From contig JABDJK010000097.1 in assembly GCA_013002535.1 (NCBI GenBank), forward strand, positions 1-44,075: 44,075 nt of DNA, written 5' to 3'. The position numbers and the translations under genes are program-made. How positions within the stretch are numbered: the first letter of the stretch is position 1; the number at the start of each line of letters is the position of its first letter. Below, piece by piece: positions 1 through 44,075 of the stretch. The notes under the pieces were generated by a model. The model was not told the DNA's origin and made no database searches. It was given only the letters and a program-made list of their open reading frames with translations. This stretch comes from Hyphococcus sp. (GTDB lineage: Bacteria; Pseudomonadota; Alphaproteobacteria; Caulobacterales; Parvularculaceae).

Positions 1-82
1 CGTCTGCAAATCCATGACTGGCCTCTTTGCGCTGCACCGCGCGCGAAGATGGCGTAGAAAGCGGCGCGTTACAAGCCTCGAC
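1..82. other. left edge, no gene seen
   Basis: This stretch lies downstream of the minus-strand TadG-like gene. I see no convincing reading frame, hairpin or terminator in it. It could be the end of a gene cut off by the window, but nothing supports that. Confidence 0.4.
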
Positions 83-1480
83 TTATTTCGTAAGGGCGAG
101 TTCGGTCAGGCTCTTGCCGATAGCGTCGAAGGCTTCCACAAGGCTTTGCGAATTTGATGCGTCGAAAAAATGGTCTCGCGACGTCGCACAATCCTCCAAC
201 AGAGTTTTGATTGATGTGTCCGACACCTCAAACGCAATTGTATAAAGTGTAATTCCGTCAGTTTTAACTTCGTCGCATGTTTCATCGACAATTCCGTTTG
301 CACCATTTCCGCCAGACGCGTTATGATACGGATAATCCGCTGATTTAGTGTTCGCTCCGTCAGTCATCAAGACCAATGCTTTAACAGCGCCGCTATCGTT
401 CATTTCCGCATAGGTAATGCCTTCGGAAAATGGGTCTATCGGTGACAATGCACGGTATCCCCACGTCAACCCAGCCGGAATATAAGTCCACGAACCTTGC
501 ACAGCCATCGCGGTCAGTTCAGCTTTCACCAAAGCCTTGTTAGTCGTAAGCGGCGTAATCTCGCGAGGGCACCAAGTATTCAAAAGACCCAACGCTTTAT
601 AGACAGCATAATCGCGATCTTTGACATCTAGCGGGTAATCTCGCGAACCCGCACAGCCATTCCATGTATAATTTACGGTTTTATCATCACAAACTTCGAC
701 GGGGTCGCCCCAGTCAGTATCGCACGTTGTTTTTTGACAACTCCAAGTTGAGGTCACGCCATCCCGCGTACTTGAACAGGTTTCAGTGGTTGTCACACAA
801 TTTGATTGCACTTTGTCTGGATATGTATTCCAGCAAACGTTGTTGGTTTCGGAATAGTCGTCGTCCACATCAAGCCATGGTTCATTGCGACGAGAAAGGC
901 CAAGATTTACATATTGTGAAAATGGCACAACAGCGACTTTCGTCGTGTTGTCGACGTCTTTCATTACCGTATCGACAAGGCCATTTGCCGCTGTTTTTAG
1001 TGTCGTCAGCTTTGCGCCGACCATGGAATAGGTATTATCCAAAACTAGCGCAATTTCGAGATTGCGCGGCGCCGAAATTTTCGCTGCAGATACGATGTTG
1101 ATCGGCGCCCATTCCTGACCCATGACGCCAAGCAACGTCGTTTTGATCCGGCCTTTGACTATTAGTTCGTAAGTTCCGTTGACGAGGTCTTCGACGAATT
1201 CAAATGAGTCAATAACCACGTTGCTGTCATCACCACCATTTGCGTCGAAATATTTGCGCGCCAAATCTTGTGCTTGCGCTTTGGTCAGCTGCCCATCGAG
1301 GGTTCTTGCACGAACTGCAGCCAACAATCCCGCGTCGGTGGCCTCCGTTAGCGTGGCGCGTCCATCGCCGATCCGCATCATATCAAAGCCAATACCGGCG
1401 CCGATCAATAGCGGGATCAACAACAAGCCAAACATCATGGCGATGTTGCCGTTTCGCGCGCGCAAAAATTTATTCAACAT
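83..1480 (-). CDS. TadG-like pilus assembly protein with VWA domain and Cys-rich insertion
   Basis: A 465-residue protein of the TadE/TadG type associated with Flp/Tad pilus assembly. Seen: an N-terminal motif ARNGNIAMMFGL followed by one hydrophobic segment (about residues 10-33), then a large extracytoplasmic part with a von Willebrand A fold. The metal-ion site reads D148-N-T-Y-S152 (DxTxS form). A Cys-rich insertion at about residues 205-276 carries C216, C228, C235, C248, C253, C264 and C276, with C304 just after. The tandem upstream paralogue has only the last two of these cysteines, so the insertion is specific to this copy. The ATG at 1480 follows a GGGGA stretch about 10 nt upstream. 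The gap to the upstream gene is 125 nt and holds a GCGTTAACGC palindrome at 1591-1600. Family knowledge: TadG proteins sit in the envelope and may help anchor the pilus. The role of the insertion is unknown. No other tad genes are in the window. Confidence 0.85.
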   Translation of the reverse strand: MLNKFLRARNGNIAMMFGLLLIPLLIGAGIGFDMMRIGDGRATLTEATDAGLLAAVRARTLDGQLTKAQAQDLARKYFDANGGDDSNVVIDSFEFVEDLVNGTYELIVKGRIKTTLLGVMGQEWAPINIVSAAKISAPRNLEIALVLDNTYSMVGAKLTTLKTAANGLVDTVMKDVDNTTKVAVVPFSQYVNLGLSRRNEPWLDVDDDYSETNNVCWNTYPDKVQSNCVTTTETCSSTRDGVTSTWSCQKTTCDTDWGDPVEVCDDKTVNYTWNGCAGSRDYPLDVKDRDYAVYKALGLLNTWCPREITPLTTNKALVKAELTAMAVQGSWTYIPAGLTWGYRALSPIDPFSEGITYAEMNDSGAVKALVLMTDGANTKSADYPYHNASGGNGANGIVDETCDEVKTDGITLYTIAFEVSDTSIKTLLEDCATSRDHFFDASNSQSLVEAFDAIGKSLTELALTK

Positions 1481-1605
1481 TAACGGGTCCCCGAAGCTCT
1501 CGTTCTTGTTTGCCGGATTGAGCTTTCGCAGTCGTTAAAACCGCCGTCGTTTCGGATAAATCGGCGTGATTGGATACGAATTATTCTTTTGCGTTAACGC
1601 CGTGT

Positions 1606-2832
1606 TTATTTTGAGAGCACGATACCCTGAATGCTTGTTGCGATAGACACGAACGCACCATTCAAATCCGCTGCGTTTTCCGCTTTAAAATAGTGACCGG
1701 GAGTTGTTGCGCAGTCTTCCAGTAATTGCCGCACCAGCGGGTCAGTGATGTCGAACGCAATAGAATATACGACAATCTTGTCAGCCTTGATCCCGTCACA
1801 AAGTTCACGGGTCAATTGATTTGCATCAATAATGTTCGAGTTTTTATGGGTCGGATAGTCCGGCGATTTCGTATTTTTCCCGTCGGTCAATACAATTAGC
1901 GCCTTCATGCCATTGCGCTGCGCGATGTACGCATTGGACTCGCCTTGATCGAACGGCTCGCCATCACTGATCGCGCGCCAACCCCAGGCCAGCCCCGCTG
2001 GAATATAAGTCCAGCCGGCTCCTTTCATCGCATCAATAGCGGCTTTGATATCATCTTCCTGGTCAGTCATTGCAAGAATATCGTTCGGGCAAGGCGCGCC
2101 GTTGAGGCCAGGAATTTGATTGTTCAGATAATCCGAATCTATTGTGTTCGCTGGGTAAGCGCGCGATCCAACGCATCCTTTGAAGGCGTTGCCTTGTGTC
2201 GGCGCGTCTAGCCATGCGGCGCCCTCCTTATCGGCGCCAACGCTGACATATTGCGCAAATGGCACCAACCCAATTTTCACCTCTGCGTTTACGTGTGACA
2301 GCAATGTCTCCGTCAAACCTTTAGCTGCTACCTTCAGGTTTTTTAGCTTCTGGTTTGAATTCATGGAACCGGTATTGTCCAGCGCCATTACGATTTCCAG
2401 AAACGGCGGCTTGCCAAGTTTGGCTTCCGTGGCAATGCCAATGTCGAATGACCCTTTTTCGGTCGGCGCCATTAAAAGCGACTTTATGTTGGCATTGTAA
2501 TCGAGGATATAGGCGCTTTTTTCCGCGTCCCAGCGAATATTGAAATCGCTGATAGTGACGCTGTCGTCATTCTCGAGATTGGCATCGAAAAAGCGCCGAG
2601 CGAGTTGATTGAATTCCGCGTCCGTCATTTGCGGGTCCGCCATCTTCTTCCGAACAGCGGCGATCAATGCAGCATCAGCCGATTCCTGCAAATCCGCTTT
2701 CATCGAGCCGACACGCTGAAAATCGACCGCCGCGCCTGCGCCCGCCAGCAATACGAAAATCACCAGACCAAACATCATGGCGACATTGCCGTCGCGCGAA
2801 TGTTTGAATGCTTTAATAACTGCCTCGATCAT
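1606..2832 (-). CDS. TadG-like pilus assembly protein with VWA domain
   Basis: A 408-residue paralogue of the downstream TadG-like protein. The N-terminal SRDGNVAMMFGL motif and single membrane segment (about residues 13-37) are followed by a VWA-type domain with the metal site D152-N-T-G-S156. The ATG at 2832 is preferred. The frame stays open to 2985, but the extra residues cross a very AT-rich stretch (2909-2941) that looks like a promoter, and the TadG-family N-terminus aligns with the downstream start. A GAGAGG stretch lies about 12 nt upstream of that ATG. It is probably cotranscribed with the gene at 83-1480. Two adjacent VWA-bearing TadG paralogues suggest a duplicated adhesin or anchor function, which is inference. 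Confidence 0.85.
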   Translation of the reverse strand: MIEAVIKAFKHSRDGNVAMMFGLVIFVLLAGAGAAVDFQRVGSMKADLQESADAALIAAVRKKMADPQMTDAEFNQLARRFFDANLENDDSVTISDFNIRWDAEKSAYILDYNANIKSLLMAPTEKGSFDIGIATEAKLGKPPFLEIVMALDNTGSMNSNQKLKNLKVAAKGLTETLLSHVNAEVKIGLVPFAQYVSVGADKEGAAWLDAPTQGNAFKGCVGSRAYPANTIDSDYLNNQIPGLNGAPCPNDILAMTDQEDDIKAAIDAMKGAGWTYIPAGLAWGWRAISDGEPFDQGESNAYIAQRNGMKALIVLTDGKNTKSPDYPTHKNSNIIDANQLTRELCDGIKADKIVVYSIAFDITDPLVRQLLEDCATTPGHYFKAENAADLNGAFVSIATSIQGIVLSK

Positions 2833-3102
2833 GCCCGAAGCCTCTCGAAAAAAATGCTCAACTGCGCGTATTATTCCAACAATGACCTTACCCGGCCCTG
2901 AATAAACAAAGTTAATATCAAATTTTTTTAAAATTTTAGGAAAGTCAGCCGGTTTACCGCAGATTTCGCTCGGCTGGCCCCGCAAACCTTGCGAATTTGC
3001 CGCAAACAGGGGAAGACGCGGATGGGGAAGTTAACCAGTTTTTCGCCAAACGCTGGAAGCGCCAGCATGTGAATACTCGGCGAGAATTACAGGAGGGATT
3101 TT
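2833..3102. promoter_or_regulatory. divergent promoter region between TadG-like and M13 peptidase genes
   Basis: This 270-nt region separates diverging genes. Positions 2909-2941 are strikingly AT-rich (runs of T and A around TTTTTTTAAAA), as expected for promoter DNA of the minus-strand TadG-like pair. No operator sequence is recognised. Confidence 0.45.
3091..3096 (+). promoter_or_regulatory. Shine-Dalgarno fixing a GTG start
   Basis: AGGAGG with a 6-nt spacer to the GTG at 3103. This strong site decides that the M13 peptidase begins with GTG, directly followed by the lipoprotein signal peptide. Confidence 0.85.
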
Positions 3103-5193
3103 GTGAAAAATTTTCTTATGTGCGGCGTCGCCGCGTTTGCGCTTTTATCTTGCGGCGAAAAGGCGTCCGACGCGCCGGATACCGAAATCAGCGAAGTTCA
3201 GAATACTGCCAGCACAGATACAGCATCTGCCGCCGGCGGATCGCCGGAACTCGGCGATTGGGGCGTCGAAGTCGCAAACATCGACGATAGCGTTGACCCG
3301 GGCGATGATTTTTACAGATACGCCAGCGGCAAGTGGCTCGACACATTCGAAATCCCCGAAGAATTTTCAAGCTACGGATCGTTCACGGTATTGTTTGAAC
3401 GCTCTGAAGAACAAGTCCGCAAAATTATTGAGGACGCCGCCGCTGGCCGAAACCCCGCCGGCTCGGTCGAGCAAAAGATCGGCGACTTTTTCGCGAGCTA
3501 CACAGATGTCGATGCGATCAACGAAAAAGGCCTGGCGCCGATTGCCGACGACCTTTCCTATATTGACAGTCTTGAAAACCATGAAGACGTCGCGCGCGCA
3601 ATGGCCCGCGCAGACCTGGCGCTGAATTCGTTCTTCGGCGCCTGGGTCGATATCGATTCCAAGCAAACGGACCGATACATTGTCTATCTCACGCAATCCG
3701 GTCTCGGCATGCCGAACCGCGATTATTATCTCGAAGACAAGTTCGCCAATGAACGAGAAAAATACAAAGACTATATCGCCGAGATTTTAACGCTGGCCGA
3801 AACCCCTGACGCCGAAGCCAAGGCTGCAGGAATTTACGCTGTAGAGGAAGCAATGGCGCAGGTTCACTGGGAACCGGCAAAACGCCGAAATCGCGACCTC
3901 ACATACAATCTTAAAACAAAAGAGGAGTTGATCGAATTTGCGCCTGGTGTTCCCTGGGCGGCAATGCTCGACGAAGCCGGCGTGCCGGCGCAGAATGAAT
4001 TCGTAGTCCGCGAGGATGACGCCCTTCAATCGCTGGCGCAGATCTTTGCCGATACGCCGGTTGCCGTGTGGCGCGACTATATGCGTTTTCATTTGTTGAG
4101 CTCCAACGCAGCAGTGTTGCCAACCGAATTTGACGATGCAAACTTCGCTTTCTTCGGCACAGAATTGCGCGGCACGCCCAAAAAACGCGAACGCTGGAAG
4201 CGCGGCGTCGCTGCGGTCAACGGCGCACTCGGCGAGGCTGTCGGTAAAGTCTATGTCGATCGTCACTTCCCGGCGGATTCGAAAACCAAGATGGACGCGC
4301 TTGTCGCTAATCTGCGGCGCGCCCTCGATGAACGGCTCGATACGCTCGCCTGGATGAGCGACGTTACAAAGGTCGCCGCGCACGAGAAACTCGAAAAGTT
4401 CACGCCAAAAATCGGATATCCGGAAAAATGGGAAGACTATTCAGACTTTGATGTGGTTCGCGGCGACGCATACGGCAATGCGAAAAGCGCAAATGCCTTT
4501 GGTTGGGAAGACCAGATTTCAAAACTTGGTCAGCCTATCGACCGGACTGAATGGTTTATGAACCCGCAGCGGGTCAACGCTTACTACAGCCCGAACCGCA
4601 ACGAGATTGTGTTTCCGGCGGCGATTTTGCAGGCGCCGTTCTTTGATCCAAACGCTGACCCAGCCGTAAACTATGGCGGCATTGGCGCGGTGATCGGCCA
4701 TGAGATCGGACACGGCTTTGATGACCAGGGTCGCAAGTCAGACGGCGACGGAATGCTGCGCGACTGGTGGACCGGCGAAGATGCGGCGGCGTTTCAAGAA
4801 CTCGCTGATGCGCTTGGCGCACAATACGCGTCCTATGAACCCATCGAAGGTTTCCCGCTCGATCCTAATCTCACCATGGGCGAAAACATCGGCGACGTCG
4901 GCGGCCTGGCGATGGCGTACCACGCCTACAAACTTTCGTTGAACGGCGAAAAAGCGCCGGTGATCGACGGGTACACCGGCGACCAGCGGTTCTTACTCGC
5001 ATGGGCCCAAGTCTGGAAACGTCAGGTGCGCGAAGAAGCGCTTAAAAACCAGATTGCCCGCGGCCCACATTCGCCGGCCCGCTATCGCGTCAATGGCGTC
5101 GTCCGAAACATGGACGTCTGGTATGACGCGTTCAACATCAGCGAAGATGATGAGCTGTATTTGGCGCCCGAAGATCGCGTGCAGATCTGGTAG
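3103..5193 (+). CDS. M13 family zinc metallopeptidase, lipoprotein
   Basis: A 696-residue neprilysin/PepO-type endopeptidase, expected to cleave short peptides outside the cytoplasm. Seen: a lipoprotein signal peptide with lipobox LLSC (Cys about residue 17); zinc motif H533-E-I-G-H537; third ligand E594 in ENIGDVGG with D598; and the substrate-binding NAYY motif shortly before the active site. Length is normal for M13. The N-terminal M13 domain spans about residues 55-430 and the catalytic domain about 480-696. The GTG start is set by the AGGAGG at 3091. The gene is monocistronic, ending in a rho-independent terminator at 5218-5247. Lipidation implies attachment to the outer or inner membrane facing the periplasm. 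The specific substrate is unknown. Confidence 0.95.
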   Translation: MKNFLMCGVAAFALLSCGEKASDAPDTEISEVQNTASTDTASAAGGSPELGDWGVEVANIDDSVDPGDDFYRYASGKWLDTFEIPEEFSSYGSFTVLFERSEEQVRKIIEDAAAGRNPAGSVEQKIGDFFASYTDVDAINEKGLAPIADDLSYIDSLENHEDVARAMARADLALNSFFGAWVDIDSKQTDRYIVYLTQSGLGMPNRDYYLEDKFANEREKYKDYIAEILTLAETPDAEAKAAGIYAVEEAMAQVHWEPAKRRNRDLTYNLKTKEELIEFAPGVPWAAMLDEAGVPAQNEFVVREDDALQSLAQIFADTPVAVWRDYMRFHLLSSNAAVLPTEFDDANFAFFGTELRGTPKKRERWKRGVAAVNGALGEAVGKVYVDRHFPADSKTKMDALVANLRRALDERLDTLAWMSDVTKVAAHEKLEKFTPKIGYPEKWEDYSDFDVVRGDAYGNAKSANAFGWEDQISKLGQPIDRTEWFMNPQRVNAYYSPNRNEIVFPAAILQAPFFDPNADPAVNYGGIGAVIGHEIGHGFDDQGRKSDGDGMLRDWWTGEDAAAFQELADALGAQYASYEPIEGFPLDPNLTMGENIGDVGGLAMAYHAYKLSLNGEKAPVIDGYTGDQRFLLAWAQVWKRQVREEALKNQIARGPHSPARYRVNGVVRNMDVWYDAFNISEDDELYLAPEDRVQIW

Positions 5194-5217
5194 TCATCGC
5201 ATAGAATTGAGTTAGAG

Positions 5218-5247
5218 AACCCCGGGCAATTCGTTCGGGGTTTTTTT
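5218..5247 (+). terminator. rho-independent terminator of the M13 peptidase gene
   Basis: A 7-bp stem (AACCCCG at 5218-5224 pairing with CGGGGTT at 5236-5242) and an 11-nt loop, running into a T tract ending at 5247. It is oriented for the plus-strand gene. The other side of the stem has no T tract, so it does not obviously serve the converging gene. Confidence 0.85.
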
Positions 5248-5255
5248 AACGATCG

Positions 5256-5621
5256 TTACAATGGTCGGCAATCAATATTGCGCAGCGAATATTCGTCACC
5301 GGTTTTACGGCGCCGGACATAACAGCGCGACCCTTGCATGAAGATGTCGAACTGTTCGGGCGTCGCAAGACTACGGCCTTCATGATCGACGGGGCGCGGC
5401 GGCAAAACTGAAATTACCGGGGACGATGTCGGATCGCCAGCGCCAAAGTTTATCTGCGCCCGGCCCAACGCGTCCGCCAATACACTGCGAACATACTCCA
5501 TCGTATCGCTATCCGCAGATGCGAGCGTTGCGGGCGTCGCCTCCGCAGTGGTTTCGCATGAAACGACAAAGCCCGCTAAAGCTAACGAGGGCAGAATGTA
5601 CTTTACTCTCCGCAAAAGCAT
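5256..5621 (-). CDS. small hypothetical lipoprotein
   Basis: A 121-residue protein I do not recognise. It begins with a signal peptide ending in a lipobox (FVVSC, Cys about residue 22), then a low-complexity Thr/Ala/Ser stretch. The short C-terminal domain carries two cysteines (in RCYVRRR and NIDCRPL) that could pair. A GGGAG Shine-Dalgarno lies inside the end of the upstream gene, and the gap to that S41 peptidase gene is only 12 nt, so the two are almost certainly cotranscribed. It may be an accessory or partner of the S41 lipoprotein, which is inference from position only. Confidence 0.75.
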   Translation of the reverse strand: MLLRRVKYILPSLALAGFVVSCETTAEATPATLASADSDTMEYVRSVLADALGRAQINFGAGDPTSSPVISVLPPRPVDHEGRSLATPEQFDIFMQGSRCYVRRRKTGDEYSLRNIDCRPL

Positions 5622-5633
5622 CAGGTTTTCTCC

Positions 5634-7298
5634 CTATTCGATGCCGGTCATATCCCGATTGGTCTCAAAGATGTCGCCGGATGACGGCATACGCATTGCG
5701 GGTGTTGTTCCTGCGCTGACAGAGCTTACTGTGATGCCGGAGCTGCTCGATGCGGACGGTCCGGTCGGCGTTGGACAGGTTCCGCTATCGCGATATTGCA
5801 ATGCCGCTGCGAGCATTGCTTCGGTCTCATCGCCGAGTTCCGTTACAAGATCATCGTCGACCGCGCATCCCGGAACAAATACGCCAAAAGACGCGCTTGT
5901 GTTGGCGGGATGAAAACCATCAGCGTAATCGCCAAACCCTTTGTCGTTCACGCCCTGGAACTGGATCGTGTAATAGGTCTCGCCGCAATTGTCCTGCGGG
6001 AAAAACCCGAAGGGTTTTCCGCACGTCGCGCTGCCAATTAAAATCACTTCGACATCAATACCGCGCAAGGAATTTACGATGGATTCGCTGGCGCTGCAGG
6101 TATTCTCCGTTGCGAGAATAAATACCCGGCCAAGATCAAGCGACGGTAATGGGTCGCCATCGGGTACAGAAAATCCGACGCCAGTGTCTATGAACGGCAA
6201 TGGAGTGTTTGGGGCCCCTGTCACCGGATTAAAGGCGCCGGCGTCAGCATTGAATCGAAGCGCCTCATAAGTCTTGCCGCTTGTTTGCGAGGACCCAGCA
6301 ATCATAAACCCGAGTTGCGAGGCAACGGCTAGCAAACCGCCGCCATTATATCGAAGGTCAAGGATCAAATCCGAAACACCCGGCGTGTCCAGGCTTTCTA
6401 TGGCGTCGGCAATTTCCATTTCCGATGCAAAAGGCGACAGTGTATTTATTAAAACATACCCCACCGGTCCCGACGGCGTCGTAATAACCTTGGTCATATT
6501 AACAGGTTTTCTCGACAAGTTTGCCGATGTCAGCACGACAGTGCGCGGCGCAGCGCCCGGATCTTCAACAACGAAACTGTGCATTTCGCCAGCTGTGCGC
6601 GGAAACAACCCGTCATTCAATATTTCAACCTCGGCGGCGCTCGTTGCATTCACCAGATCAACGCCGTCAATTTCTAATATGCGTGCGCCCCGAACAAAAT
6701 TCGCAAGGCCCGCCACCTCCGTCGAGGCAGGCGTTCCCGGATCGGTATAGGCGATCCGATAGTCGCGCGGGACGGTTGTTGAGGCAACGATGTAGCGGGC
6801 GCCGTAATCTGCGGCCGGCGCGGAATTGCGCCGCGCCAGAAAGTCCGCGGTTGGTTCGCTGAAGTGGAAATCATCTTTCGGCTTGCCTGACGCGGTTGTC
6901 TGCTCTGTTTTCAATAGTTCAAAATACGCTACGCGATCATTGAAATCCGCAGGGTTTCGATCCGTGACTTCATCATTCCAAAGATAGGTCTCATTCGTCC
7001 ATGACCGAAGCCAGAAATTCTCGATCGTTGTCGATCCTAAACGGTCTGGAAATGGATTGCCGTCAATATCGACGCCCGATCGCGGCGCCGCGCATTGGTC
7101 CTTGAAGGTTGCGGACGACGCGTAAACGCCGGGCGTCCATGTCGGCCCGGAGGGCGGCGGTGTTGTCGGCGCAGGCGCGGGAACAGACGCCGGCGCTCGC
7201 GGCGCAGACGAACTGCTGCCACCGCACGCTGCGATCAACAAACTAAGCACCGTAAGAATCGGCGCAACGGCGCATCGTCCAATATGGTTAAGTTTCAT
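5634..7298 (-). CDS. S41 family (C-terminal processing type) serine peptidase, lipoprotein
   Basis: A 554-residue peptidase of the CtpA/tail-specific family. Seen: a lipoprotein signal peptide (LIAAC lipobox), then a Ser/Pro/Ala-rich linker. A PDZ-like segment (ILEIDGVDLVNA) precedes the S41 core with DLRYNGGG. The catalytic Ser402 lies in CSASE, and the likely general-base Lys428 lies in TCGKPFG, 26 residues later. The ATG at 7298 is chosen because the signal peptide starts there and GAAGAAGG lies about 12 nt upstream. The frame is open 90 codons further, but that part overlaps the diverging cobT and looks non-coding. It is cotranscribed with the small lipoprotein at 5256-5621. The likely role is periplasmic proteolysis; the substrate is unknown. 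Confidence 0.92.
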   Translation of the reverse strand: MKLNHIGRCAVAPILTVLSLLIAACGGSSSSAPRAPASVPAPAPTTPPPSGPTWTPGVYASSATFKDQCAAPRSGVDIDGNPFPDRLGSTTIENFWLRSWTNETYLWNDEVTDRNPADFNDRVAYFELLKTEQTTASGKPKDDFHFSEPTADFLARRNSAPAADYGARYIVASTTVPRDYRIAYTDPGTPASTEVAGLANFVRGARILEIDGVDLVNATSAAEVEILNDGLFPRTAGEMHSFVVEDPGAAPRTVVLTSANLSRKPVNMTKVITTPSGPVGYVLINTLSPFASEMEIADAIESLDTPGVSDLILDLRYNGGGLLAVASQLGFMIAGSSQTSGKTYEALRFNADAGAFNPVTGAPNTPLPFIDTGVGFSVPDGDPLPSLDLGRVFILATENTCSASESIVNSLRGIDVEVILIGSATCGKPFGFFPQDNCGETYYTIQFQGVNDKGFGDYADGFHPANTSASFGVFVPGCAVDDDLVTELGDETEAMLAAALQYRDSGTCPTPTGPSASSSSGITVSSVSAGTTPAMRMPSSGDIFETNRDMTGIE

Positions 7299-7448
7299 CG
7301 CGGCTACACAACCTTCTTCAAAACCGCTCTCCCCTTTTAGATAGGTAATTGTTTGCGCCGTCAGGGTGATAGTCAAGAGCGCTGAAACCAAGCTCTTTCC
7401 TGCGATTTCGTCTTGGGATTTGGCCCGCGCGCGATTATGGTCCCGGCC

Positions 7449-9302
7449 ATGACGCCGAAAGAACGCATCCGCGAGGCCTTTAAACGCGCCCTCCTCCACA
7501 CAACGCGTGCGCTCTCTGCGCAGCACGACGTGGAGGTTGCATTCGGCGGCGAGCATGCTTTCGTACAAGGCAAGTCCGCACGCATTCCCCTGCCCGCGCG
7601 CCAGCTTGACAAACAGGCTTCCGCAATCGCGCGGGGCGAAGGCGACGCGGCCGCATTACGGCTTGCACACCATGACCCTGCAGAACACGACGCTCATGCG
7701 CCGCGCGGCGCCGAAGCCCGCGCGATTTTTACAGCGCTGGAAAATGCGCGCTGCGAAGCGATTGGCGCACGGGCGCTGAAGGGCGTCGGCGATAATCTCG
7801 CGGCGTCTCTCGATAAGGTCATCGGCGAGAAGGGCTATGACCGACTGAGTTCCAACGATGAATCGCCGGTGCCGGATGTTGCAGCATTACTGTTACGCGA
7901 ACGATTGACTGGACGCACCCCGCCGCCGGCGGCGAAGAAAATCATAGCCGACTGGCGCGAAGATCTTGAGGCGCGCGCCGGCGCATCCCTAGACGCAATG
8001 GCGGCGGCCGCCGACCTCGCCGATCAGGCTGCGTTCGCAACGCTTGCGCGCGATTTCATCCGCGATCTGGAACTGGATGACGATGATCGCGGCGATCAAG
8101 AAGAGAGCGAAGAAAATTCCGAGGGCGACGATCAGGACGATTCAAAAGACGACAATTCGGACGCTGATGATGACGACGCCGAAGACCAAATGCCCGAAGA
8201 TGTCGGCGACGGCGCCGCCAATGAGGGCGACGCCGACATGTCCGAACAGGACTCTGAAGGCTCACTGGAGGAAGACGACGACGGCGCATCAGAGAATGCA
8301 AAGATATCTTCCATGCAGCAAAAGTTTGAGGGCGACACGGGCGAGACCTACAGCGCCTACACAACCGAGTTCGATGAGATCTCCGAAGCGGCGGAGTTGT
8401 GCGACCCGGAAGAATTGCAACGGCTGAGACGCTCCCTCGACCGACAAATGGAAAACCTGCACAGCGTTGTCTCGCGCCTCGCCAACAAACTGCAGCGCAA
8501 ATTGCTTGCGCAGCAAAACCGCAGCTGGATGTTTGATCTTGATGAGGGCGTTCTAGACGCGGCGCGCCTCGCCCGCGTTGTCGCCGATCCGATGCAGCCC
8601 CTCTCCTACAAAATGGAACAAGATCAGGAATTCCGCGATACTGTTGTGACGCTGCTCATTGATAATTCGGGTTCGATGCGCGGGCGCCCGATCACTATCG
8701 CTGCGATCTGCGCCGATATTCTAGCGCGCACGCTGGAGCGCTGCGGCGTCAAAGTCGAAATTCTCGGCTTTACGACGCGCGCCTGGAAAGGCGGCTCGGC
8801 GCGGGAGAAATGGGTCGAGGATGGACGCCCGGCAAAACCGGGACGCCTCAATGATCTGCGCCACGTCATCTACAAGCCGGCGGACGCGCCATGGCGGCGC
8901 GCTCGCACCGCGCTCGGCCTGATGATGAAGGAAGGCCTCCTTAAAGAGAACATCGACGGCGAAGCAGTGATGTGGGCCCACAACCGCCTTCTCGGCCGGC
9001 CGGAAACGCGGCGCATCCTCATGGTGATTTCCGACGGCGCCCCCGTTGACGATACGACATCGTCAGCAAACGGCGGCGCGTATCTGGAGCGGCATCTTCG
9101 CGAAGTCATTGACTATGTGGAAACGAAATCACCGGTTGAATTGCTCGCCATCGGCATCGGCCACGATGTTACGCGCTATTACCGCCGCGCCCTGACAATC
9201 GTAGATGTTGACCAACTCGGCGGCGCCATTATCGACAAGCTAGCGGAGCTGTTTGATGAAAATACTCCGTCGGAAAAGGGGCGCAGGGGTAGAGCGGCTT
9301 AG
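7449..9302 (+). CDS. cobT: cobaltochelatase subunit CobT (VWA domain)
   Basis: A 617-residue CobT. With CobN and the AAA+ subunit CobS it inserts cobalt into hydrogenobyrinic acid a,c-diamide in aerobic cobalamin synthesis. Seen: the N-terminal CobT domain; a very acidic low-complexity linker (about residues 207-283, mostly Asp/Glu/Ser); and a C-terminal VWA domain with an intact metal site D405-N-S-G-S409. Length matches the family. The ATG at 7449 ([15 protein letters not shown]) is preferred by similarity. An ATG at 7437 and a TTG at 7413 are in frame, and none has a clear Shine-Dalgarno. cobS, often nearby in alphaproteobacteria, is not in the window, so the partner must lie elsewhere or the CobT is an orphan. 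Confidence 0.9.
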
Positions 9303-9331
9303 GCTTCAGTCTCTTAATTTCGATTGAAGCC
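9302..9331 (+). other. hairpin after cobT
   Basis: GGCTTCA (9302-9308) pairs with TGAAGCC (9325-9331) right at the cobT stop codon. No T tract follows, so it is at best a weak terminator or 3'-end stabiliser. Confidence 0.35.
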
Positions 9332-9421
9332 CTAAATATTCAATGCAGTGAAGTCGCTCGCCATAGCAATAATCGGCGTATATAATGAATTCGGAGATAG
9401 CACCATTGCACTGCGCATTTT

Positions 9422-9619
9422 TCATCGCAACACCACCCTCCTCCGGTGATATTTAACATCGGATCTGACAATGATTTCGTTTTCACGCATCCCCTGCAAT
9501 GTTACCCAATAGTCACCTTCATCTTCAATCCACAATACAAATTGATCCTTCGGCACATTTCTCTTCATGCCAGCGATAACGGCTTCGGCAATTAGTCTCT
9601 TCGTGCGCTCATCCGGCAC
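9422..9619 (-). CDS. small hypothetical protein, doubtful
   Basis: A 65-codon frame with a GTG start and no clear Shine-Dalgarno. The protein is charged, with Trp residues and an alternating beta-like pattern (QFVLWIEDEGDYWVTLQG), and reads more like real protein than a random frame. I do not recognise it. The frame stays open 10 codons upstream of the GTG, to a stop at 9650-9652, without an ATG. A second short frame starting with ATG at 9663 overlaps it in another phase. Either this is a remnant whose true N-terminus was lost by a frameshift, or it is chance. It sits alone in an AT-richer intergenic stretch. Confidence 0.35.
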   Translation of the reverse strand: MPDERTKRLIAEAVIAGMKRNVPKDQFVLWIEDEGDYWVTLQGMRENEIIVRSDVKYHRRRVVLR

Positions 9620-9663
9620 GAAGGTCCATCTAACAGGACATTCCGAGTTTTATATTCTTTCAT
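9592..9663 (-). other. short ATG-led frame overlapping the small ORF out of phase
   Basis: It encodes 23 residues beginning MKEYKTRNVLLDG and ends at the stop at 9592-9594. It enters the region of the 9422-9619 frame one base out of phase. One indel near 9615-9625 would join the two into a single protein of about 80 residues starting with a proper ATG. That join is hypothetical. Confidence 0.25.
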
Positions 9664-10005
9664 AGTTGATCCACTTGGTATCAACGAACATGAATGAACT
9701 AATCCCAACATAGTAGGTAATTAAGAGACGCTTCCAAAATTTATTGGTCATTCTACCAACCTCGCCTAATCAGCAACCAATTCGCGCATAGTGCGTGCTC
9801 GGAGCCCTTTTGACTTTTTCCACATCAACAATTTAATGGTCATGGAAACGAAGTTAGACGATCCCCACCCCAAATTCGAAGAACGAAATTCGAACTCCCT
9901 TTTTAAGGGTATGCGGCGCTCGTCCCCCTTGAAAAGCGGGACCGCTGCAAAGCATCGAGGGGGATCATTAATCGAGCCCGCTGTTCAGATTTGTGCTTAG
10001 CCTTC
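9664..10005. other. intergenic stretch with little content
   Basis: This 342-nt AT-richer stretch has no gene I can support. A 69-codon plus-strand frame at 9791-10000 has no Shine-Dalgarno and an implausible composition. The only structure I see is the palindrome at 9923-9964 and two TTCGAA sites near 9880-9895. Confidence 0.5.
9923..9964. repeat. extragenic palindrome (REP-like)
   Basis: TCCCCCT (9923-9929) pairs with AGGGGGA (9958-9964), and an inner AGCGG/CCGCT hairpin lies between them. The layout resembles small extragenic palindromes widespread in proteobacterial genomes. Only one copy of this exact type is in the window, so family membership is inferred. Confidence 0.5.
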
Positions 10006-10617
10006 TTAGTACCACTCGGTAATCTCCTCTACATCCGGTCTTGCGCGTTCGCGAGGGTCGTCCTCGGCGGCGCCCATATAGATGAAACCGGCGATGCGTT
10101 CGTTTTCTGCTAGACCCAGTTCCGTCGTGACACGCGCGTCAACCGCATACCATTCTGTGATCCATTGCGCGGCGTAGCCGTGACCGCTGGCGGCGAGCAG
10201 TAAATTGTAACAGGCGACGCCCGATGTCAGTTGCTGCTCCCAGACCGGGGTTTTGTGTTCCGGATTGACCGACGAGACCACGCCGACGACCAACGGCGCG
10301 CGCGTGAACCGCGCCCTCTCCAGTTCAATTTCTTTGTCGCTGGCGCCCGGCTGGTTCGCGGCGTGGACCGTCGCCAGCAAGTCACCAATTCGTTCACGCG
10401 CTTCGTCTTCAAAAACAATAAAACGAAACGGCGCAACGCATCGATGGTCCGGAACTCGCGCAGCGATCTCCAGCATATCGGCGATTTCAGACTTTGACGG
10501 ACCCGGCCCGGTCATGGTCTTCACCGTCGTGGACCGGCGCCGGCGCAGCACCTGTAAGAGTTCCTCGCTGCCCGTCGCCGCCGGCAAAATCTCGCCAAAT
10601 TCCGGTTTTGTACTCAT
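10006..10617 (-). CDS. nitroreductase family protein (YdjA-like)
   Basis: A 203-residue FMN-dependent oxidoreductase of the nitroreductase superfamily, cytoplasmic and probably homodimeric. Seen: the N-terminal RRRRSTTVK flavin-binding region, RVPDHRCVAPFRFIVF typical of the YdjA branch, and AAQWITEWYAVD near the C-terminal part of the fold. Length fits. The Shine-Dalgarno AAGGA lies about 8 nt upstream of the ATG. It diverges from the E1 gene. The natural substrate cannot be told from sequence; the family reduces nitro compounds or quinone-like acceptors with NAD(P)H. Confidence 0.88.
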   Translation of the reverse strand: MSTKPEFGEILPAATGSEELLQVLRRRRSTTVKTMTGPGPSKSEIADMLEIAARVPDHRCVAPFRFIVFEDEARERIGDLLATVHAANQPGASDKEIELERARFTRAPLVVGVVSSVNPEHKTPVWEQQLTSGVACYNLLLAASGHGYAAQWITEWYAVDARVTTELGLAENERIAGFIYMGAAEDDPRERARPDVEEITEWY

Positions 10618-10744
10618 GTTCCGTTTCCTTTGGTCTTTAGCCTTGGCAAATCGGCGACGCCTGCTAAGGAGGCCCCTCGCGCGCCTCGCCTACACGTTGG
10701 GGCGCGCCCATGTCCAGATTGATTACGACCGGAACCCTATTGCC

Positions 10745-12940
10745 ATGGCTGGCGCTATCGCCTCATTCGCCGACGGATTTCTAGAACGCCTCAGCGCAGG
10801 GAAAATCCCCGCCCCGCTCACCAACACGACGCTGGACGAGGCGGGCCTCGATGTCCGCGCCCTCACCCACCTTTTTCAATCGCAGCTGTTCAGCCGCCGT
10901 CTTGATCTTGAAGCGCGCCGGCTGGGCGCCGAAAAGCGCGGGTTTTATTCCATCGGTTCATCGGGGCACGAGGGCAACGCCGCCGTCGCCCGCGCCTTCC
11001 GCACCAGCGACATGGCGTTCCTGCATTATCGCAGCGGCGCGTTCCTGATTGAGCGCGCCAGGCGTGAGCCCGGCGAAATGCCGATCTGGAATATGGCGTT
11101 ATCATTTGTGGCGTCGAGCGAAGACCCGATCTCCGGCGGGCGGCATAAAGTCATTGGCTCGAAATCATTGTTTGTCCCGCCGCAAACCAGCACCATCGCC
11201 TCGCACCTGCCGAAAGCCGTCGGCGCGGCGTTCTCCATCGCCCTCGCGCGAACCCAGCGCAAAGATGATGCGGTGATGCCTCACAACGCCATCGCGATCT
11301 GTTCGTTCGGCGACGCGTCGTCCAATCATTCAACAGCGCAAGGCGCCATCAATACTGCGGCGCTCACTGGTTATCGCGGCCTGCCCTTGCCGCTTTTGTT
11401 CGTCTGCGAAGACAACGGTATTGGCATTTCGGTCAAAACGCCGGACGGATGGATCACCGCGAATTACGGCGCACGCCCCGGCCTGAAGTATTTTTCCGGC
11501 GACGGCCGCGACGTGGTCGATGCCTATCGCGCAAGCGTAGAAGCGGAAAATTTTATTCGAGGCCGCCGCGCGCCTGCGTTTTTGCATATACGCACCGTAC
11601 GCCTCATGGGCCATGCGGGTTCAGACGTGGAACAAAGCTATCGCGACCGGCGCGAGATCGAGATCGAAGCTGATCAGGATCCGCTCCTTCATTCTGCGCG
11701 GCGCTTGATCGACGCCGGCGCAGCGTCCCGCGACGACATCCTCGCGCTTTACGAGAAAACAACGGCGCAAATCCGTAATGTCATGGAAATGGCGTGTACG
11801 CGGCCGAAACTTTCGAGCGCCGAAGAAGTCGTCAAACCGCTCAACGCCTCGCCGGCCTATATTCGCCGCAGCCGTAAAGGCGAAATGCTGCCCGCCGCGC
11901 CTAACGACGCCCGCACTAAGTCCGAACCACAACATATGTCGCGGCTCATTTCTCTTACTCTCGCAGAGCAGATGGAACGCGATTGCGACATCGCCGTCTT
12001 CGGCGAGGACGTCGCCAAAAAAGGCGGCGTCTATGGCGCGACAACACGATTGCAACAGAAATTCGGACCTGCGCGCGTCTTCGATACGCCGCTTGATGAG
12101 CAGACAATCTTAGGCATGGCGATCGGTCTCGCCCATAACGGATTTATTCCGTGTCCGGAAATTCAATTCCTCGCCTATGCCCACAATGCCGAGGATCAAA
12201 TTCGCGGCGAGGCAGCATCGCTCTCTTTTTTTTCTAATGGTCAATATGATAACCCGATGGTCATCCGCGTGGCGGGTCTGGCCTATCAGAAAGGCTTCGG
12301 GGGCCATTTTCATAACGACAACTCGGTCGCCGTTTTTCGCGATATTCCCGGCGTCATTCTTGCTTGCCCGTCGTCTGGCGAGGAAGCCGTTAAAATGATG
12401 CGCGAGGCGTTTCGTCTGGCGCGCAATGAACGCCGCGTCGTCGTGTTTGTCGAACCAATAGCGCTTTACGGAACTAAAGACCTCCACAGTGACGGCGACG
12501 GCGAAATGAGCGCTGTCTTCGAGAATATCGATGGCGATGCATTATTCGGCGACATCAATCTGATTGGCAAAGGCAAAGAACTCGCCATCGTTACGTATGG
12601 CAACGGAACATATCTTTCACGCCGCGCTGAAAAGCGCCTGTCGCAAAGCGGCGTCGACGCTCGCATCATTGATTTGCGCTGGCTGACGCCTTTGCCGACG
12701 GCGTCCATAATCAAGGCGATCGGCGCCTGCAAACACGTATTGATCGTCGATGAATGCCGAAAAACCGGCGGACCGGCCGAAGAAATCATGACGGCGCTTT
12801 ACGAGAATGGCAGCAAACAGAAAATGGCGCGAATTGCGGGGATCGATACTTTTATTCCGCTCGGCCCGGCGGCGGACACAGTGCTTGTCAGCGAAGACGG
12901 CATTGTTGATGCGGCGCTCGCTCTAATCGGAAAACCATAG
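10745..12940 (+). CDS. fused alpha/beta E1 component of a branched-chain 2-oxoacid dehydrogenase
   Basis: A 731-residue thiamine-diphosphate enzyme joining the E1 alpha and E1 beta subunits in one chain. The alpha part spans about residues 1-390. It has the ThDP motif beginning GDASSNHSTAQ and ending CEDNGIGIS, and the RTVRLMGHAGSD region. The beta part starts at about residue 398 (MSRLISLTLAEQMERD) and includes FGEDVAKKGGVYGAT, FDTPLDEQTILGMAIG and a C-terminal transketolase-like domain. Known role of the family: decarboxylate 2-oxo acids and pass the acyl group to a lipoylated E2. No E2 or E3 gene is in the window. The start is uncertain: ATG 10745 is given, ATG 10616 is in frame upstream but overlaps the diverging nitroreductase start, and a TTG lies between; none has a convincing Shine-Dalgarno. 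It stops 2 nt before the FabD-like gene, so the two are translationally coupled. Confidence 0.88.
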   Translation: MAGAIASFADGFLERLSAGKIPAPLTNTTLDEAGLDVRALTHLFQSQLFSRRLDLEARRLGAEKRGFYSIGSSGHEGNAAVARAFRTSDMAFLHYRSGAFLIERARREPGEMPIWNMALSFVASSEDPISGGRHKVIGSKSLFVPPQTSTIASHLPKAVGAAFSIALARTQRKDDAVMPHNAIAICSFGDASSNHSTAQGAINTAALTGYRGLPLPLLFVCEDNGIGISVKTPDGWITANYGARPGLKYFSGDGRDVVDAYRASVEAENFIRGRRAPAFLHIRTVRLMGHAGSDVEQSYRDRREIEIEADQDPLLHSARRLIDAGAASRDDILALYEKTTAQIRNVMEMACTRPKLSSAEEVVKPLNASPAYIRRSRKGEMLPAAPNDARTKSEPQHMSRLISLTLAEQMERDCDIAVFGEDVAKKGGVYGATTRLQQKFGPARVFDTPLDEQTILGMAIGLAHNGFIPCPEIQFLAYAHNAEDQIRGEAASLSFFSNGQYDNPMVIRVAGLAYQKGFGGHFHNDNSVAVFRDIPGVILACPSSGEEAVKMMREAFRLARNERRVVVFVEPIALYGTKDLHSDGDGEMSAVFENIDGDALFGDINLIGKGKELAIVTYGNGTYLSRRAEKRLSQSGVDARIIDLRWLTPLPTASIIKAIGACKHVLIVDECRKTGGPAEEIMTALYENGSKQKMARIAGIDTFIPLGPAADTVLVSEDGIVDAALALIGKP

Positions 12941-12942
12941 TC

Positions 12943-13986
12943 ATGAGCGGCAAAAAAAAACAAACCGCCGTCGTCATATTTCCGGGTCGCGGAACCTACG
13001 GCAAGGACGAGCTTGGTTATATCGATCGTTTTCACTCAGACCGCCGCGAATTTATTGCTTGCGTCGATGAATGGCGCGAGAGTCAACATCACGAGCCGAT
13101 ATCTGTACTCGACGCTGCTGACAAATATTTAACCTCACGCCATGCTTCGAGTATCAACGCGTCGGCGTTGATCTATGCCTGCGCCCTCGCCGACTATGCG
13201 GCGATCGATCGCGATCAATACGAAATCATGGCGATCTGCGGCAACTCCCTCGGCTGGTATCTCACCCTCGCTGGCGCGGGCGCAGTGAATGAAGCAAACG
13301 CCATCCGCCTTGTCGACACCATGGGTTCGCTGATGGAGGATAAAGGCGTCGGCGGTCAATTGATCTATCCGTTTGTTGACGAGAACTGGCGCGAGTCTCG
13401 CGAAAACAATATCGCAATTTCAGAAGCCCTTCACGCCGGACGCACGGAGGGTCAGGCGTTTCTTTCCATCCGTCTTGGCGGCATGGCAGTTCTAGCGGGC
13501 GACGACGCGGGGATGGCGGCGATGGAAAAATCCCTTCCCGAAGCCGAAGGGCGATATCCGTTCCGCCTTGCGCGTCACGCGGCGTTTCACACGCCGTTGC
13601 TGGAACATGTCTCGGCGGCCGCGTTTGATACACTGCCACAGGACATGTTGGAAACGCCAGTTATCCCGATGATCGACGGTCGTGGCGCGGTCTGGTCGCC
13701 GGGATCATCTGAACTGAATGCGCTTTATCAATACACATTCGGCGAACAGATCACGACGACGTACGACTTTTCAAAATCAGTCGAAGTCGCGATCAAAGAA
13801 TTTGCGCCGGACAAACTGATCCTCGCCGGCCCCGGATCGACCTTGGGCGCGCCCATCGCGCAGGAACTCATCCGTCATAAATGGTTGGGACTAAGGTCGA
13901 AGTCGGTTTTCTCCGAGCGCCAGAAAAATGACCCGTTCCTGCTGGCTATGGGCCGCCACGATCAGCGGAGATTGGTCACGAGCTAG
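12943..13986 (+). CDS. FabD-like acyltransferase with atypical active-site motif
   Basis: A 347-residue protein resembling malonyl-CoA:ACP transacylase. Seen: an N-terminal FPGRG in place of the usual PGQG; the nucleophile elbow G-N-S102-L-G-W, where FabD normally has GHSLGE; an Arg in the following helix (AIRLVDTMG); and the catalytic His216 in AAFHTPLL. So Ser and His are kept, but the residue before the Ser is Asn, not His. Substrate choice may differ from malonyl. It begins 2 nt after the E1 fusion gene, pointing to joint expression. One idea is transfer of branched acyl groups, which is inference. An A9 run (12952-12960) sits in codons 4-6. Confidence 0.8.
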   Translation: MSGKKKQTAVVIFPGRGTYGKDELGYIDRFHSDRREFIACVDEWRESQHHEPISVLDAADKYLTSRHASSINASALIYACALADYAAIDRDQYEIMAICGNSLGWYLTLAGAGAVNEANAIRLVDTMGSLMEDKGVGGQLIYPFVDENWRESRENNIAISEALHAGRTEGQAFLSIRLGGMAVLAGDDAGMAAMEKSLPEAEGRYPFRLARHAAFHTPLLEHVSAAAFDTLPQDMLETPVIPMIDGRGAVWSPGSSELNALYQYTFGEQITTTYDFSKSVEVAIKEFAPDKLILAGPGSTLGAPIAQELIRHKWLGLRSKSVFSERQKNDPFLLAMGRHDQRRLVTS

Positions 13987-14125
13987 CGCGACATCTTTTA
14001 TTTTCTGTCTCGCCACGGCTTGCCCGTGGAATCGATCACCGGAAATTGCAGTGCATATTGAACGCTCAGGTGATGGACCCTGCAGTTAGACCGCAGGGAG
14101 GCAATCAAAGCTATACTATCTGAAA
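13987..14125. other. convergent intergenic region with two hairpins
   Basis: Two inverted repeats lie between converging genes: CCACGG/CCGTGG at 14013-14029 (5-nt loop) and CCCTGC/GCAGGG at 14078-14098. Neither is followed by a T tract on either strand, so they are not classical intrinsic terminators. Confidence 0.4.
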
Positions 14126-15238
14126 TTACCCAAAATACTTCGCCATCACATTGAGATGCTCGCGGGCGAAGCTACGGCAGCGCTCAGGCGACCAGCCAAC
14201 GTCAGGCTTCGGGTTTACTTTCGCGTCCTTGAACGGCATCTCCAGCGTCATGGCGAGACAGCGCCAGGTCTCGCCGACATAATTGGTCGCGATATCAAGG
14301 TTCGCGTTGCCGGGCGGCGGCGTCGGATAGCCTTCTTTGTCCTGAAAGTCTTTGCTCTCTTTGAGCAGTAAGTCGGAAAAGTGGTTGAAACGCGCCGCGT
14401 CTTCATCGGTCCATGACGGAACGTTTTCTGCGCTGTCGAGGAAGTTGTTCGCAATTGCTTCATCGCCGTGGACGTCAAGAAAGAAGTCAACGCCGGTCTC
14501 GCGCATTTTCTCACGCACAAGATAAACTTCCGGGCTTTTGTCCATGGTCGTATTGCGCCACGCGCGATTAAGATCGATGCCCGCGGCGTTCGTACGCAAA
14601 TGCCCGCGCGCACTGCCATCGAGATTCATGCACGGGATGATATGAACCGTCGCAAAATTTCGTAAGGCGCCGGCGGCGGCGTTTGATTCGTCACACAGCG
14701 CTGGCAAGAAACCTTCCATCCACCAAGAGCCCATGGTCTCACCCGGATGCTGGCGCGCAATCACCCAAAGCTGTTTTTCGCCTTCGCCGAATTTGAAATA
14801 GTCGATATCTTGTCCGTCGAGGGTTTGCCCGATTATCGCATGTTCAAGCGCCGCGGACTTTTTGGTCTCTGCCATGAACTCGCGATATCGCGTCGTCGGA
14901 TACGCCGCGAAATATGCGTAATAGACCGTGTCCGCTGACGGCGCATCGCTTATAGTCAAGACATCGTCGGCGTAACTGGTCTCAACCCGCGTCCATTTCT
15001 CGCCGTCCGTTGACGTGACGGCATTATAGTTCTTCCAGCCGCCAAGATAAGACGCTTTCGCCGCGTTCTTGATGCGCATGGTGAGGCTGTAACCCTCAGC
15101 GCCATCGACGCGATAATAAAACCACTGAAAGAAGTCTGCTTTTCCGTCCGGCTTGATGCGCAACTCGATATTGCCAGGATCGTCTGCAGTCCCGCAGTCG
15201 ATATTGCCGTGGTCAAAGTCACTCGTAATTTTAATCAT
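14126..15238 (-). CDS. M14 family zinc carboxypeptidase, cytosolic type
   Basis: A 370-residue protein of the M14 family, closest in architecture to cytosolic carboxypeptidases: an N-terminal beta-sandwich domain (about residues 1-125) before the catalytic domain. Zinc ligands are visible as H164 and E167 in HPGET and H257 in DVHGDE. The catalytic Glu333 lies in TLEMPFKD, and the substrate-binding NLDGSARGHLRTN and DLNR segments lie between. No signal peptide, so cytoplasmic. A GGGAG Shine-Dalgarno lies 6 nt upstream of the ATG. Bacterial members probably remove C-terminal residues from peptides or proteins; the target is unknown. Confidence 0.92.
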   Translation of the reverse strand: MIKITSDFDHGNIDCGTADDPGNIELRIKPDGKADFFQWFYYRVDGAEGYSLTMRIKNAAKASYLGGWKNYNAVTSTDGEKWTRVETSYADDVLTISDAPSADTVYYAYFAAYPTTRYREFMAETKKSAALEHAIIGQTLDGQDIDYFKFGEGEKQLWVIARQHPGETMGSWWMEGFLPALCDESNAAAGALRNFATVHIIPCMNLDGSARGHLRTNAAGIDLNRAWRNTTMDKSPEVYLVREKMRETGVDFFLDVHGDEAIANNFLDSAENVPSWTDEDAARFNHFSDLLLKESKDFQDKEGYPTPPPGNANLDIATNYVGETWRCLAMTLEMPFKDAKVNPKPDVGWSPERCRSFAREHLNVMAKYFG

Positions 15239-15296
15239 TGGTCTCCCTCAGGGCGAAATTTAATACGCAACAAAATGCGCCGCCCCTGGGACGGAC

Positions 15297-15320
15297 CGGG
15301 CGAATTACACTGCTCGCCCG
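15297..15320. other. hairpin between the M14 and aspS genes
   Basis: CGGGCGA (15297-15303) and TCGCCCG (15314-15320) form a perfect 7-bp stem with a 10-nt loop, just past the aspS stop. No T tract follows on the minus strand, so it is a possible but unproven transcript end. Confidence 0.4.
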
Positions 15321-15343
15321 TTAATTGCAAATTGGCTTCTAGA

Positions 15344-17146
15344 TTACTGTTTCTTCTCGACAATCGGCGGCGTTACTTTGATGTGCACATCTTTTAACTG
15401 CGCCGCATCCGGTTCGGCGGGGGCGCCGAGCAACAGGTCTTCGCCCTGCTGGTTCATTGGGAACATGGTGACTTCGCGGATATTCTCCTGTTCCGCAAGC
15501 AACATGACAATGCGTTCAAGGCCGAGCGCACACCCGCCATGGGGCGGCGCGCCATATTTGAAAGCATTCAGCATGCCGCCAAATTTCTCGTCAACGACTT
15601 CCGGCCCATAGCCGGCGATTTCGAATGCCTTGTACATAATTTCCGGACGATGGTTTCGGATAGCGCCGGAGCCCAGCTCGTAACCGTTGCAAACGATGTC
15701 GTATTGATAAGCGAGGATGTTCAGTTTTTCCTCGTCACTCGATGCGGCGTTGAGCGCTTTAAGTCCGCCCTGCGGCATCGAGAACGGATTGTGACCAAAC
15801 TCAACCTTCTTGCGCTCCTCATCCCACTCATACATCGGGAAATCGACAATCCAGCAAAGCGCAAAACTGTCCTTGTTGGTGAGTTCCATTTCCTCACCAA
15901 TCTTGACCCGCGCTTTTGCAGCGACGGCGGCAAAATCCTTCGGCAGACCGGCGAGGAAGAACGCCGCGTCGCCGGCGCCAAGCCCCAACTGTTCACGCAC
16001 CGCATCTGATCGTTCCGGACCGATGTTTTTGGCGAGCGGGCCTTTGGCCTCATTCCCGTGGCCAAACATCATATAGCCCATGCCGGGCAGGCCCTGTTTC
16101 TGCGCCCAGACATTCATTCGGTCGCAAAATGCGCGGCTGCCGCCCTTCGGCGCCGGGATCGCCCATATAACGTGGCGCTGATCGGCATCGAGAATACTTG
16201 CGAAAATTTTAAAGCCTGAACCACGGAAATGATCAGACACATCCTGCATTTCAATCGGGCAACGAAGGTCCGGCTTGTCAGTGCCGTATTTGCGCATGGC
16301 GTCTGCGTAAGTGATGAGCGGGAACGGATATTCCGTGACTTTTTTGTCGCCCGCAAACTTTGCGAATGTGTCCCGCGTTACCGGGCCAACGGCGTCAAAC
16401 ACATCGGCGCGCTCAACAAAACTCATCTCCAGATCGAGTTGGTAAAATTCGCCCGCCGACCGATCAGCCCGCGCGTCCTCATCGCGGAAACACGGCGCAA
16501 TCTGGTAATAACGATCAAAGCCGGACACCATGATCAACTGTTTGAAAATCTGCGGCGCCTGCGGCAGCGCGTAAAACTTGCCGGGGTGCAAACGAGACGG
16601 CACTAAAAAGTCCCGCGCGCCTTCCGGTGAAGACGCTGTCAGGATCGGCGTTTGAAAATCCGTAAAGCCTTTGTCTTCCATGCCGTCGCGTATTGTCTTG
16701 ATGACGGCTGAGCGAAGCATGATGTTCCGGTGCAGCGTCTCCCGGCGCAGATCGAGATACCGATGCTTCATCCGAATGTCTTCCGGATAATCCGGCTCAC
16801 CGAATACCGGCAGCGGGAGATCATCAGCCGCCGACAGGACCTCAAATTTCTCCAGGCGGATTTCAACTTCGCCCGTCGGCAGGTTCGGATTGATGACCTC
16901 GTCGTCGCGGGCAATGACCTTGCCCTCAACGCGGATAACGCTTTCCTGACGAACTGCCTCAACGTCCGCAAAGAACGTCGCTTCCGGCTCAACGACAAGT
17001 TGCGTCAGCCCGTGGTGGTCACGCAGGTCGATGAACAAGAGCCCGCCATGGTCGCGCTTGCGGTGGACCCAGCCTGAAAGACGGACTGTCTCCCCGACTT
17101 CAGATTTGCGTAATTCGCCACAATGATGGCTTCGATAGGCGTGCAT
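15344..17146 (-). CDS. aspS: aspartyl-tRNA synthetase
   Basis: A 600-residue class IIb synthetase of the bacterial type, charging tRNA-Asp (and possibly tRNA-Asn, as many bacterial AspRS are non-discriminating). Seen: an N-terminal OB-fold anticodon-binding domain ([19 protein letters not shown]), motif 2 ([22 protein letters not shown]), the bacterial insertion domain, and motif 3 ending [14 protein letters not shown]. Length is normal. The ATG at 17146 is chosen because AspRS proteins begin near MHAYRSH and AGGA lies just upstream; the frame is open 54 codons further without support. It diverges from rnd. Confidence 0.97.
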
Positions 17147-17306
17147 GGGAAATCCTGAAAAATACTTGTGAAATTGGCATCTGGTTGGCGCCGAATTGGC
17201 CTTGGGGGCGCTCATTGTCAAGCGTTCCGGCGGCTCAACGATAAAATGCGCCAGAACAGCGCTGGGTTGGTGACGGATTAACCGGTCGCTGTTAAAAGCC
17301 GCCTCC
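17147..17306. promoter_or_regulatory. divergent promoter region aspS/rnd
   Basis: 160 nt between the diverging aspS and rnd starts. It must hold both promoters, but I see no clear boxes. Two TTAA tetramers near 17278 and 17291 are 10 nt apart, not the 7-nt spacing of a CtrA site. Confidence 0.35.
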
Positions 17307-18452
17307 ATGCGAATAATAAAAACAACTAAAGACCTCGCCGAATTCTGTAATTCCCTAAAAGACGGCGAATTTGCTGCGGTCGATACCGAATTTATGCGGG
17401 AAAAGACCTATTGGCCGATCTTGTGCCTTATTCAGGTCGCCGGCATTCATGAAGAAGCGATCATCGACCCGCTGGCCGACGGCATCGATTTGGCTCCACT
17501 GCTGGAAATTCTGGGCGATCCAAAAATGGTCAAAGTTTTCCATGCTGCGCGGCAGGATCTCGAAATATTTTACCAGCTCATGGATGCTGTCCCGGCGCCG
17601 CTGTTTGACTCACAGATCGCGGCAATGGCCTGCGGCTTTGGCGATCAGGTTGGCTACGAGCCGCTGATGCGTTCCTTGCTCAATGCCAAGATCGACAAAG
17701 GCTCGCGGTTTACCGACTGGTCGCGGCGGCCTCTTACAGACGCTCAACTGCATTATGCCCTTTCTGACGTTACACATTTGCGCGAAGCCTATCCGATTTT
17801 GCTGAAATCGCTGGAAGAAAAAGAACGCGTGCACTGGGTTCAGGAAGAAGTCGATGCCCTATACGATCCCGCGCAATATTTTGTTGAACCGGCAGAAGCT
17901 TGGCGGCGGTTGAAAACGCGTAACGTGAAACAATCCGAAATCGCGACGCTGATGAAACTCGCCGAGTGGCGTGAGCGCGAAGCCCAAAAGCGGGATACGC
18001 CGCGCAATCGCATCATGAAAGATGACGGAATTTTTGAACTTTCGCGCGTTCGGCCAAAAGACAAGGATGACCTCGCGCGAGCTCGGTCCATCCCAAAAGG
18101 ATTTGAGCGTTCCGGCGCGGCCAATGGGATCCTTGCCGCCGTAAAGGCGGCGCAGGAAGTTCCAAAAGATCGACTGCCGAAAATTGAACGCACCGACAAG
18201 GCGAAGCCGCCGCCTGATGTGGTCGATCTTTTGAAGGTGCTTTTGAAACGTCAGTGTGAACACTATGGCGTCGCGCCAAAACTGATTGCGAACAGCACCG
18301 ACCTTGAGGCTATCGCTCTCAACGATGCAGCGGATGTAAAAGCGTTGTCCGGCTGGCGCCGTGAAATTTACGGCGATCAGGCGATCAAGCTGAAACACGG
18401 GCAACTGGCGCTGAAGTTAAAAGGCGGCGCGGTCGAACTGGTCGAAACCTGA
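17307..18452 (+). CDS. rnd: ribonuclease D
   Basis: A 381-residue 3'-5' exoribonuclease of the DEDD superfamily that trims tRNA and other stable RNA 3' ends. Seen: exonuclease motif I AAVDTEF near residue 24, motif [13 protein letters not shown], motif [17 protein letters not shown], then a C-terminal HRDC-type region ([21 protein letters not shown]). Length is normal. The gene converges on ppx with only 12 nt between the stops. Confidence 0.95.
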
Positions 18453-18464
18453 TTTCGCCGACAT

Positions 18465-19961
18465 TCAGGTGAAAACCTCGACCGGTTCCGCCTCAAACGC
18501 TGCAGCCAGCAACGCCAGCCTTTTACGCGGCGACTCACCCATCATCTCGCGTCGGTTCTCCGGCGCCTGAAATGTCAGCTTGCCGCCTGACAGTGATAGT
18601 TTGCAGCCTTTCAGCGGCGCAGATACTTTTGGTGAAAATGTTGCAACAAAGCGTAAAGCCAATCCCATTTGCATTGCGGCGTTTTGCTCGTCCCACGTCA
18701 AGATACTAATGACCTGATCATGTTGCGGCTCGACCGGTCGCTGCGAATAGCGCCGGAAAAGCGCGAGCGCCGTCCAGATCCGCTCTTTATGGCTGACGCC
18801 GACAAACGGCGCCCACATGGCCGTATCAAACGCAAATCTTCCTCGTAAATCGGGGTGAAAGAACGCGCCAATGTCCATGAGCGAAGTCGTAGCGAGACGA
18901 AGCCGTTCATATTCCTTCGCGTCTTTGAAGAGTGGCGACACAACCTTCAGCGCAGCGCGACCGTAGTCCGGCGCGGGCGCCAATCGCCTCGCATAAAAGC
19001 GGCACGCATCAAGAAACGGATCATGCTTCTTCGTTTCATTGTCGAGGTCGCGAAAAAGCAACCCTTCGCGAATACCGCCCGCCGACACCATCACGCTCTC
19101 CGCTGACATGTGTTCGATGAGTTTGCGCAGCACTACAGCCGCGTATGGCAGCGTATCGATGCGACGTCGCGGAATCCCGGGAATTTCCTCCAGTGAACGA
19201 CGGCTGAGGCCCGCAATAAGATTACAAACCTCCAGCGCATCATAATCGCTTAACTCGAAATGGTGCAAAACGGACAGCGGGTAGCGCCGCAACTGCATCT
19301 GAATTTTTGCGAGCGCCCGCCAAGCGCCGCCAACGGCGTAAAGCGTTGTCAGAGATTTCTTTCCGAGAAACGAAACCTTCGCCAGTTCGTCATCAATAAC
19401 TTTTGAGGCTTCTTTCAAATTGTTATTGGTGGCCTGCATCAATGTAAGCGGACCGATCTTCAGGCTAACCGTGTCGCCCATTTCACCGTCTTTGAGCGAT
19501 ATCAACTCAAGACTGCCCCCGCCCAGATCGCCCGCTATGCCGGTGGCGCCCGGTTCATAAGAAAGCACGCCCAGCGCCGCGAGCTCAGCTTCTTCAGCGC
19601 CGCTAATGACGGACACATCGATGCCGATCTTGCGTACAGCGGAAACGAATTTCTTGCCGTCTTTTGCTTCGCGCACGGCCGATGTAGCGATCGCCGTGGT
19701 TGTCGGGTCGCCATGCACTTTCAAAATCCGGCGAAATCGGGTCAGCGTTTCAAGGGCGGCTTTGACCGCGTCCGGGTTCAAGGATCCATCAGCATTCAGA
19801 TCACGGCCCAACCCGCATAGCGCCTTTTCATTGCAAATTGGCATCGGCGCGCGAAGAAAACCATCATAAATTACAAGCCGGACAGAATTAGAGCCAATGT
19901 CCACGACCGCACGTTTCGCCGTCTTCACTTTTTTCGACAGCAGAGTTTTTTTTGAAACCAC
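18465..19961 (-). CDS. ppx: exopolyphosphatase (Ppx/GppA family)
   Basis: A 498-residue member of the sugar kinase/Hsp70-like phosphatase family that removes terminal phosphate from polyphosphate, or from pppGpp in GppA branches. Seen: phosphate-1 motif VDIGSNSVRLVIYD, TSAVREAKDG, GAEEAELAALGV, and phosphate-2 motif GDLGGGSLELISL, with the extra C-terminal domain typical of long Ppx. The GTG at 19961 follows an in-frame stop 6 nt upstream, so the ORF cannot extend. A GTG at codon 12 is an alternative. An A8 run lies in the first codons. It is 62 nt downstream of ppk, the usual pairing of making and breaking polyphosphate. Confidence 0.93.
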   Translation of the reverse strand: MVSKKTLLSKKVKTAKRAVVDIGSNSVRLVIYDGFLRAPMPICNEKALCGLGRDLNADGSLNPDAVKAALETLTRFRRILKVHGDPTTTAIATSAVREAKDGKKFVSAVRKIGIDVSVISGAEEAELAALGVLSYEPGATGIAGDLGGGSLELISLKDGEMGDTVSLKIGPLTLMQATNNNLKEASKVIDDELAKVSFLGKKSLTTLYAVGGAWRALAKIQMQLRRYPLSVLHHFELSDYDALEVCNLIAGLSRRSLEEIPGIPRRRIDTLPYAAVVLRKLIEHMSAESVMVSAGGIREGLLFRDLDNETKKHDPFLDACRFYARRLAPAPDYGRAALKVVSPLFKDAKEYERLRLATTSLMDIGAFFHPDLRGRFAFDTAMWAPFVGVSHKERIWTALALFRRYSQRPVEPQHDQVISILTWDEQNAAMQMGLALRFVATFSPKVSAPLKGCKLSLSGGKLTFQAPENRREMMGESPRKRLALLAAAFEAEPVEVFT

Positions 19962-20023
19962 GCGCTAGTAGCCTTCAATTAATTGATCGCGTTTTAAGCC
20001 TTGAATGATTCGCAAGCGAACCG

Positions 20024-22213
20024 CTATTTCCAGCGACGGATTGCTTTCGGGGCATTGTATTTGATCGAGGCGCCGCGGCCGGAAAGACTGGGATTAGTCA
20101 TCATATATTGATGCACGTTTAGGGGCTCTTCATCGCCCTTTGGCGATATTCGCGAATAGGTCGCGTCCGACTTCAACCGCCAGGATTGCTGGTTATCGTT
20201 TAAATTGCCAACCATGATGTAATCAAGGATTTGCTGATGAACGGTCGGATTCTCAACGGGACAGAATACCTCGACCCGCCGATTAAGATTGCGCGGCATC
20301 AAATCAGCGGACGCAACATACACCCGCGCCTGACGGTTTGGCAGGTGATCGCCATTCCCAAAGCAGTAAATTCGCGCATGTTCCAAAAATCGGCCGACGA
20401 TACTTTTGACGCGAATATTTTCGGATAGCCCTTTGACGCCCGGCCGCAGGCAACAAACGCCGCGCACGATCAAATCAATCTGAACGCCGGCTTGTGACGC
20501 CTCATAAAGCTTGTCGATCATTTCACCGTCGACCAAAGAATTCATCTTCGCCCAGATTGCGGCCTTTTTGCTTTTCTTGGCGTTCTTGATTTCCTTGTCG
20601 ATCAGCGCGGTCATATGCGAGCGGCCAGTCAGCGGAGCGACCGCCAGTTTTTCAAACATTTCCGGCGCAGCATAGCCAGTAATAAAGTTGAACACTTTAC
20701 CGGCGTCGCGGCCGATTTTCTGATCGCAGGTGAAGAGTGACAGGTCAGTATAAACTTTTGCCGTAATCGGATGATAGTTGCCCGTACCGATATGTGTATA
20801 GGTTCGTGCGCCCGATTTTTCCTGGCGGATCACCAGCGATAGTTTCGCGTGGGTTTTATACTCCACGAAGCCGTAGACAACGTTTACGCCGGCGCGTTCA
20901 AGCGCCCTCGCCCACCGAATATTAGCCTCTTCATCAAAGCGCGCTTTTAACTCAACAAGCGCAGTGACGTTTTTGCCAGCTTCCGCAGCTTCGATAAGGG
21001 CTTCAACAATCGGAGACTGTTTTGATGTCCGGTAAAGCGTCTGCTTAACCGCCAGCACCTTCGGATCAGCCGCCGCCTGCTTCAGAAACTGAACGACAAC
21101 GTCAAAAGACTCATATGGATGATGAACAAGAATGTCCTTAGCGCGGATCGCGGAAAAACAATTGCCGCCATGTTCGCGAATGCGCTCGGGAAACCGTGGT
21201 TCATAGGGCACAAATTGTAAGTCCGGCCGCTCCGACGGGATAAGCTCGTTGACCTGCGCCAATCCCAACAGGCCATCGACGACAACTGTATCCTGCGGCG
21301 CAGCTTGCAAGCGATCGACAGTCATTTCGCGCAAGCGTTCAGGCGTTTCTGAACCAATTTTTACACGGATGACATCACCGCGGCGGCGGCGCTTCAGCAT
21401 TGTTTCAAATACCCGGACGAGGTCTTCGGCTTCTTCTTCGATCTCGACGTCGGAGTCCCGCAAAACGCGAAACGAGCCATGGCCCAAAACTTCAAAGCCC
21501 GGAAACAGGTGATTGATGAACCGGACGATAACCCGCTCCAGCGACATGAACCTGATTTGCGGACGACCGCCGTCTGCGTTTGGCCTGTCCGGTAAGCGGA
21601 TGAAGCGTGCTATCTTGCCCGGCACCGGCAGCAAAACCTGAAGGATGCGCCCGTCTTCACGTTTCATTTCAAAGCAAAGAACGAACCCAAGATTGGGAAT
21701 AAAAGGAAATGGATGCGCCGGATCAAGCGCGACTGGCGTCAGCACCGGAAATACATTTCGCTTGAATTCTTGACCTAGCCATTCTGCGTCATCGTCGTCG
21801 AGATCATTTTCGTCCATCACGATGATGTCGTCATCACGAAGTTTTTCGGACAATTCCCGCCAGCATTTCTGCTGGTCCTTGATCAGCGTGACGGCGTGTT
21901 CGTTGATATGCTTAAGCTGTTCTGACGGCGTCAGGCCTTCTTGCGTAACGGCAGCGACACCTTCACGAACCTGGCCGCGTAGGCCGGCAACGCGAACCAT
22001 GAAAAATTCATCGAGGTTGCTAGCAGAAATTGAAAGAAATCGCAGGCGCTCCAGTATCGGGTGCTTTTCGTTGAACGCTTCTTCCAGAACGCGCGTATTG
22101 AACGCCAGCCATGAAAGCTCGCGATTGATAAACCGCTCTGGTGACGACGCATCGATTGTGTCGGTGCGCGCAGTGTCCTTTGGACTGGTCGATCCGTCAG
22201 CGGGCGGGTTCAC
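20024..22213 (-). CDS. ppk: polyphosphate kinase 1
   Basis: A 729-residue PPK1 that builds inorganic polyphosphate from ATP. Seen: the N-terminal domain ([20 protein letters not shown]), the middle domain with [15 protein letters not shown], and the phospholipase D-like C-terminal domains with the autophosphorylated His455 in YKTHAKLSL and the later [11 protein letters not shown]. The GTG at 22213 is preferred because AAGG lies 7 nt upstream; a TTG at 22237 would add 8 residues. Length is normal. It lies 38 nt after hda and 62 nt before ppx, all on one strand, which suggests one transcript. Confidence 0.96.
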
Positions 22214-22251
22214 AGAATTACCTTTTTGCTCAAACAATATTCTGGGTCAAT

Positions 22252-22914
22252 TTATGCGATCACAGACCCTTCCGAAAGGTTATCAAGAACCAGACGGACA
22301 AGCGGTTTCGTCAAATTCTTTTTTTCTTTCAGCATTAAATCGTCCGCCGCAGCGACAAATGCATCAACGGCGGCAAAAGTCCTGGATATGCGCTGCGCGG
22401 TATAATCGATGATTTTTTTATCAACTGCCAGCTGGCGATCGGAAAACATTTTTGTCATGACCGCGCGCAATAAGGCTTCGTCCGGTTCTTCAAGGCTCGC
22501 GCGCGGCATCGCTTCGAGACGCGTTTCCAAATCAGGCAGGCCGCACGCCCAACTGCGCGGTCTGCCTTCGCCGGTCAGGATTGCGCGCTGGTCGGATTGA
22601 TCAACCTCGGCCAGCATCATCAGTAATTCGCGCGGATCATCCACCGGGAGATCGTCGAACAACACAATCGGACTTTGTGTATAATCGTCACCGTCGCCTG
22701 CGCCCAACTGCGCATGAGCCAGAACATGCGCTAGATGGGTTTTTCCCGAACATGCCGGTCCCGCAATGATCAGGGCATACTCTTTTGACGCCAGCCACTG
22801 TTTTCCAGCACGCCACGCTGCCTCATTCGATTGCGAGACAATAAAGTGCTCGCGGTCATATCGCGGCGTCCGCTGCGCGAACGGCAAAACGATCTGTGAT
22901 GTGGGCGTTCCCAT
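22252..22914 (-). CDS. hda: DnaA-related regulatory protein Hda/HdaA
   Basis: A 220-residue DnaA-like AAA protein without the DNA-binding domain. Known role: with the DNA-loaded sliding clamp it promotes hydrolysis of DnaA-ATP and so limits replication initiation. Seen: the clamp-binding-like QIVLPF at residues 7-12; Walker A G52-P-A-C-S-G-K-T59; Walker B-like IVLFDDLP; and a C-terminal lid region. Hda followed by ppk is a common order in alphaproteobacteria. It is cotranscribed with ppk and probably with the DUF2066 gene 65 nt upstream. Confidence 0.9.
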   Translation of the reverse strand: MGTPTSQIVLPFAQRTPRYDREHFIVSQSNEAAWRAGKQWLASKEYALIIAGPACSGKTHLAHVLAHAQLGAGDGDDYTQSPIVLFDDLPVDDPRELLMMLAEVDQSDQRAILTGEGRPRSWACGLPDLETRLEAMPRASLEEPDEALLRAVMTKMFSDRQLAVDKKIIDYTAQRISRTFAAVDAFVAAADDLMLKEKKNLTKPLVRLVLDNLSEGSVIA

Positions 22915-22979
22915 TGTCGTGACTGTCGTTGTCCTGAGCGATTACCAGTGCGCGTTCCGAAATGCCGTTTGATATAGGA

Positions 22980-24362
22980 TTACGGCGTAAAGTCAGACCG
23001 GCCTGCATCCGGATCAATTTTCATCGACGCCGGTTGCGCCCCAACCGCTCGATCAGGCGTCGAGTTATAATTGTTGACGTCTGCGCGGCGGCGGCTCTGG
23101 CGCATGACGGAGGGCGCCATCGCTGGCGTTGAGATGGACCACATCTCGCCATCTTCGGTCCAAAGCGACAGGCCTTGCGATTCCATGGCAATAATCAATT
23201 TTGACGGATCGCCATAGGCGCGAACGAGCAACTCTGCCCCGCCGCGCGACAATGAATGGACTTGCACAGAACCGACCAACGGCGTCGCCACCAGCGCGGA
23301 GCGAATTTTCATCCAGTCGCGCAGCGATCGATAATAGGCCGTTACCTCAAGAACCGATGCGATTGAATGGTCAATGAGCGTCTGTTCCTTCCACGGATTT
23401 GCATATTTGCCGATGGCCGCTTCGATAGATTTCTCCGCGAGAAGCGGGAAATTGCCGGACTCCTGCTTCAACCATGTCTCTGCCAGAACATCGCCGACTT
23501 CAGCGGTAATAAAGGTGTTGGATTGCGGCCCCTGATTAAGGCGGTTCTCGCCAATCGGATCGTTGGCCCCGTCTGGCCCAAGCTCGTCCAGCACCGCCTC
23601 GCCATCACTTTCGCGATAGCCATTCATCAGGCGGACCCGCAGGCGGTCTTCGCCGTCCACCTGTTGCAGATAGGCGGATGCGACGATGACCTGGCTCACA
23701 TTATACCGAACGGCCATCTCACCCAGTGCAGCCTGGTTCAGCGCCAACGCCTGACGCGCGCTGACGGTCGATGAATCATCAAGATCGCCGAGCGGCGCAA
23801 TCATCGGTGTTAATTCGTTATTGTAGGGGCGCACTTTCCATGCCGCCATCCACGGATTGTTTTGTTCCCAAAGATATGTGCCGTTCGCTGTTTGCAAAAC
23901 CGGGATGACCAGCGCCGTTCGAGTTTGCGCCTCGCTGTATGCAATGCCGGCGTCTTTTAATAAACGTCGCACGGCCGCCGGTTTGAAACGGTATGTGATG
24001 TAAGCGCGATAGGTCGTCGATGAACTTTTTTCGCTGTAAACCTCAAAACCGGATTCCAAATCCCGCAAGTCCTGGTCGGTCAAAACGATGCCGCCGCCAG
24101 CGTCCAGGGAATCGCCAGCTGCAATTTGCGGCAAGTACGGCCAATCTTCTTCGCCGGTCAGACGCCGCAAAAGAATGTCCATGGCGCGCCGTCGCCCGCG
24201 ACTTTGAGCGCTAGACTTTGCCGCCGCTGCGGAATCAGCTGTCGCCGTCACAGGTACGCGCGGCACAATAAAAACATCATCGCTTATCGCCTGCGCCGGC
24301 GCCGCAGCGAGAACCATAATTCCGAATAAACTAAACGCCGCAGCACATAAGCGAAGCAACAT
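22980..24362 (-). CDS. DUF2066 domain-containing exported protein
   Basis: A 460-residue protein with an N-terminal signal peptide (cleavage near residue 25, after PAQA), then a DUF2066 domain (VTATADSAAAAKSSAQSRGRRRAMDILLRRL). A C-terminal region (ESQGLSLWTEDGEMWSIS) resembles the repeat seen at the end of such proteins. Its molecular role is not known. Its position between purM and hda is conserved in alphaproteobacteria. It diverges from purM and probably starts the transcript through hda, ppk and ppx. Confidence 0.85.
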   Translation of the reverse strand: MLLRLCAAAFSLFGIMVLAAAPAQAISDDVFIVPRVPVTATADSAAAAKSSAQSRGRRRAMDILLRRLTGEEDWPYLPQIAAGDSLDAGGGIVLTDQDLRDLESGFEVYSEKSSSTTYRAYITYRFKPAAVRRLLKDAGIAYSEAQTRTALVIPVLQTANGTYLWEQNNPWMAAWKVRPYNNELTPMIAPLGDLDDSSTVSARQALALNQAALGEMAVRYNVSQVIVASAYLQQVDGEDRLRVRLMNGYRESDGEAVLDELGPDGANDPIGENRLNQGPQSNTFITAEVGDVLAETWLKQESGNFPLLAEKSIEAAIGKYANPWKEQTLIDHSIASVLEVTAYYRSLRDWMKIRSALVATPLVGSVQVHSLSRGGAELLVRAYGDPSKLIIAMESQGLSLWTEDGEMWSISTPAMAPSVMRQSRRRADVNNYNSTPDRAVGAQPASMKIDPDAGRSDFTP

Positions 24363-24548
24363 GGGGCAAATCCTGTATCGTCATCGGCGCGAGGTCGCCG
24401 TCAAATGATTATAACGGCGGTCTAAGACAGAAACGAGACTATTTTCAGAGCTATTACCAATTTGTTTTCGTGAGGTTTTTGGCGGATTTGGACGAAATGC
24501 GCGCCAGCGTTGTTGTCATGCAGCCCGGTCTTTGGCAATGACCTCGCC
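24363..24548. promoter_or_regulatory. divergent promoter region DUF2066/purM
   Basis: 186 nt between diverging starts. No PurR-like palindrome or riboswitch fold is recognised. Confidence 0.35.
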
Positions 24549-25553
24549 ATGAGCGACGCATACAAAAAAGCCGGCGTGGATATCGACGCCGGTGATCGGT
24601 TGGTGAAGGCCATCGGCCCACTGGCGAAATCGACCGCGCGCACCGGCGCGATAGCGGCTTTGGGCGGGTTTGGCGGCATCTTTGATCTGAAGGAAGCGGG
24701 CTTTCGCGACCCATTGCTGGTTTCCGGCGCCGACGGCGTCGGCACCAAGCTGAAACTCGCCTTCGCGATGGAAAAATACGATACGGTCGGAATTGATCTT
24801 GTCGCCATGTGCGTCAACGACGTCTTAGCACAAGGCGCAGAGCCACTGTTTTTCCTAGACTATTTTGCAACGGGCAAGCTCGACGAAGGAATCGCTGCGG
24901 ACGTCGTCAGCGGGATTGCCGCGGGTTGCCGCGATGCGAGCTGCGCGCTGATCGGCGGGGAAACAGCCGAAATGCCGGGCATGTACCCCGCCAACGAATT
25001 TGATCTCGGCGGTTTTTGTGTTGGCGCCGTAGAACGAGAAAATCTGATGCCGCGTCAGGTAGACGCCGGCGACGTGTTAATCGGGCTCAAATCATCCGGC
25101 GCCCACTCCAACGGCTACTCACTGATTCGGAAAATTTTGGCTGATACATCCGCCGACCTCACTGCGCCGGCGCCATTCGAAGAGACGCGCTCGCTTGGCG
25201 ACGCCCTCCTCGCCCCGACAAAAATTTATATCAAATCTGTCCTGCCGCTGCTGACCAACCCATCGGTCAAGGCATTTGCACACATAACCGGCGGCGGCCT
25301 CACCGATAACGTGCCGCGCGTACTCAGCGATGGAATAAGCGCTCGGTTCGATGACAACGCTATTGCACTGCCGCCCCTGTTTGCGTGGCTGCAATGCGCC
25401 GGCGGGATCAGCGACAGCGACATGCGCAGAACATTTAACTGCGGCATTGGCGGCGTCATCGTATGTGCGCCTGGCGAGGTTGACGAAATTGCGGCGGCGC
25501 TAAAGGATGCTGGAGAGACTGCCGGCGTCATCGGCGACGTGGTGGAGGCCTGA
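24549..25553 (+). CDS. purM: phosphoribosylformylglycinamidine cyclo-ligase
   Basis: A 334-residue AIR synthetase, the fifth step of de novo purine synthesis, ATP-dependent ring closure of FGAM. Seen: the PurM/PurL-type fold with SGADGVGTKLKLAF, AMCVNDVLAQGAEPLFFLDYFATG, ALIGGETAEMPGMYP, and a C-terminal HITGGGLTDNVPRVL. The ATG at 24549 is chosen by similarity (MSDAYKKAGVDIDAG); the frame opens 13 codons earlier without support. Length is normal. Only 3 nt separate it from purN, so they are translationally coupled. Confidence 0.97.
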   Translation: MSDAYKKAGVDIDAGDRLVKAIGPLAKSTARTGAIAALGGFGGIFDLKEAGFRDPLLVSGADGVGTKLKLAFAMEKYDTVGIDLVAMCVNDVLAQGAEPLFFLDYFATGKLDEGIAADVVSGIAAGCRDASCALIGGETAEMPGMYPANEFDLGGFCVGAVERENLMPRQVDAGDVLIGLKSSGAHSNGYSLIRKILADTSADLTAPAPFEETRSLGDALLAPTKIYIKSVLPLLTNPSVKAFAHITGGGLTDNVPRVLSDGISARFDDNAIALPPLFAWLQCAGGISDSDMRRTFNCGIGGVIVCAPGEVDEIAAALKDAGETAGVIGDVVEA

Positions 25554-25556
25554 GAC

Positions 25557-26207
25557 ATGGCGAAAGCAAAAGTCGCGGTTTTGATTTCCGGACGCGGTTC
25601 CAATCTTCAATCGTTGATCGAAGCTGCGGCGAAGGAAGATTATCCCGCAGAGATTACACTTGTTGTATCCAATCGTCCGAAAGCCGCAGGGCTAAAGCGC
25701 GCCGCAGCCGCCGGCATCCGCCAGGAAGTTATCGACCATAAGGATTTCACTTCACGCGAAGACTTCGATACTGCCGTCACACAATGCCTGAAAATGGCCG
25801 AGGTCGACTATGTCTGCCTCGCCGGATTTATGCGCATTCTGACGCCGGAATTCGTCACCGAATGGCGCGGGCGGCTGATCAATATTCACCCGTCTTTGCT
25901 GCCGGCGTTCCGCGGCCTTCACGTTCATGAGCGCATGATTGACGCCGGCGTGAAAGTCGCCGGCTGCACCGTGCATTTCGTGTCGTCGGAGATGGACGCG
26001 GGGCCTATCATCGGTCAGTCCGCAATCCCTGTTGTGCCGGGTGAAACAGCCGAAACGCTGGCGGGGCGTATCCTTGAGCGCGAACACGAACTTTACCCGG
26101 CTTGTTTAAGGCTGGTCGCTGAGAACCGCGCTCGTTTATCAGGCGGCACCGTCAGCTATGATGCTGATGTCGAAACCACAGGCGTTGTTCACGCACCCGC
26201 GCCTTAG
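25557..26207 (+). CDS. purN: phosphoribosylglycinamide formyltransferase
   Basis: A 216-residue formyltetrahydrofolate-dependent GAR transformylase, the third step of purine synthesis. Seen: VLISGRGSNLQSLI near the N-terminus, the folate/catalytic segment INIHPSLLPAFRGLHVHERMIDAG with Asn and His, and a conserved Asp in SSEMDAGPIIGQ. The Shine-Dalgarno GGTGGAGG lies in the end of purM. Its last 4 nt overlap the end of the converging DUF1499 gene. Confidence 0.97.
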   Translation: MAKAKVAVLISGRGSNLQSLIEAAAKEDYPAEITLVVSNRPKAAGLKRAAAAGIRQEVIDHKDFTSREDFDTAVTQCLKMAEVDYVCLAGFMRILTPEFVTEWRGRLINIHPSLLPAFRGLHVHERMIDAGVKVAGCTVHFVSSEMDAGPIIGQSAIPVVPGETAETLAGRILEREHELYPACLRLVAENRARLSGGTVSYDADVETTGVVHAPAP

Positions 26208-26959
26208 CCGGATTTCGCGGCATTGAATTTTTCGATGAATTTTCCAGCGCGCTTGGCATTGGCGCCTAGATCAGAACCGCCGACCCGGCTCTTGGACCTC
26301 AGGTCAATTTCAGTTTTTCCATCGTCTATCGGCGTTAGCCGCACGATGAAATCATCTATGAATCCAAACCAGAGGGTTTTGTCATAGGCCTCAATAAGGA
26401 CGACGCCGTCGGTTTCACTTTCAGCGATGATCTTCATGCCCATGGATTTGACAATTGAACGGGCGACATCAACATTTTCGTCGAAGTCGCCGGTCGCCAA
26501 AATCGACACCATTTTCGGGAACGCTTCCGCCTGCGCTCCAGCAACGGTTAGGTCCGAATTCCGGACTTGCTGATCACCGACATATTCAGGCGGATTGCTG
26601 CGCTCTTCATCGGCTGCCGCAAGAATCGGCGGCGGATTTTCAAAGTCCGTCGTGATGTCGTGAATGAACGGATTTTCCGCTACCAGTTGCTTCATTTTGA
26701 TGGGCGTAAACGCCGCAAGGGCGCCAAAAATCGTTGCAATCAACGGCGCGGCCACAATTGAACGAGCTGTGAACAACGAAATGACGAGGCCGACTGCGCT
26801 GGCCCCGGCGAATAAAATCATCGGCAATGAAAGCTCGCGGATCATCTTCAATCCAGTCGAGAAATGCCACCAGTCGAGCTGAGCGCCCGGCCCCGCCATA
26901 GCGATTACCGCCGCGAGCAACAGCGTCATCATCGATATCAGATCGATCGTGGTTTTCAT
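26204..26959 (-). CDS. DUF1499 domain-containing membrane protein
   Basis: A 251-residue protein with three predicted hydrophobic segments in the first 90 residues, then a DUF1499 domain (NPFIHDITTDFENPP at about residues 96-110, ending VDLRSKSRVGGSDLGANAKR in the family; here EIDLRSKSRVGGSDLGANAK). The function of the family is not established. A GGGGGA stretch lies 5 nt upstream of the ATG. It converges on purN with a 4-nt overlap. Confidence 0.85.
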   Translation of the reverse strand: MKTTIDLISMMTLLLAAVIAMAGPGAQLDWWHFSTGLKMIRELSLPMILFAGASAVGLVISLFTARSIVAAPLIATIFGALAAFTPIKMKQLVAENPFIHDITTDFENPPPILAAADEERSNPPEYVGDQQVRNSDLTVAGAQAEAFPKMVSILATGDFDENVDVARSIVKSMGMKIIAESETDGVVLIEAYDKTLWFGFIDDFIVRLTPIDDGKTEIDLRSKSRVGGSDLGANAKRAGKFIEKFNAAKSG

Positions 26960-27103
26960 TGTTCCCCCGAAATTTCCCTCTCACCACAGAGTTTTAGTAT
27001 AATGATCGGGACGCGCGCTCGCCAAGCTATAAAATCACGGATTTGGTTGAATTTTCCGCGATTATGACCATTTCTTTGAGCGATATTGCAGGAGTCGAAT
27101 TAT

Positions 27104-27421
27104 ATGCCCCGCCCCGTAACCGTTACGATTTCGCACGATCTCGGCAAGGACGAGGCGCGGTCGCGCATTCAGCAAGGCTTCGGCAAGCTAAAAGGTCAGA
27201 TGACCGGCGGCATGATGTTTTCATTTACGGAAGAGTGGCGCAACAAAGATACGCTTGAATTCTCCGCTAAAGGATTAGGCCAGAATATTTTTGGACAAAT
27301 CGATATCTTCCCGCAGCATGTGCGCATTGAAGTCACCCTGCCCAGCCTCCTCGCTTCCATTGCCGAGACTATCACCGGCAAAATGGAAAAAGAAGGCAAG
27401 TTGTTGTTGGAAAAAAGGTAA
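27104..27421 (+). CDS. polyhydroxyalkanoic acid system family protein
   Basis: A 105-residue protein of the small family annotated as polyhydroxyalkanoic acid system (PHA granule region) proteins. Seen: ISHDLGKDEARSRIQQGF and a second half with GQIDIFPQHVRIEVTLP, consistent with a compact alpha/beta fold. No signal peptide. The ATG at 27104 is set by AGGAG about 9 nt upstream. No PHA synthase or phasin gene is in the window, so a real link to storage granules is not shown here. Confidence 0.75.
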   Translation: MPRPVTVTISHDLGKDEARSRIQQGFGKLKGQMTGGMMFSFTEEWRNKDTLEFSAKGLGQNIFGQIDIFPQHVRIEVTLPSLLASIAETITGKMEKEGKLLLEKR

Positions 27422-27442
27422 GCGCGTCGAATCAAGACGGGC

Positions 27443-27931
27443 TCAGCAAGCTCCGAGCTCAACAGCAATTGGAATGCATGGCGTTATCGCCCGCGACAAC
27501 ATTCGCCATTCATCATCGCTCTTTACAAAAGTCGTCATCATTTTCATCGGCGGAAATTTTCCCATCGGTTGCATCGTTCCGTCAATATCAATACGGCCGA
27601 CATGAACCACCGTGTTGCCTGAAATGATTATTTGTTCTTTGGAAATTTCAAAGCCACGCACGTCAAGCGAATCAATCCCGGCAATAGCCTGTTCCTTGGT
27701 CTCTACACGGCCCCCGGGCGCGACAACCAAATATTGATCGAGCGCCACATTATTGAGCGCAGACGTGTCTTGCTCCACAAGCATCTTGTTTAGCACGTCT
27801 CTGTTCATGGCTTTAATTGCAGCGATGTCCGCTTCAGACGGCCCGATCGACTTCGTCGCGCATGCTGTAGTCATAAGAAAAATTAGAACGGCAACCGGCG
27901 TAAACGACGGGCGTACCCTCGAGTTTAACAT
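27443..27931 (-). CDS. NTF2-like (DUF4440/SnoaL type) lipoprotein
   Basis: A 162-residue exported protein: a lipoprotein signal peptide ending MTTAC, then an NTF2-like fold (AAIKAMNRDVLNKMLVEQD, ending FVKSDDEWRMLSRAI). Such domains are small ligand pockets of varied or unknown role. AAGGAG lies 6 nt before the ATG. It follows the M20 peptidase gene by 36 nt on the same strand and is likely in the same operon. It converges on the PHA-system gene. Confidence 0.75.
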   Translation of the reverse strand: MLNSRVRPSFTPVAVLIFLMTTACATKSIGPSEADIAAIKAMNRDVLNKMLVEQDTSALNNVALDQYLVVAPGGRVETKEQAIAGIDSLDVRGFEISKEQIIISGNTVVHVGRIDIDGTMQPMGKFPPMKMMTTFVKSDDEWRMLSRAITPCIPIAVELGAC

Positions 27932-27967
27932 TATTAGCTCCTTTTCGACGCCTTCGTATCTTTGGAA

Positions 27968-29344
27968 CTATTTTCCGCCCAACAATTCCAGCGCGCCGGC
28001 GGTCATCGCTTCAACGCCTGTTTTCAGCGTCGGCTCCGGCAATGGCGCGAAGAGCGGTGAGTGGTTTGCCGGGGGGAAACGTCTTTTGCCGGCGCGGGCT
28101 TCCGCCATGGCCTGCGGATCATTGCCGCCGGTCCAGAAAATCACCGTCGGAATGTCGTCATCAGTGCGGCCGAACTGGCTGAAGTCTTCGCCGCCCATTG
28201 ACGGCGGCCGCTCATAGACGCGATTTTCACCGACGCTCGCTGAAATCGCCGTCATGACCCGTTCGGTAATTTCCGGATCGTTATAGGTCGACGGCGTATA
28301 ATCCTTTTCGATGATGACCTCCGGCGCCATATCGCCTGTCAACCCGGCGGACGCGGCCTGCGCGATAGCGATACGCTCAATCCCGGCGAGTAGTTTCGCG
28401 CGCACATCGTCCTCATAGGAACGAACCGTGATCTGCAAATGCGCCTCATCGGGAATGATATTGTGTTTATAGCCGGCCTGGAACGATCCAACCGTGACGA
28501 CGCCGGACTTTAACGGGTCGGTTTCGCGGCTAATGAGCGTTTGCAGCGCATTGACGATTTGCGAGCCAACAACGATCGGGTCCCTAACCATCTGCGGCGC
28601 GGAACCGTGGGCGCCGACGCCCTTGATGATGATGTCAACGCTGTCGACATTGGCCAGAGCGTAGCCGGACGTATAGGTGACGTCCCCCGCCGTGTCCCAA
28701 CCCGACGTATGGGTCGCCAAAACGTAATCCGGTTTCGGAAATTTCTCGTAGAGACCGTCATCAATCATCGCGACGGCGCCGTTGCCGATCTCTTCGGCAG
28801 GCTGCCCGATGAGAACCAGGGTCCCTGACCACTGATCCTTCATGTTCACAAGCTGGCGCGCGGCGCCGATCAATATCGCCATGTGGCTGTCATGAGCGCA
28901 GGCATGCATCACTGGCGCTTCTTGTCCGCGATAATCAACTTGTGTCACGTTAGAGGCGTAATCGAGTCCGGTTTTTTCTTCCAGCGGCAGTGCGTCCATA
29001 TCGGCACGCAGCATCAAGGTCGGCCCGTCGCCATTTTCCATGACGGCGACGAAACCATAACCGCCGACGCCGTCTAGGACTTCACCAACATCGGTTTTCA
29101 CCTTCTTCTTCGTCCACTTGTCGCCGACGCCCTCAGTGATCGTGAAGCCAAGCGGCTCCAGTTCCGCGATCATTCGCGCGGCGCTTTTGCTTTCCTTGAA
29201 GGAGAGTTCGGGGTTGGCGTGGAAATGTTTGTAGAGGTCAAGGATATATTCGTAGTCGGCCTCAACCGCTGTCCGTAATTCGTTTGCCGACGCCATGCTG
29301 GCGGACATAATTAACGCCGCGCTGCTCAAAAGAAATTTTCTCAT
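27968..29344 (-). CDS. exported M20 family metallopeptidase (amidohydrolase type)
   Basis: A 458-residue protein of the M20D group (hippurate hydrolase/aminoacylase-like). Seen: a cleavable signal peptide (cleavage near MASA), FHANPELSFKE, the metal-binding HACAHDSHMAI and a later ATHTSGW, and the dimerisation-domain GVGAHGSAPQMVRDPI. The active-site region EEIGNGA supplies the catalytic Glu pair typical of the family. ATG 29344 is preferred over GTG 29356 because GGTGAGG lies 7 nt upstream. It begins 12 nt after the amidohydrolase gene, so the two are cotranscribed. Likely role: hydrolysis of N-acyl amino acids or peptides in the periplasm. Confidence 0.88.
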   Translation of the reverse strand: MRKFLLSSAALIMSASMASANELRTAVEADYEYILDLYKHFHANPELSFKESKSAARMIAELEPLGFTITEGVGDKWTKKKVKTDVGEVLDGVGGYGFVAVMENGDGPTLMLRADMDALPLEEKTGLDYASNVTQVDYRGQEAPVMHACAHDSHMAILIGAARQLVNMKDQWSGTLVLIGQPAEEIGNGAVAMIDDGLYEKFPKPDYVLATHTSGWDTAGDVTYTSGYALANVDSVDIIIKGVGAHGSAPQMVRDPIVVGSQIVNALQTLISRETDPLKSGVVTVGSFQAGYKHNIIPDEAHLQITVRSYEDDVRAKLLAGIERIAIAQAASAGLTGDMAPEVIIEKDYTPSTYNDPEITERVMTAISASVGENRVYERPPSMGGEDFSQFGRTDDDIPTVIFWTGGNDPQAMAEARAGKRRFPPANHSPLFAPLPEPTLKTGVEAMTAGALELLGGK

Positions 29345-29356
29345 GATATTCCTCAC

Positions 29357-30955
29357 CTATTCTGACAATTCAAATCCAACGATCGGCATCGGCCCGGGCG
29401 CAATGCCGCTTTTTTCCTTTTCCGCTGTGACCATCGATTTGATGTCAGCGCGCAATTTTTCACCCTCATAAACGACGCCGTTTTTCACGACGTAATCAAT
29501 ACCGCCAACGCGCGTCGGTTTGTTGGTTTCCGGATCAAGCTTGATGTGGCCCGTCGCATAAAGCGTTTTCAAATTGGCCAGTGGATTTTCGGATACAACC
29601 AACAGATCAGCGCGTTTGCCGACTTGCACTGACCCAGTGACGTTATCGAGGCCGATGATTTTCGCGCCTTGCAGGGTCGCAGCGTTGATAACCTCCAGCG
29701 GGTGGAATCCCGCCTCTCGCAGCATTTCCATCTCCTGAACATAACCGAAGCCATAGGTCGAGTAGATATAGCCCGCATCTTCGCCGACGCCGACTTTGCC
29801 GCCGCGATTTTTATATTCGTTGATGAAGGTCATCCAGAGAGAATAGTTTTCGCGCCAGGCGACTTCCTGTTCCGTACCCCAATCGAACCAGTATGAGCCA
29901 TGGGCGTTGCGGTCAGGTTTGAAAAAATTCCAAAGGCTCGGCATGGTGTATTCATCATGCCATTCGGCACGGCGCGAGCGCATCCAATCACGGCTCGACA
30001 TATAAATTGAAAATGTCGGCGAAATCGAAAAGTCGCGCTCCAAAAGCGTCGACATCACATATTCCCAATGCTCAGATCCCGGTTTCGCGGCCTGCGCCCA
30101 TAGTTTGCCAGCGTTTTCGAACCGGTGTTGCTCGTCATTGTAATTGTAGTCGAGCGGATAATGCTGCAACGTTTTGTCTTCGAATAACGCTTCTGGCAAT
30201 CCGTACCAATGCTCCATAGAATTAAGGCCGCGCGCTGAAGTGTCCAGAACATCAGCATGAGCGACATCAAGCTGGGCATGGTGCATGGTGGTTTTGAGAC
30301 CCTGCTTTTTTGCCTCTTCCAGCCCGGCCCAGAGAATTTCTTCCGGCGCGCCGAAGAATTTGACGCCGACGGCGCCGTCGCGCTTTAGCTGGCGAATGCG
30401 CGCGCGGGCTTCTGCCGGCGTATCAACCTCGCCTGCGGACCAGCCACGAAAAACCGGATAAGGCAAAATGTTGGGCGCGTCGATTTCGTTGCGCGCCGAA
30501 CGCCGCGCCAATTCCGATGTCCACGCCGCGCCGCCGCGATTTCCAAGATCGCGAATCGTCGTGATCCCGTGTGCGAGCCAAAGTTTGAAAATATAATCGG
30601 ATGTTACGCCCTGACCGGTTTGCTGGTCGTGAATGTGGGCATGGAGCGAAACGAACCCCGGCAAAACATACATGCCGCTAGCGTCTATCTCGCGCGTTCC
30701 CGGGGCTGGCCGGCCCTCGGCATTGATCGGCAAGCCAGGCATGCCGACCGGTCTTATTTCTGTGATGGTTCCATTTTCAACGACAATGTCGATAGGCCCA
30801 ACAGGCGGAGCGCCGGCGCCGTCTATAACGGTGGCGCCGCGAATAACCAGGCGCTCATACGGTCCCTCACCTAACTCGCGCGCCGGAAGGTCCTGCGCGA
30901 ACGCGGCTGAGACCAAGGCGCAAGCGCCGCACAAAAACCCCAAGAAAATGCGCAT
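29357..30955 (-). CDS. exported amidohydrolase family protein
   Basis: A 532-residue metal-dependent hydrolase of the amidohydrolase superfamily (imidazolonepropionase/prolidase-like branch). Seen: a signal peptide (cleavage near AAFA-Q); a beta-sandwich lead-in (RLVIRGATVIDGAGAPP); the metal motif SLHAHIHD; a Lys in VGVKFFGAPEE that may bridge metals; HHAQLD; and a C-terminal GVGEDAGY and KRADLLVVSENPLANLKTL. The ATG at 30955 is chosen because the signal peptide starts there. The frame is open upstream to 31084 but only by reading through the palindromic element at 31040-31120. Its substrate is not told by sequence; pairing with an M20 peptidase suggests peptide or amide breakdown. Confidence 0.87.
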   Translation of the reverse strand: MRIFLGFLCGACALVSAAFAQDLPARELGEGPYERLVIRGATVIDGAGAPPVGPIDIVVENGTITEIRPVGMPGLPINAEGRPAPGTREIDASGMYVLPGFVSLHAHIHDQQTGQGVTSDYIFKLWLAHGITTIRDLGNRGGAAWTSELARRSARNEIDAPNILPYPVFRGWSAGEVDTPAEARARIRQLKRDGAVGVKFFGAPEEILWAGLEEAKKQGLKTTMHHAQLDVAHADVLDTSARGLNSMEHWYGLPEALFEDKTLQHYPLDYNYNDEQHRFENAGKLWAQAAKPGSEHWEYVMSTLLERDFSISPTFSIYMSSRDWMRSRRAEWHDEYTMPSLWNFFKPDRNAHGSYWFDWGTEQEVAWRENYSLWMTFINEYKNRGGKVGVGEDAGYIYSTYGFGYVQEMEMLREAGFHPLEVINAATLQGAKIIGLDNVTGSVQVGKRADLLVVSENPLANLKTLYATGHIKLDPETNKPTRVGGIDYVVKNGVVYEGEKLRADIKSMVTAEKEKSGIAPGPMPIVGFELSE

Positions 30956-31039
30956 TATAGAAGCCACCCCTGAACCGTTATTGAATGTTTGCTTCATTCT
31001 AGAGCATTGGCCCATCGAACGCCAATTCCCGTCTTCCTT

Positions 31040-31120
31040 GTCATTGCCGGATTTATTCCGGCAATCCACGGCGCCGCGTTTCAAAGATTATTGAATTGCC
31101 GGGACAAGCCCGGCAATGAC
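31040..31120. repeat. extragenic composite palindrome (RPE/REP-like)
   Basis: Two hairpins: ATTGCCGGA/TCCGGCAAT at 31043-31065 and ATTGCCGGG/CCCGGCAAT at 31095-31117. The two halves are themselves inverted copies of each other (GTCATTGCCGG outward on one side, CCGGCAATGAC on the other). This GTCATTGCCGG form is a familiar dispersed element in alphaproteobacteria. It lies in the 200-nt gap between the amidohydrolase and SDR genes. Confidence 0.75.
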
Positions 31121-31155
31121 GCTAAAAAAACCTTTGCGTCATTTTTCGCAGTTTA

Positions 31156-31944
31156 TTATTCCCAGGTCTGGCCGATCTGGGAATAGGCGACGCCGCCGTC
31201 CACCGCGAGCGTGTCGCCGACAACATAGTCCCCTGCGCGCGATGCGAGATAGACGGCAATCCCTGCCATATCTTCCGGTTCGCCGACGCGCTTCGCCGGG
31301 ATCATTTTTGCGACTGCGTCAGGCGCGTCGCGCGTCGCCTTGTTCATCTCCGAGGCGAACGCGCCAGGCGCAATTCCGGAGACGCAGATATTGTCTTCGA
31401 TGAGCCGCGCGGCCATGCGCCGGGTTAAATGAATGACCGCCGCCTTCGACGCCTGATAGGCGTAAGTCTCCCACGGATTGATTTTGACGCCGTCGATGGA
31501 GGCAATGTTAATGACCTTGGCGGGTTTGTCAGCGCTCGCCGCCGCTTTCAGCGGATCATGCAAGGCTTGCGTCAGGAAAAATAGCGACTTGACATTGAGA
31601 TCCATGGTCTTGTCCCAGCCGCTTTCAGGATATTCCTTAAACGGCGCGCCCCACGCAGCGCCGGCATTGTTGACCAGAATATCTATAGCGCTTTCGCTCG
31701 CCGCGACTTGCGATGCAAACTGGTGGCACCCTGCGACTGTGCCGAGATCGTTCGGCAACGATATGCATTCGCCGAATTGCGACAGCTCTTTCGCCGTCGC
31801 ATCACAGGCCTCAGCCTTGCGCGCGGTGATATAGACCTTTGCCCCCTGCTCCAGAAATCCTTGCGCGATCATCTTGCCAATACCGCGTGAGCCGCCGGTG
31901 ACAATGGCGGTGCGGCCAGCGAGCGAGAAAAGGTCTTTCATCAT
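31156..31944 (-). CDS. SDR family NAD(P)-dependent oxidoreductase
   Basis: A 262-residue classical short-chain dehydrogenase. Seen: the Rossmann glycine motif TGGSRGIG near residue 17; NNAG; the catalytic Ser in NIASIDG; YQASK with Tyr and Lys; and a C-terminal GDTLAVDGG. ARK after the second strand (YITARKAEA) suggests NADP preference, which is only a tendency. Cytoplasmic. Substrate unknown. Two adjacent ATG codons (31944, 31941) could start it. It is 27 nt downstream of the NTF2-like lipoprotein gene on the same strand. Confidence 0.92.
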   Translation of the reverse strand: MMKDLFSLAGRTAIVTGGSRGIGKMIAQGFLEQGAKVYITARKAEACDATAKELSQFGECISLPNDLGTVAGCHQFASQVAASESAIDILVNNAGAAWGAPFKEYPESGWDKTMDLNVKSLFFLTQALHDPLKAAASADKPAKVINIASIDGVKINPWETYAYQASKAAVIHLTRRMAARLIEDNICVSGIAPGAFASEMNKATRDAPDAVAKMIPAKRVGEPEDMAGIAVYLASRAGDYVVGDTLAVDGGVAYSQIGQTWE

Positions 31945-31971
31945 GACGGTATTCTTTCTGTGAAATCGAAA

Positions 31972-32418
31972 TTAGGTTTGCGGAGGGAAATACCAGAACC
32001 TTTTCACCTTCCCGTCAACGATTTGATACACAACGTTTGACCGTTGCGTCTTGCGCTCGCCATCCTGCTCCCAGACCGGGTGCTCAACGCCAGAGACATA
32101 TTCGCCGTTCGCCGAAATCTGTTCCAGCGTGGATGACACTGACGGATAAGCTTCAAAATAGGCGACAAGCTCCGCATGCAGTTGCTCCGCGCTTGTCGTC
32201 ACAACGCTGGAGCGATCGCCCGTGATCTCCACCCAGGTGACATCGTGATGCCAATATTTGCGCATCTCGTCGGGATCGTGATCGTTAAACGCATCCATCA
32301 ACGCCTTTACGACTTCGATGTTGGGGCCCGACGGGCCGGGCTCCGCCGCCCGCTCAGCGTCAGGGGCGCAGGCGGCTGCAAGAAACAATATCGCCGACGC
32401 AAAAATTTTTATCCGCAT
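31972..32418 (-). CDS. NTF2-like (SnoaL type) lipoprotein
   Basis: A 148-residue exported protein: a lipoprotein signal with lipobox LAAAC, a short linker, then an SnoaL/NTF2-like domain (VKALMDAFNDHDPDEMRKYWHHDVTWVE, ending NVVYQIVDGKVKRFWYF). ATG 32418 is chosen over ATG 32433 because it directly starts the signal peptide and has GAGAG about 6 nt upstream. It is the second such lipoprotein in the window, not closely similar to the one at 27443. Function unknown. Confidence 0.8.
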   Translation of the reverse strand: MRIKIFASAILFLAAACAPDAERAAEPGPSGPNIEVVKALMDAFNDHDPDEMRKYWHHDVTWVEITGDRSSVVTTSAEQLHAELVAYFEAYPSVSSTLEQISANGEYVSGVEHPVWEQDGERKTQRSNVVYQIVDGKVKRFWYFPPQT

Positions 32419-32479
32419 AACATCTCTCAACATTCGATCAAACCACTCTCACACCGTCGCAAAACAACCCACCGAAATT

Positions 32480-32586
32480 CCGCTCACCCCCGAGAAAGCG
32501 GGGGGCCGGTAAAAGAGAAGAAGCCGCGCATCGCGCGTCAAGTCTTTGGAGTCTCGATTCCCGCCATCGCGGGAATGAGTGGTGAG
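32480..32586. repeat. extragenic palindromic element, CGCTCATTCCCGC family (divergent copy)
   Basis: Hairpins CCCCCG/CGGGGG at 32487-32504 and ATTCCCGC/GCGGGAAT at 32557-32576. Outer arms read CCGCTCAC on one side and GAATGAGTGGTGAG on the other, so the element is an imperfect large inverted repeat. The right arm, read on the minus strand, matches the left arms of the elements at 37036 and 37546. It lies downstream of metG. Confidence 0.65.
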
Positions 32587-32621
32587 ACCTCCAGTCCGAA
32601 TATGAAAGCGACATCAAATTC

Positions 32622-34340
32622 TCAATCCTCGGCGCCGAACTTTTGGCGCCATTCTTCGATTTGTTCGTCTTCGATCTTGGCGAAGAGTACATCCGGCGGG
32701 ATGAACGCCTCACCGCCTTTGAAGCGGTTCAACGCCGCCGCAATATCGTCCGGCCAGCCGGCCTCCGCATCATTGAGCCCAAATATCGCAAACATCTTTT
32801 CGGCGGTGAACGGGATCACCGGGCGCGACAATACCGCGAATAATACGATCAGATTGAGCGCGCACCGGACAGACGCCGCCGCTTTCGCCTCATCTGTTTT
32901 AATTGTCGTCCACGGCGCCGCAACTTGCAGATACTCGTTACCGGCGACCCAGATGCCGCGCAATTCCGCAAACGCTTTACGAAACTCCATCTGTTCCATA
33001 TATTCTGTATACGCGCTGACGGATTTTTGAAGCGTCGCGATCAACCCTCTTTCGTCCTCGCCATATTCACCCGCCGCCGGAACTTCCTCGCCAAAGCGCG
33101 CCTTGCAGAACCGCGTTATGCGGTTAACGAAATTGCCGAGAACATCGGCGAGATCCTTATTCACGACCAACGCAAAATGCTCAAGCGTGAAGGACGCATC
33201 ATCGGACTCCGGCGCATTCGCCATAAGGTGCCAGCGCCAATTGTCCGGCGGCAACAATTCCAGCGCCTGATCCATAAATATGCCGCGGTTTTCCGACGTC
33301 GAAAATTTGCCGCCATACCAGGTCAGCCAGTTTAGCGACTTCAGAGTGTCAACAGTTTTCCAAGGCTCGCGTGAGCCCAAAATTGTCGCCGGGAAACTCA
33401 CCGTGTGGAACGCGACATTGTCCTTGCCCATGACCTGAACATAGCGAATGTCTTCTGCGCCCTTGTCGGTGCGCCACCAGCGCTTCCATTCAGTGTCGCT
33501 GACATCGTCATTGGCAAGCGCCCATTCTTGCGTGACGCCGATATATTCGATGGGCGCATCGAACCAGACGTAGAACACCTTATTTTCAAAACCGGCGCGT
33601 TTTTCACCTTCATAGGCGACGGGAATGCCCCATTGCAGATCGCGGGTGATCGAGCGATCGCGCAATCCTTCCTTCAACCACTTCTTGGCGATGGATTTCG
33701 TCAGCTGCGGCCAGCCGGGATGCGCCTCAACCCACTCGGCGATTTCATCTTGCAATTGCGCCTGCAGCAAATAGAGATGGCGCGTTTCGCGCAATTCGAC
33801 GTTCTTGGAGCCGGAGATCGCTGAATAGGGGTTTTTCAGATCCGTCGGATCGAGCAGCCGCCCGCAATTATCGCACTGGTCGCCGCGCGCTTTTTCATAG
33901 CCACAATTCGGGCATTCGCCCTCGACATAGCGGTCCGGCAGAAATCGCTGATCGTCAACCGAATAAACCTGCTTTTCGACGCGTTCTTCGATGAGACCAT
34001 TGTCTTCCAGAACCTTCGCAAAATGCTGGGTAAGTTGATGGTTCGGCGCATTGGAAGAGCGCCCGAAATGATCGAACGATAAACCAAACGCCTTCCCGGC
34101 CTTCGCCTGAATGTCATGTTGCTCAGCGCAATAATCGCGCACAGTTTGCCCGGCAGACCGCGCCGCGAGTTCGGCCGGCGTACCGTGTTCGTCAGTCGCA
34201 CATAGAAACAAAACGTCGTGCCCGCGCTGTCGTTGGAACCGGGCGTAGACATCCGACGGCAGCATCGACCCCACGAGGTTGCCCAAATGCTTGATCCCGT
34301 TGATGTAAGGCAGAGCCGAAGTGATCAGAATACGCGCCAT
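32622..34340 (-). CDS. metG: methionyl-tRNA synthetase
   Basis: A 572-residue class I synthetase charging tRNA-Met. Seen: [16 protein letters not shown] (HIGH-like motif as HLGN), the zinc-knuckle pair CPNCG and CDNC at about residues 142-158, the signature KFSTS in place of KMSKS, and the C-terminal alpha-helical anticodon domain. It lacks the extra EMAP-like tRNA-binding domain, as many MetRS do. No good Shine-Dalgarno precedes the ATG at 34340. An unusual strong Shine-Dalgarno with mini-ORFs lies 130-170 nt upstream. Confidence 0.97.
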
Positions 34341-34661
34341 GGGGGTCTTTCAGGAGAAGGATTACGATTTGATTGGCGGTCTATAGCGGGTTCTCGCCGC
34401 CCGCGGCAACAACGGCGTCGCCGATGGTCCACCGAACAGATTGGCGACCACCGCGCATGCCCACATCAATTTATCGAATGCCGGCCGCCATCTATATAAT
34501 TCCTCCTTTGGTTGAATCCCGCTTGGTAAATTCCCTCGCGCCGCGCAGTCTGCGTCAGCATATCGACGGTTTTCAACCGATTTCATTCCACTTTCGAAAC
34601 GGGCATTACTTTTTCAACAATGCCGTGCTAGCTTAAGCGCCGGGGATGAGAGAGTGCGGCG
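34341..34661. other. intergenic region between metG and the M23 gene
   Basis: This 321-nt gap separates diverging genes and must hold promoters for both. The only clear structure is the minus-strand Shine-Dalgarno with a six-codon ORF at 34471-34509 and a following 34-codon frame (34362-34466). A longer 74-codon minus-strand frame over the same area has no ribosome-binding site. I see no T-box or SAM riboswitch pattern. Confidence 0.5.
34471..34509 (-). promoter_or_regulatory. candidate translated leader upstream of metG
   Basis: On the minus strand AAAGGAGGA (34501-34509) is a near-perfect Shine-Dalgarno, placed 9 nt before an ATG at 34491. That opens a six-residue ORF (MAAGIR, stop at 34471-34473). 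A second ATG follows 4 nt later (34466) and opens a 34-residue frame ending 21 nt before metG. The order suggests a leader-peptide or reinitiation arrangement, but chance is possible. Confidence 0.4.
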
Positions 34662-35498
34662 ATGAGTATTATCGGCCGATTGGCGTTGGGTTCAGTCAAA
34701 AATCTGAGCGTACCGGTGATTTTGTTGGGGGCTGGTTGGATCGGCGGCGCGAAATACGGCGCCCCGGCGATATATATCGACACCATCGATAGCGGCGTTT
34801 CATGGGCCTCATCACAGATCCCATGGACGGCGCCGCCAGCGCAATCCGAAAATAAACCGCCTACGGACGAAGAACACGAAAGCAGCAACACGACGCCCGA
34901 AACGGAAAGTCTGCCGCCGGAAAATGACGATATCAAAATTGCCGGGACAAAAACGCAGGCGCCAGCGACAACACTACATGTCAACGAGGCCGCAGTCGGT
35001 TTATGTGACACCGCGATTTCCAACGCGCCCGATACTGGCGCAAATGGCGCCATCGCGAAAGCCGGCGCAACCTTACCAATCAATGGCGTAGAGTTGCTGA
35101 AGGCGCCGGTGACCAAGGCGTGTTTCTCATCCGGTTTCGGTTATCGCGGATATTCGCCCCATCGCGGCGCTGATTATTTTAGCGACGAGGGCGGCTCCGT
35201 GCTCGCTGCCGGCGACGGCATAATAATCGAAGCAGAGTATCGCAACGATTACGGCAACACGATAGTTGTCGACCATGATAGCGGCATATACACGCGATAC
35301 GCACATCTCGCTGGCTTTGAACCTAATGTAAAAATTGGCGCTCGCGTTGCGCGCGGGCAATCGCTCGGCCCGATCGGCCGTACAGGGAGCGCCGGCGCAG
35401 CACATCTCCACTACGAAGTGCGCACCGGCGATTATACGAACCCGAAAAAATACTGGGGCCTGACGCCGGTTGATCCACTTTCCGGCAGGACCTTTTAA
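34662..35498 (+). CDS. M23 family metallopeptidase (LytM-type)
   Basis: A 278-residue envelope protein with one N-terminal hydrophobic segment (about residues 15-32), a long Glu/Thr/Pro-rich linker, and a C-terminal peptidase M23 domain. Zinc site residues are all present: H167 and D171 in HRGADYF, H215, and H248-x-H250 in AAHLHYE. It may cleave peptidoglycan cross-links or serve as a regulator of amidases; the intact ligands favour an active enzyme. It overlaps the converging fghA by 4 nt. Confidence 0.9.
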   Translation: MSIIGRLALGSVKNLSVPVILLGAGWIGGAKYGAPAIYIDTIDSGVSWASSQIPWTAPPAQSENKPPTDEEHESSNTTPETESLPPENDDIKIAGTKTQAPATTLHVNEAAVGLCDTAISNAPDTGANGAIAKAGATLPINGVELLKAPVTKACFSSGFGYRGYSPHRGADYFSDEGGSVLAAGDGIIIEAEYRNDYGNTIVVDHDSGIYTRYAHLAGFEPNVKIGARVARGQSLGPIGRTGSAGAAHLHYEVRTGDYTNPKKYWGLTPVDPLSGRTF

Positions 35499-36340
35499 TC
35501 ATCGCCCAGTTCGACGGCGTGCCAACGCAAATGATCCTCGATAAATGTCGAGATAAAATAATATGAGTGATCGTAGCCTTTTTGCCTGCGAAGGGTCAGC
35601 GCTTGCCCGGCTTCGTCCGACGCCGCCTTGAAGAGCTCCGGCCGCAATTGTTCTTCAAGAAAATTATCATCGTCGCCCTGATCGATCAGGATATGCGCGT
35701 CTGACGAACCATGGTCCTCTAAAAGCCGCGTCGCATCATAGGGCGCCCAGTCAAGCGGATCGTCACCAAGATAATTCCCAAGCGCCTTTTGACCCCACGG
35801 AATTATGCTTGGCGCGACAATCGGCGCGAACGCCGAACAAGTTTTGAATTTTTTTGAATTCTTCAAATGTACGGTCAGCGCACCATGCCCGCCCATGGAA
35901 TGACCAAACACTCCGGCGCGCGCGGCATCAACCGGAAACCTTTTCTCGATCAGCGCCGGCAATTCTTTTGTGACATATGAATACATTTTGTAATGGGTCG
36001 ACCACGGCTCTTCCGTCGCATCACAATAAAACCCAGCGCCCAAACCAAAATCATACGCGCCGTCCGGATCGTCGGGAACGTCATCACCACGGGGGCTTGT
36101 GTCCGGCGTGACAATAACGAGCCCAAGCGCCGATGCGACGCGCTGCGCCCCAGCCTTGGTGATAAAATTTTCTTCCGTACACGTTAAGCCAGAGAGCCAA
36201 TAAAGCACTGGAAACGGCCCCTCGCCTTTTGGCGTGAATACCGCGAACTTCATCTCGCACTGGCAGGCGTCGCTAATATGAGAATAGACGCCTTGCGTCC
36301 CGTCAAAAATTTTTGCGGTGGATATTTGTTTCATTGCCAT
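35495..36340 (-). CDS. fghA: S-formylglutathione hydrolase
   Basis: A 281-residue esterase-D family serine hydrolase that splits S-formylglutathione into formate and glutathione, the last step of glutathione-dependent formaldehyde removal. Seen: the oxyanion region LSGLTCTEENF, nucleophile S148 in GHSMGGHG, and a C-terminal His in GYDHSYYF. Length matches the family. It lies about 1.3 kb downstream of frmA on the same strand, with two unrelated small genes between. Confidence 0.95.
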   Translation of the reverse strand: MAMKQISTAKIFDGTQGVYSHISDACQCEMKFAVFTPKGEGPFPVLYWLSGLTCTEENFITKAGAQRVASALGLVIVTPDTSPRGDDVPDDPDGAYDFGLGAGFYCDATEEPWSTHYKMYSYVTKELPALIEKRFPVDAARAGVFGHSMGGHGALTVHLKNSKKFKTCSAFAPIVAPSIIPWGQKALGNYLGDDPLDWAPYDATRLLEDHGSSDAHILIDQGDDDNFLEEQLRPELFKAASDEAGQALTLRRQKGYDHSYYFISTFIEDHLRWHAVELGDD

Positions 36341-36447
36341 TCTCTGCTTCCCCGCGGTTTAACTGCAGGGCCCATCACCTTCAGTTTCATGTCGCGCGTT
36401 TGTTTGCAGAGATGGGTCTCTCGGTAAAGCCGTGGGAAGGCAAAAAT

Positions 36448-37011
36448 CTACTCATCCTTCGCAAGCCCCATAGTGATGTGTAAGACCTCGTCCTTCACCT
36501 CGACATCGCGCAGGACCATCTTCGCCGCTTGCTGGCGCATGTCTTCGTCGGACAAAACGTAAATCGGACGGTCGCGATAGAATTCGGCGAGCGCCAGCGA
36601 CATGGCGTTTTTGGCGCGGTTCGTCAGCGTCGGCGGCAGACCGTTGAGGGTTAAATTCGTGATTGACGGGTTGGTCAGATAGAATGCGCCTTCGCTCGGC
36701 TCATAACGCACGCCGCTCGTAAAATCCGTGCCGCCCGACGCCATGATGTCTCGCCCCATGAAACTGACCGTGACGATGGCGTCAGCGCCGCCCCCAAACA
36801 TGCCGGCGCCGTCAATCAAATCAACACGCGGATTGTCGAGCTTCACGTTAAAGATCGAGAGATAGTCTTTCTCGAACGGCAATTGCTCGGATACGCGCGC
36901 GTCGATGTCCGCTTCGGTAAATTTCAGCGTGTAGGATTTGTCCTTCAGAAGAAAGAACGCTGCGCCGCTGGCAAGGATGAGGAATAAAATGATGGTTGAT
37001 ATAATGCGCAT
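36448..37011 (-). CDS. DUF1439 domain-containing protein (YceB-like)
   Basis: A 187-residue protein with one N-terminal hydrophobic segment (about residues 3-21, signal or anchor), then a DUF1439 domain (FTEADIDARVSEQLPFEKDYL, ending LRDVEVKDEVLHITMGL). Such proteins resemble lipid-binding folds on the periplasmic side; the role is not known. ATG 37011 is preferred over 37041 because AGGAAG precedes it closely. It sits inside the formaldehyde gene group. Confidence 0.75.
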   Translation of the reverse strand: MRIISTIILFLILASGAAFFLLKDKSYTLKFTEADIDARVSEQLPFEKDYLSIFNVKLDNPRVDLIDGAGMFGGGADAIVTVSFMGRDIMASGGTDFTSGVRYEPSEGAFYLTNPSITNLTLNGLPPTLTNRAKNAMSLALAEFYRDRPIYVLSDEDMRQQAAKMVLRDVEVKDEVLHITMGLAKDE

Positions 37012-37035
37012 AACTTCCTCCCAATTTTTTGTTCT

Positions 37036-37119
37036 GCTCATTCCGGCGAAGGCCGAAATCTATATCCGCAATTGCGCAGAACAATATTAGATATCCCGGC
37101 CTTCGCCGGGATGAGCGGG
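37036..37119. repeat. extragenic palindromic element, CGCTCATTCCCGC family
   Basis: The left arm GCTCATTCCGGCGAAGG starts at 37036. The right arm has a perfect hairpin ATCCCGGC-CTTC-GCCGGGAT at 37093-37112 and ends GATGAGCGGG. The arms are inverted copies of each other. It lies between the DUF1439 and VOC genes. Confidence 0.75.
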
Positions 37120-37127
37120 ATAATAAT

Positions 37128-37514
37128 CTACTCCGGCTTCATGCAATAGGCGCAGATCTTGTTGCCGTCGGGGTCACGCAGATAGGCGGCGTAAGCATGG
37201 GGCATCACGTCACGCGGGCCAGGCTCGCCCTCGCATTTGCCGCCATTGGCGACGCCGTTTTCATGAAATTCGTGAACCGCTTTGCGCGAAGGCGCAATGA
37301 AACCGATAGTGCCGCCATTGGCGTGGGTCGCGGCGTTTCCGTCCGCCGGCGACGTCACCCAGAATTCCGGCTGGTCTTTGCCATAGAGCAGCGTGCCGGT
37401 GTCGCCAAAAGTTCCCATAGAATTGATGCCGAGCGGCGTCAGCACCGCGTCATAAAATGCTTTCGATTTTTCCTTGTCGTTCGATCCGACCAAAATGTGG
37501 GTGAATAGGGGCAT
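37128..37514 (-). CDS. VOC superfamily protein (glyoxalase/bleomycin-resistance fold)
   Basis: A 127-residue single vicinal-oxygen-chelate domain: FTHILVGSNDKEKSKAFYDAVLTPLGI at the N-terminus and a second half ending YAAYLRDPDGNKICAYCMK. Possible metal ligands are the N-terminal His and a late Asp/Glu, but the site is not clear. ATG 37514 is chosen because GGAG lies 7 nt upstream; the frame runs back to 37553. The substrate is unknown. Extragenic palindromes lie on both sides. Confidence 0.85.
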   Translation of the reverse strand: MPLFTHILVGSNDKEKSKAFYDAVLTPLGINSMGTFGDTGTLLYGKDQPEFWVTSPADGNAATHANGGTIGFIAPSRKAVHEFHENGVANGGKCEGEPGPRDVMPHAYAAYLRDPDGNKICAYCMKPE

Positions 37515-37545
37515 TTGGATTCTCCGTTTCTGTTTTATCTCTACA

Positions 37546-37648
37546 CCGCTCATTCCCGCGAAAGCGGAAATCTAGTCTTAACAAAGATGCCGGGCTTCGC
37601 CCGCCGAGTTGCCTTATCTGAATCCCCGCCTGCGCGGGGATGAGCGGG
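37546..37648. repeat. extragenic palindromic element, CGCTCATTCCCGC family
   Basis: The left arm CCGCTCATTCCCGCGAAAGC starts at 37546. An inner hairpin CGGGC-TTC-GCCCG lies at 37591-37603. The right arm hairpin ATCCCCGC-CTGC-GCGGGGAT at 37622-37641 ends GATGAGCGGG, the same ending as the element at 37036. It fills most of the gap between the VOC gene and frmA. Confidence 0.75.
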
Positions 37649-37649
37649 T

Positions 37650-38762
37650 TTAGTACACAATTACGCTTCTGATACTCTTCCCTTCATGCATCAAATCGAA
37701 CGCTTTGTTGATGTTTTCCAGCGGCATCGTATGGGTGATGAGCGGATCGATTTGAATCTTATCGTCCATATACCAATCGACGACTTTCGGCGTGTCGGTG
37801 CGCCCGCGGGCGCCGCCAAAGGCGGTGCCTTTCCAGACGCGGCCGGTCACCAGTTGAAACGGCCGGGTTGAAATTTCTTTCCCCGCTTCCGCCACGCCGA
37901 TGATAATCGACTGGCCCCAGCCGCGGTGACAGCATTCCAGCGCCTGGCGCATCACGTCCGTATTGCCGGTGCAATCGAAAGAGTAATCCGCGCCGCCATC
38001 GGTCAGTTCAATGATCCTATCAACGACATTATCAACGCCGACCTCGTTCACATTGACAAAATCCGACATGCCGAATTCCCGCGCCATCTTTTCGCGGCCC
38101 GGATTGATATCGACGCCGATGATCTTGTCGGCGCCGACGAGCTTGGCGCCCTGAATGACATTGAGGCCGATGCCGCCGAGCCCGAACACCGCAACTGTCG
38201 CGCCCGGTTCCACGCCCGCCGTCCACACGACCGCGCCGACGCCTGTCGTCACGCCGCAGCCGACATAACAAGCCTTGTCGAAGGGCGCATCTTTGCGGAT
38301 CTTTGCGACGGAAAATTCCGACACCACCGTGAAATTCGAAAAAGTCGAACACCCCATATAATGGGCGAGTTTTTCGCCCTTCCAGGAAAACCGGCTTGTG
38401 CCGTCGGGCATCACGCCCTGGCCTTGCGTCGCGCGCACCGACGTGCACAGATTGCTTTTCTGTGAAAGACAGGTTTTACACTGGCGGCACTCTGCAGTGT
38501 AAAGCGGGATCACATGATCGCCGGGCTCAACGCTGGTGACGCCGGCTCCAACCTCGCGCACAATCCCGGCGCCCTCGTGACCGAGGATCGATGGAAAAAT
38601 ACCTTCTGAGTCCTTGCCCTCCAGCGTATAGGCGTCGGTGTGGCAGATCCCCGTCGCCATAATCTCTATCAAAACCTCACCAGCCTTCGGTCCCTCAAGG
38701 TCAACCTCTTCGATCACAAGCGGTTTATTCGGCTCAATGGCGATTGCGGCTCTTGTTTTCAT
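37650..38762 (-). CDS. frmA: S-(hydroxymethyl)glutathione dehydrogenase (class III alcohol dehydrogenase)
   Basis: A 370-residue zinc-dependent, NAD-linked enzyme oxidising S-hydroxymethylglutathione, the first enzymatic step in glutathione-dependent formaldehyde detoxification. Seen: catalytic zinc ligands in [18 protein letters not shown] and a later Cys ([14 protein letters not shown]); the structural zinc lobe [15 protein letters not shown]; and the Rossmann motif FGLGGIG. Length is standard. A strong GGGAGG Shine-Dalgarno lies 6 nt upstream. The pathway is completed by fghA downstream. Confidence 0.97.
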
Positions 38763-38768
38763 AAATGA

Positions 38769-38774
38769 CCTCCC
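38769..38774 (-). promoter_or_regulatory. Shine-Dalgarno of frmA
   Basis: GGGAGG on the minus strand, 6 nt before the frmA ATG at 38762. It is among the stronger ribosome-binding sites in the window. Confidence 0.8.
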
Positions 38775-38785
38775 ACGTCATGGTT

Positions 38786-38805
38786 CGTTATTGACGACAT
38801 TAACG
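38786..38805. promoter_or_regulatory. imperfect 20-bp palindrome upstream of frmA
   Basis: CGTTATTGACGACATTAACG matches its own reverse complement at 16 of 20 positions, with perfect 5-bp ends. It lies 24-43 nt upstream of the frmA start, where an operator for a formaldehyde-responsive regulator could sit. The regulator is not identified. Confidence 0.4.
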
Positions 38806-38824
38806 CGCGATGCGGAGGCGCTGT

Positions 38825-38836
38825 CTAGCATGCTAG
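38825..38836. promoter_or_regulatory. perfect 12-bp palindrome in the frmA/GDT1 divergent region
   Basis: CTAGCATGCTAG is fully self-complementary. It lies 63 nt from the frmA start and 43 nt before the GDT1 gene. It is a possible operator shared by the two promoters, unproven. Confidence 0.35.
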
Positions 38837-38878
38837 GTACTTAATTGAAGCATACCCTGAACCCGTTTGGAGAACCCT

Positions 38879-39154
38879 ATGACAGCCTTCCTCACCATTT
38901 TTATTTCCGTATTCCTCGCCGAACTTGGCGATAAAACACAGATAGCAACACTGTTGTTCGCGACGGACGCAGACAAAAACCCTGTGCTGGTTTTTCTCGC
39001 CGCTTCCAGCGCACTGATCGCATCGACCGCGCTCGCTGTATTGTTGGGACGGCTGGCTGAAAGCTGGTTGTCGGCGCTGCCGCTAAACCTGATCGCTGGT
39101 ATCGGTTTCATCGTGATCGGCGTTTGGACGATTTACGATAACGCGGCAGGATAA
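38879..39154 (+). CDS. half-size GDT1/TMEM165 (UPF0016) family transporter
   Basis: A 91-residue integral membrane protein with three hydrophobic segments and the family motif E15-L-G-D-K-T20. Family knowledge: GDT1 proteins move Mn2+ or Ca2+ across membranes. Full-length members have two such halves; this has one, as do some bacterial forms thought to pair as homo- or heterodimers. No second half is adjacent. GGAG lies about 8 nt before the ATG. Probable role: manganese export or homeostasis (inferred). Confidence 0.88.
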   Translation: MTAFLTIFISVFLAELGDKTQIATLLFATDADKNPVLVFLAASSALIASTALAVLLGRLAESWLSALPLNLIAGIGFIVIGVWTIYDNAAG

Positions 39155-39234
39155 GCGCGCAATGATCGCCGCACGCCGCAACGCAGCAAAAAAACCTGCG
39201 GTGTAATGTTAGTCAGTAACGTCAAAAAGTGAGT

Positions 39235-39255
39235 CGAAAATGCTGATGATTTTCG
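39235..39255. promoter_or_regulatory. inverted repeat upstream of the decapeptide-repeat gene
   Basis: CGAAAAT (39235-39241) and ATTTTCG (39249-39255) are perfect 7-bp inverted copies around a 7-nt spacer, followed by a -10-like CATAAT at 39257-39262. It could be an operator or part of the promoter for the gene at 39400. No T tract, so not a terminator. Confidence 0.35.
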
Positions 39256-39399
39256 GCATAATACGCTGAATTTACGACGAAATTTCTGGCGGATAAATTT
39301 CTTTCCTTCAAACGCTGATTCCCCTTACAATCGCGTGTCACCTACCCAAATAGGCTGTGTGCAGCAGGACCTTTAGGGGAGACATGAAAGGAACAGCAC

Positions 39400-40713
39400 A
39401 TGACCAATTCCCTTGCGAATTCAAAAACACTTCTTATCGCCGGCGGCGTCGCTTTGGCGGCCGTCGCAGTCTACTTCGTCACCAAAGACTCTGACATTAA
39501 AAACGGGGACGCAGCAGGCACCATCGCTATCGGCGAACAGCATCGTGATGACCAAATCACGAAAGCTGATATCGTTCAGGGCGATGACAAGATCTCCGAC
39601 TTTATGCAGACGGAGCACTACGACAAGCTCATCAATGATGATGACTTTATCAAACTCGCCAGCGATCCGGGATTTGCCGCCCTGGCGTCAAACGCCGAGG
39701 CGTTCAAAGCCCTTGCGGCTGCGCCGGAAGCGCTTGCCGCGTTGGCATCGCATCCGAAAGCATTTGAAGCCCTCGCCGGGGCGCCGGAAGCCTTTGCCGC
39801 TTTAGCGGGTGATGCGGAAGCATTCAAAGCGCTCGCCGCGAATGCCGAAGCTATGGAAGCGATGGCCGGTTCGCCGGAAGCGCTTGCGTCGCTTGCCGCG
39901 AACGCCAACGCATTTAAGTCGCTAGCCGGAGCGCCAGAAGCGCTAGCCGCTTTGGCCTCACATGCGAACGCATTCAAAGCCCTCGCCGGACATCCCGAAG
40001 CCTTCAAGGCTTTGGCCGCAAACGCTGAAGCGTTGGAAGGCCTGGCCGGCGATGCAGAAGCGTTCAAAGCGCTGGCTGCGGACGCCTCCGCTCTTGAAGG
40101 ACTGGCGGCCGACGCAGAAGCGCTGCAGGCGCTTTCAGCCGATGCGGAAGCCATGAATGCGCTTGCCGCTGACGCCGAAGCGTTGAACGCTCTTTCAAGC
40201 AACGCGGAAGCTTTTAAAGCGCTTGCAGGAAATGCTGAAGCCATGAACGCACTAGCTGGCAATGCAGAGGCGATGAACGCCCTAGCCGCCAATGCCGAGG
40301 CTTTCAAAGCGATGGCCGCTAACCCAGAAGCCTTGGCGTCACTTGCAGCAAATGCTGAGGCGCTGAAAGCTCTTTCAGGAAATGCGGAAGGTTTGGCCGC
40401 GCTCGCCGCCAACGCAGAAGCCTTCAAAGCAGTCGCAGGCAATGCCGAAGCAATGAATGCGCTGGCGTCTAACGCCGAAGCGTTCAAGTCACTTGCCGGA
40501 AATGCTGAAGCCTTGAATGCGCTGGCGTCAAACGCGGAAGCGTTGAATGCCCTCGCGTCAAATGCTGAGGCGCTTGACGCCGTCGCTCGTAACGCGGAAG
40601 CCTTGAATTCGCTTGCCGGTATGGAAGCCTTTGAGGCATTGGCAGGCAACCCGCAGGCGCTTGCCGGTCTCGCAGCCAGCGGTGATTTACGGGCATTGAA
40701 CAGCCAACAGTAG
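39400..40713 (+). CDS. membrane-anchored decapeptide-repeat protein, function unknown
   Basis: A 437-residue protein I do not recognise. Residues 9-28 are a hydrophobic segment without a clear cleavage site, so it is probably an N-terminal membrane anchor with the rest outside the cytoplasm. A charged linker runs to about residue 78, then the protein is almost only repeats of ten residues. There are 31 consecutive exact-length units at 98-407, a nine-residue unit (408-416), one more unit (417-426), and two or three worn units before residue 98. Consensus: N/D - A/P - E - A - F/L/M - x - A - L - A - A/G/S. Proline occurs only at position 2, and polar N/D/H/S mostly at position 1, the pattern of a helix N-cap, so each unit may be a short two-turn helix. 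The domain is rich in Ala and acidic. Its own strong terminator follows at 40748, so it is expressed as a separate unit. Confidence 0.85.
   Translation: MTNSLANSKTLLIAGGVALAAVAVYFVTKDSDIKNGDAAGTIAIGEQHRDDQITKADIVQGDDKISDFMQTEHYDKLINDDDFIKLASDPGFAALASNAEAFKALAAAPEALAALASHPKAFEALAGAPEAFAALAGDAEAFKALAANAEAMEAMAGSPEALASLAANANAFKSLAGAPEALAALASHANAFKALAGHPEAFKALAANAEALEGLAGDAEAFKALAADASALEGLAADAEALQALSADAEAMNALAADAEALNALSSNAEAFKALAGNAEAMNALAGNAEAMNALAANAEAFKAMAANPEALASLAANAEALKALSGNAEGLAALAANAEAFKAVAGNAEAMNALASNAEAFKSLAGNAEALNALASNAEALNALASNAEALDAVARNAEALNSLAGMEAFEALAGNPQALAGLAASGDLRALNSQQ
39691..40677 (+). repeat. about 33 tandem 30-bp coding repeats
   Basis: The 30-bp coding unit is repeated end to end. 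Units differ freely at third codon positions (GCC/GCG/GCT/GCA for Ala, GAA/GAG for Glu) while the protein pattern is kept. This points to an old array held by selection on the protein rather than a fresh slippage product. Near-identical neighbours (units 28-29, NAEALNALAS) show some later duplication. Confidence 0.9.
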
Positions 40714-40747
40714 GCTCACAGCTTAAATGTTGCACACTTGAATATGC

Positions 40748-40779
40748 GGCCGCCCCCTAAACGGGGCGGCCATTTTTTT
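40748..40779 (+). terminator. strong rho-independent terminator
   Basis: A perfect 9-bp all-G/C stem (GGCCGCCCC at 40748-40756 with GGGGCGGCC at 40763-40771), a 6-nt loop, then seven T at 40773-40779. It closes the decapeptide-repeat transcript and separates it from the protease-barrel gene 31 nt further on. Confidence 0.95.
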
Positions 40780-40809
40780 ATCTGGGGACTAACACCGTCG
40801 GGGGGCGAA

Positions 40810-43758
40810 ATGAGAGAGACGTTTCTAGGGCTAGCCGCGCTCTGCGCCTTCGCGTTTTCGTCGAGTGCAACGGCGGAAGAATTCAAATTATCGGTACAGG
40901 AGACTGACGAAGTCCGCGTCCTTTATTCCGGCATCGCGCAGGAAAACCGCATCCCCCACATCAACGGCACGCTGATTAACGCCATGCGTTTCCAGAAAGA
41001 ACTTTTCAACTGGGAGCCATGGGAGAAACCGACCGTTTTATTGATGGATTTATCCGACTACGGAAATGGCGCTGCATTCTCATCGCCAATCAATGGCATT
41101 CATCTGGAAATGGCGCCGGTCAGCCGAACGTTTGAGTCCTTCGTTGCGGCTGAACGCATGTATTCGCTGATCAACCATGAAACGGTGCATGTCGCGGCGC
41201 TTGATGTATGGAATGAACGCGACGCATTCTGGCGCAAGGTGTTCTTTGGCAAACCTATGCCCGACCGCGCCCACCCCATCACAATTTTATATAATTTCCT
41301 CGCAACCCCGCGCGTCAACGCCCCGCGCTGGTATCATGAAGGCAGCGCGGTTTTCCTAGAGACCTGGATGGCCGGCGGCGTCGGCCGCGCACAAGGCGCC
41401 TATGACGAAATGGTGTTCCGCGCCATGGTGCGAGACGACGCGCATTTTTACGGACCACTTGGTCTCGTTTCCAAAGGGACCGCCGTCGACTTCCGCGGCA
41501 TGGCGAACGCCTATCTCTATGGCACGCGGTTCTTTAGCTACCTCTCAATCGCCTACGGTCCGGACAAGGTTGTTGAATGGCTCGGCCGCGGGCCGGACAG
41601 CAAGGCGTATTACTCAAGTCAGTTCAAACATGTCTTCGGCAAAAGCCTGAACGAAGCCTGGGCCGACTGGATTGCTTTTGAACATGATTTTCAGGCAAAA
41701 AATCTCGAGCGCATTCGAATCCATCCGATTACGGAGCGTGAGACGCTATCAAACGAAGCGCTCGGCTCAATCTCGCGCGCCTTCTTTAACGCCGAGCGCG
41801 GCACATTGCTCGCCGCATATCGCTTCCCCGGCGTTGTCGAAATGGTCGGCGAGCTCGACATCAACGATGGCGGCATTCGCCGACTGACCGACGTCAAAGG
41901 ATCGATGCCGCACCGCGTATCGTCCGTCGCCTACGACCCGGAAAGTAAAACTGCGTGGTACACAACCGACAACCTCGCCCACCGCGATATTGTTCAACTT
42001 GATGTTGAGACCGGCAAAAAAAATGTTTTGCTGCGCGACATCCGGATAGGCGATCTTGTTTTCAATCGGGCGGATCGATCGCTCTGGGGCGTGCGCCATT
42101 TAAATACGGTCTCGTCGCTCGTTCGCATTGAGCCGCCCTATGGAAAAGAGAACTGGAAACTCATCCATCAAGCCGATTTCGGCGAGGATATGTTCGACCT
42201 TGATATCTCGCCGGATGGTACATTGATGGCGATGACGCAGGGGACTGTGTCAGGCCAACAGACGCTGAAAGTTTTGCGCATCGATGATTTGCTCGAAAAC
42301 AAATTCGATCCGATCGCGACATTTCACATTCCGAACAAACAGCCTGAAGGCGCTGCGTTTTCGCCCGACGGAAAACACGTATATTTTAGCTCCTACATCA
42401 CGAACGTCTCAAATATTTTTCGGTTGAACATTGAAACCGAAGAATGGCAGGCGCTGTCCAACACCGAAACAGGGCTCGTTCGACCGATCCCGCAAGCGGA
42501 CGGGTCAGTGATTGCGTTCGAATTCACCGGCGAAGGTTTCACGCCTGTTCGCCTTGAGGGCGAGCCGATTACCAGCATCGAAGCCATTCAATATCTCGGT
42601 TACGAACTAAAACAGAAACGTCCGGAAATGGCGCAATTCGCTGCCGGCAACGCCAAAGACAATGTCGACTTGGCAAAGGAAGCACCGGTTAATTCCGTAT
42701 ACAAGCCGAGCCGGCGCCTGCGTCTTGGGTCTATTTATCCGATCATCGAAGGCTACAAAGGCGAGGTCGGGTTTGGCATCCATGTCAATTTCGAAGACCC
42801 CGCCTATTTCAACCAAGTCGATGTGACGCTTTCCTGGTCGCCCAGCGATACGCTAATGGGCGACGAAAAATTTCATGCAGACCTATCCTATAAGGGCCTC
42901 AACTGGCGCGCGCGCTACTGGCACAACGATGCAGATTTCTACGACCTATTCGGCCCGACCAAACGCGCCCGCAAAGGCGACGCCTTTATTCTCGGTTACG
43001 AAAAAGCGTTGATCTATGACGATCCGCGCGTACTGCGCATTGGCGGCGAGGTCGGTTATTACTCCGGGCTCGATACATTGCCGCAAAACCAGAATGTCGG
43101 GACGACGTTTACCGAACTCCTAGCGACCGAGTTCATGTTGTCCTATACCAACACGCAAGACAGCCTCGGCAGCGTGGATCATGAAAAGGGATGGCGCTGG
43201 GACCTTCACGCCAATGTTGATCGCGCCGGCGGCGACACCATCGGCCGCGTTCATGGCGGCATTGATTTCGGGTTCGCCCTGCCGATCAAAAACTCATCGG
43301 TTTGGTTTTACAATTCCGGCGGCTTCGCCGAAGGAAACGACCTCAATCCGTTATCGAGTTTCTATTTCGGCGGATTCAAAAATAACTATGTGGATGATCG
43401 TGAGGTCAAACGCTACCGCGAGTATCACACGCTCCCCGGCTTTGAGATCGACGAGATTGCCGGACGTGAATTTGCGAAGTCCATCGCCGAATGGAACTTG
43501 CCGCCTTACCGGTTTGAGAGTATCGGCACGCCCAGCCTTTTCCTCGCCAATGCGCGCACGGCTATCTTTGGCGGCGCCTTGTGGGCGAATCCAGCATTCG
43601 CGCCCGACCGCGTGCTTTACACGCTCGGCGGACAAGTCGATTTCAACTTCACCCTCGCCCATCGCCTGCCTATGACATTGTCCATCGGCTACGCTTCCGG
43701 ATTTGAGAGTGGCGAGGCCCGCAATGATGAATTTCTGATTTCCCTTAAAATCATGTAA
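40810..43758 (+). CDS. exported zinc-peptidase / beta-propeller / outer-membrane barrel fusion protein
   Basis: A 982-residue protein. Residues 1-22 form a signal peptide (cleavage near SATA-EE). Residues about 25-310 look like a peptidase MA-type gluzincin domain: H123-E-T-V-H127, then W-Y-H-E177-G-S-A, the usual third ligand. Residues about 330-620 look like a TolB/WD40-like beta-propeller (DVKGSMPHRVSSVAYDPESK, DLDISPDGTLMAMTQG, AAFSPDGKHVYFSSY). Residues about 635-982 show alternating, aromatic-rich amphipathic strands (VDVTLSWSPSD, ADLSYKGLNWRARYWHND, LRIGGEVGYYSG) like an outer-membrane beta-barrel, ending ISLKIM rather than the usual aromatic residue. ATG 40810 starts the signal peptide; the frame opens 24 codons earlier across the terminator. 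It may be a surface-exposed or barrel-anchored protease (inferred). It probably shares a transcript with the PrsW-like gene 27 nt downstream. Confidence 0.8.
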   Translation: MRETFLGLAALCAFAFSSSATAEEFKLSVQETDEVRVLYSGIAQENRIPHINGTLINAMRFQKELFNWEPWEKPTVLLMDLSDYGNGAAFSSPINGIHLEMAPVSRTFESFVAAERMYSLINHETVHVAALDVWNERDAFWRKVFFGKPMPDRAHPITILYNFLATPRVNAPRWYHEGSAVFLETWMAGGVGRAQGAYDEMVFRAMVRDDAHFYGPLGLVSKGTAVDFRGMANAYLYGTRFFSYLSIAYGPDKVVEWLGRGPDSKAYYSSQFKHVFGKSLNEAWADWIAFEHDFQAKNLERIRIHPITERETLSNEALGSISRAFFNAERGTLLAAYRFPGVVEMVGELDINDGGIRRLTDVKGSMPHRVSSVAYDPESKTAWYTTDNLAHRDIVQLDVETGKKNVLLRDIRIGDLVFNRADRSLWGVRHLNTVSSLVRIEPPYGKENWKLIHQADFGEDMFDLDISPDGTLMAMTQGTVSGQQTLKVLRIDDLLENKFDPIATFHIPNKQPEGAAFSPDGKHVYFSSYITNVSNIFRLNIETEEWQALSNTETGLVRPIPQADGSVIAFEFTGEGFTPVRLEGEPITSIEAIQYLGYELKQKRPEMAQFAAGNAKDNVDLAKEAPVNSVYKPSRRLRLGSIYPIIEGYKGEVGFGIHVNFEDPAYFNQVDVTLSWSPSDTLMGDEKFHADLSYKGLNWRARYWHNDADFYDLFGPTKRARKGDAFILGYEKALIYDDPRVLRIGGEVGYYSGLDTLPQNQNVGTTFTELLATEFMLSYTNTQDSLGSVDHEKGWRWDLHANVDRAGGDTIGRVHGGIDFGFALPIKNSSVWFYNSGGFAEGNDLNPLSSFYFGGFKNNYVDDREVKRYREYHTLPGFEIDEIAGREFAKSIAEWNLPPYRFESIGTPSLFLANARTAIFGGALWANPAFAPDRVLYTLGGQVDFNFTLAHRLPMTLSIGYASGFESGEARNDEFLISLKIM

Positions 43759-43785
43759 GCGAGAAGCGGACAAACAAAGATTACA

Positions 43786-44075
43786 ATGCCGCTGGAATTC
43801 ATTTTCAAAAAAATGCTTGGCGCGCTGCCAGTCCTGATGTTTCTGACCGCGCTCGTGCAATTCGATTCATTCAAACTCGTGCGCTTGCGCCTGGTTCTGA
43901 TGACCATCACCGCCGGCGCCTTCGCCGCTGTCGTTGGCGCCTTTGCCAATACCGAACTCATCGCGGCGCTCAACATGAGCTATCTTGACTATTCACACAC
44001 CATCGCGCCTTGGTTTGAAGAAATCCTGAAAGCGCTGGTCATTATTTTTCTAATACAGACCAGTAGAATTGGGTT
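43786..44075 (+). CDS. PrsW-like intramembrane metalloprotease, 3' end outside the window
   Basis: The first 96 codons of a membrane protein (no stop before the right edge). Seen: two hydrophobic segments (about residues 11-25 and 33-55) and then PWFEEILKALVIIFL, carrying the EExxK motif (E-E-I-L-K) of the PrsW family, whose known member in Bacillus cleaves an anti-sigma factor. With only the first motif in view the assignment is tentative; later His-containing motifs should follow. It starts 27 nt after the protease-barrel gene, suggesting joint transcription. No strong Shine-Dalgarno. Confidence 0.65.
   Translation, partial: MPLEFIFKKMLGALPVLMFLTALVQFDSFKLVRLRLVLMTITAGAFAAVVGAFANTELIAALNMSYLDYSHTIAPWFEEILKALVIIFLIQTSRIG

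What the first reader, a model, noticed from the sequence alone, without database searches (positions are those of the whole stretch)
39400..40713. Membrane-anchored protein built from about 33 decapeptide repeats
Seen: 31 back-to-back units of exactly ten residues (98-407) plus two more, with consensus N/D-A/P-E-A-F/L/M-x-A-L-A-A/G/S. Proline is confined to position 2, and Asn/Asp/His/Ser mostly occupy position 1, a helix N-cap signature. A ten-residue period fits neither the heptad nor the 11-residue helix repeat, nor the pentapeptide repeat. Inference: a chain of short capped helices forming a rod, solenoid or spacer across the periplasm. I know no described family with this pattern.
Basis: partly seen in the sequence, partly recalled or inferred. 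Interest (0 to 1): 0.75.

Follow-up and report, generated by a model that had tools for sequence, protein, structure and literature searches.

The report
Swappable repeat rod beside two proteases
A marine bacterium carries a protein made almost entirely of ten-residue repeats, predicted to form short helices and found in its relatives next to the same two protease-like genes; a few relatives keep the protein's front end but build the rest from quite different repeats, which suggests that the repeats act as a mechanical rod.

Summary
In detail: 31 exact in-register decads (residues 98-407), flanked by 9- and 10-residue variants. Third codon positions of the units differ at 69%, second at 13%: the repeats are old and kept at protein level. 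AlphaFold2 predicts one 8-residue helix plus a 2-residue turn per decad, with moderate confidence. The pattern has precedent: phage tail-fibre families and the phage CDHS-1 receptor-binding protein 7qlr are the nearest matches. No Pfam or NCBIfam family covers it.

The larger finding is the context. The gene (A) precedes B (HExxH metallopeptidase, propeller, putative outer-membrane barrel) and C (PrsW-type protease). Among 32 genomes with B, A lies directly upstream in 31 of 31 testable; C follows B in 31 of 32. A terminator-like hairpin separates A from B in 13 of 22 loci tested. Three relatives keep A's anchor and head but have tetrads or 8-mers instead of decads; three more mix decads with other repeats. 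I read A as an abundant, sequence-tolerant helical rod handled by B and C; location, contacts and processing are inferred.

The parts
39400..40713 (+). Gene A: 437-aa decad-repeat rod protein
   Evidence: ORF; homologues in 21 of 299 genomes of the order and next to B in three further families of the class
39430..39483 (+). N-terminal hydrophobic segment (residues 11-28), putative signal anchor
   Evidence: sequence; mostly helical in the models (residues 8-28, 16-29); hydrophobic stretch in all 13 sequences aligned (by eye). Anchor rather than cleaved signal is inferred
39484..39690 (+). Head (residues 29-97) with AGTIA, GDD and MQT motifs and three 9-residue units (71-97)
   Evidence: G40 T41 D57 G61 Q70 T71 invariant in 13 of 13 sequences aligned (the window and 12 relatives, three of them without decads)
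39691..40620 (+). 31 exact decapeptide repeats (residues 98-407)
   Evidence: predicted one short helix per decad
40621..40713 (+). C-terminal units (9-mer 408-416, 10-mer 417-426) and tail
   Evidence: the tail differs from that of most relatives
40748..40781 (+). Terminator-like hairpin between A and B (9 G-C pairs, then ATTTTTTTAT)
   Evidence: comparable hairpin + T run (score >=14) in 13 of 22 A-B gaps against 2 of 880 random windows
40810..43758 (+). Gene B, likely start ATG 40810 (982 aa): signal-peptide-like start, HExxH metallopeptidase domain, TolB-like propeller, putative outer-membrane beta-barrel. The ORF list starts it at TTG 40738, upstream of the hairpin
   Evidence: HExxH...EGS in 23 of 23 B proteins checked
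43786..44075 (+). Gene C, first 96 codons (cut by the contig end): PrsW-type intramembrane protease
   Evidence: 56% identity to C of L020; PF13367 in the 3 full-length relatives scanned, E 1.5e-15 to 3.2e-18

Best explanation
Gene A encodes a rod: an N-terminal hydrophobic anchor, a conserved head of about 60 residues, and a long chain of short alpha-helices, one per decapeptide, stacked as a superhelix. It is the first and probably most abundant product of a three-gene envelope cassette. B is probably an outer-membrane barrel carrying a periplasmic zinc metallopeptidase and a propeller. C is a PrsW-type intramembrane protease. I propose that A is inserted in the inner membrane by its anchor, that its head is what B and C recognise, and that the two proteases process or turn over A (C in the membrane, B at the periplasmic or outer-membrane side), releasing or repositioning the rod in the envelope. 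What is kept across families is the head and a total length of roughly 380-600 residues; the repeat type can be exchanged, so the rod works mechanically (spacer, filler or fibre shaft), not by a sequence-specific surface. Shown: repeats, cassette, co-occurrence, exchange of repeats, conserved protease motifs, hairpin in many loci. Predicted: helix-per-decad fold. Inferred: membrane topology, barrel, excess of A, contact with B and C, proteolytic processing.
For: A and B occur in the same 21 of 299 order genomes. A lies directly upstream of B, same strand, in 31 of 31 genomes with upstream sequence (in five of these only the C-terminal part of A is seen, the contig ending within it), C after B in 31 of 32. 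The head is conserved in three relatives whose repeats are AASQ-type tetrads (G683, G984) or 8-mers (G990); 14-mers mixed with decads occur in G952, EALGH pentads plus decads in G948, EGLAAQGRAA units plus decads in G956. Decads of the window are under protein-level selection. Fold. HExxH...EGS in 23 of 23 B; PrsW domain and invariant EE, EN, H and H..FN positions in C. Terminator-like hairpin between A and B.
Against: No experiment. AlphaFold2 models are of moderate confidence (mean pLDDT 50 and 65.6; pTM 0.37 and 0.50). B's C-terminal part has no Pfam match at cut-off. Nine of 22 A-B gaps score below 14 in the hairpin test, six below 11, and a looser terminator scan of 38700-44075 finds fewer sites (4) than shuffles (mean 8.0), so excess of A is a guess. 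The segment before the hydrophobic stretch is only about 10 residues and no cleavage site is known. G014 has A and B without C next to B.
Confidence: 0.4

Rival explanations
1. Envelope tether or ruler: the rod is anchored in the inner membrane and its far end docks on the periplasmic part of B at the outer membrane, so that repeat number sets the distance between the membranes.
For: Pairing with B; putative membrane anchor at one end; variable repeat number and exchange of repeat type within a limited range of total length. The tip is alike in many decad forms: of the 20 C-terminal ends, 15 end in F..A...N and one more is close (counted by eye).
Against: The tip differs in the window protein and three same-genus proteins and is lost in the three forms without decads. 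The hairpin after A suggests excess over B rather than 1:1. Rods of different repeat type and like residue number need not have like length.
Confidence: 0.28
2. Regulated intramembrane proteolysis: A is a sensor in the periplasm; B makes a first cut, C a second within the membrane (or the reverse), and the cut product signals.
For: Two proteases beside a single-pass protein, one of them PrsW-like; PrsW in B. subtilis cleaves the anti-sigma factor RsiW (PMC10202637, passages seen). In one locus an ECF-type sigma factor (PF08281, 2.9e-16) with a weakly anti-sigma-like neighbour lies about 6 kb upstream of A (L064:9205-10496).
Against: The segment before the hydrophobic stretch is only about 10 residues, no cytoplasmic domain to release. 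The genes outside A-B-C mostly differ between the loci compared, so no regulator is seen linked to the cassette in general. PrsW acts as the first, not the second, protease in B. subtilis.
Confidence: 0.15
3. A domesticated or remnant phage tail-fibre shaft.
For: Nearest sequence and fold matches are phage proteins.
Against: A sits next to B in every testable locus; tblastn finds no match in 50,697 phage records (low-complexity filter on, so weak); the reversed repeat still matches phrog_7809 at 2.5e-12, so much of the match is pattern rather than descent.
Confidence: 0.04
4. Low-complexity by-product: an Ala-rich disordered or slippage-generated chain without a rod structure.
For: Strong Ala bias; repeat arrays in two relatives are near-identical recent expansions (EALGH nt divergence 10%, EGLAAQGRAA 22%); moderate model confidence.
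Against: Third against second codon position divergence 0.69 against 0.13 in the window gene; strict positional pattern with Pro only at position 2; consistent helix-turn prediction; linkage to B.
Confidence: 0.07

Closest known systems
Receptor-binding protein of Clostridioides difficile phage CDHS-1 (PDB 7qlr)
   Same: Best PDB match by sequence (phmmer 1.3e-8; profile 9.6e-12) and first in Foldseek for both models; with the better model TM 0.57 by query length, against at most 0.31 for any other protein in the 50 rows shown.
   Different: Phage protein; no anchor, head motif or B/C partners known to me; 12-17% identity in the fold alignments. Much of the sequence match is pattern or composition: the reversed sequence matches 7qlr at 0.0026 and other proteins down to 5.5e-6, and the profile also matches a TAL effector structure at 2.2e-7.
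PHROG families phrog_7809 (tail fibre) and phrog_22415 (unknown function)
   Same: Matches over several stretches of the decads: 5.9e-21 and 4.8e-15; neither family is hit when positions within decads are permuted or shuffled.
   Different: The reversed sequence still matches phrog_7809 at 2.5e-12 and another tail-fibre family at 1.5e-10, so homology is not separable from convergence. Of 200 phylum genomes only the window's own passes 1e-6 (at 2.4e-7), and none of 14 control genomes.
PrsW intramembrane proteases (PF13367, NF033739) - gene C
   Same: PF13367 above its cut-off in 3 of 3 relatives scanned; invariant EE, EN, H, H..FN positions (catalytic role recalled).
   Different: Far below the NF033739 equivalog cut-off (at best 24.5 against 225 bits); about 140 further residues after the PrsW domain.
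TolB-like propeller / HExxH gluzincin peptidases - gene B
   Same: PD40 repeat above the Pfam cut-off in the window protein; TolB profile at 1.6e-4, 1.3e-5 and 0.0018 in three B proteins, all far below its cut-off; HExxH...EGS.
   Different: No Pfam family at cut-off for peptidase or C-terminal part; fusion of three domains. Distant relatives in another family of the phylum match mainly over the peptidase region and showed no A or C among neighbouring ORFs in 5 loci inspected by eye.
p180/RRBP1 decapeptide repeats
   Same: Tandem ten-residue repeats in a membrane-anchored protein (recalled; one search shows only a listing with p180 papers).
   Different: Eukaryotic, basic unit (recalled); no sequence relation seen or tested.

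Membership tests
Phage decad-repeat proteins (7qlr, phrog_7809) | Ten-residue unit pattern matched by the family profile | tested here: met
   (decads alone 1.2e-19; permuted and per-unit shuffled: phrog_7809 not hit)
Phage decad-repeat proteins (7qlr, phrog_7809) | Common descent rather than similar pattern | tested here: inconclusive
   reversed sequence 2.5e-12 and 0.0026 for 7qlr; tblastn of phage records no match
Phage decad-repeat proteins (7qlr, phrog_7809) | One short helix per decad, stacked as in 7qlr | tested here: inconclusive
Pentapeptide repeat proteins | Pfam pentapeptide profile / five-residue period | tested here: not met
   no such Pfam hit at E <= 5; lag 10 identity 0.54 against lag 5 0.32
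Armadillo/HEAT/TPR solenoids | Pfam repeat profile; units of about 34-42 residues (recalled) | tested here: not met
   no hit at E <= 5; unit is 10; beta-catenin matches at TM <= 0.32 in the rows shown
PrsW family (gene C) | PF13367 domain above gathering score | tested here: met
   57.7, 66.4 and 58.9 bits against 23.5 in 3 full-length relatives; the window's C is cut by the contig end
PrsW family (gene C) | Proteolytic activity on a membrane substrate | not testable with these tools
   none
HExxH gluzincin metallopeptidase (gene B) | HExxH plus a downstream Glu in an EG motif (motif recalled) | tested here: met
   23 of 23 B proteins checked; no Pfam peptidase family at cut-off
Outer-membrane beta-barrel (gene B C-terminus) | Match to a known barrel family or predicted barrel fold | tested here: inconclusive
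   no Pfam barrel hit in 4 C-terminal parts scanned; not modelled; reading rests on sequence appearance only

The most novel reading that the evidence does not exclude
A previously undescribed envelope system of Alphaproteobacteria: a dedicated outer-membrane metallopeptidase-propeller-barrel and an intramembrane PrsW protease that process an over-produced, membrane-launched rod whose shaft can be rebuilt from quite different short repeats (decads, tetrads, 8-mers, or decads mixed with 14-mers or pentads) without losing its partners, so that selection acts on mechanics rather than on sequence.
Probability: 0.45. Interest if true: 0.78.

Novelty: new variant of a known kind. Interest (0 to 1): 0.6.

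Why it matters
A repeat pattern whose nearest matches here are phage fibre proteins also occurs in a bacterium's own envelope-type protein, tied to two protease-like genes. The natural exchange of one repeat for another behind a constant head is a ready-made experiment on what a rod needs: it makes the idea that only length and stiffness count directly testable. The cassette also offers a candidate substrate for a PrsW-type protease that is not an anti-sigma factor, and an uncharacterised peptidase-propeller fusion.

Tried and rejected
Pfam and NCBIfam for A: only sub-threshold matches (Lambda_tail_I 0.0012, PVV_CTERM 0.018 and weaker); rejected. Leucine-rich (YopM, IpaH), TAL effector and armadillo matches: low TM or pattern only; rejected. 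The antisense ORF 39618-40649 (343 aa) is taken as a shadow of the codon pattern (judgement, not tested). The G058 hit (25%) is the antisense of a DRPxG-repeat gene and the G383 hit (E 0.0056) shows no 10-residue period; both dropped as chance. Period of 30 or 60 at DNA level as a sign of three helices per turn: pooled unit identity is 0.597, 0.597, 0.578 at lags 1-3 and 0.52-0.54 beyond, no period of three (in the window alone lag 2 is highest, 0.65). Pseudo-deep alignment of overlapping repeat windows (A5) collapsed onto identities and was not used. Rfam: 0 matches in the window at gathering scores. Phage and plasmid tblastn with A: no match (low complexity is masked, so weak). Literature searches (open-licence papers only) gave no description of this cassette in their listings; passages alone were read of PMC13324602, PMC10100898, PMC10202637, PMC10792529 and PMC11870540. 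PMC13324602 mentions one published siphophage RBP crystal structure (Dowah et al. 2021), probably 7qlr; that paper was not seen.

Rows dropped before counts: G960 (contig starts 211 bp before the matched part of B, so A is untestable). G241's B is split over two contigs and was counted once. The A-B gap test used 22 of the 32 loci; B motifs were checked in 23 of 32; the head alignment used 13 sequences; the C alignment 10.

Full report
OBSERVATION. The ORF 39400-40713 (+) encodes 437 residues. Residues 98-407 are 31 exact decads; lag-10 identity is 54% against 20% in 1000 shuffles. Position 1 is N/D/H/S in 28 of 31 units, position 2 is A or P in 31 of 31, position 8 is L in 27 of 31; the prolines are second in their unit. 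By eye the array is preceded by three 9-residue units (71-97) and followed by one 9-mer and one 10-mer. Between units the DNA differs at 36%, 13% and 69% of first, second and third codon positions, and 64% of identical residues use different codons (465 pairs of units): an old array held by selection on the protein.

FOLD. With 6 sequences AlphaFold2 gave mean pLDDT 50, pTM 0.37; with 28 sequences and residues 1-257 mean 65.6, pTM 0.50, ten-residue blocks from residue 101 on at 68-78. Both give a helix of about 8 residues and a 2-residue turn for each decad. Foldseek ranks the CDHS-1 phage receptor-binding protein 7qlr first for both. Sequence: 7qlr 1.3e-8 and 9.6e-12 with the profile, which also meets a TAL effector structure at 2.2e-7; phrog_7809 5.9e-21. 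Controls for phrog_7809: decads alone 1.2e-19, reversed 2.5e-12, one fixed permutation within each decad no hit, shuffling within each decad no hit. The reversed protein matches 7qlr at 0.0026 and other PDB proteins down to 5.5e-6, so PDB E-values of that order mean little here. The similarity lies in the spacing of the decad, which reads almost alike backwards; shared descent is not shown.

The N-terminal profile finds A in 21 of 299 genomes of the order, in two genera of different families, and in 15 of 30 genomes of the second genus. The five complete same-genus proteins have 428-602 residues.

CASSETTE. B and C follow A. A B profile hits the same 21 of 299 genomes, handle by handle. In 289 genomes of the class it finds carriers in three further families; 8 of 60 genomes of one of these families carry B, and 1 of 3 and 2 of 4 of the others. 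In all, 32 genomes with B were examined (B in one piece in 31, split over two contigs in G241). A lies directly upstream on the same strand in 31 of 31 where upstream sequence exists; in five (G006, G272, G254, G948, G956) only its C-terminal part is on the contig. C follows in 31 of 32, partly cut by contig ends in three; G014 lacks it in the 1,567 bases available. In g22 loci B and C overlap at stop and start (coordinates). B has HExxH with a downstream EGS in 23 of 23 proteins checked, a PD40/TolB-like propeller part and a C-terminal part that I read as a barrel without a Pfam match. C has a PrsW domain in 3 of 3 scanned with invariant EE, EN, H and H..FN positions in 10 sequences. In another family of the phylum 13 of 299 sampled genomes have B-like proteins matching mainly over the peptidase region; the ORFs around 5 of them, looked at by eye, include neither A nor C.

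EXCHANGED REPEATS. A is made of decads in 25 of the 31 genomes (24 seen in sequence at least in part, G995 by tblastn only). In three (G952, G948, G956) decads are mixed with 14-mers, 18 identical EALGH pentads in a row, or 9 identical EGLAAQGRAA units; in three (G683, G984, G990) there are no decads but tetrads AASQ/AASN or 8-mers such as KAAADSAA. G948 and G956 are cut by contig ends, so their heads are unseen. In the 13 sequences aligned, including those three without decads, G40 T41 D57 G61 Q70 T71 are invariant and R47, D62, M69, D72, F74 nearly so. The C-terminal tip is alike in many decad forms but different in the window and three same-genus proteins and in the forms without decads.

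EXPRESSION. Between A and B of the window lies a hairpin of nine G-C pairs followed by ATTTTTTTAT. With one score for all, 13 of 22 A-B gaps reach 14, against 2 of 880 random windows of equal length from the same loci; nine do not. The random windows are mostly coding, so this shows terminator-like sites, not that they are unusual for a gene end; a looser scan found fewer such sites in the region than in shuffles. Its place inside the cassette is what suggests that A is made in excess.

MECHANISM. Established: A, B and C travel together; the head and the protease motifs are conserved, the shaft is exchanged. Hence the shaft is likely mechanical. I favour a membrane-launched rod processed by B and C (0.4). 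A tether between the membranes (0.28) is weakened, not excluded, by the variable tip; signalling by intramembrane proteolysis (0.15) by the short N-terminal end, although one locus has an ECF-type sigma gene about 6 kb away.

NOVELTY. The decad repeat is a new occurrence of a pattern met in phage proteins; the cassette and the exchange of shafts were not found in the searches made, which cover open-licence papers only.

Noticed in passing
L064:379-3603 (-): A 1075-aa Cas9-type protein (RuvC_III 2.8e-26, HNH_4 3.5e-22, Cas9_a 8.2e-13) lies on the same contig as A in genome G006.
   Followed up: partly
L064:9205-10496 (-): An ECF-type sigma factor gene (PF08281 2.9e-16) with a neighbour weakly like anti-sigma factors (zf-HC2 0.0036, RseA_N 0.0057, both below cut-off), about 6 kb upstream of A in G006.
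   Followed up: partly
window:39340-39402 and the same place in L003, L004, L007, L020: The leader just before A shares a stretch like GAGTACCTTTTCGGGGAGA..ATGAAAGGACA in 5 of 6 same-genus loci aligned, longer than a ribosome-binding site needs.
   Followed up: partly
L138:3620-4276 (+): A small ORF of 219 aa whose start holds NPCSMKKH-type cysteine repeats, beside a B-like peptidase gene.
   Followed up: no
L008 (+ strand frame 0): A protein with long DRPYGDRPRG repeats; its antisense frame produced the spurious G058 match.
   Followed up: partly
L020:10671-11711, C-terminal part: The part of C after the PrsW domain (243-281) has a weak match to MafI family immunity proteins (3.6e-4, below cut-off).
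   Followed up: no
window:40738-40810: Mechanical ORF calling starts B at a TTG upstream of the hairpin; the likely start is ATG 40810, matching relatives that begin MRA or MRD.
   Followed up: yes
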